DNA of 62,540 nt from Methylococcaceae bacterium (GTDB lineage Bacteria; Pseudomonadota; Gammaproteobacteria; Methylococcales; Methylomonadaceae): the NCBI GenBank assembly GCA_006844585.1, contig SPJM01000346.1:1-62540 (forward strand), given 5' to 3'. The position numbers and the translations under genes are program-made. Shown here one piece after another: positions 1 through 62,540 of the stretch (its first letter is position 1; each line of letters opens with the position of its first letter). The notes beneath the pieces were generated by a model, which made no database searches, had not been told where the DNA came from, and saw nothing but the letters and a program-made list of their open reading frames with translations.

Positions 1-344
1 CCGAAAGCATCATATTCACTCTCTTTGCGCTTCGGAAAAGCGGAAACTCCGTTATAAGTCCGAATCGTCGGCATCTGTTCCTTACGACCGGTTAAGATCT
101 TATGCGGATAAGCCTGATGACCGACATCCCAGACCAACTGATCTTTCGGCGTATCGAATACATAATGCAAGGCTACCGTTAATTCCACCGTCCCCAAACC
201 GGCGGCGAAATGACCGCCCGATAAGCTGACCGTGTGGGTCAGGTATTCGCGGAGTTCTTTGGATAGGGCGGGGAGCTGGTTGGTGGGTAGCTTGCGGACA
301 TCAGCCGGATAATCAATCTCTTTTAACAGGGGGTAATCTTTCAT
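1..344 (-). CDS. dxs: 1-deoxy-D-xylulose-5-phosphate synthase, N-terminal part
   Basis: Only the first ~114 residues lie in the window; the gene continues past the left edge. The translation ([18 protein letters not shown], later [36 protein letters not shown] and [12 protein letters not shown]) is the thiamine-diphosphate-binding N-terminus of DXS. This enzyme condenses pyruvate and glyceraldehyde 3-phosphate in the first step of the MEP isoprenoid pathway. Its ATG overlaps the stop of the upstream hpnO gene by one base (TAATG), so it is probably translationally coupled at the end of the hopanoid operon, where it would raise precursor supply for squalene. Confidence 0.93.
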
Positions 345-1735
345 TACGATTTCTTTTTATTTTTGAGTGCGTGGCTGGCCAGGTTTTTCCCTAAATCCCA
401 AATCGAACCCGGTACTTTATGGGTGTCTGCGATAGTGGCATCAAAAGAATTGACAATCCAGTCGCGGTCTTTTTCGGTCAAATTCAACGGCGGCAACAGT
501 TTGACGACGTTCATGCCGTGACCGGCGACTTGTGAAAGAATACGGTGTTCTTTAAATAAGGGGATGGTGATCATTTGGCAGAACAATCCTTTATTAGCCG
601 TTTCCAGCATTGTCCAGGCGGCTTTTAAGGATAAGCTTTTCGGACTTTGGAATTCAATGGCGATCATCATCCCTTTACCACGCGCTTCCTTGAGGAATTC
701 ATATTGAGAGGTCATTGCATTGATGCTGCTGATGATGTCTTCACCGATTTTGGCGCTGTTTTCCACCAGTTTCTCTTCCTGGATAACATGTAAGGTCGCC
801 AAGCCGGCCGCCATCGCCATATTGTTTTTGGAGAAGGTTGAGCCGTGAACTACCGCTCTGTCCATACGATTAAAGACGGTGTCCATGATTTTTTCCGTCA
901 TCGCCACTGCGCCGACCGGGACGAAGCCTCCTGAGAGCGCTTTCGCCATACAAATCATATCCGGCTGCACCTCCCAATGGTCAATCGCCCAGAATTTGCC
1001 GGTGCGTCCCAGACCGGTTTGCACCTCGTCGGCAACGAATAAAGTACCGTATTTTTGACACAGACGCTGCACTTCAGGTAGATAATGATCATCCGGCACA
1101 TTGACCCCTTTACCTTGCACTGGTTCTACAATGAAGGCGGCTACATCGTTATTGCTTAACGCCTTTTCCAATGCTTCCAGATCATTAAATGGAATGGATT
1201 GACAGCCAGGCAATAACGGGCCGAAACCTTCGCGAAAAATGGGTTCGCCGTTGAGCGATAAGGAGCCCAGGGTTAAGCCGTGATAACCGTGGTCGCAAAA
1301 AACGACTTTTTCGCGTTTAGTGACATAGCGGGAAAACTTGATGGCGGCTTCTACGGACTCGGTGCCTGAGTTGCAAAAAAACATTTTTGTCAGGTTTTCA
1401 GGAGTCGTTTCAAGAATGCGTTCCGCCAATAAACCGCTGAGCAGGGATACATCCATTTGCACCAGGTTCGGCAATTCCGAGGTAAGCGTTTCTTGTAAAG
1501 CTGAAACCACGGTCGGGTGATTGCGACCGACTGCAAACACGCCGAAACCGCTCAATAAATCGAGATATTCCTGATTGTCTTCATCATAAAGATATTGACC
1601 GTTGGCTTTGATATAGTTGCGGTCATAGCCTATGGTTCTTAAAACCCGAACCATTTGGTTGTTAAGATGCTGTTCATGCAAATCAAATTTCCGATCAAAT
1701 TGGTGCGAAAAAAGATCAGCGATACTAAAAGACAT
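344..1735 (-). CDS. hpnO: HpnO-type class III aminotransferase of aminobacteriohopanetriol synthesis
   Basis: A 463-residue class III (ornithine/acetylornithine-like) PLP aminotransferase. Visible motifs are [13 protein letters not shown] (cofactor phosphate binding), [17 protein letters not shown] and the Schiff-base lysine K265 in MAKALSGGF. In known hopanoid producers HpnO places the terminal amino group on the bacteriohopane side chain, giving aminobacteriohopanetriol, the 35-aminohopanoid series characteristic of methanotrophs. It sits 15 bp after hpnN and overlaps dxs by one base, which supports the specific assignment over a generic acetylornithine aminotransferase. Substrate is inferred from context and family. 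Confidence 0.88.
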
Positions 1736-1750
1736 GGATACCTCGATAGA

Positions 1751-4360
1751 TTAAGTTCGGTTGCCGTAAAAAGCCGGTAAAACGATTAATGTGCAAAGCA
1801 GTGTAAAGGAAATGCCGATAGCAAGCAAAACGCCCATGCTGGCCGTTCCTAAATGTGGATTGAATGTTAAACTGGAAAAACTGCAGAAAGTGGTGAGCGA
1901 GCTGAAAAAAACGCCGCGCGCCGTGCTGCTTTGTAGGACATTGCCGCTGTTGGAATAACCGGATTTTAAGCGGTGCAAAATATGAATGCTGCTGTCTACG
2001 CCCATGCCCATTAACAAAGGGAGGGAGATGATATTGGCGAAATTAAAGGAATTGTCCAGTAGTACATTGGCGGCGCCGGTTAATAGGGAGGCTAATAATA
2101 ACGGGCCGATAATCAATAAGGTGTCTTTAAGGCTTCTTAAAATAATCAGCAGCAGGATAAAAATCGCAATCAGCGCTGAACTGAAAGCCTGAATAAAGGC
2201 TTTGACCACGGCTACGCCGGATGCCTGGTCGGCGACTGGCAAGCCGGTGGCGGCCGGGTCTACCGATTGTACTTCGGTGACGAATTCATTGAGATTTTCA
2301 ACCTGATTTTGGTCTTTGGCCGGGGCAATCAGAATTTTGTAGATTTTGTTCGGGCTGATCCAATGTTCCAATAAATAGCCGGGTAAATCGTCCAAAGTAT
2401 AGGCTTGAGCGCTGATGCTGGATTTCAATCGATTCAAGGTCATCGGCAACAGACTTAGCAGTCGATGCTCCAGGTTTTTAGCGGCGTCAGGCTGTTCGAT
2501 ATCAGCGCTTAATTGATTCAGGTTGTTTTTTAAAGCGCTGATCACTTCCAGTTGTTCAGGTTTGATTTTATTATCGGCTTGTAATTGATCAATTTCAGCG
2601 ATAAAAGCATTTACCGCTTGATTCGGATTGCTATCGACAATGTGTTGTTGATTAAATCCTTCTAATTGATGACCTAAAATCAGCGCGAGTTCATCAAGAA
2701 TCTCCAGTTTTTCATTTTGATCCAAGGCCACCAGGTCATTCACCATAATGGTTTGATGCACCGACGGCAATTCATTCAATTGCTTAGCGACTTGTTGGGC
2801 GGATTGAAGGTCTTCGGCTAGCGCGATCAAGGCGAAAGGCGAGTCATCCTTGGATTTCAATAATTCTTTAATGGTGGCGACCGATTCGCTGTTCGGGTCG
2901 CGCATATTGATTGGATTGGAGTCAAAAACCAATTGCGTCAGAATAGCCCCGGAAGCTAAGGCGAAAATAATGGAATAAACTTTGATGCGAGTGCTTTGGC
3001 GCACCGGCAATTCATTAATAAAAGTCGGCAATAACCGCGCTTTCATCGGTTTCACATTTTTGACCTGTAAAACATCCAATAAAGCAGGAATGATGGTTAA
3101 TGAAACTCCCAAGCCGATAAACATACTGACGCCGGAGATAATGCCTAATTCTGAAACGCCGGAAAAGTCGGTGGGGATGAACGCTAAAAAACCGATTGAT
3201 GTGGTGAGGGCGCATAGGAATATGGATACGCCGACGGTGGAAATACTGTGCTTAATGGCGTCGGTATTATTCATGCCCTGGCCGAGACATTCGCGGTAAT
3301 GCAGGCAGACGTGTATGGCGTAGTCTACGCCCAGTCCGATATAAAGTACGGCGAATGAAATACTGATCAGGTTCAGATGACCGATGGCGACTGTCGCGAA
3401 ACCGGCGGTTAATATCAAACCCATGATTAAGGCAAAGAATGTAGCAATCAATAGTTTGTATGAGCGTAAGCCGATGAGTAATGATGCGCAGACTAATAAT
3501 AATGAGACCACCCCGGCCACCACTGCGCCGTGACTGACGCCTGCAAGCTCCTCATGTTCTAAGGCGATTTCGCCGGTAATGCGGATATTGACCGCTGGAT
3601 ATTGCGTGGTGATTTCGGCCATTTCCCGGCGCGCCGCGTTAAGCGAGGTCTCAGCCGGCAAGATAGCGTTATAATCCATTATAGGACGGGCGACGACGAT
3701 GGTGCGGTTGGTTTGACTATTGAGTTTGTTTTGGCCTAATAAGCTTTGCCAGGATAAGCGTTTATGATTGCCTTGTAATTCATCCTGTACGGAATCATTA
3801 ATAGCGTTTAGTAATGGACTGATGTCCATCGGCAGTTCATCATCTTGCTGTTTGAGCGCTTGAGTAATGATGTCAAACAAGCCTTGCAAATGAAAATTTT
3901 GCGAAAGGTAGCCGAGAAAAGGCTGGGCGTCTGTTAATTTTGCGGATAATTCTTCCAGCTCATCATGCTCTAAATACAATAAGGCTTGTTGCCGGAAAAA
4001 TGCATTATCGGTGGGAATATAGACTGAACGAAAATGTTGAGGAATGGCTGTGATACGCTGTTCTAGTTGTTTTGCCGCTAATGTTGATTCTTCCGGGGTG
4101 AGCGCTTCCACCACGAATAGAATGGCGCCGGAATCTTGAGGGAACTCCTTTTCCATGCGCACGCGATTTTTTTGGAACGGCAGTTCAGGAGAGAGTAGTT
4201 CCGAGGAGTTGGTATTAACACCCAGATGGGCAATGGTGTAATACAGGGAAAAACCGGACAGCACGCAGCTTAAGAAAATCAAGGTTAACGGGAAGCGTAA
4301 AACGCCGTTCCCCCAAAAATTTAAAAAACGTTCGATGCAGGTGGATGTAGATGTGCTCAT
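1751..4360 (-). CDS. hpnN: HpnN hopanoid RND transporter (MMPL family)
   Basis: An 869-residue inner-membrane protein with the duplicated RND layout: an N-terminal transmembrane segment, a large periplasmic loop, six clustered membrane segments (roughly 270-455), a second periplasmic loop and a second membrane block (roughly 700-865). The paired motif GLGVDYAIHVCLHYRE and GMGVDSSIHILHRLKS at the equivalent position of each half is typical of HpnN/MMPL proteins. HpnN moves hopanoids from the inner to the outer membrane. It lies 9 bp after hpnG and 15 bp before hpnO. The family call is clear; hopanoid specificity relies on the operon. Confidence 0.92.
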   Translation of the reverse strand: MSTSTSTCIERFLNFWGNGVLRFPLTLIFLSCVLSGFSLYYTIAHLGVNTNSSELLSPELPFQKNRVRMEKEFPQDSGAILFVVEALTPEESTLAAKQLEQRITAIPQHFRSVYIPTDNAFFRQQALLYLEHDELEELSAKLTDAQPFLGYLSQNFHLQGLFDIITQALKQQDDELPMDISPLLNAINDSVQDELQGNHKRLSWQSLLGQNKLNSQTNRTIVVARPIMDYNAILPAETSLNAARREMAEITTQYPAVNIRITGEIALEHEELAGVSHGAVVAGVVSLLLVCASLLIGLRSYKLLIATFFALIMGLILTAGFATVAIGHLNLISISFAVLYIGLGVDYAIHVCLHYRECLGQGMNNTDAIKHSISTVGVSIFLCALTTSIGFLAFIPTDFSGVSELGIISGVSMFIGLGVSLTIIPALLDVLQVKNVKPMKARLLPTFINELPVRQSTRIKVYSIIFALASGAILTQLVFDSNPINMRDPNSESVATIKELLKSKDDSPFALIALAEDLQSAQQVAKQLNELPSVHQTIMVNDLVALDQNEKLEILDELALILGHQLEGFNQQHIVDSNPNQAVNAFIAEIDQLQADNKIKPEQLEVISALKNNLNQLSADIEQPDAAKNLEHRLLSLLPMTLNRLKSSISAQAYTLDDLPGYLLEHWISPNKIYKILIAPAKDQNQVENLNEFVTEVQSVDPAATGLPVADQASGVAVVKAFIQAFSSALIAIFILLLIILRSLKDTLLIIGPLLLASLLTGAANVLLDNSFNFANIISLPLLMGMGVDSSIHILHRLKSGYSNSGNVLQSSTARGVFFSSLTTFCSFSSLTFNPHLGTASMGVLLAIGISFTLLCTLIVLPAFYGNRT

Positions 4361-4369
4361 GCTGAGTGT

Positions 4370-5068
4370 TTAACAAATATTTTGCAAGTGTGCTGCGGTA
4401 GCTTTTAATGTGTGGTTGGCTTTTTTGAAATGCAAGCCTAGGCGAATCAAAGCAGGGATTTCCCAAAGGTGAAGCAGAATATGGCGAATCAGTTTATTGA
4501 AATTGATTTCGCCGGATGCTTCCATTGCCTGGTCAACAGCCTGAGGTAAAGGGAAATCAACCGGGTCGGCGATAGCGCGTATCGTTAAAAAAGGAACATT
4601 GTTATCCCGACAAATGCGGGCGACGGCGAAACTTTCCATATCTAAAGCCAGTGCGGATGTTCGCTGATTAAAATCCTTTTTTTCCCGAGTTGAGGCAATG
4701 ATGCGGCTGCTATCGGCCATTTTACCGTTAACCACATTTAAATCAGTGTTTAATGTTTTAACAACGCGGTTTTGCCAATTTTTGTCGCAGACAATCATAT
4801 TGCCTTGTTCATCTTCAAGGCTATCGGCGACAACTAGATCGCCGGATTTAAGCTGTTCCGTTAATGCGGCGGCGCATCCCCAGCTGATCAGTTGTTGAGC
4901 GCCTTGCGCTATTAATTGTTTGGCGGCTGTTTCAGCATTAGCCGCGCCTGCGCCGGCATAAGCAATCAAGACTTGACTGTTCAACCAGCTAAAGTCGCCT
5001 TTGTTTAATTTTTCCGATGTGAGACTGGCCAGTTCTTCCGGCAGCGCAACGATAATCCCGCTGATCAC
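4370..5068 (-). CDS. hpnG: HpnG adenosylhopane nucleosidase/phosphorylase
   Basis: A 232-residue member of the nucleoside phosphorylase/MTA-SAH nucleosidase fold, with an N-terminal IIVALPEELASL, a central SWGCAAAL and ALDMESFAVARICRD, the conserved Met-Glu purine-nucleoside contact. HpnG removes adenine from adenosylhopane to give ribosylhopane. The start is GTG, overlapping the shc TGA stop by four bases (GTGA), so the two are probably translationally coupled. The sequence alone would also allow a generic nucleosidase; the position between shc and hpnN decides. Confidence 0.9.
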   Translation of the reverse strand: MISGIIVALPEELASLTSEKLNKGDFSWLNSQVLIAYAGAGAANAETAAKQLIAQGAQQLISWGCAAALTEQLKSGDLVVADSLEDEQGNMIVCDKNWQNRVVKTLNTDLNVVNGKMADSSRIIASTREKKDFNQRTSALALDMESFAVARICRDNNVPFLTIRAIADPVDFPLPQAVDQAMEASGEINFNKLIRHILLHLWEIPALIRLGLHFKKANHTLKATAAHLQNIC

Positions 5069-7020
5069 TGCTGTTTTAACTCATTGCGGTATCGCGCCAG
5101 CGCCCATAGCGGGAAGAACTTGTCGTAGCCGTGGTATTTCAAATAGAAAACTCTTGGAAAGCCGGGCGCGGTGAAGCATTTATCATCCCAGGAGCCATCC
5201 GCCAGTTGTGATTTCAAAATGAAATCAATGCCGCGTTTGACTTCCGGGCAATCTTCTTCGCCTGCTGCGATCAAGCCCAATACCGCCCAAGCGGTTTGGA
5301 ATGCGGTGCTGAAGTGATATTTACCGCGGAATTTTTCATCGTCATGATAGCTGTTGTTATCTTCGCCCCAGCCGCCGTCTTCGCGTTGTACGCTTTTCAG
5401 CCACTCTGCGGCTTTGGTGTACAAAGGATCTGATTTAGGAATGTTTGTTTGTTCCAGGCCTAACAATACCGACCAAGTACCGTAAATATAGTTGGTGCCC
5501 CAACGTCCGAACCAGCTTCCGTCTGCTTCTTGTTCGCTGCGCAAATAATCCAAAGTGCGATGTAAAGCGGGCAAATATTCGTCATGGTTTTGGCAGACTT
5601 TCGCCATTAACATGGCGCAGCGGGCGCTGACATCAGCTGTCGGCGGGTCTAATAACGCGCCGTGGTCAGCAAAAGGAATTTCATCTAAATAATGATAAGT
5701 ATTATCGACATCAAAAGCGCCGTAGCCGCCGTTTTTCGACTGCATGCCAACGATCCAGCGAGTGGCCAGGTGAATTGAATCGTCCATTTCCGGGTAATCG
5801 GAATCAGCCATCGCAAAGGCAACCACGGCGGTATCATCAACATCCGGGTAATAAGGGTTTTCAAACTGGAACGCCCAGCCGCCGCCTTCCAGATTCGGGC
5901 GAGCTATCTGCCAATCACCGGGTTCATCTGTCAATTGTTTGCTTTTTAACCAGTCGTATGCGCGGGTTAAGGCTTGACGATTGCCGCTCTTATCAGACTC
6001 TTGCAAGGCCAATGCGGCCAAGCCGGTATCCCAAACCGGCGACAAACACGGTTGGCAATAGGCGTCTTCATCGTTAATCACCAATAATTTATCAATGGCT
6101 TGGCGCGCAGTGACTACATTAGGGTGATCGTGCGGCATGCCTAATAATAGCATTGCTTCATAAGCGTTAACCATAGCCGGGAAAATGCCGCCCAGCCCAT
6201 CTTCGCCGTTTAAACGCTCGGTGAACCAAGCTAATGCTTTATCTATGGCGCGTTGATGCATCTTCTTGCTAATCAATGGTCGTGTTACCCGTCCCAATTT
6301 GTCCAGCGCCAGAAAAAATTTGTTTAACAGCGTGCGTTCCGGAAAATAATGTTTTTCTTCATCCGGGTGGGTGACGAACAATTCCAGAATATCTACTTTG
6401 TGTGGGTTTTTCGCAGTGGCTTTTAAAGTGCATAAAATAAACAAAGGCACCATCACCGTGCGCGACCAATAAGACACTTTATCCAAATGAAAAGGGAACC
6501 ATTTGGGAAACAGCATGATTTCCACCGGGATATAAGGGACGCCGCGCCACGGTAGCTGCTCGAATGTGGCAAGTGCAATGCGAGTGAACACATTGGCCTT
6601 AGCCGCGCCGCCGCAGGATAAAATGTATTCGCGCAGTTTTTGCATATGCGGCGCATCTATATCGTCCCCGGCTAATTTCAGCGCATAGTAAACTTTTACG
6701 CTACCGCTAATATCGCCTGCGCCGCCGGTAAACAAAGGATAGCTGCCGTCTTCAGATTGACGCTTTCGCAAATATACGGCGATTTTTGCTTGTAAAGCCT
6801 CGTCAATATCGTCCAAGTAATGCATCATTAAGATGTATTCCGCAGGGATAGTGCAATCGGCTTCCAACTCGAATAACCAGTAACCGTCTTCATGTTGTAA
6901 ATCCAACAAATATTGTTGGGCTTTAGAGATGGCCTGGTCGAGATTCGAGGGAATGGATGTTGACCTTGTGTTAACATCCGCTAAATCCGGATAAGTTGCT
7001 GCATTCGCTTCTGTAAACAT
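5065..7020 (-). CDS. shc: squalene-hopene cyclase
   Basis: A 651-residue class II triterpene cyclase of normal length. It carries the catalytic DXDD acid motif as D393-V-D395-D396 and several QW-type repeats along the chain (for example QHEDGYWLFELEADC near 40, and QREDGGWGEDNNSY, QLADGSWDD and EADGSWFGRWG in the C-terminal half). It protonates and cyclises squalene to hopene/diplopterol as a monotopic membrane enzyme. It is 22 bp downstream of squalene synthase and overlaps hpnG by four bases. The C-terminal YLKYHGYDKFFPLWAL is characteristic of bacterial SHC. Identification is secure. Confidence 0.97.
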   Translation of the reverse strand: MFTEANAATYPDLADVNTRSTSIPSNLDQAISKAQQYLLDLQHEDGYWLFELEADCTIPAEYILMMHYLDDIDEALQAKIAVYLRKRQSEDGSYPLFTGGAGDISGSVKVYYALKLAGDDIDAPHMQKLREYILSCGGAAKANVFTRIALATFEQLPWRGVPYIPVEIMLFPKWFPFHLDKVSYWSRTVMVPLFILCTLKATAKNPHKVDILELFVTHPDEEKHYFPERTLLNKFFLALDKLGRVTRPLISKKMHQRAIDKALAWFTERLNGEDGLGGIFPAMVNAYEAMLLLGMPHDHPNVVTARQAIDKLLVINDEDAYCQPCLSPVWDTGLAALALQESDKSGNRQALTRAYDWLKSKQLTDEPGDWQIARPNLEGGGWAFQFENPYYPDVDDTAVVAFAMADSDYPEMDDSIHLATRWIVGMQSKNGGYGAFDVDNTYHYLDEIPFADHGALLDPPTADVSARCAMLMAKVCQNHDEYLPALHRTLDYLRSEQEADGSWFGRWGTNYIYGTWSVLLGLEQTNIPKSDPLYTKAAEWLKSVQREDGGWGEDNNSYHDDEKFRGKYHFSTAFQTAWAVLGLIAAGEEDCPEVKRGIDFILKSQLADGSWDDKCFTAPGFPRVFYLKYHGYDKFFPLWALARYRNELKQQ

Positions 7021-7042
7021 GATGATTCCTTATATTTTCAGG

Positions 7043-8122
7043 TTACGCGGATGGCGAATAATGCCAATCAGGTGTTTTAAGTTTTCGGCAAGAAAGATTA
7101 AATAAAAGTGACAACAGGCTGTTGCTGCGCACGCTCAATTTGGTAGCTAAAATTGTTGCTTTAACGCTGTTGCGCGTGATTTTGACTTGCTCTGATCGGG
7201 TAAAGTCTAAATTGTCTTTGATTTTTCTGAGCGTCAATACCGCCATGCCCAAGGCCCACAGGCAAAAGTTCCTGATCCCGGTTTCATGGCTGGGTAACAA
7301 TTGGGTATAGGTGAGGGCGTTTTGCAAATGTTGTTGGGCGATGCCGATTAAATGTTCCAGACCGGCTTTAAATTCAGCGCTATTATTGTCTGCATTCAAA
7401 TCAGCCAGTTGATAGCCGGTTTCATCAAAAATATCTTGAGGCAGCCAGCAAACGCCGCGCTCGGCATCATCCCAAATGTCTTTGAGAATGTTGGTCATTT
7501 GTAAACCTTGTCCGAAAGAAACCGAAAGCGCAAGCAATTCTTCCTTGTGTTGGTTTATTTCTTCAGAGTAATGACAAAACAACTTGGCTAGCATCTCACC
7601 TACGCAACCGGCGACGTAATAGCAATAATCATCCATGTCAGCCATGGTGTTTAAGCCTGCGCTTAGATTCAACGCTTGAAATTTCGGCATGCCGTCGGCC
7701 ATGGTGGAGACGCATTCGGCTAAAGCGTCAATTTGTTGCTGAGCAAAGCTATGGGTGATGGCAATCACGCGCGGCGTCAATTGGATCAAACTATGTTCGG
7801 CCGGTATGGTTTGTTCGGATAACAGCGGCGCCAATTCCTTGGCGAATTGCTCGGCATTCAAACCGGTGCGGGTGATTTCAATAAATTGTCCGCAAAAATG
7901 TTTTTTCTGTTCAGCATTGAGCGAGACTTCGTCTTCAATAGTGTCTACGATTCGGCATAATAAGTAAGCATTGGCGACCGGCGCATAAAGTCCTTCAGGC
8001 AGTTGAGGAATAGTCAGGGCGAAGGTGCGCGATACCCCCTCCAGTAAAACCGCTTGCAGTTCAGAGTCCGTTAGATTAATTAAGGTTTCCGCGTTATTCG
8101 CTGAGATTTGAGTTCCACTCAT
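7043..8122 (-). CDS. sqs: squalene synthase (farnesyl-diphosphate farnesyltransferase), eukaryote-like type
   Basis: A 359-residue trans-isoprenyl diphosphate synthase. It has SRTFALTIPQLP near the N-terminus, the first aspartate-rich motif D60-T-I-E-D64 and the second D215-I-W-D218-D219, all for Mg-diphosphate binding. The length and N-terminal motif fit single-enzyme squalene synthase rather than the shorter (~280 aa) HpnC/HpnD pair used by many bacteria, and no hpnC, hpnD or hpnE is present in the window. It is first in the minus-strand hopanoid operon, so its product feeds the adjacent cyclase directly. The C-terminus (320-359) is basic and serine-rich, without an obvious membrane anchor. 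Confidence 0.87.
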   Translation of the reverse strand: MSGTQISANNAETLINLTDSELQAVLLEGVSRTFALTIPQLPEGLYAPVANAYLLCRIVDTIEDEVSLNAEQKKHFCGQFIEITRTGLNAEQFAKELAPLLSEQTIPAEHSLIQLTPRVIAITHSFAQQQIDALAECVSTMADGMPKFQALNLSAGLNTMADMDDYCYYVAGCVGEMLAKLFCHYSEEINQHKEELLALSVSFGQGLQMTNILKDIWDDAERGVCWLPQDIFDETGYQLADLNADNNSAEFKAGLEHLIGIAQQHLQNALTYTQLLPSHETGIRNFCLWALGMAVLTLRKIKDNLDFTRSEQVKITRNSVKATILATKLSVRSNSLLSLLFNLSCRKLKTPDWHYSPSA

Positions 8123-8563
8123 GTGTTTTTGCTTACTTAAAAAGGATTAATAAGGTAATGATAGACTGTTTGTTGGGGTTTTGCAAAGTCTTGTTGTTTT
8201 GAAACAAAATCAGAACTTGATGCGACTGGTTTTATATTTTAATGGAATGCTAAAACATTATATATAATAGTTGCTTATGGGGATTTTAAAGTCCTAATGG
8301 AGGTCTGATATTTGTTGAGAAAAGCATGAATTCATGCGATTATAATTTTCAGATTTGTTGTTTTTTTTTATTTTTACTGGAGAAAATAAAAAAAAAGTAG
8401 TATTCTTTTATCCCTTGTTGTAGTTGATAAAGCTGCGATATTTATATAAAAACTTTTTAGAAGCAATGAGTTGTGAGTTTTTTTAGCGCTTTTATAAAGT
8501 TTTTCTGTTGTGATAGTGCAACAGGTTTGATTTCGGAATTGATAATTTCAGGAGTGTAAGCAA
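8123..8563. other. divergent intergenic region of the hopanoid locus
   Basis: These 441 bp separate the divergently transcribed sqs operon and hpnH operon and must hold the promoters of both. The stretch is strongly AT-rich, with T and A runs around 8361-8400 and several TATAAT-like words (for example around 8264-8272), so no single promoter can be chosen by eye. No ORF with a ribosome-binding site, no repeat copy and no recognisable RNA motif was seen. On the plus strand it ends with a good Shine-Dalgarno (caggag) nine bases before the GTG of hpnH. Confidence 0.5.
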
Positions 8564-9667
8564 GTGAGTGTACCTTTACGTCAACAGATTGCAGTGGGCA
8601 GCTATTTGATTAAACAAAAGCTGAAAGGCGTTAAAAAATACCCTTTAGTGCTGATGCTGGAGCCCTTGTTTCGGTGTAACTTAGCTTGCGCGGGTTGTGG
8701 TAAAATTGATTATCCTGACGATATCTTAAATAAGCGTTTATCCGTACAAGAATGTTTGGAAGCGGTTGATGAATGTGATGCGCCGATGGTGTCGATTCCC
8801 GGCGGCGAGCCGTTAATTCATAAAGATATGCCTGAAATTGTTGAAGGCATTATTGCTCGTAAAAAGTTTGTTTATCTTTGCACCAACGCTTTGTTGCTGA
8901 AAAAACGCATTAATGATTACAAGCCTTCTCCTTATTTAACTTTTTCCATTCATTTGGATGGCAATCAAGAACGTCATGATCATTCGGTTTGTCAAGAAGG
9001 CGTTTACGATATTGCCGTGGAAGCGATCAAGATGGCTTTGGAAAAAGGTTTCCGGGTCACTATTAATTGCACTCTGTTCCAGGGCGAAACAGCGCCGGAA
9101 GTGGCGGAATTCTTAGATTATATGACTGAATTAGGCGTGGAAGGCATTACTATTGCGCCGGGCTTTAGTTATGAAAAAGCGCCGATGCAGGATGTCTTTA
9201 TTAAAGGCAGAGATGTTAAAGAATTGTTTAGAGGAATTTTCAAATTAGGCAAGCAGCGTAAGCAAAAATGGAAGTTGAATCATTCCTCTTTATACCTTGA
9301 CTTCTTGGCGGGCAATCAGAATTATGATTGTACGCCTTGGGGAAATCCTACCCGCAATATTTTCGGTTGGCAGAAGCCTTGCTATTTGCTTGATAATGAG
9401 GGATACGCCTCCAGTTTCAAAGAGCTTTTAAGCGATACGCCTTGGGATAAATACGGCTCAGTGAAAAATCCTAAATGCGCAAGTTGTATGGCGCATTGCG
9501 GTTATGAAGCAACCTCGGTTGAGGATACCTTGAAAAATCCGCTGAAAGCTTTGTGGGTCAGCATGGTGGGACCAAAAACAGAAGGCGATATGTTGCCGGA
9601 AAAAACACCGGAATATGAAGACGATTTACCATCAATCAAAGGTATTCCTGTCAAAATCGAGTCTTAA
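8564..9667 (+). CDS. hpnH: HpnH adenosylhopane synthase (radical SAM)
   Basis: A 367-residue radical-SAM enzyme with the iron-sulfur motif C38-x3-C42-x2-C45 (CNLACAGC) and SIPGGEP as the glycine-rich SAM contact. A C-terminal cysteine set (CASCMAHCGYE near 305) is typical of the HpnH family with its DUF3463 extension. It adds a 5'-deoxyadenosyl radical to hopene, producing adenosylhopane, the committed step of C35 hopanoid synthesis. The GTG start is preceded by caggag at good spacing. Its stop overlaps the next ATG (TAATG). The product would be trimmed by HpnG from the opposite-strand operon. Confidence 0.95.
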   Translation: MSVPLRQQIAVGSYLIKQKLKGVKKYPLVLMLEPLFRCNLACAGCGKIDYPDDILNKRLSVQECLEAVDECDAPMVSIPGGEPLIHKDMPEIVEGIIARKKFVYLCTNALLLKKRINDYKPSPYLTFSIHLDGNQERHDHSVCQEGVYDIAVEAIKMALEKGFRVTINCTLFQGETAPEVAEFLDYMTELGVEGITIAPGFSYEKAPMQDVFIKGRDVKELFRGIFKLGKQRKQKWKLNHSSLYLDFLAGNQNYDCTPWGNPTRNIFGWQKPCYLLDNEGYASSFKELLSDTPWDKYGSVKNPKCASCMAHCGYEATSVEDTLKNPLKALWVSMVGPKTEGDMLPEKTPEYEDDLPSIKGIPVKIES

Positions 9668-10800
9668 TGAGTGAGTTTGTTTTCTCGGCTACATGGATAG
9701 CCTTATTAATTTGGCTCATTACATTGCTGTTGCCCTGGCAACCTTGGCGAGTCAGAGAAGTGCTGGAGGCCGAGCCAGCGGATGCGGAATTTGATTTAAG
9801 CGACATAACTGTTGTTATCCCCGCTCGCGATGAAGCGGAAGTGATCGGCGGAACTTTGCAGGCTTTGAAGCAGCAAGGTCGCGGTTTGAAAGTGATTCTG
9901 GTGGATGACGATTCCAGCGACGATACAGTAAAACTAGCGAAGCAGGTTGAACTGGATGAATTGACGATTATCGAATCCAAGCAGTTGGCTGCCGGTTGGA
10001 CGGGTAAATTATGGGCGCAAGAACAAGGCCTGAAAAAGGTTAACACGCCGTTGACCTTATTGTTGGATGCCGATATTGAATTAAAGCCCGGCATGTTAAA
10101 AGCTTTAAAAAATAAATATCGGCAAGATGATTTGCAATTCGTTTCTTTGATGGCTGTTTTGCGTTTGGATTCGTACTGGGAAAAATTATTGATGCCGGCT
10201 TTCATTTATTTTTTCAAAATGATCTATCCATTTGCATTGGCGAACAAGCAGGATTCTTCCCAAGCCGCTGCGGCGGGCGGTTGTATTTTGATTGAAACAG
10301 CGGCTGTTCGCCAAATTGGCGGTTTGGTGACTATTAAGGATGCGGTTATTGATGATTGCACCTTGGCTAAGGCGATTAAAAACAACGGTAAAAAAACCTG
10401 GATAGGCTTAACTCACGGGGTGGTTAGTCAACGGCCTTACGCAACATTATCTGAAATCTGGCAGATGGTGGCGCGCACGGCATATACCCAATTAAAATAT
10501 TCGACATTATTGCTGCTGGCCTGTACCGGCTTAATGTTGCTTTTATATTGGTGGCCGTTGACGGCGATAATGGTCGCCGGGCAATCCTCACTCGCAGTGA
10601 TTAATAGCATTTCTTTATTGTTGATGCTTTGTTTGTTTATTCCAACCTTACGTTTCTATCAATTAAACGTGGCTTGGAGTTTGATGTTGCCGATGGTGGC
10701 GTTGCTTTATTTATTGATGACCTGGACTTCAGCATTGAGATTTTGGCGCGGTGAACGTTCTCGTTGGAAAGGACGTTCATATAACAGGATAGATGCTTGA
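9667..10800 (+). CDS. hpnB: HpnB hopene-associated glycosyltransferase, family 2
   Basis: A 377-residue GT2 protein with an N-terminal membrane segment (9-25), a nucleotide-diphosphate-sugar fold (VVIPARDEAEVIGGTL, VDDDSSDDT, and the metal-binding LLDADIELKPG) and hydrophobic segments at about 273-350. This architecture matches the hopene-associated glycosyltransferase HpnB. It is translationally coupled to hpnH by a one-base overlap. The donor sugar and exact hopanoid acceptor cannot be read from sequence. Confidence 0.85.
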   Translation: MSEFVFSATWIALLIWLITLLLPWQPWRVREVLEAEPADAEFDLSDITVVIPARDEAEVIGGTLQALKQQGRGLKVILVDDDSSDDTVKLAKQVELDELTIIESKQLAAGWTGKLWAQEQGLKKVNTPLTLLLDADIELKPGMLKALKNKYRQDDLQFVSLMAVLRLDSYWEKLLMPAFIYFFKMIYPFALANKQDSSQAAAAGGCILIETAAVRQIGGLVTIKDAVIDDCTLAKAIKNNGKKTWIGLTHGVVSQRPYATLSEIWQMVARTAYTQLKYSTLLLLACTGLMLLLYWWPLTAIMVAGQSSLAVINSISLLLMLCLFIPTLRFYQLNVAWSLMLPMVALLYLLMTWTSALRFWRGERSRWKGRSYNRIDA

Positions 10801-10825
10801 AGAGTTAAGTGATTAAGAGGCTTTA

Positions 10826-11473
10826 ATGATTATTAAAATTGAGAAAATTCAGCATTTGATGGGTTTTTTTCTGATTTTGTTTACTGTATCTCTCGTTCAG
10901 GCGGAAGAACAGAAAACTCGGATGGTTACTGAACAGGCTATGCCTGAAACAGCTCGACAAGTGGTTGAGCAGTTTCAATCCGTGCTGTTGGATGTTATGA
11001 AACAAGGGCAGGCTTTAGGGTTTCAAGGACGCTTCGATAAATTGGCGCCTGCGATAACGCAAAGCCATGATTTAACAAAAATCGCCCGTATTGCCGTCGG
11101 TAGGGAATGGAAAAAATTAGCCGATGATCAACAGCAAGAGTTAGTCGATCAATTTATTAAAATGAGCATTTCCGCCTATGCTTATAATTTCAAAGCGTAT
11201 GATAATGAACTTTTTGAATTTGTTTCACAGGAAGAAACGGCCAGAGGCGGTATTATCATCCATAGTATATTTAAAATTCCGGATGATAAAGATGTGAAGT
11301 TTGATTATATGATGAAGAAAAAAGGCGATAGTTGGAAAATTATTAATGTTATCGCCAACGGTGTGAGTGATTTGGCTTTAAGAAGATCCGAATACACGAG
11401 TATGTTAAAGCGCCAAGGATTTGAAGCGTTGATTGCAAAAATTATTGAAAAGACGGAAAATTACGCTAAATAA
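10826..11473 (+). CDS. hpnM: HpnM / MlaC-family periplasmic lipid-binding protein
   Basis: A 215-residue secreted protein. The signal peptide ends near VQAEE, and the mature part is the MlaC/Ttg2D (toluene tolerance) fold, with conserved IARIAVGREWKKLADDQQQELVDQFIKM and a C-terminal DGVSDLALRR-like stretch (NGVSDLALRRSEYTSML). MlaC proteins shuttle phospholipids across the periplasm; the hopanoid-cluster form is called HpnM. It begins 25 bp after hpnB and is followed 19 bp later by mlaA. It may carry hopanoids or phospholipids, which the sequence does not decide. Confidence 0.85.
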   Translation: MIIKIEKIQHLMGFFLILFTVSLVQAEEQKTRMVTEQAMPETARQVVEQFQSVLLDVMKQGQALGFQGRFDKLAPAITQSHDLTKIARIAVGREWKKLADDQQQELVDQFIKMSISAYAYNFKAYDNELFEFVSQEETARGGIIIHSIFKIPDDKDVKFDYMMKKKGDSWKIINVIANGVSDLALRRSEYTSMLKRQGFEALIAKIIEKTENYAK

Positions 11474-11492
11474 AAGAAAGACAGGTATTAAT

Positions 11493-12485
11493 ATGCGTTT
11501 GAATCAAGAAAATTTAACTATGAAGACACGGTTTTTGTTGGCTTTTGTCTTATTCAGTTCTTTATTGTTAGGCGGGTGCGCCTCTAAAGATGTAGTCGAT
11601 TCATCAGCCGAAGGCGCGGTTATTGAGCCGGGGGCGGAGCTTGTTGAAGATGAGCGCGACCCTTATGAAAGTTTCAACCGTAAGGTCTATTCCTTTAATA
11701 ATCAAGTTGATACATATGTTGCTAAGCCGGTTTCGGATGCCTATTTATGGGTAACGCCTACTCTCGTACAGACCGGTATTGCCAATTTCTTTAGTAATTT
11801 GAAAGAAATTAATGTCGTTATTAACGACACTTTGCAAGGTAAATTCAAGCAAGGCGCTGAGGATACCGGGCGGTTTGCGGTGAACTCCACGATCGGTTTG
11901 TTAGGCATATTTGATGTGGCGACAGAACTGGGCTTGGAAAAAAATGAAGAAGATTTCGCCCAGACTTTGGCGGTTTGGGGCGTTCCTCAAGGTTCATACT
12001 TAGTACTGCCTTTTATCGGGCCGACAACTTCCAGAGGCATTCCCGGCAGTGTTTTCGATACCGCCGCTAATCCAACTACTTATGTTGGTTTTCCGGTTCA
12101 GTTAGTCTCTATGTTAAATACCCGGGCGAATGCGGAAGGCGCACTGAACTTTATAGATGAAGCCGCTCTGGATCCTTACGTCTTTACTCGCGAATCATTT
12201 TTACAGCATCGTAAGTTTCTGATCACTGATGGCGAATCCGAAGCAACAGATGATGCGCTGGATTTAGAAAGCGAATTTTATGAAGATGACGAGTTGCTTG
12301 AAACTGAATCCGAAAACGTTATCGAAACAACAACTCAAAAGACAGAACCGGAATCAAAGAAAAATAGTGATGATGTTGAAGAATTAAATGCTGTATCCGA
12401 TTATGAGCAGTCTAAAGCAGAACTTGAAAAAGCGACTTTAGAATATCGAGCGGTTTCTAAAGAATTGGAAGCGGTTCAACAATAA
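11493..12485 (+). CDS. mlaA: MlaA/VacJ-family outer-membrane lipoprotein
   Basis: An outer-membrane lipid-asymmetry lipoprotein. The signal peptide ends in the lipobox LLLGGC, followed by alanine, so sorting to the outer membrane is expected. The MlaA signature DPYESFNRKVYSFNNQVD, then FSNLKEINVVINDTLQGK, TIGLLGIFDVATELG and GVPQGSYLVLPFIGPTTSR are present. I chose the ATG at 11493 because an upstream reading frame runs back into hpnM, and a purine-rich stretch (aaagaaagacagg) precedes 11493; an ATG at 11520 is possible. The acidic C-terminal tail of about 90 residues (from ~240) is low-complexity and longer than usual. It pairs with hpnM as acceptor/donor of the lipid shuttle. Confidence 0.9.
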   Translation: MRLNQENLTMKTRFLLAFVLFSSLLLGGCASKDVVDSSAEGAVIEPGAELVEDERDPYESFNRKVYSFNNQVDTYVAKPVSDAYLWVTPTLVQTGIANFFSNLKEINVVINDTLQGKFKQGAEDTGRFAVNSTIGLLGIFDVATELGLEKNEEDFAQTLAVWGVPQGSYLVLPFIGPTTSRGIPGSVFDTAANPTTYVGFPVQLVSMLNTRANAEGALNFIDEAALDPYVFTRESFLQHRKFLITDGESEATDDALDLESEFYEDDELLETESENVIETTTQKTEPESKKNSDDVEELNAVSDYEQSKAELEKATLEYRAVSKELEAVQQ

Positions 12486-12496
12486 TAGAAAACTCG

Positions 12497-12527
12497 CCAG
12501 CTACTACAAAAGTAGTCGCTGGTTTTT
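12497..12527 (+). terminator. intrinsic terminator after mlaA
   Basis: An 11-bp stem (ccagctactac / gtagtcgctgg, one mismatch) with a four-base A loop is followed directly by TTTTT. It closes the hpnH-hpnB-hpnM-mlaA operon 11 bp after the stop, before the convergent transporter gene. Confidence 0.85.
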
Positions 12528-12559
12528 ATGTTTTTCTCTTTTGCGGCGAATCAGCCAGA

Positions 12560-13930
12560 CTATCTTAAGCTAAAATAGCACACTCCGCTGATTACCAGCG
12601 CCATCATCAAGTTCAACACTACGCCTTCCCTAGCCATATCTTTAATATGAAGACGATTAGCGCTATAGACAATGGCGTTCGGCGCAGTCGCCACCGGCAT
12701 CATAAAAGCGCAACTGGCGCTAATAGTTGCGGGTATCATCAACAATTTCGGATCAACGTTAGCCGCAGTCGCTGCTGAGGCCAGAATCGGCATCAGTAAA
12801 GTGGCGGTTGCTGTATTGCTAGTCACTTCAGTAATGAAACTGACGATCAGGCAGATTGCTAAAATTAACACGTAAATAGGCAAGAAAGATAAATGGGTGA
12901 GTGACTGTCCCAATTGAACGCTTAAGCCTGATTCGGTAAAACCTTTGGCAATTGCAATACCGCCGGCGAATAATAACAGCATGCCCCACGGGATTTCCAC
13001 GGCGGTTTTCCAGTCCAATAATGTGTCTTTATTCTCGCCGCTGGGAATAATGAACATCAAGACTACGCCCAACACAGCAATGGTGCTGTCGCCGACTGCA
13101 TTTAAACCCAACCATGAAGTCCATAATTTTCGCGTTACCCAAGCCATAGCAATCAGACTGAAAACAATCAACACTCTTGTTTCCGGCTTGCGCCAAGGTC
13201 CCGGCTCAGGCAGTATAAAGTTTTGATTATTGGAAACATTCCGCGTTAACCATAAAGCCATTAACGGCAAACCGACAAAGATAACCGGCGTACCGATTTT
13301 CATCCATTCCAGAAAATCGAAATCAAATCCGGTGGTTTCCTGATAAATACTAATGAAAATAATATTTGGCGGGGTGCCGATAGGCGTTCCGATACCGCCC
13401 AGACTGGCGGCATAAGCGATACCTAAAATTAAGGCTGTACCCATGGCTTTATCATCAATATTTTGCAAAGCCGCAATGGCGATAGGCAGTAAAATCAAGG
13501 TTGCTGCGGTATTGGATATCCACATGCTTAAAAATGCCGCCGCCAACATAAAACCGATAACCACTCGGCGACCGTTTTTTATGCCGACCAGTTTCACCAT
13601 ATAAATCGCCAATCTTCGGTGTACGCCACTTTTTTCCAGCGACTTGGAAAGCATAAAGCCGCCCAGTAGTAAAAGAATAATATGGCTGCCGAATGCCGAA
13701 GCGATTTGTTTATGGCTTAATACCCCGGAAAATGGAAATAGCGCAAAAGGAATTAATGAAGCGGCGGGAATCGGAATTGCCTCGGTGACCCATAACATCA
13801 CTGTTAACAAAGTTATCGCCGCTGTCCAAGCGACGGCGGAAGTTTGTCCAAACAGGGTGAATAAAGAGGCGCCGACCAATATTGCTATAACTAAAGCGGA
13901 ATACAGAATTATCGTTTGGTTTTTTGACAT
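12560..13930 (-). CDS. DASS/SLC13-family sodium-coupled anion symporter
   Basis: A 456-residue polytopic membrane protein with about 11 hydrophobic segments. The two Ser-Asn-Thr motifs of the DASS family are present (ISNTAATLILLPIA near 145 and TSNTATATLLMPI near 370), forming the sodium/substrate sites; PIGTPPNIIF and MPVATAPNAIVYS are also family hallmarks. Members take up di- or tricarboxylates, sulfate or phosphate with sodium; the substrate here cannot be assigned. It is a single gene, convergent with the hopanoid operon, with no co-directional partner upstream. Confidence 0.88.
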   Translation of the reverse strand: MSKNQTIILYSALVIAILVGASLFTLFGQTSAVAWTAAITLLTVMLWVTEAIPIPAASLIPFALFPFSGVLSHKQIASAFGSHIILLLLGGFMLSKSLEKSGVHRRLAIYMVKLVGIKNGRRVVIGFMLAAAFLSMWISNTAATLILLPIAIAALQNIDDKAMGTALILGIAYAASLGGIGTPIGTPPNIIFISIYQETTGFDFDFLEWMKIGTPVIFVGLPLMALWLTRNVSNNQNFILPEPGPWRKPETRVLIVFSLIAMAWVTRKLWTSWLGLNAVGDSTIAVLGVVLMFIIPSGENKDTLLDWKTAVEIPWGMLLLFAGGIAIAKGFTESGLSVQLGQSLTHLSFLPIYVLILAICLIVSFITEVTSNTATATLLMPILASAATAANVDPKLLMIPATISASCAFMMPVATAPNAIVYSANRLHIKDMAREGVVLNLMMALVISGVCYFSLR

Positions 13931-14064
13931 GGAATAGCGGTTTTTGTTTTTTGTAATTATGGTTTAAATTCACTGGCTTCAATAAATGAAAGTATTGGTA
14001 TTTTCATTCGAAAGGAGTAAAGTTGAACTTAAAGGTAAGCGTAGATTCAATATTATATAAGCAT

Positions 14065-14222
14065 AGGGCTGAGGATTTTATCAAACCCGAAACTAACTTG
14101 TCTTTTTGCTCAGTTTCTGCGTTGTGAAAATAGTTGCGTAGCTTGCTATGCGCCTATTTCCACGCCTTGAACCTGAACAAAAATCCTACGCTAGTTCCGG
14201 GTTTGATTTCAACCTCAGCCCT
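14065..14222 (+). repeat. 158-bp palindromic element, copy R1
   Basis: A long imperfect palindrome. Terminal arms agggctgagg / cctcagccct are perfectly complementary, an outer stem pairs caaacccgaaacta with tagttccgggtttg, and an inner stem closes on the core gcgtagcttgctatgcgc. It shares the core and the conserved blocks (attttat near the left end, aaaatcctacgc near the right end) with R2, R3 and R4. Outside the core the arm sequences differ between copies while remaining self-complementary. ERIC-like or MITE-like intergenic repeats are the closest known analogues. Confidence 0.85.
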
Positions 14223-14341
14223 CACGGAAGTATAAACGCTAATAGTAGTAGCAGAAAAAATTAACTCAATGGAATTCAGAAAGCTTACTCCTTTTGATTC
14301 CATGAAAGAATAAAAAACAAAAAATGATGATGTTTTAGCTA

Positions 14342-14499
14342 AGGAACGTGAATTTTATAACATCCGAAACTGACTGGTCTTTCTGTCCATCTTCAGCGTT
14401 GCGGAAACAGTTGCATAGCTTGCTATGCGCCTGTTTCCGCGCCTTGAATATGAACAGAAATCCTGCGCCAGTTTCGGATGTTATTTCATCCCCGTTCCT
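14342..14499 (+). repeat. 158-bp palindromic element, copy R2
   Basis: Same orientation and identical length as R1, 119 bp further on. Termini are aggaacg / cgttcct. The outer stem aacatccgaaactg / cagtttcggatgtt is perfect, the next stem pairs tttctgtccatcttca with tgaatatgaacagaaa, and the inner stem is ggaaacag-ttgcatagc-tt-gctatgc-gc-ctgtttcc. Arm sequences differ from R1 at many positions with matching changes on the opposite arm. It ends 65 bp before the ATG of the downstream gene. Confidence 0.85.
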
Positions 14500-14564
14500 A
14501 AACAACGACAAATTTGGTCAGTTTAAATTACGAAATACTGTAATCAGAACCGCGGAGGTGAGTA

Positions 14565-14909
14565 ATGAAAAAGATATGTACTATCATGCTGCTTTTTTTC
14601 ATTGTCCCAAACACGGCGTTATCTGATGATTGTGGATCAAGCATTTGTAATGAAAGCGATCAAGAGGATTTAAATAATCCGGAAAACGTTGGGGCGCCCT
14701 CAATTCTGGATAAACTGGATGAGCAAATTATCGCTTCGGTAAACAATCAAATTTCAAAAATTGATAATGATTTAAGCCTTGAATATAGAAAGAAAAAGTT
14801 AAGCCTTAAATACAACATGAACGATAAAATTCCTTTGGTAGACTCCCACTTTAGCATCACCTACAAAAAAAGAGCCGTTACTTTAAATTATTCGATCGCG
14901 ATTTGGTGA
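14565..14909 (+). CDS. small secreted protein of unknown function, first gene of the caspase-WD40 set
   Basis: A 114-residue protein with a clear signal peptide (KKICTIMLLFFIVPNTALS, cleavage about residue 20). The mature ~94 residues hold two cysteines close together (CGSSIC), an acidic stretch, then a lysine-rich segment with alternating pattern (SLEYRKKKLSLKYNMN, SITYKKRAVTLNYSI) suggesting beta strands. A strong Shine-Dalgarno (ggaggtg) precedes the ATG. No family was recognised. It ends nine bases before the WD40-caspase gene, so it is probably co-transcribed and may be its periplasmic partner or inhibitor; that role is inference only. Confidence 0.75.
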   Translation: MKKICTIMLLFFIVPNTALSDDCGSSICNESDQEDLNNPENVGAPSILDKLDEQIIASVNNQISKIDNDLSLEYRKKKLSLKYNMNDKIPLVDSHFSITYKKRAVTLNYSIAIW

Positions 14910-14918
14910 AAAAAGCAT

Positions 14919-17900
14919 ATGTGGTTTAACCCCCTATTTAGCCGCTTTTTTTTCCCTTTTATTATCATTCTGTATTTTATCAATCCTGGATACTGCCTGG
15001 TTTTTAGCAATCAATCATTATTTGAAAAAATACACCCCCTTGTTCCTCTAGGCCATTCCGATTCAGTCTATGCGATTGACTTCTCGCCGGATGGACGGTT
15101 GGCTTTTTCGTTGGCTTATGATCAGGTCTTACGTGTTTGGGAAGTGGAAACTGGCAGAGAAATCAAGCGTTTTTCTATGCAATCCGATTGGGTGAAAGCG
15201 TTGGCGGTTTCTCCTGATGGTTTAACGGTCTTGAGCGGCGGAACAAACAGGGAAATGCGGTTGAGGAATATTGCCAGCGGCGAAACAGTTCTGCAATTAG
15301 ACGGCCATTCCCGGCAGATTAATACGATTCAATTTTCTACAGATGGGCGTTTTATTATTTCGGCGGGAAATGATCGAATTATTAAACGTTGGGATACCGA
15401 AACCGGTGAATTATTGAATGAATATCGCGGCCATCAAAGCCCTATCAAATCAGTTGTGTATTCGAAAAATGGAAAATGGCTGACTTCAGCAGCGGAGAAT
15501 GGTGAGGTTATTGTTTGGGATGTACAAACGAAATTACCGGTAAAAAAATTTATAGCCCATCAAGGCGCGGCGAATTCAGTTGTTTTTCTGGAGGATGAAC
15601 GCCTTTTGGCGTCATCTGGGGCTGACGGTCAAATTTTCTTATGGGATTGGCGACAAGCCGAGCGGGTCGGCGAATTAAAAGGGCATGAAAAAACTGTAAA
15701 CAGTATAGATATATCCGTCGATGGGCGGCAGTTGTTGTCGGCTAGCGATGATAAGACTATTCGTATTTGGGATTTGACAAATCAACAGCTGATACGAAAG
15801 ATTAAAGCTCATCAAGATAAAGTGATTGGCGCTAAATTCTCGCCAAACGGTCATTTCGTGTTGTCTGGCAGTTCGGATAATTCATTACAGTTATGGGGAG
15901 CAGTATTTGGCAATCCTATCATGAAATTTGAAGGTTATGCTTCATTAGCTAATTCGCTGACTTTTTCTAAAGATGGCAAATGGTTGTTTTCCGGACATCA
16001 AGATAGAACGTTAAAACTTTGGGATATGGAAAATGCGGAAAATATTAAAACGTATAGTCGGCATGACGCCAGCGTTAACAGTCTTGCGGTATCCGGAGAC
16101 AAACAATGGATGGTTTCAGGTAGTTCAGATAATACGATTAAATTATGGCGAGTGAATGATGGTTTGCTTGATAGAACTTTGGAAGGGCATCAAGCCAGCG
16201 TCAACCAAGTTTTATTTAGCCCGGATCATCGACAAATTTTATCGGCGAGTGCGGATAGAACGATTAAATTATGGAGTTTGGAAGGACGCATCCTGAAAAG
16301 TTTTGTCGGGCATAAACGCTCTGTAACTGCAATAGCCTATGCGCCTGATGGAAGGTCATTTTTGTCTGCATCTAAAGATAAGACCTTAAGGCAATGGAAT
16401 GTGAAAACCGGTCAGTATATTCAATTAAATGTTCAACCTACCCGGATTAATTCTATTCAATATAGCAATAACGGCCAATATGCGGTTACTGCGGGTTGGG
16501 AGGCGATTGTTTGGGAAATGCCCAGCGCTAAAATAAAAACCAGAATTCCACTTAACGATGTAACAGTAACCGAAATTAAAATTAATCAGCAAGGGACTTT
16601 ATTAGCGATAGCTGATTGGAGTGGCGCTATAAAGCTGTGGGATCTGAAAAATGACAAGTTTCTAGATATTAAGCTTGGTCACGTCGCCGGCGTTCAATCG
16701 ATTGATTTCAGTCCAGATGGAAATAGGTTGATCTCAGCATCAATGGATGGAACCATCAAATTATGGAATTTGCATAACGGGGAAGAGATTGTCACAATGA
16801 TCGGCGCCGACAATGGTGAATGGATTACCTTGACGACTGACGGCTATTATAACCATAGCCCGGAGGGGACGGAGCTTATTCACTGGGTGGAAAAAAACGG
16901 TGTTAAAACCTATTCATTTGAACAGTTTGAGCAATATTATAAAAAGCCGGATATCATAAAAGGGCGATTATCCGGTTTACAACAGCTTGGTAAACCCGCG
17001 CCCATTGTTGAGTCGCCTCCGCAAATTGAAGTTGCGGAGCATTTATTTTCTGTTAAATCAGATCAAGATGAATTTGCTTTGAATTTAAAAATTCTTAGCG
17101 ATGCGCCCGCCGATTATATTCATGTGTTTGTTAACGGCAAGCCGGTAATTAAACAACAAGTCGAGCAAGATGATAATTCGCTGACCTTATCTGTCCCCTT
17201 GTTTTCCGGAGCGAATCAATTAACTATGCGAGCTTATAATCAGTATGGGCTGGCCAGTGAACCAAAATTCGTTAATGTATATTCTACAGTGGAATCTAAG
17301 AAGCCTGATTTGCATATTATGGCAATCGGTGTCAGTCAATATAAAAAACTGTCCAGTGATTATCAGCTTACCTATGCTCATTCCGATGCTGAGAATTTTA
17401 TCAAACGTTTCCAAAAAGCTTCAGCATCAGTTTTTGAAAACATTAATTATGAATATTTATATGATAAGCGTGCCGGGCTACAGTCGATTATTGACAGTCT
17501 GGGTAAATTTCAGTCTTTAATTGATAAAGATGATTTAGTTCTAATGTTTTTTGCCGGTCATGGGGTGAAATCTGATAAATCAGGAGAATTTTACTTATTA
17601 ACTCATGATAGCGATCCGGATGATTTGAGTAACACGGCAATTAATTGGGATTTGTTGACCCAGCGTATTAAAGATATAAAAAGTCGAGTGATCATTTTTT
17701 TGGATGCTTGCCATTCAGGTAGCATTACTCGTCAAACGACGGTGCCAAATAATGAATTGGCTGAGAAATTATTTAGTCGAGAATATGGCGGCGTAATGGT
17801 TTTTTCAGCAGCTAAAGGAAGACAATATGCCTTCGAATCAAATACTTTTGGAGAAGGAGAGGGGTTGTTTTCTTATGGTTTGTCGAGAGCGTTAAGTCAG

Positions 17901-18065
17901 ACTGGGCCGGAGGTAGATTTTAACGGTAATGGCATTTTGGAATTTAGTGAACTGGTGAGCTCTGTAAGGCAATTTGTTGATCAACAATCGGATGGACAAC
18001 AAACGCCGTGGTTGTCCCATAAATCACTTTTTGGCGATGTCCCTTTGGCGAAAATTAAACATTAA
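14919..18065 (+). CDS. secreted or membrane-anchored WD40-repeat caspase-family protease
   Basis: A 1048-residue protein. Residues ~8-27 form a signal peptide or anchor, followed by 14 WD40-type repeats (about 40-640), enough for two seven-bladed propellers; typical units read GHxxxVNSIxFSxDGxxLxSASxDxTIKLW. A connecting segment (DGYYNHSPEGTELIHW) and an Ig-like stretch (~710-790) lead to a C14 caspase-like domain (~795-1045). Its His-Cys dyad is H881 in MFFAGHGVKSD and C931 in FLDACHSGS. WD40-caspase fusions are known in bacteria, usually as cytoplasmic regulated-death or signalling proteins; here the N-terminus suggests a periplasmic location. The next gene encodes a lipoprotein 17 bp on, so an envelope complex is likely. 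The natural substrate is unknown. Confidence 0.88.
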   Translation: MWFNPLFSRFFFPFIIILYFINPGYCLVFSNQSLFEKIHPLVPLGHSDSVYAIDFSPDGRLAFSLAYDQVLRVWEVETGREIKRFSMQSDWVKALAVSPDGLTVLSGGTNREMRLRNIASGETVLQLDGHSRQINTIQFSTDGRFIISAGNDRIIKRWDTETGELLNEYRGHQSPIKSVVYSKNGKWLTSAAENGEVIVWDVQTKLPVKKFIAHQGAANSVVFLEDERLLASSGADGQIFLWDWRQAERVGELKGHEKTVNSIDISVDGRQLLSASDDKTIRIWDLTNQQLIRKIKAHQDKVIGAKFSPNGHFVLSGSSDNSLQLWGAVFGNPIMKFEGYASLANSLTFSKDGKWLFSGHQDRTLKLWDMENAENIKTYSRHDASVNSLAVSGDKQWMVSGSSDNTIKLWRVNDGLLDRTLEGHQASVNQVLFSPDHRQILSASADRTIKLWSLEGRILKSFVGHKRSVTAIAYAPDGRSFLSASKDKTLRQWNVKTGQYIQLNVQPTRINSIQYSNNGQYAVTAGWEAIVWEMPSAKIKTRIPLNDVTVTEIKINQQGTLLAIADWSGAIKLWDLKNDKFLDIKLGHVAGVQSIDFSPDGNRLISASMDGTIKLWNLHNGEEIVTMIGADNGEWITLTTDGYYNHSPEGTELIHWVEKNGVKTYSFEQFEQYYKKPDIIKGRLSGLQQLGKPAPIVESPPQIEVAEHLFSVKSDQDEFALNLKILSDAPADYIHVFVNGKPVIKQQVEQDDNSLTLSVPLFSGANQLTMRAYNQYGLASEPKFVNVYSTVESKKPDLHIMAIGVSQYKKLSSDYQLTYAHSDAENFIKRFQKASASVFENINYEYLYDKRAGLQSIIDSLGKFQSLIDKDDLVLMFFAGHGVKSDKSGEFYLLTHDSDPDDLSNTAINWDLLTQRIKDIKSRVIIFLDACHSGSITRQTTVPNNELAEKLFSREYGGVMVFSAAKGRQYAFESNTFGEGEGLFSYGLSRALSQTGPEVDFNGNGILEFSELVSSVRQFVDQQSDGQQTPWLSHKSLFGDVPLAKIKH

Positions 18066-18082
18066 TCGGATAAGTTTGAATT

Positions 18083-20122
18083 ATGATTAGTCGGCTATGT
18101 ATTTTATTAATAATGCTTTTCCTTGCCGCCTGTCAAACAACGCGGCAATATGATTCCGACTTAGTGGAAAATGGTAAGCAGTGCGGAAAAACACGAGGCA
18201 GCTTTTTAGGAAGTTGGTTTGATTATTATGAAAGGGCTTTGTCTTTTGCCGATTGTTCAATGTGGGTTGAATCGGAACAGGATTTACGCAAAGCCATCAG
18301 TAAAAGAGGCGTTGATAAAAGGCGGGCTTATTCTTTAGGAATGCACTGGGTGACGGATTATTTTCCGCATCGAGAGTTAGGCGTTGCTTTATTTTATCAA
18401 AGAAAATATGCTGATTCGGAGGCGGAATTCAAAATATCGATGGCGCAATTTCCCAGCGCCAAAGCAGAGTATTATTTAAAACGCATACGCAAATTACAAG
18501 TCGAAATGAGTAATAGCGATCAACAACCGCCATTAATAAAGGTTAAGTCGCCGGTTCAAGGAGGAGCTTACGGTTCGTCAATCGTAAAGGTTGAGGCGCA
18601 TATCGAAGATGATAGCCTGCTGGATAAGGTAATGGTTAATGGTAAAGTTTATCGACATGTGCCGCACTTCGTTACTGAAAACAATGTCCCTGTTCGGGTG
18701 GAGCGCAAAGTCGCAAAAATGGATTTGGTGATGGAGGCTGAAGCAAAGTTTAAAAAAGGAAAAGCGGTTATTGAAATCGTAGCAATCGACATCACGGGAA
18801 AGGTTAGCAAACACGAAACGTTTTTCAGCATTGACCAGCAGGCTCCTCAAATCTCGGTATCCAAATTAGTTCACAAAGTAAAAGGAAATGAAAAACAAAT
18901 TCATTTGATAGCCGATATTCGAGATAAAAACTCGGATATACAGCAATTAACAATCAATGATCGAGTTTTACAGGTTAAAACCGAAAAACAGCGAAACAAG
19001 CAAGGGGAATGGGTTTTTTGGGCGCATATCGATGAAATATTTTCAAATGAAGATAGTGACCAGTTGAATGTTATTGCTCGCGATCAATTTGGTCATCAAA
19101 CGGAGGCGCTATTTCAGTTAAAGGAAAGGCAAACAAAGCAAGATAAACAGGGTGAATTACTTGCAGTCTATTTAAAAAAAGGTCGTGAGCCACGCATTAC
19201 ATATGAAAAAAAAGCATATATTGAAGGTGAGGCGAAAAGCGGTAGTTTAATTAAAAAAATTGAGGTTAACGGCAAAAATATTTTAAATGGCCGAGGCAAA
19301 CAAGTTTATTTCAATTATATGCCGACATTAAAGATCGGTAACAATGAGTTCACATTGCTTGTAGAAGACCAGGCCGGTTATAAACAGAAAATAGTTCTAG
19401 CAATTACCCGTAAAACTCCACCTAATCGTTCTATGCAAGAACGTTTGAATGTTGCTCAATTTCCGTTTCCATGTAATCAGGTTTCACGTTCTCCTTGTCG
19501 GGTGAGTTTACCTTTACATGAAATGTCGCATGAGTTATTAAAAAACAGAAGGCGGTTTCAGATTGTTGATGGAGAGATGATTGTTCGTTTGATTGATGAA
19601 ACTAATCAATGTGAAAGGAGTGTTTCTGATAATTGTATTATCAAAGTTGCTGATGAGCTGGAACAGCGCGGGGTATGGAAGCAGCGATTTGCAAATGCCT
19701 TTTTTGTCGGAACGGTGATAGAACGAAGTAATGAAGAGTGGGATACAGCGGTTGAAATTTCCGGGCGCATGGTGGATAACAATAGCCGCGAAACGCTTAC
19801 TAGCATCGATGTTTATGCTGAAAACTTGAGCGTTGATCAAGGGAGTTTATTGAGCCAGGCGCTGGTGACTGAAATTTCCGATGCGTTTCCATTGCTGGAT
19901 AGGGAAATATTATTCATCAATGGCGAAGGCATGGAGATAAAGATGGGGAAACAAGATAGGGTTTGGTCGAAAATGCCGGTTCTGGTTTATCGAGTTAAAG
20001 ACAATCAAAGCTGCGCCGATGCCGCTGTCACGCAAGTTAGCCAGCAAAAGGCTCAGGCCAGAGTTAGCCGTTTTTTTTGTGGTTCGCTGGAAAGCGGCGT
20101 TTATAGGGTCATTACCCGTTAA
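18083..20122 (+). CDS. large lipoprotein with Ig-like repeats and CsgG/FlgT-like C-terminus
   Basis: A 679-residue lipoprotein: lipobox LAAC with C17 followed by Q, so outer-membrane sorting is expected. Residues ~45-150 look like TPR helices (YERALSFADC, ELGVALFYQRKYADSEAEF). From ~155 to ~455 there are repeated beta-rich Ig-like units (VKSPVQGGAYGSSIVKVEAHI, YIEGEAKSGSLIKKIEVNG). The C-terminal ~220 residues resemble the CsgG-type fold (NVAQFPFP, RRRFQIVDGEMIV, FFVGTVIERS, VEISGRMVDNNSRETL) followed by a FlgT-like domain (NGEGMEIKMGKQDRVW). It follows the caspase gene by 17 bp and probably works with it. Domain names beyond the lipobox are my pattern reading. Confidence 0.78.
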   Translation: MISRLCILLIMLFLAACQTTRQYDSDLVENGKQCGKTRGSFLGSWFDYYERALSFADCSMWVESEQDLRKAISKRGVDKRRAYSLGMHWVTDYFPHRELGVALFYQRKYADSEAEFKISMAQFPSAKAEYYLKRIRKLQVEMSNSDQQPPLIKVKSPVQGGAYGSSIVKVEAHIEDDSLLDKVMVNGKVYRHVPHFVTENNVPVRVERKVAKMDLVMEAEAKFKKGKAVIEIVAIDITGKVSKHETFFSIDQQAPQISVSKLVHKVKGNEKQIHLIADIRDKNSDIQQLTINDRVLQVKTEKQRNKQGEWVFWAHIDEIFSNEDSDQLNVIARDQFGHQTEALFQLKERQTKQDKQGELLAVYLKKGREPRITYEKKAYIEGEAKSGSLIKKIEVNGKNILNGRGKQVYFNYMPTLKIGNNEFTLLVEDQAGYKQKIVLAITRKTPPNRSMQERLNVAQFPFPCNQVSRSPCRVSLPLHEMSHELLKNRRRFQIVDGEMIVRLIDETNQCERSVSDNCIIKVADELEQRGVWKQRFANAFFVGTVIERSNEEWDTAVEISGRMVDNNSRETLTSIDVYAENLSVDQGSLLSQALVTEISDAFPLLDREILFINGEGMEIKMGKQDRVWSKMPVLVYRVKDNQSCADAAVTQVSQQKAQARVSRFFCGSLESGVYRVITR

Positions 20123-20227
20123 TTTTTCCCAGTCCTAAGAACCTCTGACATTTATACTCCGGGATCTCCTCTCGATTCGCCTTACATGGCATTTAGATTT
20201 TGACAGTCCATGTAGGAATGATTTTTT

Positions 20228-23200
20228 TTAAGGTAGGCGATACATAATTTGTTTTTCACCATTTTTATAAATAATCAAATAATCCTCTAAGCCGTCTTGA
20301 TTGCGATCCGATATTGACTGTAACCTGACTTCTTCTGCGGTCTCATCCGATTTGATAACCACATAATCTATAATCCCGCGTTGAATGACTTCATTCTGTT
20401 TAAAGGTAACAAGGCCGTAAGGGCTGATAGTTGCAGTAAAATCATCAGTAGATAAAAAGTTTTTCAGGCTGATCCAGTGAGCGGCTGTAGGATTGATGAC
20501 TTGTTCAAAAATAGTCTCCACCTCGAAAAAATTATCGATTATTCTATGTATCGCATAATGATGGGCATATGCGATGGTGTTGTTAACGCCGTTTAGCTGC
20601 AATGTGATAATTCCAAGGGTATCCGGTTCAGGGTTTAACAATAGACTTTCATAACTGACCCGAGCGGCAAACCAGACTGAATCCGGATCGTTTTTTAACC
20701 CGATTTTAAGCATTCCATATTGATATTGCTGTAGTTGTAAATCGAGCAATGCCAATATATCGGTTAAAGCGTCAATTTGTTGCGGTTCAGCTGTTAAGAT
20801 AACCCGGTGGCCGTTTTGGCTGATAAGTTCCAATAAGCCATCTGAGTTAAATGCTATGCCCGCTTGAAACGGCGACGAGAGTTGTAACAGATCAATCGCC
20901 CGAAGTGAGAATCTGATATTGACGGTTTCAGCCAGCAATATATGCGTTTCATCATCAGAAGAAAGCAAAATCTGATTATCGGCGCCGACTATTTCAACGG
21001 TATTGTTTAAGTCATCGAATACCTGGTTTTCCGTTAAATCTAAAGCGTCCGCCAAGGGAATTAACTCTTCATCATTATTAGGGTCGATTACTTTAATAGC
21101 CAGGGTATCGGAACTGCTGGCGCCGATATCGTCAACGACCGTTAAATTAATTATATATTCGCCGGGTTGGTCGAAATGAAATTCGGTTTCTATGGCTGAT
21201 GACGTGTCTAAAGTATTCTCGCCATCCGAAGAGTTCCAAAAATAATTTTCAATATTGCCATCCTCGTCGCTTGATCTATGCGCATCGACTGAAAGAGTGA
21301 ACGGCGCCGCTCCAAATGTATCGGATGCATTTATTTTTGCAATGGGCGTAATATTCTCAACATTGCTATCGCGTACTTTAAAGGTTTCACTAGCTGTTGC
21401 TGTTATTCCTTTATCATCCGTAACCGTTAAACTTAGCGTGTATTCGCCAGGTTGGTTAAAGGTGAGCTCTGTTGCGGCGGTATCCGCGCTGAATCCGTTA
21501 GATGAACTCCATTGATAGTTGGCTATTTCGCCGTCGTTATCACTAGACTCGCCGCCATCCAGATTTACGCTCAATGGCGCAACTCCTGCTGTGGCGGAAG
21601 CAATGATTTTGGCGACCGGCGGTTGATTTTCAGCGACTATTATTGTTTGTTCTGTTGAAGCCGTCGCGCCTTTGTCATCAGTTACCGTTAAGGTCACGGT
21701 AAACTCGCCAGGTTGCTCAAAAGTTAATTCAGCGCTGGCGGAATCGGCGGTAAAGCCGTTGGGTCCATTCCACTGGTAAGCGCTAATGCTTCCATCCGCG
21801 TCGTTGGACTCATCTCCATCCAAGCTAACAGTTAAAGGCGCAACGCCTGAAATATCGGAAGCAACGATTTTAGCCGTCGGCGGTTGATTGTCGGCAACGC
21901 TGATCGTTTCGTTGGTTGATGAGCTTGCGCCTTTATCGTCGGTTACGGTTAAGGTAACTGTAAAGTCGCCCGCTTGCTGAAAAGTAAAATCAACGCTTGC
22001 AGTATCGGCGTTTAAACCGTTGGAAGCGCTCCATTGATAAGTGCTGATCGTTCCGTCACTATCTGTCGATTGGCCGCCATCTAAAGTGATGGTAAACGGC
22101 GCAACACCCGTAGTGGATGACGCAAGAATTTTAGCGATGGGTGCGATATTATCGCTACCAACGGTAATCGTTTCACTGGCTGACGCGGTAGCGCCTTTAT
22201 CGTCGGTTACGGTTAGGGTGACGGTAAAATCTCCTGTTTGATCGAATGTGAACTCAGCGTTGGCTGTTGTGGCGCTAAGTCCATTGGAAGCATCCCATTG
22301 ATAAGACGCAATGGAACCGTCCGGGTCATTGGATTGTCCTCCATCAAGGGTAATGGTTAAGGGGGCCGGGCCGGTGTTGGCGGAGGCGATGATTTTAGCG
22401 GTCGGCGCTTGATTTTCAGCTACCGTAATTGTTTCACTGGCGGTTGCGGTAGCGCCTTTGTTATCGGTAACTGTCAGCGTAACGGTGTATGTACCGGTCT
22501 GTTCAAAGCTAAATTCGGCATTGGTGGTATTGGCGTTTAAACCGTTGGAAGTGCTCCATTGATATGCGGTGATGGAACCGTCTGGGTCGCTGGATTGGTT
22601 TCCCTCCAGGGTAATAGTAATCGGGGCGACGCCGGAGTTGGCGGAAGCGACAATTTTAGCGCTCGGTGCTTGATTTTCAGCTACGGTAATTGTTTCACTA
22701 GCGGTTGCGGTAGCGCCTTTATCATCGGTAACCATCAATGTTACGGTGTATGTGCCGGCTTGTTCAAAGCTAAATTCGGTATTGGCGGTATTCGCGCTTA
22801 AGCCATTGGAAGCGCTCCATTGATATGTAGCAATGGAACCATCGGAATCGCTGGATTGGCCGCCATCAAATGAGACAGTCAATGGCGCGATGCCGGATGT
22901 GGCGGAGGCGACAATTTTAGCGGTAGGCGGGTTGTTTTCAGCTTCAACTATTATCGTTTCACTGGTTTGTGAACTGCCGCCTTTATCATCAGTGACCGTC
23001 AGCGTTACCGTATAATTACCCGGTTGATCGAAGATAAACGTGGGATTAGTGTCGCTGGCGCTTAATCCATTCGACGCACTCCATTGATAGGCGGTAATAA
23101 AGCCGTCGCTGTCGTTGGATTGGCCGCCATCTAGTTTAACTTTTAAAGGAGCAATGCCGGAAGTCGTGGACGCGACGATTTTGGCGGTTGGCAATTTATT

Positions 23201-24439
23201 TGCCACAATGTTTATCAATTCGCTGGTTTGATCGCTGGCGCCATTATTATCAGTGACGGTTAAAGTCACTGTATAATCTCCCGCTTGATCAAATGTGAAA
23301 TCGGCGTTAGTGGTATTGGCGCTTAAGCCGTTGGAAACGCTCCACTGATAACTGGCTATGCTGCCGTCACTATCGCTGGATTGTCCGCCTTCAAAAGATA
23401 TTGTTGACGGAGCGATAGCCGATGTAGCGGAGGCGGTAATTTTTGCGGTAGGCGCTTGATTCGCGTTAACACTAATGTTAGTCGATGTTTGTGATGATGC
23501 GCCTTGATTGTCAGTCACTGTCAGGGTGATTGTATAATTACCGGTTTCATTAAATGTAAATGACGTGGTTTGACCGGAAGCCGATAGACCGTTGGAGGTA
23601 CTCCATGCATAACTCTGTATACTGCCGTCTTCATCAGTAGATAGGCTGCCATCCAAACTAACTGTTAAGGGTGCAACGCCGGATTTTGGGGTGGCGCTGA
23701 ATTTAGCGATTGGCGGTTGGTTGATGGCGTTTAAGGTGACTATTAATTCCTGAATTTCGAGATTATCAACAGCGGTGACGTTTTGGGTGAGAGTTTTGGT
23801 TTCAAAGCCTGATGCTGAGATATTGAAAGTATGTGCGCCAGCTTGCAACAGATAAACGAATTGACCGTTTTGTAGGGGAACCGGCAAGGTATTAGCGTCT
23901 ATGGTATCGGTGAATTGCGCATCGCTGATTGGTTTATCATTTTGGTCGAGGACGGCAATGAATAAACGCCCCCAACCTGCGCCTTGACCTGTACCGGGGC
24001 CAATTTGAATAGTATAAGGCGTTGCTTTGTCAGCGGAAATTTCCAGATAATAAAAGCCTGAATCTGCTTGGCCGATAAAAAGGGCCAAATCCATAAAGTC
24101 CGTGGTTTCGGCAACCAGGTTCAAGTTTTCATTATAAGCTTTTAGGGTGAGAACGGCGCCGGTCGAATTGCTTGTATTAATGCCGAAACCTTGTTCAAAT
24201 GCGTGTTCGCCCCAAACATAAAATTTATACCAATCTTTGTCTGCGATTTCGTGAATAGTATGATGATCTTCAGTAATTTGAAAATCATTATGTTTGGCGT
24301 AGTAGATATCGGTTGCTTGAGAAAAATTATTGTCACCAGGCTCCTCAGAAGAATCTGCATCTACTGCGGCAAATGCTTTATGGATGGAGAAAAGCTGGAT
24401 AATTAAAAAAATGACGACTAAAGAATGATTAATTTTCAT
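20228..24439 (-). CDS. giant secreted protein with ten PKD domains
   Basis: A 1403-residue protein with a signal peptide (cleavage near AFA-AVDAD). An N-terminal beta domain (30-150) resembles the pre-peptidase C-terminal (PPC) fold. A carboxypeptidase-regulatory-like domain (155-240) follows. Then come ten tandem PKD domains (~245-1125) of about 88 residues, each with the APLTVSLDGGxSxDxDG start, a YQWSASNG middle and a YTVTLTVTDxxGA end. The final ~275 residues are unique and end in an FG-GAP-like SDRNQDGLEDYLIIY. Repeats 4-8 are nearly identical in protein sequence, consistent with recent duplication. Likely an extracellular or surface adhesive/stalk protein; no catalytic domain or sorting signal was seen. 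Confidence 0.85.
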   Translation of the reverse strand: MKINHSLVVIFLIIQLFSIHKAFAAVDADSSEEPGDNNFSQATDIYYAKHNDFQITEDHHTIHEIADKDWYKFYVWGEHAFEQGFGINTSNSTGAVLTLKAYNENLNLVAETTDFMDLALFIGQADSGFYYLEISADKATPYTIQIGPGTGQGAGWGRLFIAVLDQNDKPISDAQFTDTIDANTLPVPLQNGQFVYLLQAGAHTFNISASGFETKTLTQNVTAVDNLEIQELIVTLNAINQPPIAKFSATPKSGVAPLTVSLDGSLSTDEDGSIQSYAWSTSNGLSASGQTTSFTFNETGNYTITLTVTDNQGASSQTSTNISVNANQAPTAKITASATSAIAPSTISFEGGQSSDSDGSIASYQWSVSNGLSANTTNADFTFDQAGDYTVTLTVTDNNGASDQTSELINIVANKLPTAKIVASTTSGIAPLKVKLDGGQSNDSDGFITAYQWSASNGLSASDTNPTFIFDQPGNYTVTLTVTDDKGGSSQTSETIIVEAENNPPTAKIVASATSGIAPLTVSFDGGQSSDSDGSIATYQWSASNGLSANTANTEFSFEQAGTYTVTLMVTDDKGATATASETITVAENQAPSAKIVASANSGVAPITITLEGNQSSDPDGSITAYQWSTSNGLNANTTNAEFSFEQTGTYTVTLTVTDNKGATATASETITVAENQAPTAKIIASANTGPAPLTITLDGGQSNDPDGSIASYQWDASNGLSATTANAEFTFDQTGDFTVTLTVTDDKGATASASETITVGSDNIAPIAKILASSTTGVAPFTITLDGGQSTDSDGTISTYQWSASNGLNADTASVDFTFQQAGDFTVTLTVTDDKGASSSTNETISVADNQPPTAKIVASDISGVAPLTVSLDGDESNDADGSISAYQWNGPNGFTADSASAELTFEQPGEFTVTLTVTDDKGATASTEQTIIVAENQPPVAKIIASATAGVAPLSVNLDGGESSDNDGEIANYQWSSSNGFSADTAATELTFNQPGEYTLSLTVTDDKGITATASETFKVRDSNVENITPIAKINASDTFGAAPFTLSVDAHRSSDEDGNIENYFWNSSDGENTLDTSSAIETEFHFDQPGEYIINLTVVDDIGASSSDTLAIKVIDPNNDEELIPLADALDLTENQVFDDLNNTVEIVGADNQILLSSDDETHILLAETVNIRFSLRAIDLLQLSSPFQAGIAFNSDGLLELISQNGHRVILTAEPQQIDALTDILALLDLQLQQYQYGMLKIGLKNDPDSVWFAARVSYESLLLNPEPDTLGIITLQLNGVNNTIAYAHHYAIHRIIDNFFEVETIFEQVINPTAAHWISLKNFLSTDDFTATISPYGLVTFKQNEVIQRGIIDYVVIKSDETAEEVRLQSISDRNQDGLEDYLIIYKNGEKQIMYRLP
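21090..23720 (-). repeat. tandem ~265-bp repeats encoding PKD domains
   Basis: Ten in-frame units of about 264-270 bp, one per PKD domain. The best conserved block encodes TVTLTVTDDKGATATASETITVAE-type sequence and recurs about every 265 bp on the minus strand. The central units are most alike, the outer ones more diverged. Such an array can change copy number by slippage or recombination and may be mis-assembled from short reads. Confidence 0.8.
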
Positions 24440-24649
24440 GGCTTTATCTCCATTGGGCTTGGATTATGAGAAGGCTTTTATGAATGATGTAAAATGTGTG
24501 GTTGTAATTCCTCTTTTATTAAGGTTAAAACGTCATGTTCCTTGATCGATTAAGCCATTTTTTACATCTCTCAGCTTGAGATTTTACAAAAGCGATCAGG
24601 TGGTTTCAGCGCCATATTTACTTGACAAGGCTTGTTTTTATGTATTCAA

Positions 24650-26065
24650 CTAAAAACGAATGAATAAGGAACTGTAAAGAACATGTTCTTCTAATTCCTG
24701 GCTTAAGCCATCTAATCGTAAGCCGTCGCCCTCTGAATTAATATCATCGCCAAATCTATATTGATAGGCGATATCGAAAACAAATGTTTCCAAAGCGATA
24801 CCGGTACCTAAACTAAAACCATAGACCGATTTTGGCTGGCCGTTAGTGGGTACGGGGTCATAAAACAGTCCCGCGCGTAAAGGAATAATATAATTGGCGC
24901 CAAATTCCTGGCTGATTATGCGGTATTCACCGCCTAGTCTGACATGGGTTGTGGCATCGACTTTAGATTCCGAAGACGGTGTAAATCCGAAGCCGATTGT
25001 TTCTACGCCATTAGCATCGCGACGAACAAAGTCGCCCCATTCGGTGCGGTAAACATCGCCGGCGACAGTTAAAGCGTCGGAGATTTGATATGAGACGCCG
25101 AAACCATATGAGATCGGCATATCATATTCTTCATTCTGAAACACAGTGGTTTGATTAGTCGATAAATTATCAGCTGAACTCCCGAACTGGGTGGTTCTTT
25201 CTATTTTACGTTCTACATCGGCAGTGAAGGGGGTTTTTACCACTGCGCCGATGACGATTTTTTGTTCATCTTGCTCGTAAACATTCCAGAATGCGCCGAT
25301 ATTGACATTGATGCCGCTGAATTTATTGGTTTCGGTTCTGATTTCATTATTGATGCTGGTAAAAGTCCCCCCGAAGCGACTGCTGGTTTCGGAAGTATCG
25401 AAGGTGACATACTGTTGTTTCCATTCATTCGGTTGAAAAATGTCATCCCATATATTTAATGAAACGCCAAAGGAAAATTCCTCCGTGACTTGTATCGCAT
25501 AAGCTAAACCTAATGCATACAAATCACCGGTTTGCTCATAATTAAAACTACGGTCTACATCTGTTTGGCCAAAGGAGCCATCAATACCGAAATTAAAATT
25601 TTGATTCAATTGCCGGTCAAAATTAAATTGATGTTGGTAATTAAATGAAAAAATCATGTTTTTGCCGCAATATTCCGCGCTACAAGGTATGCTGGCGCTG
25701 GCATAGTTCATATCCGCGTAATCTACATTTTCGTCTGAATTGGCCGGAGGCAAAGCTGAAAAAGTATTATCTTCATCACGATTTACATAACTGCCGACAA
25801 ACGCTATTTCCGGTTTTCGCAATTGGATTAAACCGCCGGGATTCCAGGAGGCGGCTGTTGCGTCATCAGCGATGGCGATGAAGGCGTTTCCCATCCCCAA
25901 AGCCCTGGCGCCGGAACCGACAGGGTTAAAGGTAGAAGCTATATTGACTTCATTAGCCGATATGCCTTGCCCGCTGGGGACTGATTGCGCTTTAAGCAGA
26001 CTCGTTTGGGAACCAACTAAAGCCAATGCTGCTACATGAATAATTTTGTTTGGACGAGATGGCAT
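24650..26065 (-). CDS. OmpP1/FadL/TodX-family outer-membrane porin
   Basis: About 471 residues from the chosen ATG (26065), with a signal peptide ending near LLKAQ. The mature N-terminus carries the FadL-family GARALGMGNAFIAIADDATAASWNPGGL, the hatch segment with its NPxG signature; the rest alternates as a 14-stranded barrel, with FDIAYQYRFG near the end and a terminal aromatic strand (SLFIRF). The family imports long-chain fatty acids or hydrophobic aromatics. I preferred ATG 26065, preceded by aaagg, over a TTG at 26113 that lacks a good ribosome site and would add 16 residues before the signal peptide. Monocistronic by context. Confidence 0.86.
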   Translation of the reverse strand: MPSRPNKIIHVAALALVGSQTSLLKAQSVPSGQGISANEVNIASTFNPVGSGARALGMGNAFIAIADDATAASWNPGGLIQLRKPEIAFVGSYVNRDEDNTFSALPPANSDENVDYADMNYASASIPCSAEYCGKNMIFSFNYQHQFNFDRQLNQNFNFGIDGSFGQTDVDRSFNYEQTGDLYALGLAYAIQVTEEFSFGVSLNIWDDIFQPNEWKQQYVTFDTSETSSRFGGTFTSINNEIRTETNKFSGINVNIGAFWNVYEQDEQKIVIGAVVKTPFTADVERKIERTTQFGSSADNLSTNQTTVFQNEEYDMPISYGFGVSYQISDALTVAGDVYRTEWGDFVRRDANGVETIGFGFTPSSESKVDATTHVRLGGEYRIISQEFGANYIIPLRAGLFYDPVPTNGQPKSVYGFSLGTGIALETFVFDIAYQYRFGDDINSEGDGLRLDGLSQELEEHVLYSSLFIRF

Positions 26066-26389
26066 ATTAATACCTTTGGTTGTAAAGGCGTTTCGACAGA
26101 AATATATCGCCAAGCCTCAAAGTGGGTGGGAAAGGAAAAAATCGAGATGGAAATTAGCGTTAAAATTGAATTTTTTACGGGCGCAACGAGATAGTGTGGC
26201 ATCACAAAAAACGATATTACGCATTTTGGGGCAATAAATGAATCCAACCCTATTTGAGGCCGCATCGTTCTTCCCCCTCCCGATGTAATAACCCCTGATT
26301 ATTATTTTAGGTTAATTACTTATCTAATATGGCTAATCTATCCAGATAATGGATTAGAAACCTTAATTGACTAACTATAGTCTGTTTTA

Positions 26390-27637
26390 TCAATCTCGTA
26401 AATGCCCATCGCCGTAAGCGACCCATTTATAAGTGGTTAACTCATCCGGGCCGACCGGGCCGCGGGCGTGTAATTTGTCGGTGCTGATGCCAACCACGGA
26501 ACCTAGGCCATAGTCGCCGCCGCCGGATAAACGCGTTGAAGCGTTGATTAATACTGAAGCTGAATCCACTTGTTGTTCAAATTGTCGGGCTTTTTTCAGA
26601 CTTTGAGTGACTATACTATCGGTATGGCCGGAGCCGTATTGATTGATATGGGTAATCGCTTCATCAATACCATTGACAATTTTGATGGACAAAATAGGCG
26701 CTAGATATTCGCTATGCCAGTCATCTTCCGTGGCCGACTGAATATCAGATATTAAATTTTGCGTGAGCGGGCAACCGCGTAGTTCGATGCCTTGCTCATT
26801 GAAAGCAGCTTTTATTTGCGGCAGCATGTTTTCTGCACACTGCTGATCAATCAACAAGGTTTCCAGCGCATTGCAGACCTGGATGCTTTGGCATTTAGAA
26901 TTCAGCGCCAGCTCAACGGCGGTTTTCGGATCGGCGTCTGCGGCGATATAAAGGTGACAAATGCCATCATAATGTTTGATAACTGGAATTCGCGTTCCTT
27001 TGGCGATGCGTTCAATCAAGCTTTTACCGCCGCGCGGTATGAGTACATCGACATATTCCTCCATGTTGAGCAATTCACCGACCGCTTCATGACCCGGCGT
27101 GTGAATCATTTGTACGGCATGTTCGGGCAATCCGACTTCCAGGCAGCCCTGAACCATTGCATCAGTTAATAAGGCATTGGTGTTTATGGACTCGGAACCG
27201 CCGCGTAAAATGACTGCGTTACCGCTTTTGATGCATACCCCGGCGGCGTCGGTTGTGACGTTAGGTCGAGATTCATAAATAATACCAATGACGCCCAAGG
27301 GAGTGGATTTTTTATACACCCGCAGGCCTTTGGGATTGGTATGGCCTTCCAGAACTCGATTCAGCGGGTCTGGGCGTTGCGCCACTTTTTTTAAGCGCGA
27401 TTGCATGTATTGAAAGACTTTTTGATCAATGGTTAGCCGCTTGATCATGGCAGCCGGTAAACCGGCTTGTTGAGCTTGGAAAACATCTTCCTGATTACAG
27501 GCTAAAATCTCATGCTTAGCTGCGCCCAGGGCTTCGGCCATCTTGGTTAAGGCCAGGTTGCGCGTTGCTTCAGATGTTGAGGCGAGTTGACGTGAGGTGG
27601 AACGACTTTGTTGGGCAATTTTTAATACGCTGTCCAT
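26390..27637 (-). CDS. proA: gamma-glutamyl phosphate reductase
   Basis: A 415-residue aldehyde-dehydrogenase-fold enzyme with the catalytic cysteine C255 in SIQVCNALETLL, PLGVIGIIYESRPNVT near 110 and GPVGPDELTTYKW at the C-terminus, all ProA signatures. It reduces gamma-glutamyl phosphate to glutamate semialdehyde with NADPH in proline synthesis. It is the last gene of a minus-strand chain, 8 bp after the Bfd-like gene. No proB lies in the window. Confidence 0.96.
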   Translation of the reverse strand: MDSVLKIAQQSRSTSRQLASTSEATRNLALTKMAEALGAAKHEILACNQEDVFQAQQAGLPAAMIKRLTIDQKVFQYMQSRLKKVAQRPDPLNRVLEGHTNPKGLRVYKKSTPLGVIGIIYESRPNVTTDAAGVCIKSGNAVILRGGSESINTNALLTDAMVQGCLEVGLPEHAVQMIHTPGHEAVGELLNMEEYVDVLIPRGGKSLIERIAKGTRIPVIKHYDGICHLYIAADADPKTAVELALNSKCQSIQVCNALETLLIDQQCAENMLPQIKAAFNEQGIELRGCPLTQNLISDIQSATEDDWHSEYLAPILSIKIVNGIDEAITHINQYGSGHTDSIVTQSLKKARQFEQQVDSASVLINASTRLSGGGDYGLGSVVGISTDKLHARGPVGPDELTTYKWVAYGDGHLRD

Positions 27638-27645
27638 TACTTATT

Positions 27646-27843
27646 TCACGATTGCTTTTCTGTTTTCAAAATATTCTCAATTACCGCATCACAAGAACCG
27701 CAACCGGTTGCTGCGCCGGTAATATCGCCAATGCGCTCTAAACTGTTTTCGCCGCGTTCGATCAGTTGCTGTATTTTTCCTAAAGTGGTGCCGCTGCAGT
27801 CGCAGATCACTTCATTCGGGTCGGTGAATTCGTCTTCGCTCAT
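27646..27843 (-). CDS. Bfd-like [2Fe-2S] ferredoxin
   Basis: A 65-residue protein with four cysteines in the Bfd spacing: C-x-C (VICDCSGTT) and, about 32 residues later, C-x-x-C (GCGSCDAVIENIL). Bacterioferritin-associated ferredoxin reduces haem in bacterioferritin to release iron; the same fold is also found as the BFD-like domain of nitrite reductases and other redox proteins. No bacterioferritin gene is nearby, so the partner is unknown. It is 3 bp from the symporter stop and 8 bp from proA, in an apparent operon. Confidence 0.82.
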   Translation of the reverse strand: MSEDEFTDPNEVICDCSGTTLGKIQQLIERGENSLERIGDITGAATGCGSCDAVIENILKTEKQS

Positions 27844-27846
27844 CGT

Positions 27847-29148
27847 TTATGCCGTTTGTTTATGTGGCAGTTCTACGTCAGTAATCGTTCCGGCATCAGG
27901 GTCATTAAAGATGGCTTCATCAATTTCATTTTCCCCGCGAGCGACGATGCAGCTTACCGTCGCATCGCCGGTGACATTGACAGCGGTGCGGACCATATCC
28001 AGGATTCTATCAACGCCGAGAATTAAGCCGATGCCTTCAACCGGAAGCCCTACTTGATTGAACACCATCGCCAACATGATCAGGCCGACGCCGGGCACGC
28101 CTGCGGTGCCGATTGAAGCCAGTATCGACATGCCGACCACGGTGATATAATCGGTCAGCCCCAAGTCTATGCCGTATACGTTTGCGATAAAAACAGTGGC
28201 CACGCCTTGCATGATAGCGGTGCCGTCCATATTAATAGTTGCTCCTAAAGGGACGGTGAAAGAGGCGGTGGCGTTATTGACGCCCATTCTTTTTTCCACC
28301 ACTTGCAGGGTGACGGGGATTGTGGCGTTAGAGCTGGCGGTGCTGAATGCGAAGATCTGCGCCGGACGCATTTTTTGGATGAAGGTTACCGGATTCAGTT
28401 TGGCGAAGAAGGTAATCAACAGTGGAAAGGTGACGAAAGCGTGAATCAACAAGCAAGCGATAACCACTGAAAAATACCCGATCATCGGCAAAATCAAACC
28501 TATGCCTTGTTCGGAAAAAGTTTTCGCCATTAGAAAAAATACGCCGTAAGGTGCAAAATCCATTACCAAGGTGACGACTTTCATCATTACTTCATTGAGT
28601 TTTTCAGCGCCTTCGGCCAGTTGTTTGCCGGGTTCTCCGGCCATCAACATAGCGATGCCGAACAGAATCACAAAAAAGATTATTTGCAGCATATTGCCTT
28701 CGGCAAACGCATTAATGGGATTGCTGGGGACAATGTTAATGAATACATCGGTTAACGGCGGCGCCGGTTTGGGTGAGAAGCTTTGCGTCCCGGCCGCCTG
28801 CTCGAAGCCTTGCCCTGGCGACACCAGAATAGCCAGCGTTAAGGCCAGTGTAATGGCCATTGCTGTGGTTAATAAATACAGCAAAAAAGCTTTGATGCCG
28901 ACTCGCCCGAGAGTATTAACATCTCCGATGCCGCAGACGCCGCAGATCAGGGAAAAAGTAACCAGCGGCACTACCAGCATTTTCAGAGCATTGACAAAGG
29001 CTTTGCCGATCACATGAAATAAACCGTTCACCAAATAGGTTTGAATAAAGGCGACATCACCGGCGAAGGCGTTGATTAAACTGCCGACCAATAAACCGAT
29101 CAGCATAGCGATCATGATTTTTGTGGTGATGGTCATTTTTTTTAACAT
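27847..29148 (-). CDS. dicarboxylate/amino acid:cation symporter (DAACS family)
   Basis: A 433-residue transporter with eight or more membrane helices and the DAACS hallmarks: a serine-rich reentrant loop (AFSTASSNATIPVTLQ), VPLGATINMDGTAIMQG and GTAGVPGVGLIMLAMV, followed by ILGVDRILDMVRTAVNVTGD. Members couple glutamate, aspartate or C4-dicarboxylate uptake to sodium or protons; the substrate cannot be separated here. The ATG at 29148 overlaps the preceding MfnB-like gene by seven bases and has ggag upstream. A second in-frame ATG four codons later is not preceded by a ribosome site. Confidence 0.9.
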   Translation of the reverse strand: MLKKMTITTKIMIAMLIGLLVGSLINAFAGDVAFIQTYLVNGLFHVIGKAFVNALKMLVVPLVTFSLICGVCGIGDVNTLGRVGIKAFLLYLLTTAMAITLALTLAILVSPGQGFEQAAGTQSFSPKPAPPLTDVFINIVPSNPINAFAEGNMLQIIFFVILFGIAMLMAGEPGKQLAEGAEKLNEVMMKVVTLVMDFAPYGVFFLMAKTFSEQGIGLILPMIGYFSVVIACLLIHAFVTFPLLITFFAKLNPVTFIQKMRPAQIFAFSTASSNATIPVTLQVVEKRMGVNNATASFTVPLGATINMDGTAIMQGVATVFIANVYGIDLGLTDYITVVGMSILASIGTAGVPGVGLIMLAMVFNQVGLPVEGIGLILGVDRILDMVRTAVNVTGDATVSCIVARGENEIDEAIFNDPDAGTITDVELPHKQTA

Positions 29149-29825
29149 GTTATTTGCTCCTGAATCTCAAGCAATTGCAGCACTTGTGAAGGGTCTATTT
29201 GGGCGACCCGGTTATGCTCCCGGCAGAGTGCGCCGCGAAAGCCGATATAATCAGCGCCGAGTGAGGATAAAGTGGTGAAGTCTTGTTGTGTTAATGAACC
29301 GGCTAAGCCTGTTAATAAATGATAACCCTTTGCCAACGCGATAAAATGACGGATTTGCCGGTTGTTCATTAAACCGGTTAGCGAACCATTTTGTTTATTC
29401 ATGGTATCCAGCATAACGCCTTTAAAGCCAAGTTCGCCCAGTAAGGTGATTATTTCCCAATCAGGCTGGGTATCGGCAAATAATACGGCAATCAATTTGT
29501 ATTGCTGCGCCAGCGGGGCTAATTGTATGGTTGTTAAATTCCAGTCGTTTCCTGGAAAAAAACCGATTTTAACAAAATCAACGCCGGTTTTAGCTGTTTT
29601 TTCGATGGCTGGGTAAATGATATCCGCCTGCATGGGCAAATCGCCAATGGTGGCGCTGACCGGTTTTACACCAGCCAGTTCTTTGACAATTTCACGGATT
29701 TGCTCACAATCCAAAGCGCCTAAGGCGCCTTCGCTGGGTTGTTTCAAATCGATGATGCCGATATTCAGCGCTTTGAGCATCATCGCTTCCTGCAAATTAT
29801 TAACGCTGGCTAAAATGGCGCTCAT
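29142..29825 (-). CDS. (5-formylfuran-3-yl)methyl phosphate synthase-like (MfnB/DUF556)
   Basis: About 227 residues, TIM-barrel fold. ASVNNLQEA, IGIIDLKQPSEGALGAL, VSATIGDLP, VDFVKIGFFPG and LGADYIGFRGALC match MfnB of archaeal methanofuran synthesis, including the lysines of the Schiff-base site (DLKQP, FVKIG). In methylotrophic bacteria this family belongs to the genes needed for methanofuran/tetrahydromethanopterin C1 transfer. The ATG at 29825 makes a four-base ATGA overlap with the upstream DUF447 gene; the TTG at 29840 is therefore unlikely to be the start. It makes the furan precursor from glyceraldehyde 3-phosphate by family knowledge. Confidence 0.88.
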   Translation of the reverse strand: MSAILASVNNLQEAMMLKALNIGIIDLKQPSEGALGALDCEQIREIVKELAGVKPVSATIGDLPMQADIIYPAIEKTAKTGVDFVKIGFFPGNDWNLTTIQLAPLAQQYKLIAVLFADTQPDWEIITLLGELGFKGVMLDTMNKQNGSLTGLMNNRQIRHFIALAKGYHLLTGLAGSLTQQDFTTLSSLGADYIGFRGALCREHNRVAQIDPSQVLQLLEIQEQITC

Positions 29826-30382
29826 GCAGACTTTTCCCAATGCTGTTCAATCACTTCCATCAGCCAGTTCCAGGCTTCACGCTCTTTAGAGCCTGCGGTT
29901 TTTTCAAAACCAATGGTTAAATAATCCAGTTCCTGGCGGATTTTTTCGTCGGGCAGCATGTTTAACCGACTGACTAATATCGCCGCCTCAATGACGGCGA
30001 ATTGCGCCCGGTTAAAACCTGAAAAAGGTTTGTGATTGCTTTTATGCACAGAACGACAAAATACTTTAGGTCGCACCGGATCATCTTCAATGCGTTCAAC
30101 TTGCAGTTCGTCATGCGCTAAAGCAGCTTGTAAATAATAACCTTCAATAGTTTTCGTCGCCTCTAAAGGCCAGTCGCGCCTGCCGGTTAAACAACCGGAA
30201 AAAATGCGCACATCATCGCAGTAGTTGATGACGGCGGTTTGAGTTTCTAATAGGTTATCCAGCGTCGCGCTGGGACGAAACGGTAAAATAATAAAATTAT
30301 CGTTATCCGTATGTACGCCCATCGGCGCGATATGCGCTTGTTTGGATGCATTGACGGTGGTAATCAGTGTTTCAAGTATCAT
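29822..30382 (-). CDS. DUF447 family protein of C1-cofactor synthesis cluster
   Basis: A 186-residue DUF447 protein with a split-barrel flavin-reductase-like start (ILETLITTVNASKQAHIAPMGVH, ILPFRPSATLDNL, AVINYCDDVRIFSG) and a helical C-terminus (NRAQFAVIEAAILVSRLNML). Homologues occur in archaea and in methylotrophs beside H4MPT genes. The exact reaction is not established; an FMN-linked or structural role is inferred from the fold. Four-base overlaps with both neighbours point to translational coupling. Confidence 0.85.
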   Translation of the reverse strand: MILETLITTVNASKQAHIAPMGVHTDNDNFIILPFRPSATLDNLLETQTAVINYCDDVRIFSGCLTGRRDWPLEATKTIEGYYLQAALAHDELQVERIEDDPVRPKVFCRSVHKSNHKPFSGFNRAQFAVIEAAILVSRLNMLPDEKIRQELDYLTIGFEKTAGSKEREAWNWLMEVIEQHWEKSA

Positions 30383-31767
30383 GGCTTTTTTAAAGTCGTC
30401 CCCGCCGGTTTAAAGGTATGTAAATCGACGTGAGTGTTTTGTGTTTTCGCGGCGCAGCCCCAATGTAAAGCTTCATCTTGGGTAAAACGCTTGCCCAGCT
30501 GCCATGCGATTTCTGCTCGGGCCAGTTCAACGCCCAGGTAAAAGGCATGACCGCCGTCGTTTTCAACGTTTAAATGCGGAAAAAGTTCAAAAGGGTCGGT
30601 GGCGCTATGAAAACCGTCGCGATTAAAAATATGGATGCTTTTATCGCTGGTCTGGATGCGATAGCTGGGGTCTTTAATTTCCGCCGCTAGATTTTCAATT
30701 TCTGTTTGCGAGTAAGGAAATGGAACTGTATCGTGCACCGTCATTAATCCAGGGTCGATATGTTTGGGTAAAGTGTTTGCTTGATTTGCCGCATACATAA
30801 TGCGCCGGGCGCGGTCTGCTTCTCGAATCGCTCGGCTGGCGTGTTGGCTGACTTCGGTGGCGAGAATATGATTGATATTCAGTTCCGAGCAAATGCCCAA
30901 TAAAATGGCGTTCATCCCCGAAGTGTCGGCATGGGTGAGTTCCGTAACATTGCCGACGCCCAGCATCATTTCGATATCCGGATAGCGTTGACGAAATTGA
31001 TAATTACGCGCAACGGATTCGGTAAAGCCGAAATGAATCGGGTCTAAAATAGGGTCAACAATAAAGGGTTTGTTTTTTTTCTGTAATGTTTCAATTGCTG
31101 CATCCAGCGTTGATAAGTCACCGTGTTTCTCAGGTATCAGGATCGGCGTTGCTTCGACTTGATCGGCAATCCACAAACTTTTTTCCGTTAAACTGAGCAG
31201 GTAATCAGCGCCGGCCCGAGCGCCGCGTAGTAAATCCTCATCTTCCAAAGAATCGATACTGACTAAAAAGCCTGCTTGTTTCAACGCTTTGATACTGTCT
31301 TCTAAATGCGGGAAAGCCGTATCGGGTAGACAACCAATATCAATAACATCGGCCCCGTTGGCTTGATAATATTGTGCCCGTTCAATAATTTCGTCAATGC
31401 TGATATTCGGCGCATCGGTAATTTCTGCGAAAATTTTAACCTGATATTGGCTTAAGTCGGTTTTAATGCGCTTTTTCCCGAAAAATAATGGCAAGTCTTT
31501 GACTTCTTCCGGGCCGCGTTCCACCGGAATGCCGAAATGTTGCGTTAAAGCGTCCAAGTCTCCACGACATCGTCCGGGAACGATAATGCGGTCAGCGCCG
31601 AAAGTTTCTTGCAAACGGCGATGGATCATATCCGCCGTCATCAAGGCGGCGACTTTGAGGCCGAGTTGATGAATGCGATAGGAAAATTCCGGCTCCATGC
31701 CCGTTAACACCTGATGCAGTTGTTTGGCGGCGAGTTTACCGGTTAAAAAAAGGATATTCTCGCTCAT
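30379..31767 (-). CDS. dihydropteroate synthase-like protein of H4MPT synthesis (DUF6513)
   Basis: A 462-residue protein. The N-terminal ~140 residues (ILFLTGKLAAKQLHQVL) are the DUF6513 part; residues ~150-330 form a pterin-binding TIM barrel with DVIDIGCLPDTAF, VSIDSLEDEDL and PFIVDPILDPIHFGF, diverged from folate DHPS. This family stands in for DHPS in tetrahydromethanopterin synthesis, where the pterin is joined to a ribofuranosyl-aminobenzene unit. True folate DHPS (folP) is encoded just upstream on the other strand, so the two are separate paralogues. Overlaps four bases with the flavoprotein gene and with DUF447. Confidence 0.86.
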   Translation of the reverse strand: MSENILFLTGKLAAKQLHQVLTGMEPEFSYRIHQLGLKVAALMTADMIHRRLQETFGADRIIVPGRCRGDLDALTQHFGIPVERGPEEVKDLPLFFGKKRIKTDLSQYQVKIFAEITDAPNISIDEIIERAQYYQANGADVIDIGCLPDTAFPHLEDSIKALKQAGFLVSIDSLEDEDLLRGARAGADYLLSLTEKSLWIADQVEATPILIPEKHGDLSTLDAAIETLQKKNKPFIVDPILDPIHFGFTESVARNYQFRQRYPDIEMMLGVGNVTELTHADTSGMNAILLGICSELNINHILATEVSQHASRAIREADRARRIMYAANQANTLPKHIDPGLMTVHDTVPFPYSQTEIENLAAEIKDPSYRIQTSDKSIHIFNRDGFHSATDPFELFPHLNVENDGGHAFYLGVELARAEIAWQLGKRFTQDEALHWGCAAKTQNTHVDLHTFKPAGTTLKKP

Positions 31768-32303
31768 GTTAATGAAGCCAAGCGTTGATCCACTTGCTCA
31801 ATCAAGGCTTCCACGCTTTCCACCACCTCGGTGTATTCAAAAGTCTTGATTTTGGCGGTGCCTTCAAGATCAATTTTGCGTGGATAAACCATAAATTTCT
31901 TTTTGCCGGGCGCAGTGGTTTCCATTTCCGGGGCCACATCGCAAGGATAAATGATGCTGGGCACTCGGCATTTACCGGCTTGCGAATAGAGATTAGTCGC
32001 CAGGCTGTCGGCTATGCCCAAAACACATTTGGCGATGGTGTTCGAGGTGGTCGGGGCCATCACGAAAGTATGATAATGGCCTTTATAAAATAAACCGACC
32101 GGCGGCGCGGAAGCGGCTTTATCTCGATAAACCGGCATCTGTTCACGAATTTCTTTTATATTGAAGCCATACATTTTCAGCACTTCTTCACCGGCTTGGC
32201 TCAAATAAAGGTCGACATTTTCCAAGGTGAGCAAATACTCCATGCATTCTTCTATATAATGGCCTGAACCGGTGATGGCCCAAGCCAATTTGGCTTGCTT
32301 CAT
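31764..32303 (-). CDS. AfpA/DmrB-like flavoprotein of H4MPT synthesis cluster
   Basis: A 179-residue flavodoxin-like/flavoprotein (HFCD fold): LAWAITGSGHYIEECMEYL at the N-terminus, VMAPTTSNTIAKCVLGIADSL in the FMN-binding centre and a cysteine-bearing IIYPCDVAP. It resembles archaeal AfpA/DmrB proteins, which reduce dihydromethanopterin; a role in the final reduction to H4MPT is likely by family and by the neighbouring C1-cofactor genes. First gene of the minus-strand chain; about 100 bp separate it from divergent folP. Confidence 0.83.
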   Translation of the reverse strand: MKQAKLAWAITGSGHYIEECMEYLLTLENVDLYLSQAGEEVLKMYGFNIKEIREQMPVYRDKAASAPPVGLFYKGHYHTFVMAPTTSNTIAKCVLGIADSLATNLYSQAGKCRVPSIIYPCDVAPEMETTAPGKKKFMVYPRKIDLEGTAKIKTFEYTEVVESVEALIEQVDQRLASLT

Positions 32304-32404
32304 AGTCGCTGAGATTGTTAAATTGTCGGTTATTATACCCGAATGGATAGATTTCGGCGGTAGCTGTATGGAATGTTTCTTTTTATTCTGGAGTTATTTT
32401 ATAG

Positions 32405-33241
32405 ATGTTGGACAAGATTGATAAACCCCTGATTATGGGAATTTTAAATGTGACGCCGGATAGTTTTTCTGACGGCGGTCGTTATAACAATATTGAAAAC
32501 GCTTTGCAGCGCTGCCGAACGATGATCGATGAAGGCGTCGATATTATTGACATCGGTGGCGAATCAACCCGTCCGGGTTCTGAATCGGTGACAGGGGAGC
32601 AACAAATTAAGCGGGTGGTTCCGGTGATAGCTGCGATTAGAAGCGAACTTTCAACCGATATTCCGATCAGTATCGACACTACCTTATCCGAAGTTGCGGA
32701 AGCGGCGCTAAATGCCGACGCCAATATCATCAATGATATTTCAGCCGGACAAGGCGATCAGAAATTGTTAAATGTGGCGGCTGAAAGTAGAGCGCCGATT
32801 ATTTTGATGCATATGCAAGGAACGCCGAAAAATATGCAGGATGACCCTTATTATGATGATGTCGTTGCCGAAGTCATTAACGGATTACAGCAACGAATTG
32901 AAGATGCGCTAGCTGCAGGCATCGGTATGGAGCAAATTGTGCTGGATCCCGGCATCGGTTTTGGTAAACGCAAGCAAGATAATATTGATTTAATCGCCCA
33001 TCTGGAGCGGATTGTCGCAATGGAGCTACCGGTATTATTGGGGACCAGCCGAAAACGTTTCATGGGCAGTATTTGTGATCAAAGCAATCCGGAAGAATTA
33101 GTGGCCGCTACGGCTGTCACTACTGCTATAGGGCTGATGTCGGGAGTGAAAATTTTCCGCGTTCATGATATTAAGGAAAACCGCCAGGCGGTTGATGTGG
33201 CTTGGGCGGTGAAACAGGCGAAGTTAAACTTAGGACTGTAG
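32405..33241 (+). CDS. folP: dihydropteroate synthase
   Basis: A 278-residue DHPS with PLIMGILNVTPDSFSDGGRY at the N-terminus, DIIDIGGESTRPGS, SIDTTLSEVAEAA, INDISAG, LMHMQGTPKNMQDDPYY and LDPGIGFGKRKQDN, plus LGTSRKRFMG and VHDIKENRQA at the end. It joins p-aminobenzoate to hydroxymethyl-dihydropterin diphosphate in folate synthesis. It is divergent from the H4MPT-type genes. The usual partners ftsH and glmM are not next to it. Confidence 0.97.
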   Translation: MLDKIDKPLIMGILNVTPDSFSDGGRYNNIENALQRCRTMIDEGVDIIDIGGESTRPGSESVTGEQQIKRVVPVIAAIRSELSTDIPISIDTTLSEVAEAALNADANIINDISAGQGDQKLLNVAAESRAPIILMHMQGTPKNMQDDPYYDDVVAEVINGLQQRIEDALAAGIGMEQIVLDPGIGFGKRKQDNIDLIAHLERIVAMELPVLLGTSRKRFMGSICDQSNPEELVAATAVTTAIGLMSGVKIFRVHDIKENRQAVDVAWAVKQAKLNLGL

Positions 33242-33318
33242 GTTGGTTAAGCGAAGCGAAAAGTGTAAGTTCGATTCTGTTTTCCTGCTGAAATCCGCAA
33301 TAACCCCGGAGAAAAACG

Positions 33319-33780
33319 ATGCAATGGTCTGAAGTAATCAACAATCCTTTGTTGCAGAATCTCCCCTTTAAAATAGAATTAAACAGGTTTGGCAAAATCA
33401 TGATGACTCCGGCTTCCAATCAACATGGGCATAGGCAAATGCAAATTGGGTATAGCTTAATGAATAATGCGCCGAATGGTGAAGTGATTTCTGAATGTTC
33501 CATTCAAACCTCAGAGGGTGTGAAAGTGGCTGATGTTGCATGGGCCAGCGCTGAATTTATCAAATTATTTGCCTATCAAACGCCTTATCCAAAAGCGCCG
33601 GAAATTTGTGTTGAAATTATTTCCCTTTCAAATTCAAAAGAAGAAATTTCCGAAAAAATAGAGCTGTATCTTGCAAAAGGGGCTATTGAAGTTTGGATTG
33701 TCTCTGAAAACGGCAAAATAGAGGTTTTTACGCATACCGGAAAAATTGACAACAGCCAAATTGCGCCGGTAACTCAGTAG
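33319..33780 (+). CDS. Uma2-family protein (DUF820, PD-(D/E)XK fold)
   Basis: A 153-residue protein with the Uma2 layout: PFKIELNRFGKIMMTPASN, VKVADVAWASAEF (metal-binding Asp), APEICVEIISLSNSKEEI (Glu) and KIELYLAKGAIEVWIV (the IELYLxxGAxEVW box). Uma2 proteins have a restriction-like fold and are abundant in cyanobacteria and some proteobacteria; the function is unknown and nuclease activity unproven. It is shorter than many members (about 190 aa) and ends soon after the strand following the last box. A hairpin (33786-33808) follows the stop. A Shine-Dalgarno ccggag precedes the ATG. Confidence 0.82.
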   Translation: MQWSEVINNPLLQNLPFKIELNRFGKIMMTPASNQHGHRQMQIGYSLMNNAPNGEVISECSIQTSEGVKVADVAWASAEFIKLFAYQTPYPKAPEICVEIISLSNSKEEISEKIELYLAKGAIEVWIVSENGKIEVFTHTGKIDNSQIAPVTQ

Positions 33781-33958
33781 AATGGACGGGCGTCAAAGAC
33801 GTACCCGTTACCGATAACCTGACAGGAACTGGCGAGACAATAATTAAACAAAGTTTTAATATATTTTGAGTTAAATCACATTCATTTAAAATTAATGGTT
33901 TATAGTTTGTTTTTAATTTAGAATATCAAACAGAAGCTAAGTTTTGAGGATGTTGATA

Positions 33959-34351
33959 ATGAATACCATCACAATAGACGGAAAAGTTTATAATGAAAAA
34001 CAAATAGTTAAGGAAAAAGATGAATTGATACGTTTGCAGGCGGTGGATTTTTGCTTCGCTTTATCGGCCTTGATTAAAGATTCTTCCGCCTTGGTCAGAA
34101 CCGCAGTAGCTCGTAAAGGGATTGGGTTGGATACCTTGGTCAATGATAAAGACTGGAAGGTTAGAGCGACTGTCGCGCGTTATTGTGAAGAGCTTGATTT
34201 ACTGGATATTCTTAAAAAGGATGAAAATGAGTTCGTTCGGTTTATCGTGGCTAAACGAGGTCATGATCTACAATGGTTCCTGAATGATGTTGATGAGGAA
34301 ATTGCTTCTATTGCCCGTCACGGTATAAAAGATAGTCAAATAGCCGCTTGA
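33959..34351 (+). CDS. small HEAT/leucine-rich-variant repeat protein
   Basis: About 130 residues made of short helical repeats of the LRV/HEAT type: LIKDSSALVRTAVARKGIGLDTL, LVNDKDWKVRATVARYCEELDLL and LKKDENEFVRFIVAKRGHDLQWF, each with the D-xx-VR-xxVA core. Such proteins are scaffolds; an iron-sulfur cluster is known in some LRV proteins but no cysteine cluster is present here. The ATG at 33959 has gagg nine bases upstream, better than a TTG at 33944. Function unknown. Confidence 0.72.
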   Translation: MNTITIDGKVYNEKQIVKEKDELIRLQAVDFCFALSALIKDSSALVRTAVARKGIGLDTLVNDKDWKVRATVARYCEELDLLDILKKDENEFVRFIVAKRGHDLQWFLNDVDEEIASIARHGIKDSQIAA

Positions 34352-34475
34352 TAGATTGCTGAGCGCGCGAAGTATATTTCCCGCTATTATTTTTCTCCCG
34401 GTTTTTCAACATTTCCTGTAGTGTATTAAACGCGATCAAAACTTTAGTCGACAAGTGGTTTAGGATATTCATCAT

Positions 34476-34503
34476 GTGACAGAATCAAGTTTTGTTTTAT
34501 AAT
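34476..34503 (+). promoter_or_regulatory. candidate sigma70 promoter of gltA
   Basis: A perfect -10 hexamer TATAAT (34498-34503) lies 16 bp after GTGACA (34476-34481), a weak -35. It would start transcription about 55 bp upstream of the citrate synthase ATG. The -10 is convincing, the -35 only moderate. Confidence 0.45.
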
Positions 34504-34566
34504 CTATCGTAAATAGTTCATCACGCGCTTTGCATCAATAACCATGACACAGGAGACTGGGATTAA

Positions 34567-35874
34567 ATGTCAAAAGATACGCTATCGATAAGACATAATG
34601 GGACAGGGCATGAAGTTGAGTATCCATTGTTAAACGGGACGTTAGGAAAACAGACCGTTGATGTTCGCGGTTTGTACAAAGACTTAGATTGTTTCACTTA
34701 TGATGCCGGTTTTAAAGTAACGGCGAGTTGTAAAAGCAAAATTACTTATATTGACGGCGAAAAAGGAATTTTACTGTATCGGGGCTACCCGATTGAGCAA
34801 TTGGCTGAAAAATGTAGTTTTATAGAAGTCGCCTATTTATTAATGAATGGCGAGCTGCCGAATGTTGAACAGCTTGACTATTTTGATAATGAAATCAGGC
34901 ATCGCTCAATGCTGCATGAATCGTTGAGACATTTTTTTGAAGGTTTCAGTTACGATGCGCATCCAATGGCGATGTTGGTTGGCGTAGTAGGATCATTATC
35001 GGCGTTTTACCATAGCGAAATGGATATGAGCGACCCTGAGCATCGTCGGGTATGCGCGGCTAGAGTGTTGGGTAAAATGCCGACCATTGCCGCCGCCTCA
35101 TTTCGCCATTCGGTTGGCAAGCCCTTTGTGTATCCACGCTTGGATCTGGGCTATTGTGAAAACTTCTTGAATATGATGTTTTCCCGTTCATCGCCTAATT
35201 ATATTGATCCCAATTTTACGGTGGATGATAAACTTTCCAAGGCGCTGAATATATTGTTTATTTTGCATGCCGATCACGAGCAAAACGCCAGCACCTCGAC
35301 AGTCAGGCTTGCTGGCAGCACCGGCGCTAATCCCTATGCCTGCATTGCCGCCGGGGTTGCAGCTTTATGGGGACCGGCGCATGGCGGCGCTAATGAAGCA
35401 GTGTTGAATATGTTAGCTGAAATCGGCTCGGTTGATCGCATTCCGGAATTTATCGCCAGGGCAAAAGACAAAGACGATCCTTTCCGGTTAATGGGTTTCG
35501 GGCATCGGGTTTATAAAAATTTTGATCCTCGCGCAACGCTGATACGGAAAACATGCCACGATATTTTGGCCGACTCAAACAAAGATGATCCTTTATTTGA
35601 GTTGGCTTTGGAGTTGGAGGCTTTGGCTCTCAAAGATGATTATTTCATTGAAAAGAAACTTTATCCGAATGTAGATTTTTATTCGGGCATTATTTATAAA
35701 GCGTTAAACATTCCGGTCGAGATGTTTACGGTGATGTTCGCCATCGCGAGAAGCGCCGGTTGGTTGGCGCATTGGCTGGAAATGGTTTCAGCTGAGTCGG
35801 CGCCGATCGGTCGTCCGAGACAACTTTATTTAGGCGAGACTAACCGCGATGTTATTCCGTTAGCGGAAAGGTAA
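34567..35874 (+). CDS. gltA: citrate synthase, type II
   Basis: A 435-residue hexameric-type bacterial citrate synthase. Catalytic and substrate residues are visible as H234 in [13 protein letters not shown]313 in [14 protein letters not shown], and the C-terminal aspartate region ([16 protein letters not shown]); the N-terminal [26 protein letters not shown] belongs to the NADH-sensitive gammaproteobacterial type. It condenses oxaloacetate and acetyl-CoA in the TCA cycle. It precedes the sdh genes, so TCA genes are clustered; a GlcG-like and an sdhAF4-like gene lie between. Confidence 0.97.
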
Positions 35875-35904
35875 GCGCGGGTTAAGGATACGGAGAAAAA
35901 TAAT

Positions 35905-36300
35905 TTGGAAACGATATACAGGTTAACATTGGATGATGCGAAACGCGTTGCCAATGCTGCGGAAACAGAAGCTAAATTTAATCATTGGGATGTGGTGATA
36001 GCGATTGTCGATCAAGGTGGAAATCTACAATATTTACAACGAGAAAATGCTCAACTAGGCAGTATCGATGTGGCTATCAGCAAAGCCAAAACGGCGCTTT
36101 ATTTTAGAAGCCCTTCCAAAGCTTTGGAAAATATGGTCAGTGAAGGAAAGCTGGGCTATTTGGCGATACCGCAAATGTTGCCGGTGGGGGGAGGCGTTCC
36201 CCTGGTTCATCATGGACAAGTGGTCGGCGCAATCGGCGTTAGCGGGGTTAGTTCCGACGGAGACGGCAAAGTTGCACAAGCCGGCGCGAGAGCGCTATAG
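35905..36300 (+). CDS. GlcG/HbpS-family (DUF336) protein
   Basis: A 131-residue DUF336 protein: LTLDDAKRVANAAETEAKF, VVIAIVDQGGNLQYLQRENA, SIDVAISKAKTALYF and LPVGGGVPLVHHGQVVGAIGVSG are the classic blocks. Relatives include the haem-binding HbpS and the glycolate-locus GlcG; the exact function is unclear. The start is TTG with ggag at nine bases, and no ATG alternative keeps the first conserved block. It starts 30 bp after gltA and lies 8 bp before the sdhAF4-like ORF. Confidence 0.82.
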   Translation: METIYRLTLDDAKRVANAAETEAKFNHWDVVIAIVDQGGNLQYLQRENAQLGSIDVAISKAKTALYFRSPSKALENMVSEGKLGYLAIPQMLPVGGGVPLVHHGQVVGAIGVSGVSSDGDGKVAQAGARAL

Positions 36301-36308
36301 GATTCATT

Positions 36309-36476
36309 ATGCAGAAACAGCAGAAAAAATCAGAGCACCAGGCGGAAAAAAAGCTTGATGCTGTCGCGGAAGAAGTCGAACAGGAAGAACAGGTTGAAGA
36401 AATTGGCGGGGTAAAAGGACCAGAACCGACCCGTTTTGGCGACTGGGAAAAGAACGGGCGTTGCGTAGATTTTTAA
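36309..36476 (+). CDS. SdhAF4-like succinate dehydrogenase assembly factor (DUF1674)
   Basis: A 55-residue ORF, short enough to be missed. The N-terminal half is lysine/glutamate-rich (MQKQQKKSEHQAEKKLDAV), while the C-terminus is GPEPTRFGDWEKNGRCVDF, the DUF1674/SdhAF4 signature in full. In mitochondria SdhAF4 chaperones the flavinylated SdhA subunit before it joins SdhB. Here the gene lies 158 bp upstream of sdhC, with sdhE (the flavinylation factor) at the other end of the sdh operon, so two SDH assembly factors flank the complex. The family and location agree well. Confidence 0.85.
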   Translation: MQKQQKKSEHQAEKKLDAVAEEVEQEEQVEEIGGVKGPEPTRFGDWEKNGRCVDF

Positions 36477-36634
36477 CGCTTTTTGAGAAACATATTGTTC
36501 ACTGAAATAGCAAGGATTAAGGCGTTTTTTTCGGTGAATTTGTTCTATACTTGCTATAACCATATTACATATAGAGAAATTATTGCATCGCCTGCGGTGA
36601 TGCCTTTTCCTCATGATGCATTTGCCCCTACAAT

Positions 36635-37006
36635 ATGAATAATAACAGACCCCTATCACCTCATCTCGAAGTCTATAAATTACCGTTAACCGGTTTAGTT
36701 TCCATTACTCATCGAATGACCGGCGTTATGTTGTCATTCGGTTTGGTTTTTTTTGTATGCATAGTCTCTGCAATAGCCGGTGGCGAGTCGGCTTATCAAG
36801 GCATGCAGTCTTTAGTGGATAATTTTTTCTTTCGCATAATGCTTTGGGGATTTATCTACGCCTTGTTTTTTCATTTATGTCACGGCGTACGTCATTTAAT
36901 GTGGGATACCGGGGCAACGTTTGATTTGGAAACGCTCAATAAATACGCCATTATAGAATTGCAGGCTTCTGCTGTATTGACTATTTTGGCGTTCTTCATT
37001 TTATAA
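36635..37006 (+). CDS. sdhC: succinate dehydrogenase cytochrome b556 subunit
   Basis: A 123-residue membrane subunit with three transmembrane helices. RPLSPHLEVYKLPLTGLVSITHRMTG is the conserved N-terminal quinone-site region (HRMTG) and HLCHGVRHLMWD carries the haem b histidine and the RHxxWD motif. With SdhD it anchors the dehydrogenase and reduces ubiquinone. It is 13 bp before sdhD. A small stem (36585-36603) lies in its 5' leader. Confidence 0.95.
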   Translation: MNNNRPLSPHLEVYKLPLTGLVSITHRMTGVMLSFGLVFFVCIVSAIAGGESAYQGMQSLVDNFFFRIMLWGFIYALFFHLCHGVRHLMWDTGATFDLETLNKYAIIELQASAVLTILAFFIL

Positions 37007-37019
37007 CACCGGGAATAAT

Positions 37020-37400
37020 ATGATTTTTAAATCGCCTTTGGCCCGAGCGCAAGGCTTGGGTTCTGCCAATAAAGGCACCGGACATTGGTGGATGCAAAGG
37101 GTGACTGCGGTCGCTTTAATTCCATTGAGTTTCTGGGCGCTGAATTTACTAAGTTTAAGTTTTAACGCAGATTATCAGGAAACCATCGCCTGGTTGGATT
37201 CGCCTTTTAATATCGCTTGTATTATCGCCTGGATAGTCGCTGTTTTTTATCATGCGGCGTTAGGGCTACAAGTGGTGATTGAGGATTACGTTTCCACCGA
37301 ATGGATGAAAATTGTCGGCGTTTGGACGTCGAATTTGATTTTTGCATTTTTAGCACTGATTGCATTGATTGCAATGATTCGAATTATCGCGACAGGATGA
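37020..37400 (+). CDS. sdhD: succinate dehydrogenase membrane anchor subunit
   Basis: A 126-residue protein with three transmembrane helices; [25 protein letters not shown] at the N-terminus and [16 protein letters not shown] with the haem/quinone-proximal histidine and the conserved aspartate-tyrosine. Order sdhC-sdhD-sdhA-sdhB and tight spacing (4 bp to sdhA) confirm it. Confidence 0.94.
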
Positions 37401-37404
37401 AATA

Positions 37405-39189
37405 ATGACATCAGCATATAAAATAATTGAACATAAACATGATGTTGTTGTTGTCGGAGCCGGAGGAGCCGGTTTACGGGCGACTTTCGGCATGGTTGAA
37501 AAAGGCCTGAAAACGGCTTGCATCAGTAAAGTTTTTCCTACCCGGAGTCATACCGTCGCCGCTCAGGGAGGCATTAGCGCGGCTTTAGGCAATATGGGCG
37601 AAGATAATTGGCGCTTTCATATGTACGATACGGTGAAAGGCTCCGATTGGTTGGGCGACCAGGATGCCATCGAATATATGTGTCGTGAAGCGATACCCGC
37701 GATTATAGAATTGGAACATTATGGAGTGCCGTTTTCCAGAACGCCTGAAGGTAAAATTTATCAACGCGCATTCGGCGGCATGTCCACGCATTTTGGCAAA
37801 CATCAGGCACAAAGAACCTGTGCGGCGGCCGATGTGACCGGTCACGCTATTTTGCACACTTTATATCAGCAGGCATTGAAGCATAACGCCGAATTCTTTA
37901 TCGAATATATTGCCTTAGACTTAATCATGGATGGTGACGAGTGTCGAGGCGTTTTGGCTTGGTGTTTGGAAGACGGCAGCCTGCATTTATTTAGAGCCCA
38001 TCAAACGGTATTGGCCACCGGCGGCTACGGGCGTAGTTATTTCTCCTGCACTTCCGCGCATACGGTAACGGGCGACGGTAATGCGATGGTATTGCGCGCA
38101 GGTTTGCCTTTACAAGATATGGAGTTTGTACAATTCCACCCAACCGGGGTTTATGGTTCAGGCTGTTTGATTACCGAAGGGGTCAGAGGGGAAGGCGGTT
38201 ATTTGACCAATTCCGAAGGCGAGCGTTTTATGGAGCGTTATGCGCCGAATGCCAAAGATTTAGCGTCTCGCGATGTAGTGAGTCGTGCAATGACTATCGA
38301 AATTAATGAAGGCCGCGGCGTCGGGCCGGATAAAGATCATGCTTATTTGCATATCGAACATTTAGACCCGGCGATTATTCAAGAAAGATTGCCGGGCATT
38401 GCTGAGACGGCGCGTATTTTTGCCGGGGTCGATGTCACTAAAGAACCGATTCCTGTGTTGCCGACCGTCCACTACAATATGGGCGGCGTACCGACTAACT
38501 ATAAAGCGGAAGTGGTTACCTTAAAAGACGGCAATCCGGATACTATCGTGCCGGGTTTGATGGCGATCGGCGAAGCCGCTTGTGTTTCAGTGCATGGCGC
38601 TAATCGGTTGGGTTCCAATAGTTTGCTGGATTTAGTGGTTTTCGGTCGTTCCGCCGCACATCGTTGCGCTGAAATAATTAAGCCGGGTACGCCGCATAAA
38701 CCATTAGCCGCTGATGCTTGTGAAAAAGCTTTGGATCGCTTGGATAAGACCCGTTACGCCCAAGGCGAAAGGAAAACGGCGGATATACGCTTGGACATGC
38801 AGAAAGTCATGCAAAGCAAAGCCGCTGTGTTTAGAACGGGTGAAACCTTGAAGGCGGGCTGCGAGGACATGGCCAAGGTTGCGGAAACCTTTAAAGATGT
38901 TCAAGTGTCCGATTCTTCAATGATTTGGAATACCGACTTAGTGGAAACCTTGGAATTGGATAATTTATTATCACAAGCGACGGTTACCATTAATGCGGCG
39001 GCTAATCGCACTGAAAGCCGGGGCGGTCATGCTCGTGAAGATTTTGCTAAACGCGATGATCAAAACTGGATGAAACATACTTTAATCTCGCTGGATAAGC
39101 AACAGGTCAAAATTGATTATCGACCGGTGCATATGTATACATTAACGGATGAAGTCGACGTGATCCCACCAAAAGAGAGGGTATATTAA
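37405..39189 (+). CDS. sdhA: succinate dehydrogenase flavoprotein subunit
   Basis: A 594-residue flavoprotein. It has the FAD dinucleotide motif [15 protein letters not shown], the covalent-FAD histidine in [15 protein letters not shown], and active-site stretches [21 protein letters not shown] and [11 protein letters not shown]. It oxidises succinate to fumarate in the cytoplasm. Its stop overlaps the sdhB start by one base (TAATG). Normal length. Confidence 0.98.
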
Positions 39190-39974
39190 TGGTTGAATTT
39201 GTATTGCCCAAAAATTCAAGATTAACCAAAGGGAAAACTTTTAAAGCGCCGGAACAAGCGGTAAATGTTCGGGTTTTTGAGGTTTATCGTTGGGATCCTG
39301 ATACAGATGAAAATCCGCGAATAGATCGTTATGAGATTGATATGGATCATTGCGGCCCGATGGTGTTGGACGCCATTTTAAAAATCAAGAACGAAATCGA
39401 TTCGACTTTGACGTTTAGGCGTTCTTGTCGGGAAGGCGTGTGCGGTTCCTGCGCCATGAACATCAACGGCAAAAATACCTTAGCTTGCATCAAGGCGATA
39501 GATGATTATCAAGGCGTTATTAAGGTTTTTCCTCTGCCGCATATGGATGTGATTAAAGATTTGGTGGCGGATATGACGCATTTTTTTGCGCAATATGCTT
39601 CAATCAAGCCTTGGCTGGAAACGCAAACTCCGCCGCCAGCCGATACTGAACGTCTGCAAAGCAAAGAGGAGCGGGCGCGTTTGGATGGTTTATATGAATG
39701 TGTGCTATGCGCCTGTTGTTCGACCAGTTGTCCGAGTTATTGGTGGAACAGTGAGCGTTATTTGGGACCGGCTATTCTATTACAAGCTTATCGCTGGTTG
39801 TCCGATAGTCGCGATGAAAATACCGGTGAAAGATTGGATGAATTGGAAGATCCATTTAAACTATTTCGCTGCCACACCATTATGAATTGTACCGATACCT
39901 GTCCTAAAGGGTTAAATCCGGGGAAAGCCATTGCTGAAATCAAAAAGCAATTGGTGACCCGTCACGAGGGTTAA
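39189..39974 (+). CDS. sdhB: succinate dehydrogenase iron-sulfur subunit
   Basis: A 261-residue protein with all three cluster motifs: [21 protein letters not shown] (2Fe-2S), [16 protein letters not shown] (4Fe-4S) and [17 protein letters not shown] (3Fe-4S). It passes electrons from SdhA to the membrane subunits. It overlaps sdhA by one base and sdhE by one base, so all four genes are probably translated in coupled fashion. Confidence 0.98.
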
Positions 39975-40207
39975 TGGAAAACCTTGCGAAATTAAAATGG
40001 CGTTGCAGGCGCGGGACGCTGGAATTAGATATTTTATTCCAGCGTTATCTGGAAAATTATTATGTCGATGCCGATCCTACCGAACAAGCGTTATTTTTAA
40101 AATTGCTTGAATTGGAAGACAGTGAATTGATTCGTTTTTTTGTCGGTAATGCTATTGGTAAAAATAATGAATTTGAACCCCTTTTAGAAAAAATGCGTCA
40201 AATTTAA
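39974..40207 (+). CDS. sdhE: SdhE FAD assembly factor
   Basis: A 77-residue protein of the YgfY/Sdh5 family. It has KWRCRRGTLELDILFQRYL, containing the conserved RGxxE motif required for covalent flavinylation of SdhA, and EQALFLKLLELEDSELIRFFVG. It overlaps sdhB by one base. In many gammaproteobacteria sdhE pairs with ygfX; here the ygfX-like gene is 10 kb away beside ygfZ. Confidence 0.93.
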   Translation: MENLAKLKWRCRRGTLELDILFQRYLENYYVDADPTEQALFLKLLELEDSELIRFFVGNAIGKNNEFEPLLEKMRQI

Positions 40208-40222
40208 CGCAGCCTATCGCTT

Positions 40223-40380
40223 AGGACTGAGGATGAAATAAAACCCGAAACTAGCGTAGGATTTTTGTTCAGTTTCAAGGCGTGGAAATAGGCGCATAGC
40301 AAGCTATGTAACTATTTTCACAACGCAGAAACTGGGCAAAAAGACAAGCTAGTTTCGGGTTTTATAAAATTCTCAGTCCT
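40223..40380 (-). repeat. 158-bp palindromic element, copy R3
   Basis: Third copy, inverted relative to R1, R2 and R4, starting 16 bp after sdhE. Termini are aggact / agtcct, the outer stem is aaacccgaaactagc against gctagtttcgggttt, and the core reads gcgcatagcaagctatg on this strand. Its arm sequences resemble R1 most closely. The position right after the sdh operon would let the hairpin act as an end structure for the mRNA. Confidence 0.85.
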
Positions 40381-40395
40381 TAGTCATTGATATTT

Positions 40396-40585
40396 TGTTG
40401 GATGGGCAACAAGAAGAGACTGTGAAAGAATTCACTCATCATTCAACAATGATGAGTACGTAGGTTGTGGGTGAGCTTGCGAACCCCAACAATCAATGGC
40501 TTTTGAGTTTCCTAATGTTGGGGTTCGTATCTCACCCCAACTTACATCGATTACTTTCACTGTCTCAGAAGTCTGCCCATCAACA
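40396..40585. repeat. second, nested palindrome family (190 bp)
   Basis: A different palindrome next to R3. Outer arms tgttggatgggca...gactgtgaaag and ctttcactgtctcag...tgcccatcaaca are complementary with small bulges. Inside them lies gtaggttgtgggtgagcttg...ccccaaca facing tgttggggttcg...caccccaacttac. The inner TAGGTTGGGGTGAG...CCCCAACA type is a common intergenic repeat in proteobacteria and cyanobacteria. No ORF lies in it, and it resembles a small MITE built from nested inverted repeats. Confidence 0.65.
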
Positions 40586-40604
40586 TTGCTGACTCACCAA
40601 TAGA

Positions 40605-41186
40605 TCAATGCCAACCGCCATATTGTTTGGTTGGATCGCCTCTAAATCCGGTTGAAGTTTTATTTGAATCCGGAACCCCGACTCGGTCATCTGCGGCCAT
40701 AATCATATTCTTGTGCGTATAACCGCCCATCGCTTTAGCTCTCTTAGTAATTGCTGTGGTAATTTCTGAAACATCATATTTCGTCATTGAATTGTGGATG
40801 GCGACTGTCTTCAACTTTTCTGTTGTCGGACTGTCTGGATCCGGGATGAAAGTGATTATTAATGGCAGTTTCGTTCCGGCTGGAATTTTGACTTTATATT
40901 GTTGACCAGTCAGTTCTCCTTTAGCGATGACATCGCCTTTTTCATTGCTGACTACAACTTCGCCTGATTCAATGATTTCATCTTTATAGGTTACCCGGCC
41001 TTTTAAGGTCGATTCCTGTTTATAGCTTTTAACTTTACTTTGTTTAATCGTCGCAGCGGGTTTGCTATCGTTATCGCTACCGCTACCGCTACCGCTACCG
41101 CAGCCGAAAAGAAACATTGGCGCTAGCAAGCAAAGGATTGCTGATTTCAGCCGAGTACTGTGATGTTGGAAAGGAAGTGTATTCAT
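40605..41186 (-). CDS. lipoprotein of unknown function ending in KQYGGWH
   Basis: A 193-residue lipoprotein. The lipobox LFGC follows a hydrophobic stretch, and a GSGSGSGS linker encoded by a short tct/gctacc-type microsatellite (41083-41105) comes next. A central beta-rich domain (TLKGRVTYKDEIIESGEVVVSNEKGDVIAKGEL) resembles a carboxypeptidase-regulatory/transthyretin-like fold. The C-terminus FRGDPTKQYGGWH is distinctive; I recall similar tails in methanotroph lipoproteins but cannot verify it here. Function unknown. It stands alone, with a convergent repeat region downstream. Confidence 0.75.
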   Translation of the reverse strand: MNTLPFQHHSTRLKSAILCLLAPMFLFGCGSGSGSGSDNDSKPAATIKQSKVKSYKQESTLKGRVTYKDEIIESGEVVVSNEKGDVIAKGELTGQQYKVKIPAGTKLPLIITFIPDPDSPTTEKLKTVAIHNSMTKYDVSEITTAITKRAKAMGGYTHKNMIMAADDRVGVPDSNKTSTGFRGDPTKQYGGWH

Positions 41187-41487
41187 TGCTGTCTCTCTTG
41201 TTGTTTAGAATTATTGTAAAAACAGTATATCAGCACAGTCTAATGTTATCCAATGACTGCAAGGCTAATCAGTATTAAATAAATATTATTCTAAACCTAT
41301 ATCCGCAGATTAATCTAGGCAGTCATTATTTTGTGGTCTATATTCTATTAATGAGTATGATCTACCGTTACAGTGCTTTTGGTTTTTATGTCGGTTGTGA
41401 TTATCAACTTAAAAGTTGAATCCACGAAAGGTTAATTTGAATAATGCTTAAGATTAGAACGATTATGACGATATAGAGACCAATAAT
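41187..41487. other. 301-bp divergent intergenic region
   Basis: AT-rich DNA between the minus-strand lipoprotein gene and the plus-strand chemoreceptor gene, which should contain both promoters. No hairpin, repeat copy, ORF or consensus hexamer pair stands out. Confidence 0.4.
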
Positions 41488-43248
41488 ATGACGAAGGTTA
41501 AATCAATGAACTGGAATTCAGTTGGGATTAAGGTTATTTATCTCACATTTGTTTCTTTGCTGCTTATTTCGATTGTGGCGCTGTTTCTTTCTTATCAATC
41601 GGAAGAAAAAATACTGATTGCACAGAAGCGCGAGCAAGCTAAAAGTTTGCTTTTAGTCGCCGAATCGATTCGTTATAACATGATTGAAAAATGGCGCGCC
41701 GGTGTATATACAGCGGAACAATTAAAAGCATATAAAACGATTGAAGACTCTCAATTGCGATATGCGAAAACGATTGCATCGGTGCCGGTTGCAACTTCCT
41801 GGGAAATAGCAAAAGCGAAAGCCAAAGAAGGCGGGTTTGATTTCAAAGCGCCGAATATCAATGCTCGAAATCCGAAAAATGAAGCGAACGCCAAAGAACG
41901 CGAAATCCTGACTTATTTTCAACAAAATCCCCAGGCGACTGAATATAGTTATGTGGATAAAGTCAATTCCAAACTTTTTTATTTGCGTCCTGTTTATTTA
42001 AATAGCGAGTGCGAAGTTTGTCATGGCGATCCGGCCAGTTCCTTCAATATTTGGGAGAATCATGAAGGTAAGGATATTTTAGGATATACAATGGAAGGTA
42101 AAAAAGCGGGTGATTTACATGGCGCTTTTGAAATCATCACCCCGTTGGATGGCGTTTATGAGCAATTACATCAGACTATGTTGAAAAGAGTGGGGTTTGC
42201 TCTATTTATTATAGTTTTATTGATGGTTGGCTTATTTATGTTGATTAACCAAATTATCATCAAACCGCTGACCGATTTAGCTTTAAAGTTGCAGGATATT
42301 GCCGGGGGGGAAGGGAACTTAAAAGCTCGGTTGAATATTCCCGGTAAATCGGAATTTGCTTGGGTGGCGGGCAGTTTTAATGGTTTTGTAAAGAAAATAG
42401 CTAAAACCATTGCCCGGATTAATGAAATCAGCGAGCAATTGGCGGTTTCCGCGCATGATTTATCTACCATTACCCAAAACACTGAACAGGCCTTGGAAAA
42501 CCAGCAAGAAGCTACCGCTAAAGTTGCTTTGGCGATGAATGATATGTCTTCAACGGTTGAACATGTTTCTGCTAATGCTTCAACTGCATCGGAAGCGGCG
42601 GAGTCAGCCAACAAGGAATCATTGAGCGGAAGTCAAATCGTCGATCAAGCTGTTTCTGCAATCAATTCTTTAGCGAATGAGGTGGAAAGTGCGGCGAATG
42701 TGATTCAAGAACTGGAATCAGATAGTGAAAGCATCGGCGAAGTTTTAGGCGTTATTCAAGGGATTGCGGAACAAACGAATTTATTAGCGCTTAATGCGGC
42801 TATCGAGGCCGCTCGGGCCGGCGAACAAGGTCGAGGATTCGCGGTGGTCGCGGATGAAGTGCGTACTTTGGCCAGTCGCACCCAAAACTCTACCGAAGAA
42901 ATTCGTCAGACGATTGAGAGATTACAAGGAAGGGCAAAGACAGCCGCACAGGTGATGCAGCAGGGACGATCTCAGGCCAGTTCCAGTGTTGAGCAAGCCG
43001 CTTCCGCCGGCGATGCCTTAAATCGTATTAACGAAAAGATTAATATGATCAGCAGTATGAATTCACAAATTGCCTCATCTTCTGAACAACAAAGCAGCGC
43101 AAGCGCGGCAATACAGGATAATATCAACAATATCAATAATGTTTCATCCAGAACGGCTGAAGGCGCACATGCAACATCGGTTTCTAGTCAGCAATTAATG
43201 AGTTTGGCGGATGAATTACGCGAAACTGTTCATCAATTCAAGTTTTAA
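41488..43248 (+). CDS. methyl-accepting chemotaxis protein with haem-c DUF3365 sensor
   Basis: A 586-residue chemoreceptor: transmembrane helix ~14-36, a periplasmic DUF3365/Tll0287-like sensor (~40-230) with a c-type haem site C175-E-V-C178-H179, a second transmembrane helix (~235-258), HAMP (~258-312) and the cytoplasmic signalling domain, whose tip ([21 protein letters not shown], ~430-455) is fully conserved. The haem suggests redox, O2 or NO sensing coupled to CheA/CheW. No chemotaxis kinase gene is nearby. An ATG at 41506 has a better ribosome site (aagg, eight bases) than 41488 and would give 580 residues; either keeps all domains. Confidence 0.88.
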
Positions 43249-43303
43249 CCGGCATGTGGGTAGGAGTAGGTCGGACTTTAATCCGACGATAATTGAACTG
43301 ATT

Positions 43304-43337
43304 GCTAAAGGGATGTATACAAATACATCCCCTTAGC
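43304..43337. other. strong hairpin between convergent genes
   Basis: A 15-bp stem (gctaaagggatgtat / atacatccccttagc, one mismatch) with a four-base loop lies between the convergent chemoreceptor and EF-hand genes. It lacks a T-run on the downstream side of either strand, so it is not a textbook intrinsic terminator, though it may protect mRNA ends. Confidence 0.55.
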
Positions 43338-43354
43338 AAAAAAGACTCAAAAAA

Positions 43355-43870
43355 TTAGTTAATGCGAATTGGGAAACCGCGCTTACGTTTCAAATCTTGT
43401 TTTGAAATAACGCCGTCTTGGTTACGGTCTAATTTGCTGAACTGTTTCTTTTTGTATTTTCTGTATTCATGCGGCTCAACTAAATTATCGCCATCGCTAT
43501 CCATTTTCCAAACCAGGTTTTCAGCTTGTTTTTCAGCTTCAACTAACTCTTTAGCAACGGTGCGGTTAATCGCATTTTCAGAAACGCCGTGCTTTTTCAT
43601 TTCTTCCACAGTTTCGATTAATTCTTCTGTTAACTCATTTTGAACTTCATCTGCTGTGATATAACCGTCTTTATTGCGATCAATGGAGTCATGATTGTCG
43701 GTTACGGTTTCCTCGTAATATTCGTCGAAGCCCACTTTTTGGTTTTTGTCATCATCCATTTTGCTGATGACTTTTTTGATTTTGTCATTCGTAAAACCAG
43801 CTTCAGCATGTGCGTTAGTGGCTGAAAAAATAAAGGCGCTGGCCATTAATGGTATGATTATTTTTTTCAT
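43355..43870 (-). CDS. secreted EF-hand calcium-binding protein
   Basis: About 171 residues from the ATG at 43870, chosen because gagga precedes it and a signal peptide (KKIIIPLMASAFIFSATNAHA) starts there; the longer reading frame would put 36 extra residues before it. Four EF-hand loops follow: DDDKNQKVGFDE, DRNKDGYITADE, DSDGDNLVEPHE and DRNQDGVISKQD, each with acidic positions 1, 3, 5 and 12 mostly intact. A periplasmic calcium buffer or sensor is likely; the partner is unknown. Monocistronic. Confidence 0.88.
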   Translation of the reverse strand: MKKIIIPLMASAFIFSATNAHAEAGFTNDKIKKVISKMDDDKNQKVGFDEYYEETVTDNHDSIDRNKDGYITADEVQNELTEELIETVEEMKKHGVSENAINRTVAKELVEAEKQAENLVWKMDSDGDNLVEPHEYRKYKKKQFSKLDRNQDGVISKQDLKRKRGFPIRIN

Positions 43871-44070
43871 TTTATCCTCGGTAAACAAAGTAATAAATTT
43901 AGAAACATCATTTCGCGAATTTTCAGCGAAATTTGCATAAAACTTAGTTAGAATAGAAAAATCAGACGGATAAAGCAACCCGTATTGAATGAAAAAAAAT
44001 GCCTAATTTTGTCGGGAAGTTGGGGTTTGTTATAGGTTATTGATTATTAATTGGAATTTATTAAGCTATT

Positions 44071-44988
44071 ATGAAAAATAGATTGAAAAAGGCATTCATT
44101 TTTTTATTGTTTTTTTGTTCGGCCAAGACAGGGTTTGGAAAACCGACTGTGTGCCTGGAAACCAATATGGGAGAAATTTGCATAGAATTATTTGATGAGA
44201 CCGCGCCGGGTACGGTAGAAAATTTTTTGAATTATGTTAACGACGGAGATTATCTGGGTAGTATTTTTCATCGCAGTATGCCGGGTTTTGTGATTCAGGG
44301 GGGCGGATTTACCATTACTGAAGATATTAAATTAGCTTCCATAGCCTTAGATGATCCCATTGTAAATGAGTTTTCAATATCCAATACTCGCGGAACGGTG
44401 GCCATGGCAAAATTGGGTGGCGATCCGGATAGCGCAACTAATCAGTGGTTTGTAAATTTAGCGGATAATTCCGAAAATTTAGATAATCAAAATGGCGGGT
44501 TTACGGTTTTTGGTCAGGTCAGCGAAGCGGGTATGCAGGTATTCGATAATATTGCCGCATTGCCGCGTTTTAATTTCGGAGGCGCTTTAACGGACACGCC
44601 GACGATTGATTTTGATGGTGAAAATTTAAACCGCGATAATTTTGTGACGGTGAATGCTGCTCGCGTTTTGGATGGGCAGATGCTCAATGCCGCCGCCATA
44701 TTTAAATCAAACCAACTTTCATTTCCCGTCGATATAGAAGGATTAGGGAAATTTAATGTCGTATTGAATTTGTCTGCGAGCAGTCCCCAATGGCTGTTCT
44801 CTTTAGATGCGGATTCTGTGACGGAAATAGCAGAATTACCGGAAAATTTTGCTAGTTTTTCTCTAGAGACTTTGGAATTAATTATCCCTTCCATCAACGT
44901 GGATGATCAATTTGTGGTGTCGGATGTTGTTTTGAAATTAATTGACGGTAATGAACTGATTTTTTTACTGACTTCGTTTCAACAATAA
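44071..44988 (+). CDS. periplasmic cyclophilin-type peptidyl-prolyl isomerase with C-terminal extension
   Basis: A 305-residue protein with a signal peptide (IFLLFFCSAKTGFG). A cyclophilin domain spans about 24-200: VCLETNMGEICIELFDE, TVENFLNYVNDGDYLGSIFHRSMPGFVIQGGG (catalytic Arg in FHRSMPGF) and ATNQWFVNLADN. About 105 C-terminal residues after ~200 (LDGQMLNAAAIFK to LLTSFQQ) are not part of the cyclophilin fold, form beta-like segments and have no recognised family. It catalyses prolyl cis-trans isomerisation in the periplasm; the extension might bind clients or the envelope. Confidence 0.9.
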   Translation: MKNRLKKAFIFLLFFCSAKTGFGKPTVCLETNMGEICIELFDETAPGTVENFLNYVNDGDYLGSIFHRSMPGFVIQGGGFTITEDIKLASIALDDPIVNEFSISNTRGTVAMAKLGGDPDSATNQWFVNLADNSENLDNQNGGFTVFGQVSEAGMQVFDNIAALPRFNFGGALTDTPTIDFDGENLNRDNFVTVNAARVLDGQMLNAAAIFKSNQLSFPVDIEGLGKFNVVLNLSASSPQWLFSLDADSVTEIAELPENFASFSLETLELIIPSINVDDQFVVSDVVLKLIDGNELIFLLTSFQQ

Positions 44989-45054
44989 TTTACAAAGTTT
45001 ACCGCCTTAAAGATTTGTTCTATAGCGGTAGCATCGCCTCTTTAAAACATATTC

Positions 45055-46041
45055 ATGAATTTTACCGATACTCACAGGCGAATATTATCATTACTCTCTG
45101 ACGGTTTATTTCATTCAGGGACTGAAATCGCTGAAAAATTGAATGTAAGCAGATCGACCATCAATAAGCACATTCAAAATTTGCATGAATTAGATGTTCA
45201 GGTGCTTGCTGTTTCCGGAAAAGGTTATAAATTGGAAAAACCTGTGCAACTTTTGGAGCATCAAGTGATTATGCAAAAGCTCAGTAAAACGGCGGCAAAT
45301 TCCCTTTCAGTTTTGGAAATTGTCGATTCAATCGCATCGACAAATCGCTATTTGATGGATAAAGCGGTTCAATTAACAACGCAGTCAATGGTCTGTTTTG
45401 CGGAGCATCAAACCGCCGGTAAGGGGCGGCGAGGACGAGACTGGGTTTCGCCTTTCGGTCACAATATATACTTGTCGATATTGTGGCGATACCAGTCGGG
45501 GCCGGGCGCATTAAGCGGATTGAGTTTAGCGGTGGGGGTGGCGGTTGTTAAGGCGCTTGAAAACTTGGGCGTAGTCGGCGTTGGCTTGAAATGGCCGAAT
45601 GATATTTTCTGGGACAAACGAAAACTGGGCGGGGTGTTGATTGAAATCAGCGGCGAATCCGGCGGACCATGCCATGCGGTGATTGGTTTGGGCCTAAATT
45701 GTTATATTCCTGAACAATCCGCCGTGGCGATTACCCAAGAGTGGGTGGATTTAACTGCAATTTTGAATGAAAAGGCGATAGATCGAAATCAATTAGCCGC
45801 CGAATTGTTGAATCAACTGTTACCGTTGTTAGCCGACTATGAAGGGTATGGGTTAAGCCATTATTTATCGGAATGGCGACGCTATGACTGTATGTTGGGC
45901 GAGCCGGTTGAGATTAATATCGCCGAACACCGCTATCAAGGCGTAGTGAGCGGCATTGATGAACAAGGATTATTGCAGGTGGACATGGATGGTGAAATGA
46001 AAAGTTTTGCTTCCGGCGAAGTGAGTTTTCGGAAAACTTAA
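45055..46041 (+). CDS. birA: biotin operon repressor / biotin-[acetyl-CoA-carboxylase] ligase
   Basis: A 328-residue bifunctional protein: N-terminal winged helix-turn-helix (GTEIAEKLNVSRSTINKHI, ~18-40), a ligase domain with the ATP/biotin loop AGKGRRGRDWVSPFGHN and LKWPNDIFWDKRKLGGVLIE (with the catalytic lysine), and a C-terminal SH3-like domain (GVVSGIDEQGLLQVDMDGEM). It biotinylates the carboxylase carrier and can repress biotin genes. Directly before coaX, as in many gammaproteobacteria. Confidence 0.95.
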   Translation: MNFTDTHRRILSLLSDGLFHSGTEIAEKLNVSRSTINKHIQNLHELDVQVLAVSGKGYKLEKPVQLLEHQVIMQKLSKTAANSLSVLEIVDSIASTNRYLMDKAVQLTTQSMVCFAEHQTAGKGRRGRDWVSPFGHNIYLSILWRYQSGPGALSGLSLAVGVAVVKALENLGVVGVGLKWPNDIFWDKRKLGGVLIEISGESGGPCHAVIGLGLNCYIPEQSAVAITQEWVDLTAILNEKAIDRNQLAAELLNQLLPLLADYEGYGLSHYLSEWRRYDCMLGEPVEINIAEHRYQGVVSGIDEQGLLQVDMDGEMKSFASGEVSFRKT

Positions 46042-46106
46042 CCCAGCTTTGTCGATATGATGCCATGATAAGGAACGGGAATAAAATATTATCGACAAGG
46101 CTGGGT
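46041..46106 (+). promoter_or_regulatory. 17-bp inverted repeat spanning the birA-coaX junction
   Basis: The arms acccagctttgtcgata (46041-46057) and tatcgacaaggctgggt (46090-46106) pair along all 17 positions with one G-U wobble, around a 32-base loop. The left arm begins at the birA stop; the right arm ends two bases before the coaX ATG and contains its likely Shine-Dalgarno (aagg). Folding in the mRNA would hide the coaX start. Confidence 0.6.
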
Positions 46107-46108
46107 AA

Positions 46109-46846
46109 ATGATATTGATCGATATAGGCAATAGTCGTATCAAGTGGGGGACTGCTGATGGCGAGAACGTTCGAATGCTTGACGCTATTGATCATGGCAA
46201 CCAAGATTTTATTGGATTGATTCAACGGCAATGGGAACGTTTACCAAAACCAGGCAAGGTTATTATTTCAACGGTAGCGGCTGATGTCATTTTTTTAGAG
46301 ATTGAGCATTTAATTTCTAAAATTTGGCCGAACACAGTTTTGATAAAGCCCGTTACTCAAGCGAATGCATTCGGAGTCATCAATAGTTATCAAAATGCGA
46401 GTAAATTAGGCGTGGACCGATGGCTTGCCTTGTTGGCGTTAAAAAAGTTTTATCCGGAATGCTTAGCTTGCGTGATAGATTGCGGAACAGCGATTACTTT
46501 GGATTTTATCGACGGTCAAGGCAATCATTTGGGGGGGATTATCAGTCCGGGCATACAGCTGATGAAGCAGTCATTGTTGGAAAATACTGCGGCTTTAACG
46601 CTTGATGGTGATGAGCATTTCGCGGGATTAGCCACGAATACCCAAGCCGCTATTGAAAGCGGCGCATTAAATGCAGCGGCGGGTTTGATAGAGCGGTGTG
46701 TAAAAAAACAGCCGGATCTTGAAAAAATTATTTTGACCGGCGGCGATGCGCAATTACTCAGTTGTTTTTTAGATTTGGATTTCATTGTGGAAAATGAGCT
46801 TATTTTGAAAGGGTTGGCTATTTATGGGCAAGAGGCTCATGGATGA
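46109..46846 (+). CDS. coaX: type III pantothenate kinase
   Basis: A 245-residue ASKHA-fold kinase: MILIDIGNSRIKWG (ATP phosphate loop), VDRWLALLALKK, VIDCGTAITLDFIDGQGNHLGGIISPG and ALNAAAGLIE. It phosphorylates pantothenate in CoA synthesis, needs a monovalent cation and is insensitive to CoA. Its stop overlaps the following ATG by four bases (ATGA). Confidence 0.95.
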   Translation: MILIDIGNSRIKWGTADGENVRMLDAIDHGNQDFIGLIQRQWERLPKPGKVIISTVAADVIFLEIEHLISKIWPNTVLIKPVTQANAFGVINSYQNASKLGVDRWLALLALKKFYPECLACVIDCGTAITLDFIDGQGNHLGGIISPGIQLMKQSLLENTAALTLDGDEHFAGLATNTQAAIESGALNAAAGLIERCVKKQPDLEKIILTGGDAQLLSCFLDLDFIVENELILKGLAIYGQEAHG

Positions 46847-47793
46847 TGAAATATCTATTTTTTTGTTTAGTTCTATTGAATCTACTGTTCTTTTTATGGA
46901 ATCATCGAATGGATTTGGCGCCGATGGAACAACTTCGAGATGATGTTAATTCAGAGCAAATTGTATTGCGAGGGGAATTTTCGGAATCGCTTGCAATGCT
47001 GCATGCGAAAAAACAGATGAATAATTTGTTAAAACCGCAGATGCACAATCAATTTGATTATCATGGGGAGGATTTGAACAATGACTACCCATCAATTTCA
47101 GAATCCTATTTTATCGATCAGAAACTTTTTTCAGCTGATAAATTTGAGTTGATCGGTGATAATTCTGTTGAGTTGATAGGCGTTAATCAGTTGATTGAAC
47201 TCTTGACTGCTTACGAAAAGCCCCAGGCTGCGCACAGCAAAGAGGAATCGGAAGATGTTGCGGACGTTGCAATTTTAAAAAGCGAGCCGAATGAAGCGGA
47301 TCAAAAGCAATTACCGGAAGAGCGGCCAGGACGGCAGCAAGTTGTTTTGCAGCAAGAGCCTGAATGTTATCAAGTTGGGCCGTTTCAAAATCAAAAAAAG
47401 CTAAATGCCTGGTTGAATAAACGCAAAATTCAGGATAAGGCTGAAATCATTAAGCGGCTGGAGCAGGAGTTTTCCTCATATTTGGTTTATTATCCCGCTG
47501 GGGAAACCTATCAACAATCTAAAGCGAATGAACAATTGTTGCGCAAAAAAGGCGTGAAAAATTTATGGCTGTTCCGAAGCGGTGAAATGAAAGGCATTAT
47601 CTCCTTGGGGTTATTCAAACAAAAATACCGTGCTGAAAGGATGGTCTCGAATTATTTGAATAAAGGGATAGATGTAAAATTAATGAAGCGATTCAATGAT
47701 GTAGAGCGTTTTTATGCGCAAATAAATAATATCAAAGAACAGGAGCTCATCATTGAATCGCCTTTGAAATTAAGCGATTGCGGTCGTCCTTGA
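46843..47793 (+). CDS. SPOR-like domain protein
   Basis: A 316-residue protein with an N-terminal transmembrane segment (LFFCLVLLNLLFFLW, ~5-19), a low-complexity acidic linker (~60-170), and a C-terminal SPOR-like domain (~175-305): CYQVGPFQNQKKLNAWL, RLEQEFSSYLVYYP, GVKNLWLFRSGEMKGIISLGLFKQKYRAERM. SPOR domains bind denuded septal peptidoglycan; a role in the cell wall is inferred. Found downstream of coaX, where SPOR proteins often occur in gammaproteobacteria. It overlaps coaX by four bases and its 3' end overlaps the convergent ctaA gene by 24 bp. Confidence 0.82.
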   Translation: MMKYLFFCLVLLNLLFFLWNHRMDLAPMEQLRDDVNSEQIVLRGEFSESLAMLHAKKQMNNLLKPQMHNQFDYHGEDLNNDYPSISESYFIDQKLFSADKFELIGDNSVELIGVNQLIELLTAYEKPQAAHSKEESEDVADVAILKSEPNEADQKQLPEERPGRQQVVLQQEPECYQVGPFQNQKKLNAWLNKRKIQDKAEIIKRLEQEFSSYLVYYPAGETYQQSKANEQLLRKKGVKNLWLFRSGEMKGIISLGLFKQKYRAERMVSNYLNKGIDVKLMKRFNDVERFYAQINNIKEQELIIESPLKLSDCGRP

Positions 47794-48765
47794 TTGTTCG
47801 GCATATTTATAGCAAATATAAATAAAGAACTGAGCGCCGAATATTAGATTAGCGATAAGTAAATGTATCGGTTGAGCGATGGGTGGTACGCCTAAACGAT
47901 CTAAAGCCATTCCGGCTAAAATGGCGACGATGATTAAACCGTTAACGACATAGCCCATTTTCAGCAGTAAATTGTTTTTATCCACAGCTTGATAGATTTT
48001 CCAGCCCAACCAAAGATTGGTAAATAAAATAATCGAAGAAAATGAGCGATGAATATAAAAAATCATTGGAAAACTGTCTCGCCAATATTCACGGTCTATA
48101 TATTTATGCTGGTTAGCAATGAAATCGACCGCCTCTCTCACCTGAGTGCCCATAGCAACTTGCAGCAAAGTTAAAAACATGGCGATTTTTAACACAAATG
48201 AAAAACGTTGAGTGATATTGCGGGTGTCGATTTGAGCCAGGAACGGTTTTTGAGAACGCGCTATCGCATAGATCAACAATGCGACGATAAAGAGCGCTAG
48301 TAGCATATGTAAGGTGATCATAAACGGTTCTAAATTACTGGCGACTACTACGGCGCCCAGCCAACCCTGAAAACAGACTAAAAACAAAACAGATAGGCAT
48401 AAATAGAATATCGCCTTATCCGATTTTAGAAAGATACGCGATGACCAGGCGGTCAAAATTATAAAAATGCCGATGGTAACCCCGACTAACCTGTTAGTAT
48501 ATTCAGTCCAGGTTTTGACCGGATTGAAATCCGTATTTTTATAGCCGCGATTGGCGTAGATTTCATGGTAATTAGCAGGTAACTGCGACTCGTGGGTGGG
48601 CGGCACCCACTGTCCGAAACAGGTCGGCCAATCTGGGCAGCCCATGCCGGCGCCGCTGGCGCGGACGATGCCGCCGACTAAAATGACAAAATAAACAGCG
48701 AAAATCGTAATCGTACCGAGGCGACGAAAACGTAATATGGATTGATTTTCAATAATATTATTCAT
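47770..48765 (-). CDS. ctaA: haem A synthase (COX15/CtaA family)
   Basis: A 331-residue membrane protein with eight helices. Family motifs: VGGIVRASGAGMGCPDWPTCFGQW at the N-terminus, EYTNRLVGVTIGIFI, FQGWLGAVVVASNLEPFMITLHMLLAL and PMIFYIHRSFSSIILF, providing the four haem-ligand histidine positions. It converts haem O to haem A for cytochrome aa3 oxidase. Cytochrome oxidase genes are not in the window. It overlaps the upstream HDOD gene by four bases. Confidence 0.92.
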   Translation of the reverse strand: MNNIIENQSILRFRRLGTITIFAVYFVILVGGIVRASGAGMGCPDWPTCFGQWVPPTHESQLPANYHEIYANRGYKNTDFNPVKTWTEYTNRLVGVTIGIFIILTAWSSRIFLKSDKAIFYLCLSVLFLVCFQGWLGAVVVASNLEPFMITLHMLLALFIVALLIYAIARSQKPFLAQIDTRNITQRFSFVLKIAMFLTLLQVAMGTQVREAVDFIANQHKYIDREYWRDSFPMIFYIHRSFSSIILFTNLWLGWKIYQAVDKNNLLLKMGYVVNGLIIVAILAGMALDRLGVPPIAQPIHLLIANLIFGAQFFIYICYKYAEQSRTTAIA

Positions 48766-49604
48766 ACCAACATGCTTTGGGCTAGTTCGATTTCTTCGGA
48801 AATGCCTTCAATTTCCAAAATTTCGGCATCGGTTTGCAAACCGATTTTTTTAAAGGCGGGAACACTGTTCCAGTCTATGCGGGTTGCCGGATGGTCAGTA
48901 CCGGCAATGCTTTGCAAAAAAGCAACCTGAACAATGTCTATATAATCGGCCTTGTCGCCGGATTCTCTTTGAAAGTTAATATATTGCCAGGGAACGATTT
49001 TTAATTCTTCGGGAAACTCCCAGGTGCTCATTATAATTTTGCCGATAGACGGATGAGCTTTTTCCAATAACTTACTCAATCTGGAAGGGCTATCTTTAAA
49101 TTCGGGGATTTCCTCAACCAAAATCAAGATGGGTAATTTGCCAATTTGATGGAGCAAACCGGCCAACATTGCCTCATCTTGATTTAAATGCGGCGTCATA
49201 GAGCATAACGCCCGGCTGATGGCGGAAATATTGACGCTTTGCTCCCAAATTTCGCGGAAATGTTGTTCTAACAAGGTCGAGGAGGGAGTGAACATTTGTT
49301 GCATAACCAGACTAGTGACCAATGTTCTGATCGTAGAATTGCCCAATCGGGTGACCGCCATTTGAATATTATTGATTTCCGTCGTACCTCTATATAAGGG
49401 ACTATTAGCGACTTGAATAAGCCGGGCCGATAAGGCGGCGTCGGTGATGATCATATCGGCCAGATTTTGAGCCGTTGCATCGCCTTTGGAAACGGCATCT
49501 CTTACTTTTAATGCGACATCCGGCAGAGTCGGTAGAATTAGACGATTGGCGTCGAGTTCAGCCTTTACGTGAACCAAAAATTCCTGGACTGATTTAAACT
49601 GCAT
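48762..49604 (-). CDS. HDOD-domain regulatory protein
   Basis: A 280-residue protein of the HDOD (metal-dependent-hydrolase-like output) family: LPTLPDVALKVRDAVSKGDA, LADMIITDAALSARLIQVANSPLYRG, NIQMAVTRLGNSTIRTLV and LHQIGKLPILIL. HDOD proteins lack the HD active site and act as regulators in motility, c-di-GMP or stress signalling. It lies between ygfZ (12 bp) and ctaA (4-bp overlap). A second, different HDOD gene is 1.5 kb away on the plus strand. Confidence 0.88.
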   Translation of the reverse strand: MQFKSVQEFLVHVKAELDANRLILPTLPDVALKVRDAVSKGDATAQNLADMIITDAALSARLIQVANSPLYRGTTEINNIQMAVTRLGNSTIRTLVTSLVMQQMFTPSSTLLEQHFREIWEQSVNISAISRALCSMTPHLNQDEAMLAGLLHQIGKLPILILVEEIPEFKDSPSRLSKLLEKAHPSIGKIIMSTWEFPEELKIVPWQYINFQRESGDKADYIDIVQVAFLQSIAGTDHPATRIDWNSVPAFKKIGLQTDAEILEIEGISEEIELAQSMLV

Positions 49605-49616
49605 TAATGTGTTCCG

Positions 49617-50597
49617 TTATTGAAATGGAATGATTTTAATGGCTACTTGTTGCATCTGAGCCAGCGTTAAGTTTTCGAGTTGTTGATCTGTATTGCTCAA
49701 AACCAGTAAGCAGCGAGAAGTTTCATTATAGCGTCGCGCAGTCAACAGCTTGCCCACTGCTTGGCCGCTTTGTGCATTAATTATAGACCTATCATCAAAA
49801 TTTTGCGGTATATTATCGCGGCTTTCCGCCAAAAACAATTCACGTTTGACTTTACCTAGATAATGACTGCGAGCAACGACTTCCTGGCCGGTATAACAGC
49901 CTTTATCTAAACTGATCCCGTTCAGTTTATCAATGTTTAACATTTGCGGAATATATTGTTCTGATTGACCTTGATCGATCCAAGGTATGCCTTTGGATAG
50001 CTCTATAAACTCCCATTCTATTGAATTGCCGGGGGCAAGCCGATTTTCCAACACGCTTGATTTCCATAAGTTTTCAGCTTGATCAGGGCGGGTGATAATC
50101 ATGTTCAATTGCGCATCAGGCGTTTTAATGGCGACTGTTTGCATATCCAGGTCAGGGACAATCTCCCGTAAAAGATTTAGGGCGGAAGGATTTACCCCCA
50201 GTAAACAAAGTTGTTCAGTTTCTTCCGACATTAAGACTTGGGCGCGTAAAGTATATTTTTTCAGCGTTTGAATAACTTTCGGCAATAAGCTTTTAGGCAG
50301 TATAATGCTAAAACTTTCCGCATTTTTGACTATAATCAATGGGCTGATGACTTTTCCAGAAGGATTGCACAACGCTGCAAAGCTATTTTCATGTGGCTTT
50401 AATGACTTAACGTCATAAGTGACTTGGCCTTGTAAAAATGTTTCAGCATCTTTACCTGAAACGGAAAAAACGCCCAGATGACTCAATGGGTATAATTTAT
50501 CGGTTCCAGGCGTTATTTCGGTGGTGAAGACGAGTTGGTCATCGGCGGTATGAGTTGCGCCGTTTGATTGTAAAAAAGCAATCCAATAAGGGTTCAT
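49617..50597 (-). CDS. ygfZ: YgfZ/IbaG-type folate-binding iron-sulfur maturation protein
   Basis: A 326-residue GcvT-like protein with the diagnostic motif LDKGCYTGQEVVARSHYLGKVKR, containing the conserved KGCYxGQE cysteine. LSHLGVFSVSGKDAETFLQGQVTYDV at the N-terminus is also typical. YgfZ binds tetrahydrofolate and helps repair or load certain Fe-S enzymes such as MiaB. It is first in a minus-strand operon with HDOD and ctaA, and divergent from the ygfX-like gene, as in enterobacteria. Confidence 0.93.
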   Translation of the reverse strand: MNPYWIAFLQSNGATHTADDQLVFTTEITPGTDKLYPLSHLGVFSVSGKDAETFLQGQVTYDVKSLKPHENSFAALCNPSGKVISPLIIVKNAESFSIILPKSLLPKVIQTLKKYTLRAQVLMSEETEQLCLLGVNPSALNLLREIVPDLDMQTVAIKTPDAQLNMIITRPDQAENLWKSSVLENRLAPGNSIEWEFIELSKGIPWIDQGQSEQYIPQMLNIDKLNGISLDKGCYTGQEVVARSHYLGKVKRELFLAESRDNIPQNFDDRSIINAQSGQAVGKLLTARRYNETSRCLLVLSNTDQQLENLTLAQMQQVAIKIIPFQ

Positions 50598-50679
50598 ATT
50601 ATCAATACAGGCTTAAATAAATAGAGCATTATAGCGAGTATTACTATAAGGATAAAAACCAATCGTCTAATTTAGCATT

Positions 50680-51089
50680 ATGGAGCCATTGCACTTTTTT
50701 ATCAGGAGATCACAGCGCTATCAATTTTATATATTAGCTGTTCATTTATTGGCCGGTAGCGCTTGTTTAGTGAGCGGGGCGATATTCCCTCTCAATTTTT
50801 TTTTATTATATTGGTTTTAGTCAGCTATTGGGTTCAAGTGAAAGCATATCGCCTAAACGACAACCTTGAACTTCAATATAGCGAACAAACCGGTTGGTTG
50901 CTTAGTAGTCATAAACATCAACTTAGCCGGGTGACTATTTCCCATAAATCCTATGTGAGTACATGGGTTATGATTTTGTATTTAGATTGTGATGACCGGT
51001 GCGAGAAAATTATCATTTTTTTTGATTCAATGAACAAAAATGATTACAGAAGATTATTTTCGTCAGTAAAAATATTAGGAATTCATTAA
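50680..51089 (+). CDS. ygfX: YgfX-like inner-membrane protein, split by a frameshift at a T9 tract
   Basis: The first 46 codons from the ATG at 50680 (MEPLHFFIRRSQRYQFYILA) encode a basic start and a first membrane helix, then hit a stop at 50818. A run of nine T (50796-50804) just before lets the reading continue in the next frame, as FFIILVLVSYWVQVKAYRLN, then a beta-rich tail to 51089. Together they give a protein of about 136 residues with two membrane helices and a cytoplasmic tail, the YgfX/DUF1434 plan. One extra T would restore it. The gene is divergent from ygfZ, as in E. coli, which supports the identity. Either slippage, a sequencing error or a decayed gene. Confidence 0.7.
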
Positions 51090-51098
51090 AGGATGCTC

Positions 51099-51956
51099 AT
51101 GACTGAGAATGATTACCCATCGCAGTTAACCAAATTAAAAAATATACCGCCTTTACCGGAAGTCAGTCTGCGAATTTTAAATGCGGTCAATGACCCCGAA
51201 ATTACCATTGATGATTTTGCTGATGTCTTAAATCAATCGCCCAGCCTTGTGGCCAGGCTATTAGGATTGGCAAATTCCGCTTATTTTGGTCGCAGTAAAG
51301 AAATCAAAGATTTACGCACGGCTATTATCCAGGTGCTGGGTGTGAACTTAGTTAAAAATTTGGCGATGAGTATTGCTTTAAACGGACATTTAAATACCCG
51401 GCAATGTAAAAAATTCCAATCGGACTATTATTGGGGACGATCATTAACTACCGCGATTTTGGCGCAAAAAATAGCTTTTTTAGCGCGTAGGGATGAACTA
51501 CCGGCAATCACGATTTACACCGGCGGTTTATTATCGAATATTGGCATATTGGTCAGCGTGTATTTGTTTCCAGCGGAAATGGATAGCATATTTGATTATT
51601 GCGCTAAGAATCAATCCGCCGTATCTGCTCAAATGTTTGACGTTTTTACTATGGATCAATATCAAATAGGCTATATCCTGCTGAATAAATGGCATTTGCC
51701 GCAAGATTATCAGAGCATAGTCAAAGGATTCAGCAAGAATGCACAAAATGAAAAGGACGATTTAATGCTTGAGGTGTTGAAATTATGTCACCGTATAAGC
51801 GGACGGATGTTAGCCGGAGATGAAAACGTAGATGCGGATGTGCAGGCATTAGCTGAAGTTTTATCCTTGAGCAACGATAAAATTCAGCAAATTATTCAAG
51901 AAATCAAAGAGTCTATCTCTGAAATAGAAGAAGTGGCAAAAATAATTAGCGGCTAA
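51099..51956 (+). CDS. HDOD-domain regulatory protein
   Basis: About 285 residues: an HDOD domain (LKNIPPLPEVSLRILNAV, DDFADVLNQSPSLVARLLGLANSAYFG, LRTAIIQVLGVNLVKNLAMSIAL) with a less conserved C-terminal half. The ATG at 51099 is preferred because aaagga lies five bases upstream; 51093 would sit inside it. It runs 4 bp before the GAF-GGDEF gene, with which it probably forms a signalling unit. Confidence 0.86.
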   Translation: MTENDYPSQLTKLKNIPPLPEVSLRILNAVNDPEITIDDFADVLNQSPSLVARLLGLANSAYFGRSKEIKDLRTAIIQVLGVNLVKNLAMSIALNGHLNTRQCKKFQSDYYWGRSLTTAILAQKIAFLARRDELPAITIYTGGLLSNIGILVSVYLFPAEMDSIFDYCAKNQSAVSAQMFDVFTMDQYQIGYILLNKWHLPQDYQSIVKGFSKNAQNEKDDLMLEVLKLCHRISGRMLAGDENVDADVQALAEVLSLSNDKIQQIIQEIKESISEIEEVAKIISG

Positions 51957-51960
51957 CAGC

Positions 51961-53163
51961 ATGGAACCACAGGCGGATCTCAAAATGCAAGAATTTACCA
52001 GCTACCCAATGGAAGATGTTCTGATTGATTTGCTCAATTCTTTATCCGCAGTTAAAGAATTGTCGGAATTGCAATGCGTCAGCGACAATGAAGTGTCTTT
52101 AATTCGAAAAGCATTGAGTGTACTGATTGAAAATCAGGATATGGAGCGATGTTCTTTTTTTCAATTACTGGACAACGGCATTTTAAAAAATGTAACCGGC
52201 ATCAGCGTTTTTGAACAGTCAAATACCCGTCAATCGCCGACCAGCCGACAATTTAAAATTGGAGAAGGCATTATTGGTTTGGCCGCCGCTACCCGGAAAT
52301 TACAGCATTGTCATGATAGTGCAGATGACTCCAGAATATTTTTGGGTGAGGGGATAGAAAAAAGTAAACTGCCCGGTTCAATTATCAGCGCTCCGGTATG
52401 CACGATAGGCAATGAGCTTATCGGCGTACTCAATGTTTCTCATCCCGACCCTTATTATTTTAGCGATTGGCATATTCGCTTACTGGAAATCTATAAAAAT
52501 ATTTTAGGCCAATTGATTGGTAATTTTCGCTTGTTCCAACAAATGGAGAAACAAATTCAATTGCGAACGGAAAAGCTGGAAAGCGCCTATCAAGATATTA
52601 CCCGTTTGAAAGATCATTATGAAGCGATGTCGATGCAGGATCAATTAACAGGGTTGAACAATCGGCGTTATTTTTTTCAACAAATCGAAATGACCTTAGC
52701 CGGTTATTTCCGATACGGACAACCTTTATGTCTATTATTTTTGGATATCGATCATTTTAAGCTCATTAATGACAATTACGGACATATTTTCGGCGACCAA
52801 GTATTAGTGGATGTCGCCGCCAGTTTAAAAAGCGAAGTACGGAAAACGGATGTGTTGGCGCGTTACGGCGGAGAAGAATTCGTTATTATTTTCACCAACA
52901 CCCCTTGCGATAGAGGATTACAGTTTGCCGAGCGGATAAGGGAACGCATCGGACAGTTGACTTGGGGACATGATGCTTTACAAGTCACCATCAGTATCGG
53001 CTTATTTTGTTTGAGTAGTGAAGATAGTTATACTTCAAAGCTGGATTTTAATATAGATAGCATTATCCACTGTGCTGATTTGGCTTTATACAAAGCCAAA
53101 AAAGAAGGGCGAAACAGAGTTGTATTGTTTGCTGAAAATATGCTGGAAAATGCCGACAAATGA
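51961..53163 (+). CDS. GAF-GGDEF diguanylate cyclase
   Basis: A 400-residue soluble protein: a GAF domain (~30-200, with IGEGIIGLAAATRKLQHC), a coiled linker (~195-225) and a GGDEF domain (~228-395). The active site is G303-G-E-E-F307 in RYGGEEFVIIF, and an inhibitory I-site R294-K-T-D297 lies five residues before it, so it is probably an active, product-inhibited c-di-GMP synthase. The GAF domain might bind a small ligand or haem. It follows the HDOD gene by 4 bp. Confidence 0.92.
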   Translation: MEPQADLKMQEFTSYPMEDVLIDLLNSLSAVKELSELQCVSDNEVSLIRKALSVLIENQDMERCSFFQLLDNGILKNVTGISVFEQSNTRQSPTSRQFKIGEGIIGLAAATRKLQHCHDSADDSRIFLGEGIEKSKLPGSIISAPVCTIGNELIGVLNVSHPDPYYFSDWHIRLLEIYKNILGQLIGNFRLFQQMEKQIQLRTEKLESAYQDITRLKDHYEAMSMQDQLTGLNNRRYFFQQIEMTLAGYFRYGQPLCLLFLDIDHFKLINDNYGHIFGDQVLVDVAASLKSEVRKTDVLARYGGEEFVIIFTNTPCDRGLQFAERIRERIGQLTWGHDALQVTISIGLFCLSSEDSYTSKLDFNIDSIIHCADLALYKAKKEGRNRVVLFAENMLENADK

Positions 53164-53225
53164 GTATTTTATTAATCAATAATACAAATGTATAATGCCC
53201 GGTTTCTTTTAACAAACGAATAACT

Positions 53226-54317
53226 ATGGCGCTTCATTGTGGAATTGTCGGTTTGCCGAATGTTGGTAAATCGACCTTGTTTAATGCACTTACCAAAGCA
53301 ACCATTGCTGCGGAAAATTATCCTTTTTGTACGATAGACCCGAATGTAGGTGTTGTTCCGGTTCCTGATCCGCGTCTTGATAAACTAGCGGCGATTGTAA
53401 ATCCGCAAAATATATTACCGACTACCATAGAATTTGTCGATATTGCAGGATTGGTTGCCGGCGCTTCTAAAGGCGAGGGATTAGGAAACCAATTTTTGGG
53501 CAACATCCGTGAAACCGACGCCATCGCTCATGTAGTGCGTTGTTTTGAAGATGACAATGTGGTTCATGTGGCGGGTAAAATTGATCCGATCGGCGATATT
53601 GAAGTGATCAATACCGAATTAGCGCTAGCTGATATGGGTACGGTCGAAAAGGCATTGCAAAAGGCCGCTAAAGCTTCAAAATCCGGCAACAAGGAAGAAA
53701 AAGCCAAAAAAGCGTTATTTGAAAGAATCGCTGAACACTTAGATGTCGGCCAACCCGTTCGCACTATGGGTTTGACTGAAGATGAGTTGCCTTTAGTCAA
53801 AGAATTATGCCTGATTACCTTAAAACCGACTTTATACATCGCCAATGTTCAGGATGATGGTTTTGAGGATAACCCCCTATTGGAAAGCGTACAAAAGCAT
53901 GCGGACAAAGAAGGCGCAAAGGTCGTTGCGGTTTGTGCAGCTATTGAAGCGGAAATAGTACAATTGGAAGATGACGAAAAGGAAGAATTCCTGAATGACT
54001 TGGGTTTGAATGAACCCGGCCTCAATAGAGTGGTTAGAGCGGGCTATGAATTATTGAATTTATCCACCTATTTCACTGCCGGACCGAAAGAAGTTCGGGC
54101 CTGGACTATTCCGGTCGGCGCAATGGCCCCGCAAGCGGCCGGCGTAATCCACACCGATTTTGAAAAAGGTTTCATCCGCGCGGAAGTCATTTCTTATGAT
54201 GACTATGTGGCTCATAACGGCGAGCAGGGCGCTAAAGACGCCGGTAAATGGCGTCTGGAAGGAAAAGATTATAGCGTTCAGGATGGCGATGTCATCCATT
54301 TCAGATTTAACGTTTGA
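53226..54317 (+). CDS. ychF: redox-responsive ATPase YchF (Obg-like)
   Basis: A 363-residue P-loop protein: [42 protein letters not shown] (switch II with the hydrophobic residue replacing the usual Gln), YIANVQDDG and a C-terminal TGS domain ([37 protein letters not shown]). YchF binds ribosomes and prefers ATP. A tRNA-Met promoter begins inside its stop codon. Usually next to pth, which is not seen here. Confidence 0.97.
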
Positions 54318-54341
54318 CAACATAAAATAGGGTTATTATAA
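54313..54341 (+). promoter_or_regulatory. consensus sigma70 promoter of tRNA-Met
   Basis: TTGACA (54313-54318) and TATAAT (54336-54341) with exactly 17 bp between, both perfect consensus. The ychF TGA stop (54315-54317) is inside the -35. The GC-rich ACGCGCTC after the -10 is a discriminator typical of stringently controlled stable-RNA promoters. Confidence 0.85.
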
Positions 54342-54388
54342 TACGCGCTCTTTTGAACGGGGCGCTGCCCTCGTCACAGATTAATTAT

Positions 54389-54466
54389 GGCGACATAGCT
54401 CAGTCCGGTTAGAGCGCGGGATTCATAACCCCGAGGTCCCAGGTTCGATCCCCGGTGTCGCCACCA
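54389..54466 (+). tRNA. tRNA-Met (anticodon CAU), elongator-like
   Basis: Cloverleaf with a complete acceptor stem (ggcgaca / tgtcgcc), discriminator A and encoded CCA, and anticodon loop ttCATaa. The paired first base pair excludes the initiator; tRNA-Ile2 (lysidine-modified CAU) is not excluded. Two odd A-C mismatches are seen: the last pair of the anticodon stem (cggga / ccccg) and the middle pair of the T-stem (ccagg / cccgg). The D-loop has ten bases. Both mismatches would arise from T-to-C changes in the 3' half. Confidence 0.88.
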
Positions 54467-54475
54467 TTTAATCTC

Positions 54476-54500
54476 TTGAAAAATAAGGAATATTTTTCAA
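54476..54500 (+). terminator. possible terminator stem-loop after tRNA-Met
   Basis: A perfect 10-bp stem with a five-base loop starting ten bases after the tRNA CCA. The right arm itself is T-rich (tatttttcaa), so it could terminate transcription, but it lacks a strong GC stem. Confidence 0.4.
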
Positions 54501-54628
54501 TTTCATCGGTTAAAACACGCAAACATACCGCAGCGCTACACTAAATACTACACTACTCCAAACACGGTAAAAGGATATTACTGCACTCGCTGCTACGCCA
54601 TTAACGAATCTTGATATTCGAGGTTTGT

Positions 54629-54757
54629 ATGGCGTATACCATTCGAAAAATTCAAAATAAATCCGGTGTTGTTTACCAGTCAGTTATCCGTGATCGGCTG
54701 GGAAAGCAGATCAAATCTAAAACCTTTACATCCAGAAAATCAAACCGGCGCCAGTGA
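54629..54757 (+). pseudogene. tyrosine integrase N-terminal fragment
   Basis: An open frame of 42 codons: MAYTIRKIQNKSGVVYQSVI, then RDRLGKQIKSKTFTSRKSNR, followed by a stop. It matches the arm-binding (AP2-like) N-terminal domain of phage/island tyrosine recombinases, which normally runs on for ~300 residues. No catalytic domain follows. Its place 163 bp after a tRNA gene is the classical site for such an integrase, so it is probably a relic of an integrated element. Confidence 0.6.
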
Positions 54758-54830
54758 TCTTATTCGGTCGGGATTTTTAGACTAGACTAAAGCAATCAAT
54801 TTTGATTTTTTATGTGATTAGGAGGATAGC

Positions 54831-56228
54831 ATGGCTGAACTGACTTTTATCGGCGGGGTAGGTCAGGTGACAGGGTCTTGTCATCTACTGGAAACCGAGC
54901 AGGGGAAGATTCTATTGGATTGCGGGATGTATCAAGGCGGCCGCGAGGCGGATAAAAGGAACGCAGCCGATTTTCCCTTTGACGCCGGAACAATTGATGC
55001 GGTGATTTTATCTCATGCCCATTTAGATCATTGCGGACGTTTACCCCGCTTGTATCAGCAAGGCTTTAGAGGCCGCGTTTATTTAACAGAAGGAAGTTTC
55101 TATTTATTGGACTTAATGTTAAAAGATGCGGCATCTTTGCAAAAACGCGACGTTGCCTGGGAGAATAAACGCCGTGAGCGCAAGGGTAAAAAACCGGTAG
55201 AAGTGCTTTTTACCTTAGAAGATGTCAATGCATTATTAGCTTTACGGCAATCATTTGAATATGGCGTTGAGTTTGATGTCATTCCCGGAGTCAAAGCCAA
55301 GTTTTCTGAGGCCGGGCATATTTTGGGTTCTGCGGTAGTCAGCGTAACTTTAAACGAACATGGCAAGCAAAAAAAGCTGGTGTTTTCAGGTGATTTGGGT
55401 AATCCGAATTCACCTCTGCTACGCGACCCGCAAACCGTGACAGAGGCGGATTTATTACTGCTCGAGTCCACATATGGCGACAGAGATCATAAGCCGCTGG
55501 AACCGACTCTGGATGAATTAAGAATAATTCTACAGCAAGCGATGCAAAGCGGCGGCAATGTTATTATTCCTGCATTTGCAGTAGAGCGCACTCAAGATCT
55601 GATTTACTGGTTGGGAAAGCTTTATCAGCAAGGCGATTTGCTGCAGCAGAAGGTCTATCTGGATAGCCCGATGGCGATCAGCGCCAGTCGAATCTATGAA
55701 CAATATACCTATTTATTCAATAATGATGATCCGGATTTTAAGCGTTTAGCTAAAAAAGGTTGGCAAGCTTGGTTGCCGAATCTGGTTTACAGCGAATCTA
55801 CGGAAGATTCGATGGCGGTAAATCAAATTGATGGCGGGGCAATTATCATTGCAGGTAGCGGTATGTGCACCGGCGGGCGAATTCGCCATCATCTGAAGTA
55901 TAATTTATGGCGTCGCAACGCTCATATCATTATGGTGGGATTTCAAGCGCAGGGTACTTTAGGGCGAGATTTAATCAACGGCAAAAAGAATTTGAATCTA
56001 TTAAGCAGTGAAATCAGAGTGGCGGCTACTATTCATACATTGGGCGGACTCAGCGCTCACGCCGATCAAACACAGCTATTGGCGTGGGCCGGTCAATTTA
56101 ATGAGCCTAAGCCCGATTTATTTTTAGTGCATGGAGAGCAAAATGCCGCATTATCGTTACAGACTAGTTTTCATCGATTGGGCTGGGCGGCTAAAGTTGC
56201 TCAGGAAGGGCAACGAGTTGATTTTTAA
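54831..56228 (+). CDS. metallo-beta-lactamase fold beta-CASP exonuclease
   Basis: A 465-residue MBL/beta-CASP protein. The zinc motif is H62-A-H64-L-D66-H67, followed by GDLGNPNSPLL (later Asp), the beta-CASP insert with YLDSPMAISASRIYE, GGRIRHHLKYNL and a C-terminal HTLGGLSAHADQTQLLAWA with zinc-binding His. FSGDLG and IIAGSGMCTGGR are the family signatures. Related proteins are RNA nucleases (CPSF/RNase J-like). It follows the integration scar 73 bp from the fragment, with ggagg upstream. Substrate unknown; RNA likely by family. Confidence 0.92.
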   Translation: MAELTFIGGVGQVTGSCHLLETEQGKILLDCGMYQGGREADKRNAADFPFDAGTIDAVILSHAHLDHCGRLPRLYQQGFRGRVYLTEGSFYLLDLMLKDAASLQKRDVAWENKRRERKGKKPVEVLFTLEDVNALLALRQSFEYGVEFDVIPGVKAKFSEAGHILGSAVVSVTLNEHGKQKKLVFSGDLGNPNSPLLRDPQTVTEADLLLLESTYGDRDHKPLEPTLDELRIILQQAMQSGGNVIIPAFAVERTQDLIYWLGKLYQQGDLLQQKVYLDSPMAISASRIYEQYTYLFNNDDPDFKRLAKKGWQAWLPNLVYSESTEDSMAVNQIDGGAIIIAGSGMCTGGRIRHHLKYNLWRRNAHIIMVGFQAQGTLGRDLINGKKNLNLLSSEIRVAATIHTLGGLSAHADQTQLLAWAGQFNEPKPDLFLVHGEQNAALSLQTSFHRLGWAAKVAQEGQRVDF

Positions 56229-56245
56229 TGTTAGGGCGCAAATTG

Positions 56246-59200
56246 CTATCGGCTTATCGGGTCGTCTGCAATGGCTGTCGTTGATGTCTCGACAAGATTG
56301 TTTAATTGCTCGGTGATTTCGGCAAAGTCAGCCAGATTTTTTCGAGCGAACTCAATTTGGCCGTTTTGGTAGCTTGAAAATAATTCATTGGCTTGTCGAT
56401 GCATGATTTTATGCATGTTTTCAATTTCCGACTGTCGGTCTTTCTCAAAAATATTCAGTTGTTTGATTTGCTCAATCGACGCTCCGCAATGACATTTTGT
56501 TTCGTTGAGAATCGGCCACTGAATATTGTCTTCCGGAAACGAGCGAATTTTCGACGCAAAATTATGATGCCATTGGCGCAAGGTAAGTTTGAATATTTTG
56601 ATAATGCTTTGTCGTTCATTTAAAGCTGTTTTGGCAAAACTCATCCATTCTTGATAAGCTTCATAGTCGTTTAGCCATTGTTGGAAACCTTCAGGCGGCA
56701 TGGGCTTGGAAATGACATAGCCTTGGGCGAGGTGACAGCCCATTGTTATCAACATTATGCCGTGTTCCCGCGATTCCACGCCTTCAGCAATAACCTGACG
56801 ATTGAAGGCGTCGGCCAAGCCGATCACGCCGTTGATAATGTTGTAGTCATTGGGGTCATCCAGCAAGTCTCTGACAAAACTTTGATCAATTTTAATGGTA
56901 TCCGCCGGTAAGTTTCGTAAATGGGTTAAAGAAGAATAACCGGTGCCGAAATCATCCAATGCTACTTTCACGCCTAATGCTTGTATGCAGGTTTTGATAA
57001 TTCGGCTAATCGATTCAAGATCGCCTAAAGCGCTGCTTTCCAAAATTTCCAGTTGTACCGATTTTGAATCGACATTCGGGAACAACGCCAGCGAGGATTC
57101 CAGGTCGGTAATAAATGAAGAGTGTTGTAAGTGATTTGAAGAAATATTAATACTGACTTCTATATTTATGCCTTGCGTGTTCCAGAAATCCAGTTGTTTC
57201 AAAACCCGGTTGATCACCCAGCGGCCTACTTCTATTTCCAGTTCGCTGCCTTCAATTACCGGTAAAAATTCTAAGGGAGGAATCAGTCCTTTTTTAGGAT
57301 GGTTCCAACGGATCAATGCTTCGGCGCCGTAGACATGGCCGGTGTTCATGTTTACCTTGGGTTGATAATGTAAACTGAATTCATTGTCGATCAGAGCGCG
57401 GTTTATTTCAGTCAGCTTAATATTTTTTTGAATATATAAATGATCTTGTTCAATATTGAATAAATGAAAACGATTGCGGCCGGATAATTTGGCTTGATAC
57501 ATGGCCTGATCGGCATGCCGCATTAAAGTATCCAAGTCGGCGTTATCTCGAGGATAAAAGCTGACCCCGATCGATGCGCTAATGGAAATAGTATGGCCTT
57601 CAAAATTATAGGCTTTGATTAATGAATTTAAGATTCGGTTTAATAGCGTTTCACATTGGGCGTAACCTTCCAGATTGCCCAGTAATAATACAAACTCATC
57701 ACCGCCATGACGAGAAACTGTGTCTTCTTCCCGAATGTTCGATTTAATACGTTTAGCGACCTCAATGAGGAGTTCATCGCCTAATTCATGGCCGTACATA
57801 TCATTAACCGGCTTGAAATTATCCAAATCAAGAAAGCAAACAGCCAGTTCGGTGTGGTTGCGTTTGCATTGCGCCAAGGCTAGATCAAAGCGGTCGGCCA
57901 GCAATACCCGGTTCGGCAATTGGGTCAGCACATCATAATGCGCCATTTGCTCAAGAATTTCTTGTTGCTTTTTGGTTTGGGTGATGTCGGTAAAAATCCC
58001 GATATAATGAGAAGCATTGCCGTTGTCATCGAAAATAGAGGAAATTGATAATAGTTCGGCATATATAGACCCGTCTTTTTTGCGATTCCAAACCTCGCCT
58101 TGCCAATGTCCGTGTTGCCCTAAAGACTCCCACATCTCGGCATAAAAAGCTTTATCATGTTTGCCGGAATTTAAAATGCGCGGATTTTGGTTAATAATTT
58201 CATGCCGTGAATAGCCGGTGATTTTACAAAAAGCCGGGTTGACATCCATGATGTTGCCGTTTGTGTCGGTAATGGTAATGCCTTCATTGGTCTCGTTAAA
58301 TACCCGCGCCGACAACATCAATTGTTCTTCTACATTTTTACGCTCAGTAATGTCCATATGCGTGCCGATCATCCGCAATGGATCATGGTCTTCCGTCCAG
58401 GCGACAATTTTGCCTCGGGTTAATATCCAGATATAGCTGTTATCTTTACATCGGAGGCGATATTCATTTTCATAGCTTCCGGCGTCATGGTTCAGGTAAC
58501 GATTTAATTGGATATACACCCGGTCTCTATCCTCAGGGTGAATGCGTTTATCCCATTCGGATAAATCGTTATTGAGTTCATGTTCTTGATAACCCAGCAT
58601 TTCCTTAAAGCGACTAGAGAAATAGATTTCGTTGGAAGTGAGGTTCCAGTCCCAAACGCCTTCCTGACTACCTTCTAATGCAAATTGCCAGCGTTCTTCA
58701 CTCTTAGTTAATTCTTTGGTGCGGGCGCGGAATAATTGTTCAGCGCGCAGAGTGCGGCTGGTCAACATCAATAAGCCGATGGCAATCAGGCTGGCGATGA
58801 TCAAGCCGCCTAACAATATCCCCCCAGTTTTGTCAGCAATTTGAATGGGAACGATTTTTTCTAATTGAAAAAAACTGAAAATCAAAATATAAAAAATTAA
58901 TAAAGGATAGGCGACGAGTTGTCTGCGGTTATGCCAGCTATTACCCGGTTTATTGATAAATGTGAGCACAATGGGGGTGAAAATAATGATCCCGAAAATA
59001 TTGCCTAGCCATTTAATTGCCCAAAAGCTATGCAGAAGATTGGCGTCAATCGCCCCGATAAAATAATGAGATGCCGTATTAATGGTTGGCGCTACCATGC
59101 TGCTAATTAACGCCCCGTAAAAGAAAAAATAAAATATTTTTCGGTCTTCAATTAACGGGTCGTTTTTACCGATGATCCGATTGATTAAAAAAGCGCCGAA

Positions 59201-59515
59201 AGAAGCTTGCAAGCAGGCGCCTACGGCGATGATAACGCCGAATGCTAATGACTGCTCTAAAGTCAATGCGGGTAGCGTGTTGAGTAATAAATAAAACTCC
59301 AGTGAAAATGCGCCGATTAATAAGCCGAGCAGGATAGATGCGCCATAGACTAGAAACGCCGCCAATGCTAAACCGGCAGTCGGCCAAATTAGACTAGCCT
59401 GACTGGATTCAACAAACAATAAAAGACCGAACCAGCCTAAAACAAAATAACTGCAGCCGATCAGTAGATTAGTTTTGAAAAAACTAACTGTTTTGTTGAA
59501 TGGGTAATTTAGCAA
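56246..59515 (-). CDS. MASE1-PAS-PAS-GGDEF-EAL protein with C-terminal CZB-like domain
   Basis: A 1089-residue membrane signalling protein: MASE1 sensor with ~8 helices (1-260), two PAS/PAC units (~275-395 and ~400-520), GGDEF at 604-608 (RHGGDEF, with an I-site R595-E-E-D598), and an EAL domain starting at E732-A-L. The last ~120 residues resemble the chemoreceptor zinc-binding (CZB) domain: H983/H984, C1008 or C1010, H1035 and H1039, where C1008 and the two following histidines have the 27 and 4 spacing of known CZB domains. Both GGDEF and EAL motifs look intact, so it may make or degrade c-di-GMP, with zinc, redox or O2 input. A single gene, facing the beta-CASP gene tail-to-tail. Confidence 0.88.
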   Translation of the reverse strand: MLNYPFNKTVSFFKTNLLIGCSYFVLGWFGLLLFVESSQASLIWPTAGLALAAFLVYGASILLGLLIGAFSLEFYLLLNTLPALTLEQSLAFGVIIAVGACLQASFGAFLINRIIGKNDPLIEDRKIFYFFFYGALISSMVAPTINTASHYFIGAIDANLLHSFWAIKWLGNIFGIIIFTPIVLTFINKPGNSWHNRRQLVAYPLLIFYILIFSFFQLEKIVPIQIADKTGGILLGGLIIASLIAIGLLMLTSRTLRAEQLFRARTKELTKSEERWQFALEGSQEGVWDWNLTSNEIYFSSRFKEMLGYQEHELNNDLSEWDKRIHPEDRDRVYIQLNRYLNHDAGSYENEYRLRCKDNSYIWILTRGKIVAWTEDHDPLRMIGTHMDITERKNVEEQLMLSARVFNETNEGITITDTNGNIMDVNPAFCKITGYSRHEIINQNPRILNSGKHDKAFYAEMWESLGQHGHWQGEVWNRKKDGSIYAELLSISSIFDDNGNASHYIGIFTDITQTKKQQEILEQMAHYDVLTQLPNRVLLADRFDLALAQCKRNHTELAVCFLDLDNFKPVNDMYGHELGDELLIEVAKRIKSNIREEDTVSRHGGDEFVLLLGNLEGYAQCETLLNRILNSLIKAYNFEGHTISISASIGVSFYPRDNADLDTLMRHADQAMYQAKLSGRNRFHLFNIEQDHLYIQKNIKLTEINRALIDNEFSLHYQPKVNMNTGHVYGAEALIRWNHPKKGLIPPLEFLPVIEGSELEIEVGRWVINRVLKQLDFWNTQGINIEVSINISSNHLQHSSFITDLESSLALFPNVDSKSVQLEILESSALGDLESISRIIKTCIQALGVKVALDDFGTGYSSLTHLRNLPADTIKIDQSFVRDLLDDPNDYNIINGVIGLADAFNRQVIAEGVESREHGIMLITMGCHLAQGYVISKPMPPEGFQQWLNDYEAYQEWMSFAKTALNERQSIIKIFKLTLRQWHHNFASKIRSFPEDNIQWPILNETKCHCGASIEQIKQLNIFEKDRQSEIENMHKIMHRQANELFSSYQNGQIEFARKNLADFAEITEQLNNLVETSTTAIADDPISR

Positions 59516-59969
59516 AATTTAATGCGAATCTAAATGATTAAAACTATAGGCAGCAATAAGTATAAAAAGTTACCAGGAAAATTGTCTTAGTCCGGCTTTT
59601 CAAAACCACAGGCTGTTTTAATTGCGAAATTAATGTAAATGGATGCTTACATGCCATTTCAATTGTAGTTCATAACAAAATTTACACAGAATTAATTAAA
59701 GGACTATTTTTAGGAATAAAAATAAAAATGTGCGCGATACTAGGACAAACTCGGAATTTCATCTAAGCTTTAGTCAGGAATGGGAATTTTATAACTTATG
59801 CATTCTGACTTGCCGTTTTGTCCGGCTTCGGCGTTGCGAAAACAGTTACATAGTTCACTATGCGCCTGTTTCCGCGGCTTGAAGCCAAACAAAAATCCTG
59901 CGCCATAATGCATAAGTTATTTCATCCCCATTCCTTAACCAAAAAAAGTCTAAATTTCCCAGGTGGATT
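59516..59969. other. 454-bp divergent intergenic region
   Basis: Carries the start-side regulatory DNA of the MASE1 gene (minus strand), an AT-rich stretch of about 250 bp without visible motifs, and the fourth palindromic element (59776-59935), which ends 34 bp before the next plus-strand start codon. Confidence 0.5.
59776..59935 (+). repeat. palindromic element, copy R4 (160 bp)
   Basis: Fourth copy, two bases longer than the others: one extra base in each outer arm. Termini aggaatggg / ccccattcct, outer stem aacttatgcattctg against cataatgcataagtt, second stem tttgtccggcttcgg against cttgaagccaaacaaa, and the core cagttacatagttcactatgcgcctg. The conserved blocks are shared with R1-R3 while the arm words differ completely from them. 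Confidence 0.85.
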
Positions 59970-60593
59970 ATGAACACCATGAAAGTTAATAACGCTAAAT
60001 CACATTTTGTCGCTGTTGCCTCTATTGCCGCGGAACTGAGCGCGGTGATGGAAGTGGCTAAAGAAATTTCATTAGCCGCTGCAAATGCTAAAGCGATCGC
60101 TTTTAGAGCCGGCGAAAAAGCTAAAGGATTCCAGCCCATTACCGATTTTATTAATGAATTAGCAAAAGAGACGATTGAATTGGTCAATGATATTAACCAA
60201 CATGCTTTCAGGCTATATCAATTAACGGTAAATGAACACCGGATGAGCGGGGCTTATTATAAATTTGAACAAGTCGCGCAAAATTCAACCAAAATGCACT
60301 ATGCGAGCTCGTTAACCAAGCCGTTGAATCGAGCAAAAATTAATATGTTGGAATGCAGAAAAGAATTTAACCAAAGTTTGAGCCGGTTATTAGAACAATT
60401 GGCTGAAGTGATGCATCCGGCCAGAGCGGCCAGAGTGATTGCCGCTAACTCGCGTATTGAAGCCTCGCAAGCGGGAGAATATCTACAAGGTCTACAAGCT
60501 GTTGCGGAAAGTGTTGATCACGCCGCGCAAGTCATCCATGAAAAAGTTCAAAAATGTCGTAGCGCCTTAAGCGTTATCAATTTGGACAGCTAA
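59970..60593 (+). CDS. short helical protein with two chemoreceptor-tip-like segments
   Basis: A 207-residue cytoplasmic, nearly all-helical protein without membrane segments. Residues 34-56 (SLAAANAKAIAFRAGEKAKG) and 155-180 (RVIAANSRIEASQAGEYLQG) each resemble the hairpin tip of methyl-accepting chemotaxis proteins ([19 protein letters not shown]), including the A-x-N and xAGExxxG pattern. Between them is a ~100-residue linker with a TKMHY and a histidine-rich turn. It lacks most residues of a full receptor. It is followed 32 bp later by a di-iron ODP-type gene. The function is unknown; a role in signalling is inferred. Confidence 0.68.
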   Translation: MNTMKVNNAKSHFVAVASIAAELSAVMEVAKEISLAAANAKAIAFRAGEKAKGFQPITDFINELAKETIELVNDINQHAFRLYQLTVNEHRMSGAYYKFEQVAQNSTKMHYASSLTKPLNRAKINMLECRKEFNQSLSRLLEQLAEVMHPARAARVIAANSRIEASQAGEYLQGLQAVAESVDHAAQVIHEKVQKCRSALSVINLDS

Positions 60594-60625
60594 TTAAAAC
60601 TTTACGCAGATAGGGTAGAAGCGCA

Positions 60626-61360
60626 ATGAAAATTACCAAAATTTACGAAGGAGCGTACCAATGGATAATGTATGGACGCGACCCAAATAAGCCCGAAAAG
60701 ATTATTGACACCAACCAATATGCGGTTAGGACTAAAAAAAGATGTTTGCTGATTGATCCGGGAGGCGTGGAACTGTTTGCGCCCATGTTGTCGGCTGTAT
60801 TGCATGATGCGCCGGTAGAAGAAATAACTGATTTATTCGCTTCCCATCAGGATCCCGATATTATTTCTTCACTAGGCTTATGGGATCAAGCCCTACCCAA
60901 CGCCAAGCTCCATGCTTCCGGTTTATGGGAAGGGTTCCTTAGACATTTTGGTTGTGAAAATATTGAATATATCCCAATCGCTGACAACGGTGGGGTCATT
61001 AGTTTGGATAACGTTGAAATTCAAATTGTACCGGCTCATTATCTTCACGCCTCAGCGAATTTTCATTTATACGACCCTGAAGCGAAAATTTTTATGTCAG
61101 GTGATGTCGGCGCTGCTCTTGAACCCGCTGGAGTTCCCGTTTTCGTTGAAGATTTTGACTCGCATATCGAAAAAATGCGTTTTTTCCACCAGCGTTGGAT
61201 GCCATCCGAACAAGCTAAAAGAGTTTGGATCGATAAAGTAAGAGATTTGGAGATTGACATTTTAGCGCCCCAACATGGTAGAATGTTCCAAGGTGATGAT
61301 GTAAAAAGATTTTTAGACTGGTTTGAAGGCTTGCAAATTGGTATGGCGATTAAAAATTAA
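60626..61360 (+). CDS. oxygen-binding di-iron protein of the flavodiiron MBL family (ODP-like)
   Basis: A 244-residue MBL-fold protein lacking a flavodoxin domain. The di-iron ligand set of flavodiiron proteins can be read as H74, D76, D78, H138, D160 and H217 (in SHQDPD, PAHYLHAS, SGDVGAA and APQHGRM). Stand-alone ODP proteins of this type act as O2/iron sensors; in Treponema denticola one is associated with a cytosolic chemoreceptor. Here it follows a protein with chemoreceptor-tip-like segments by 32 bp, so an O2-sensing pair is plausible. It lacks the flavin partner needed for O2/NO reduction. Confidence 0.82.
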   Translation: MKITKIYEGAYQWIMYGRDPNKPEKIIDTNQYAVRTKKRCLLIDPGGVELFAPMLSAVLHDAPVEEITDLFASHQDPDIISSLGLWDQALPNAKLHASGLWEGFLRHFGCENIEYIPIADNGGVISLDNVEIQIVPAHYLHASANFHLYDPEAKIFMSGDVGAALEPAGVPVFVEDFDSHIEKMRFFHQRWMPSEQAKRVWIDKVRDLEIDILAPQHGRMFQGDDVKRFLDWFEGLQIGMAIKN

Positions 61361-61378
61361 AGATTTTTTAAAAAATAC

Positions 61379-61406
61379 TTGCCTTATAAATAAAATCCTT
61401 TATAAT
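61379..61406 (+). promoter_or_regulatory. sigma70 promoter of tRNA-Lys
   Basis: TTGCCT (61379-61384) is 16 bp upstream of TATAAT (61401-61406); transcription would start about 8 bp before the tRNA. Both boxes fit, the -35 with two substitutions. Confidence 0.65.
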
Positions 61407-61420
61407 AGTAATTCTTTGTC

Positions 61421-61496
61421 GGGTCGTTAGCTCAGCTGGTAGAGCACCGCACTTTTAATGCGATGGTCGAGCGTTCGAATCGCTCACGACCCACCA
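61421..61496 (+). tRNA. tRNA-Lys (anticodon UUU)
   Basis: Standard 76-base cloverleaf: acceptor gggtcgt / acgaccc, anticodon loop cttttaa with TTT, T-loop ttcgaat, encoded CCA. All stems pair normally. Followed by a terminator-like stem and integration debris. Confidence 0.96.
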
Positions 61497-61514
61497 TTTA
61501 ATTCTAAATGAATC

Positions 61515-61548
61515 AAGCAGTTATCATTAATTTGAGGCTGCTTTTTTT
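61515..61548 (+). terminator. terminator after tRNA-Lys
   Basis: A short stem aagcag / ctgctt across a 17-base loop, followed by a seven-T run. Weak stem but a clean T tract 20 bases after the tRNA. Confidence 0.5.
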
Positions 61549-61568
61549 ATGCTTGGCGCTTTATCAAT

Positions 61569-61671
<103 letters not shown>

Positions 61672-61759
61672 CCCGTTCGGCTTTGCGTAATACAGCTCTA
61701 ATTAAAGCCGTGATACGATTAACTCGACTGAGTTCAGCCTGTTTAGATTTTTTTTCTAA
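61672..61759 (-). pseudogene. tyrosine integrase core-binding fragment
   Basis: Read on the minus strand, this piece gives KKSKQAELSRVNRITALIRA followed by VLRKAER. It resembles the core-binding domain of tyrosine recombinases, where a sequence like ATVNRYLALLRAILRKAEREW is common. Only ~29 residues remain; the heptamer repeat adjoins its C-terminal side. Assigned on sequence resemblance alone, so moderate confidence. Together with tRNA-Lys it suggests a former integration site. Confidence 0.5.
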
Positions 61760-61764
61760 GCTGA

Positions 61765-61911
61765 TCCAGTATCAAAAAAATTTACTATTTATGGCGACCA
61801 TATCTGAAAGATCCAAAAGATGACTTGGTATTAGAAGTTGCTGTGGAGTCACAAAGTAAATATATCATTACGCATAACAAATGCGATTTCAAAAATTGTA
61901 ATAAATTTGGG
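61765..61911 (+). pseudogene. PIN-domain toxin, C-terminal fragment
   Basis: An open frame of 49 codons without start reading IKKIYYLWRPYLKDPKDDLV then LEVAVESQSKYIITHNKCDF. It matches the C-terminal half of the COG1569-type PIN toxin family (WRPxLKDPxDDMVLExA, IVTHNxxDF with the acidic site). It has lost its N-terminal half upstream (a stop at 61762 and no start) and is cut at codon 49, just before the IS1-like sequence. It would have been an RNase of a toxin-antitoxin pair. Confidence 0.75.
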
Positions 61912-61965
61912 TGGTGGGTCGAATTTGTAGATTTCTGGTATACTCAAAACCTATGCTATCAAATA

Positions 61966-62283
61966 ATCCATTGTCCTTATTGTGACGATACTAAAATAAC
62001 CAAATCTGGAAAAAGTAGTACCGGTACACAACGCTATTTTCGCCAGAATACCGAATGCGAAACCAAGACATTTCAACTTGACTATCAGTATAAAGCCTGT
62101 GAAGCAGGCATGACAGAAAAAATAGTTGAAATGGATATTAATGCCACCGGCGTTAGAGACACCGCTCGTGTTCTTAAAATTAACCAGAACACCGTTATCA
62201 ATACGTTAAAAAAAAAGAAAACAGCATTGTTCAGGTTAATCCAAACTGTCAAATTCCAACAGCTGATGCTGAAGCTCATGTAG
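61966..62283 (+). pseudogene. IS1 InsA-like ORF, non-canonical start and damaged zinc knuckle
   Basis: IS1-family InsA segment, about 105 codons up to TAG at 62281-62283. It is joined in frame to the upstream PIN fragment, giving a chimeric ORF of 152 codons from 61825 that does not reflect one gene. InsA normally is the DNA-binding part and repressor. The frame continues to a helix-turn-helix (VRDTARVLKINQNTVINTLKKKK). Confidence 0.78.
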
Positions 62284-62540
62284 AAATGGAATGAGTTTGC
62301 GAAGAAGCTGAGCTAGATGAACAGTGGTTATTTGTAATAAACAAGTCAAACCAACGTTGGATTTGGCATGCCGTTGAGCATACAACAAATACGGTTGTCG
62401 CTTATGTTTTTGGTAAACGTAATACTCAAAAAATTGAACGGAAAAACTTGAATTTCAGGACATGGATTAAACGACTTGCACGAAAAACAATTTGTTTTTC
62501 AAAATCTGAAAAAATACATGATATTGGTCTAGACAATGGG
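62283..62540 (+). pseudogene. IS1 InsB-like fragment with internal deletion
   Basis: In the register starting at 62283 a TGA (62292-62294) precedes an otherwise open frame to the window end. The segments AVEHTTNTVVAYVFGKR and NTQKIERKNLNF follow one another directly at 62417-62424. In intact InsB about 45-50 residues with the DDE Asp and the region around GAYxRxLxPxKHxVGKRNTQ lie between two GKR/GRR words; a recombination between these would give this junction. The last codons (IHDIGLDNG) no longer match the usual end. Non-functional. Confidence 0.75.

Follow-up and report, generated by a model that had tools for sequence, protein, structure and literature searches.

In Treponema denticola, an ODP has been described as an oxygen sensor for chemotaxis, and the receptor to which it is coupled, which has no transmembrane or sensing module, modulates CheA (PMC7666581). 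The two partners are the ODP TDE2498 and the cytoplasmic receptor TDE2496 (PMC7666581), and ODP-receptor operons occur in two gene orders, according to the summary of Muok et al. 2019 given in PMC7319448. Natural MCP signalling domains in which two receptor signalling subunits lie in one soluble chain have been described from Rhodospirillum centenum and a handful of other sources, with a role that was called unknown, and an engineered single-chain Tsr, likewise a fused dimer, signals and still controls CheA (PMC4692393).

We analysed a window of 62,540 nucleotides (the whole stretch of DNA under study) from a Methylococcaceae bacterium and focused on a gene for a 207-residue protein with two chemoreceptor-tip-like segments (hereafter, the double-tip protein), which is followed after a gap of 32 bp by an ODP-family gene on the same strand (Table 1). 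As in T. denticola, the ODP gene adjoins a receptor-like gene without a transmembrane or sensor segment, and the precedent invoked by the initial annotation, an ODP working with a cytosolic chemoreceptor, was already on record (PMC7666581). The partner here differs from TDE2496 in being a single chain of about 200 residues with an MCP score under the cut-off; it carries two asymmetric tips, and the tip-paired ODPs form a separate gammaproteobacterial clade. The trait of the soluble single-chain receptors, two tips in one soluble chain, is found in the 207-residue protein. The natural single-chain domains, however, have been described as resembling constructs with two kinase-control subunits, whereas here there are only tip-length arms (about 50 residues) and a fixed partner, the putative sensor. 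The engineered Tsr differs from the window protein in being artificial, membrane-bound and made of the same subunit twice.

Table 1 Features of the double-tip and ODP gene pair in the window.
Feature	Position	Strand	Details
Double-tip pseudo-receptor gene	59970..60593	+	ORF, 207 aa; MCP-tip homology of both halves; AF2 helices
Tip 1 core	60060..60149	+	Residues 31-60, KEISLAAANAKAIAFRAGEKAKGFQPITDF; Tsr N381 and R388 equivalents kept, position 385 not acidic
Tip 2 core	60423..60512	+	Residues 152-181; E385 equivalent kept (E164), position 388 variable
ODP-family di-iron MBL-fold protein gene	60626..61360	+	244 aa; Pfam PF19583, 225 bits; PDB 6qrq, E 4e-60
ODP ligand motif H74-Q-D76-P-D78	60845..60859	+	Translation, comparison with solved ODPs
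Other ODP ligands	H138 61037-61039; D160 61103-61105; Q216/H217 61271-61276	+	

The Pfam MCPsignal model matched the 207-residue protein with an E-value of 5e-7 and 30.1 bits, under the curated cut-off of 34.6, and other double-tip members scored 14.7-32.9 bits or gave no match. As none of those tested reached the cut-off, such proteins may go unnoticed in surveys that rely on domain models. The PDB matches of the protein were MCP tips. The two halves were compared with each other and with MCPs by hhalign, using a profile of 26 homologues with reversed and shuffled controls. Half 1 (residues 18-82) matched the MCPs of the same genome with an E-value of 4.7e-7 and 93% probability, and half 2 (residues 156-203) matched the same MCP tip with an E-value of 7.6e-5 and 62% probability (reversed control, 0.023). 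Against each other, the halves aligned in register (E 0.0026; reversed control, 0.27; six column shuffles, 0.03-0.73). Judged against these controls, the second tip segment is real but weaker than the first, and the two tip-like segments noted in the initial annotation thus both align in register with MCP tips. Its further statement that the protein has no sensor or membrane part also agreed with our searches, in which no sensor domain or transmembrane segment was found in the 207 residues and four predicted helices make up the bundle.

An AF2 model of the double-tip protein, made from a shallow alignment of 26 rows, has helices at residues 3-51, 54-105, 112-165 and 169-204 with a pLDDT of 88, and the breaks between them fall at both tip motifs and at a single connector. 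The structure prediction called for at the outset accordingly gave a bundle of helical hairpins with turns at both tips. In VIA-align, a designed single-chain four-helix bundle matched 178 residues of the model at 2.0 Å. Designed bundles of this kind headed the fold matches, which also included generic helical bundles; since high scores come readily to such folds, the matches support the topology and not the function. The fold search compares PDB chains singly, so an MCP dimer cannot appear among its matches. A Shewanella homologue, 30% identical, was likewise modelled as a bundle. DSSP shows no break at tip 1 in that model, but 171 of its residues superpose at 2.1 Å on bundles with an up-down-up-down course, which argues against a straight 98-residue helix. 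These models predict that the double-tip protein is an antiparallel four-helix bundle, resembling an MCP dimer tip fused into one chain.

The two tips are not equivalent. Residue conservation was counted over 44 diverse double-tip members, and the position equivalent to Tsr N381 was Asn in all 44 at tip 1 and in only 20 at tip 2. Position 385 was Glu in none of them at tip 1 and in 38 at tip 2, and Arg at position 388 (36/44 at tip 1) was variable at tip 2. Across the 26 aligned homologues, R162, E164 and A165 were invariant. A co-change of Q46/V164 with R46/E164 was dismissed as weak evidence because it involved only four sequences. A title cited in PMC4632190 names N381 as a key residue for trimer contact in Tsr, and a receptor model has an ionic lock between dimers that is formed by the homologues of E385 and R388' (PMC8144572). 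Given these published roles, the division of N381, E385 and R388 between the tips can reasonably be read as a fused, specialised pair with a fixed orientation. A more tentative idea, which we raise without favouring it, is that the protein might be a natural receptor pseudo-dimer with specialised halves (the N381 and R388 equivalents in tip 1, E385 in tip 2), whose orientation in the receptor trimer would then be set, giving a free di-iron sensor control of the array through one defined face.

The MBL fold of ODPs is related to that of flavodiiron proteins. The 244-residue protein scored 225 bits against the Pfam ODP model, with a curated cut-off of 27.2, and its alignment with two solved ODPs (6qrq and 6qnm) spanned the full length. 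All six di-iron ligands listed by the initial annotation (H74, D76, D78, H138, D160 and H217) are present, and with Q216 they form the set HDDHD-QH, identical to that of the two solved proteins. The reported absence of a flavodoxin domain, which sets the protein apart from the flavodiiron proteins, was borne out by Pfam, which found the MBL fold only. Not every ODP of the clade keeps all the ligands, with H74 changed to N in two loci (L049 and L075), D160 to S in two others (L044 and L048), and Q at position 138 in one further ODP. The tip gene is intact at the four loci with H74N or D160S despite the changed iron ligand.

The double-tip gene and the ODP gene are a conserved unit. Among 151 relatives, both genes were found in 48 genomes and one gene alone in none, and the tip gene was detected within 1.5 kb of 49 out of 50 close-ODP loci. 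At the fiftieth locus (L200), two diverged tip-like ORFs lie upstream of the ODP gene, and the tandem arrangement at L200:3431-4638 continues with ODP and PAS-MCP genes. In a wider sample of ODPs from 369 gammaproteobacterial genomes, a tip-like ORF was directly upstream in 30/30 cases that scored 274 or more against the ODP profile (locus L113 coming from a separate search) and in none of about 70 with a score of 231 or lower. The tip-paired ODPs make up one side of a branch with an SH-aLRT support of 99.9, and the solved ODPs fall outside. A phylum sample yielded six gammaproteobacterial loci beyond the window, all paired and one of them already in the earlier samples, and one distant ODP outside Gammaproteobacteria with no tip gene. 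The conserved synteny that the initial annotation proposed to look for is thus without exception in the genomes sampled. The pair was also present in plasmid records of Shewanella aestuarii and Pseudoalteromonas xiamenensis, where it is annotated as a hypothetical or chemotaxis protein and an MBL fold hydrolase.

In relatives, the pair is often part of a chemotaxis operon, which supports the chemotactic role first suggested for it. The longest gene run, at loci L197 and L201, reads CheY, CheA, CheW, PAS-MCP, CheW, ParA, STAS, CheR, CheD, CheB, MCP, STAS, SpoIIE-REC, tip and ODP (CheY is outside the stretch examined for L201, and ParA was not detected in L197). The order is ParA-STAS-CheR-CheD-CheB-tip-ODP in Methylobacter and CheR-CheD-CheB-tip-ODP at L075, L077 and L196, and tip-ODP stands ahead of CheA-CheW-ParA in family f7 (L195 and L199). 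The gene directly after ODP is CheR at L095 and L108 and MCP at L180 and L181. CheW was located on the same contig within 16 kb of at least 23 of the 49 tip loci, and it was present in 47/48 genomes with the pair and 76/103 others, counts that ignore phylogeny. The sole pair genome without CheW (G049) is a Bathymodiolus brooksi gill symbiont in which the ODP gene is frameshifted and the tip gene interrupted, its first part replaced, in our reading, by a putative IS200-like remnant. In many Methylomonas relatives, the pair is beside queE/queC instead of che genes. The window genome has a matching che cluster on another contig (C269) from which the pair is absent, and the pair in the window is not beside che genes. 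It has separated from the che cluster that it closes in many relatives, and its cognate array is accordingly deduced from them. A separate feature of three che clusters (L066, L197 and L201) is the presence of ParA (again excepting L197), two STAS proteins and a REC-SpoIIE-HATPase, a partner-switch branch inside the chemotaxis operon.

The fixed co-occurrence and the frequent che operons indicate that the pair probably informs the steering machinery of oxygen or iron inside the cell. We favour, with moderate confidence, the reading that the pair gives the chemotaxis array a soluble input module for O2/Fe(II), which the T. denticola precedent and the control of CheA by the engineered Tsr support. 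Counting against it, the pair in the window lies apart from che genes and that of many Methylomonas relatives beside queE/queC, all members tested score under the MCP cut-off, and a few ODPs of the clade lack a ligand. The di-iron site of the ODP would bind iron and O2, presumably sensing O2 or Fe(II), and the resulting state would be handed on to the double-tip protein, in this view a receptor cut down to its signalling end. The double-tip bundle would then join receptor trimers, or bind CheW/CheA, via tip 1, and CheA activity would be altered. We infer that iron and O2 binding, contact between the ODP and the tip protein, insertion into the array and the direction of the signal follow this course.

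Joining the array would be unneeded if the double-tip protein were a cytoplasmic competitor of the receptors for CheW/CheA, released or held by the ODP according to O2. Its small size and solubility, the split and degenerate trimer-contact residues and a consensus methylation motif in only 2 of the 44 members (a weak test, since the same motif occurs in only 7 of the 18 real-MCP segments extracted) are compatible with such a role. We nevertheless consider it unlikely, as the key trimer-contact Asn is kept at tip 1 without exception and the corresponding receptor of T. denticola is believed to become part of arrays (PMC7666581). The pair might instead act mainly on an adjoining STAS/SpoIIE-type partner switch and not on CheA, since family f7 and many Methylomonadaceae have SpoIIE-REC and STAS genes beside tip-ODP. 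This seems quite unlikely given that other tip-ODP loci have CheR-CheD-CheB directly upstream, CheR or MCP directly downstream, or none of these, and that the tip shares its homology with the end of receptors that binds CheA/CheW.

The kinship with flavodiiron proteins would also suit an ODP that is an enzyme reducing O2, NO or peroxide, with the helical protein merely its scaffold. The missing flavodoxin domain, the strict pairing with a receptor-derived protein and the broken state of both genes in the only pair genome that lacks CheW make this very unlikely. It is hardly credible that the second tip merely resembles one by coiled-coil chance and that the protein is a common helical bundle whose sole tip is vestigial. 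Half 2 is indeed the weaker match to MCPs, but its in-register alignment beats the reversed and shuffled controls, three of its residues are invariant among the homologues, and AF2 predicts a turn at its tip.

In the literature beyond Muok et al. 2019, we found no description of a double-tip family with this asymmetry or of its constant association with a single ODP clade. The initial annotation took the pairing to be new, and this holds in part: soluble single-chain receptors were already known (PMC4692393), whereas the fixed combination of double-tip protein and ODP, the asymmetric tip conservation and the operon context appear to be new. A natural single-chain soluble receptor thereby gains a fixed candidate sensor partner and a testable role, where PMC4692393 called the role unknown. 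The soluble input module that we prefer also suggests a way in which methanotrophs and other Gammaproteobacteria may guide chemotaxis by a di-iron protein in the cytoplasm.

Upstream of the double-tip gene, no flagellar sigma-28 promoter match was found in 59464-59969, and the only matches at the pair were loose ones (3 mismatches) within the double-tip gene, with window-wide matches outnumbering those in shuffles. A MASE1-PAS-GGDEF-EAL protein (56246-59515, - strand), whose last 150 residues match CZB weakly (E 0.4, below cut-off), is encoded divergently from the pair. The pair is followed by a tRNA-Lys (TTT) gene, right after which lies an array of about 15 copies of TCCAGTT (61568-61671), and an IS1-type InsA-like ORF (HTH_Tnp_IS1; 61825-62283, + strand) is at the window end. 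An MCP at 41488-43248 (+ strand), encoded after the genes for citrate synthase and sdh (34567-39974), has a Tll0287-like periplasmic domain and a CEVCH motif at residue 175, a possible c-type haem site, and is possibly a second redox receptor.
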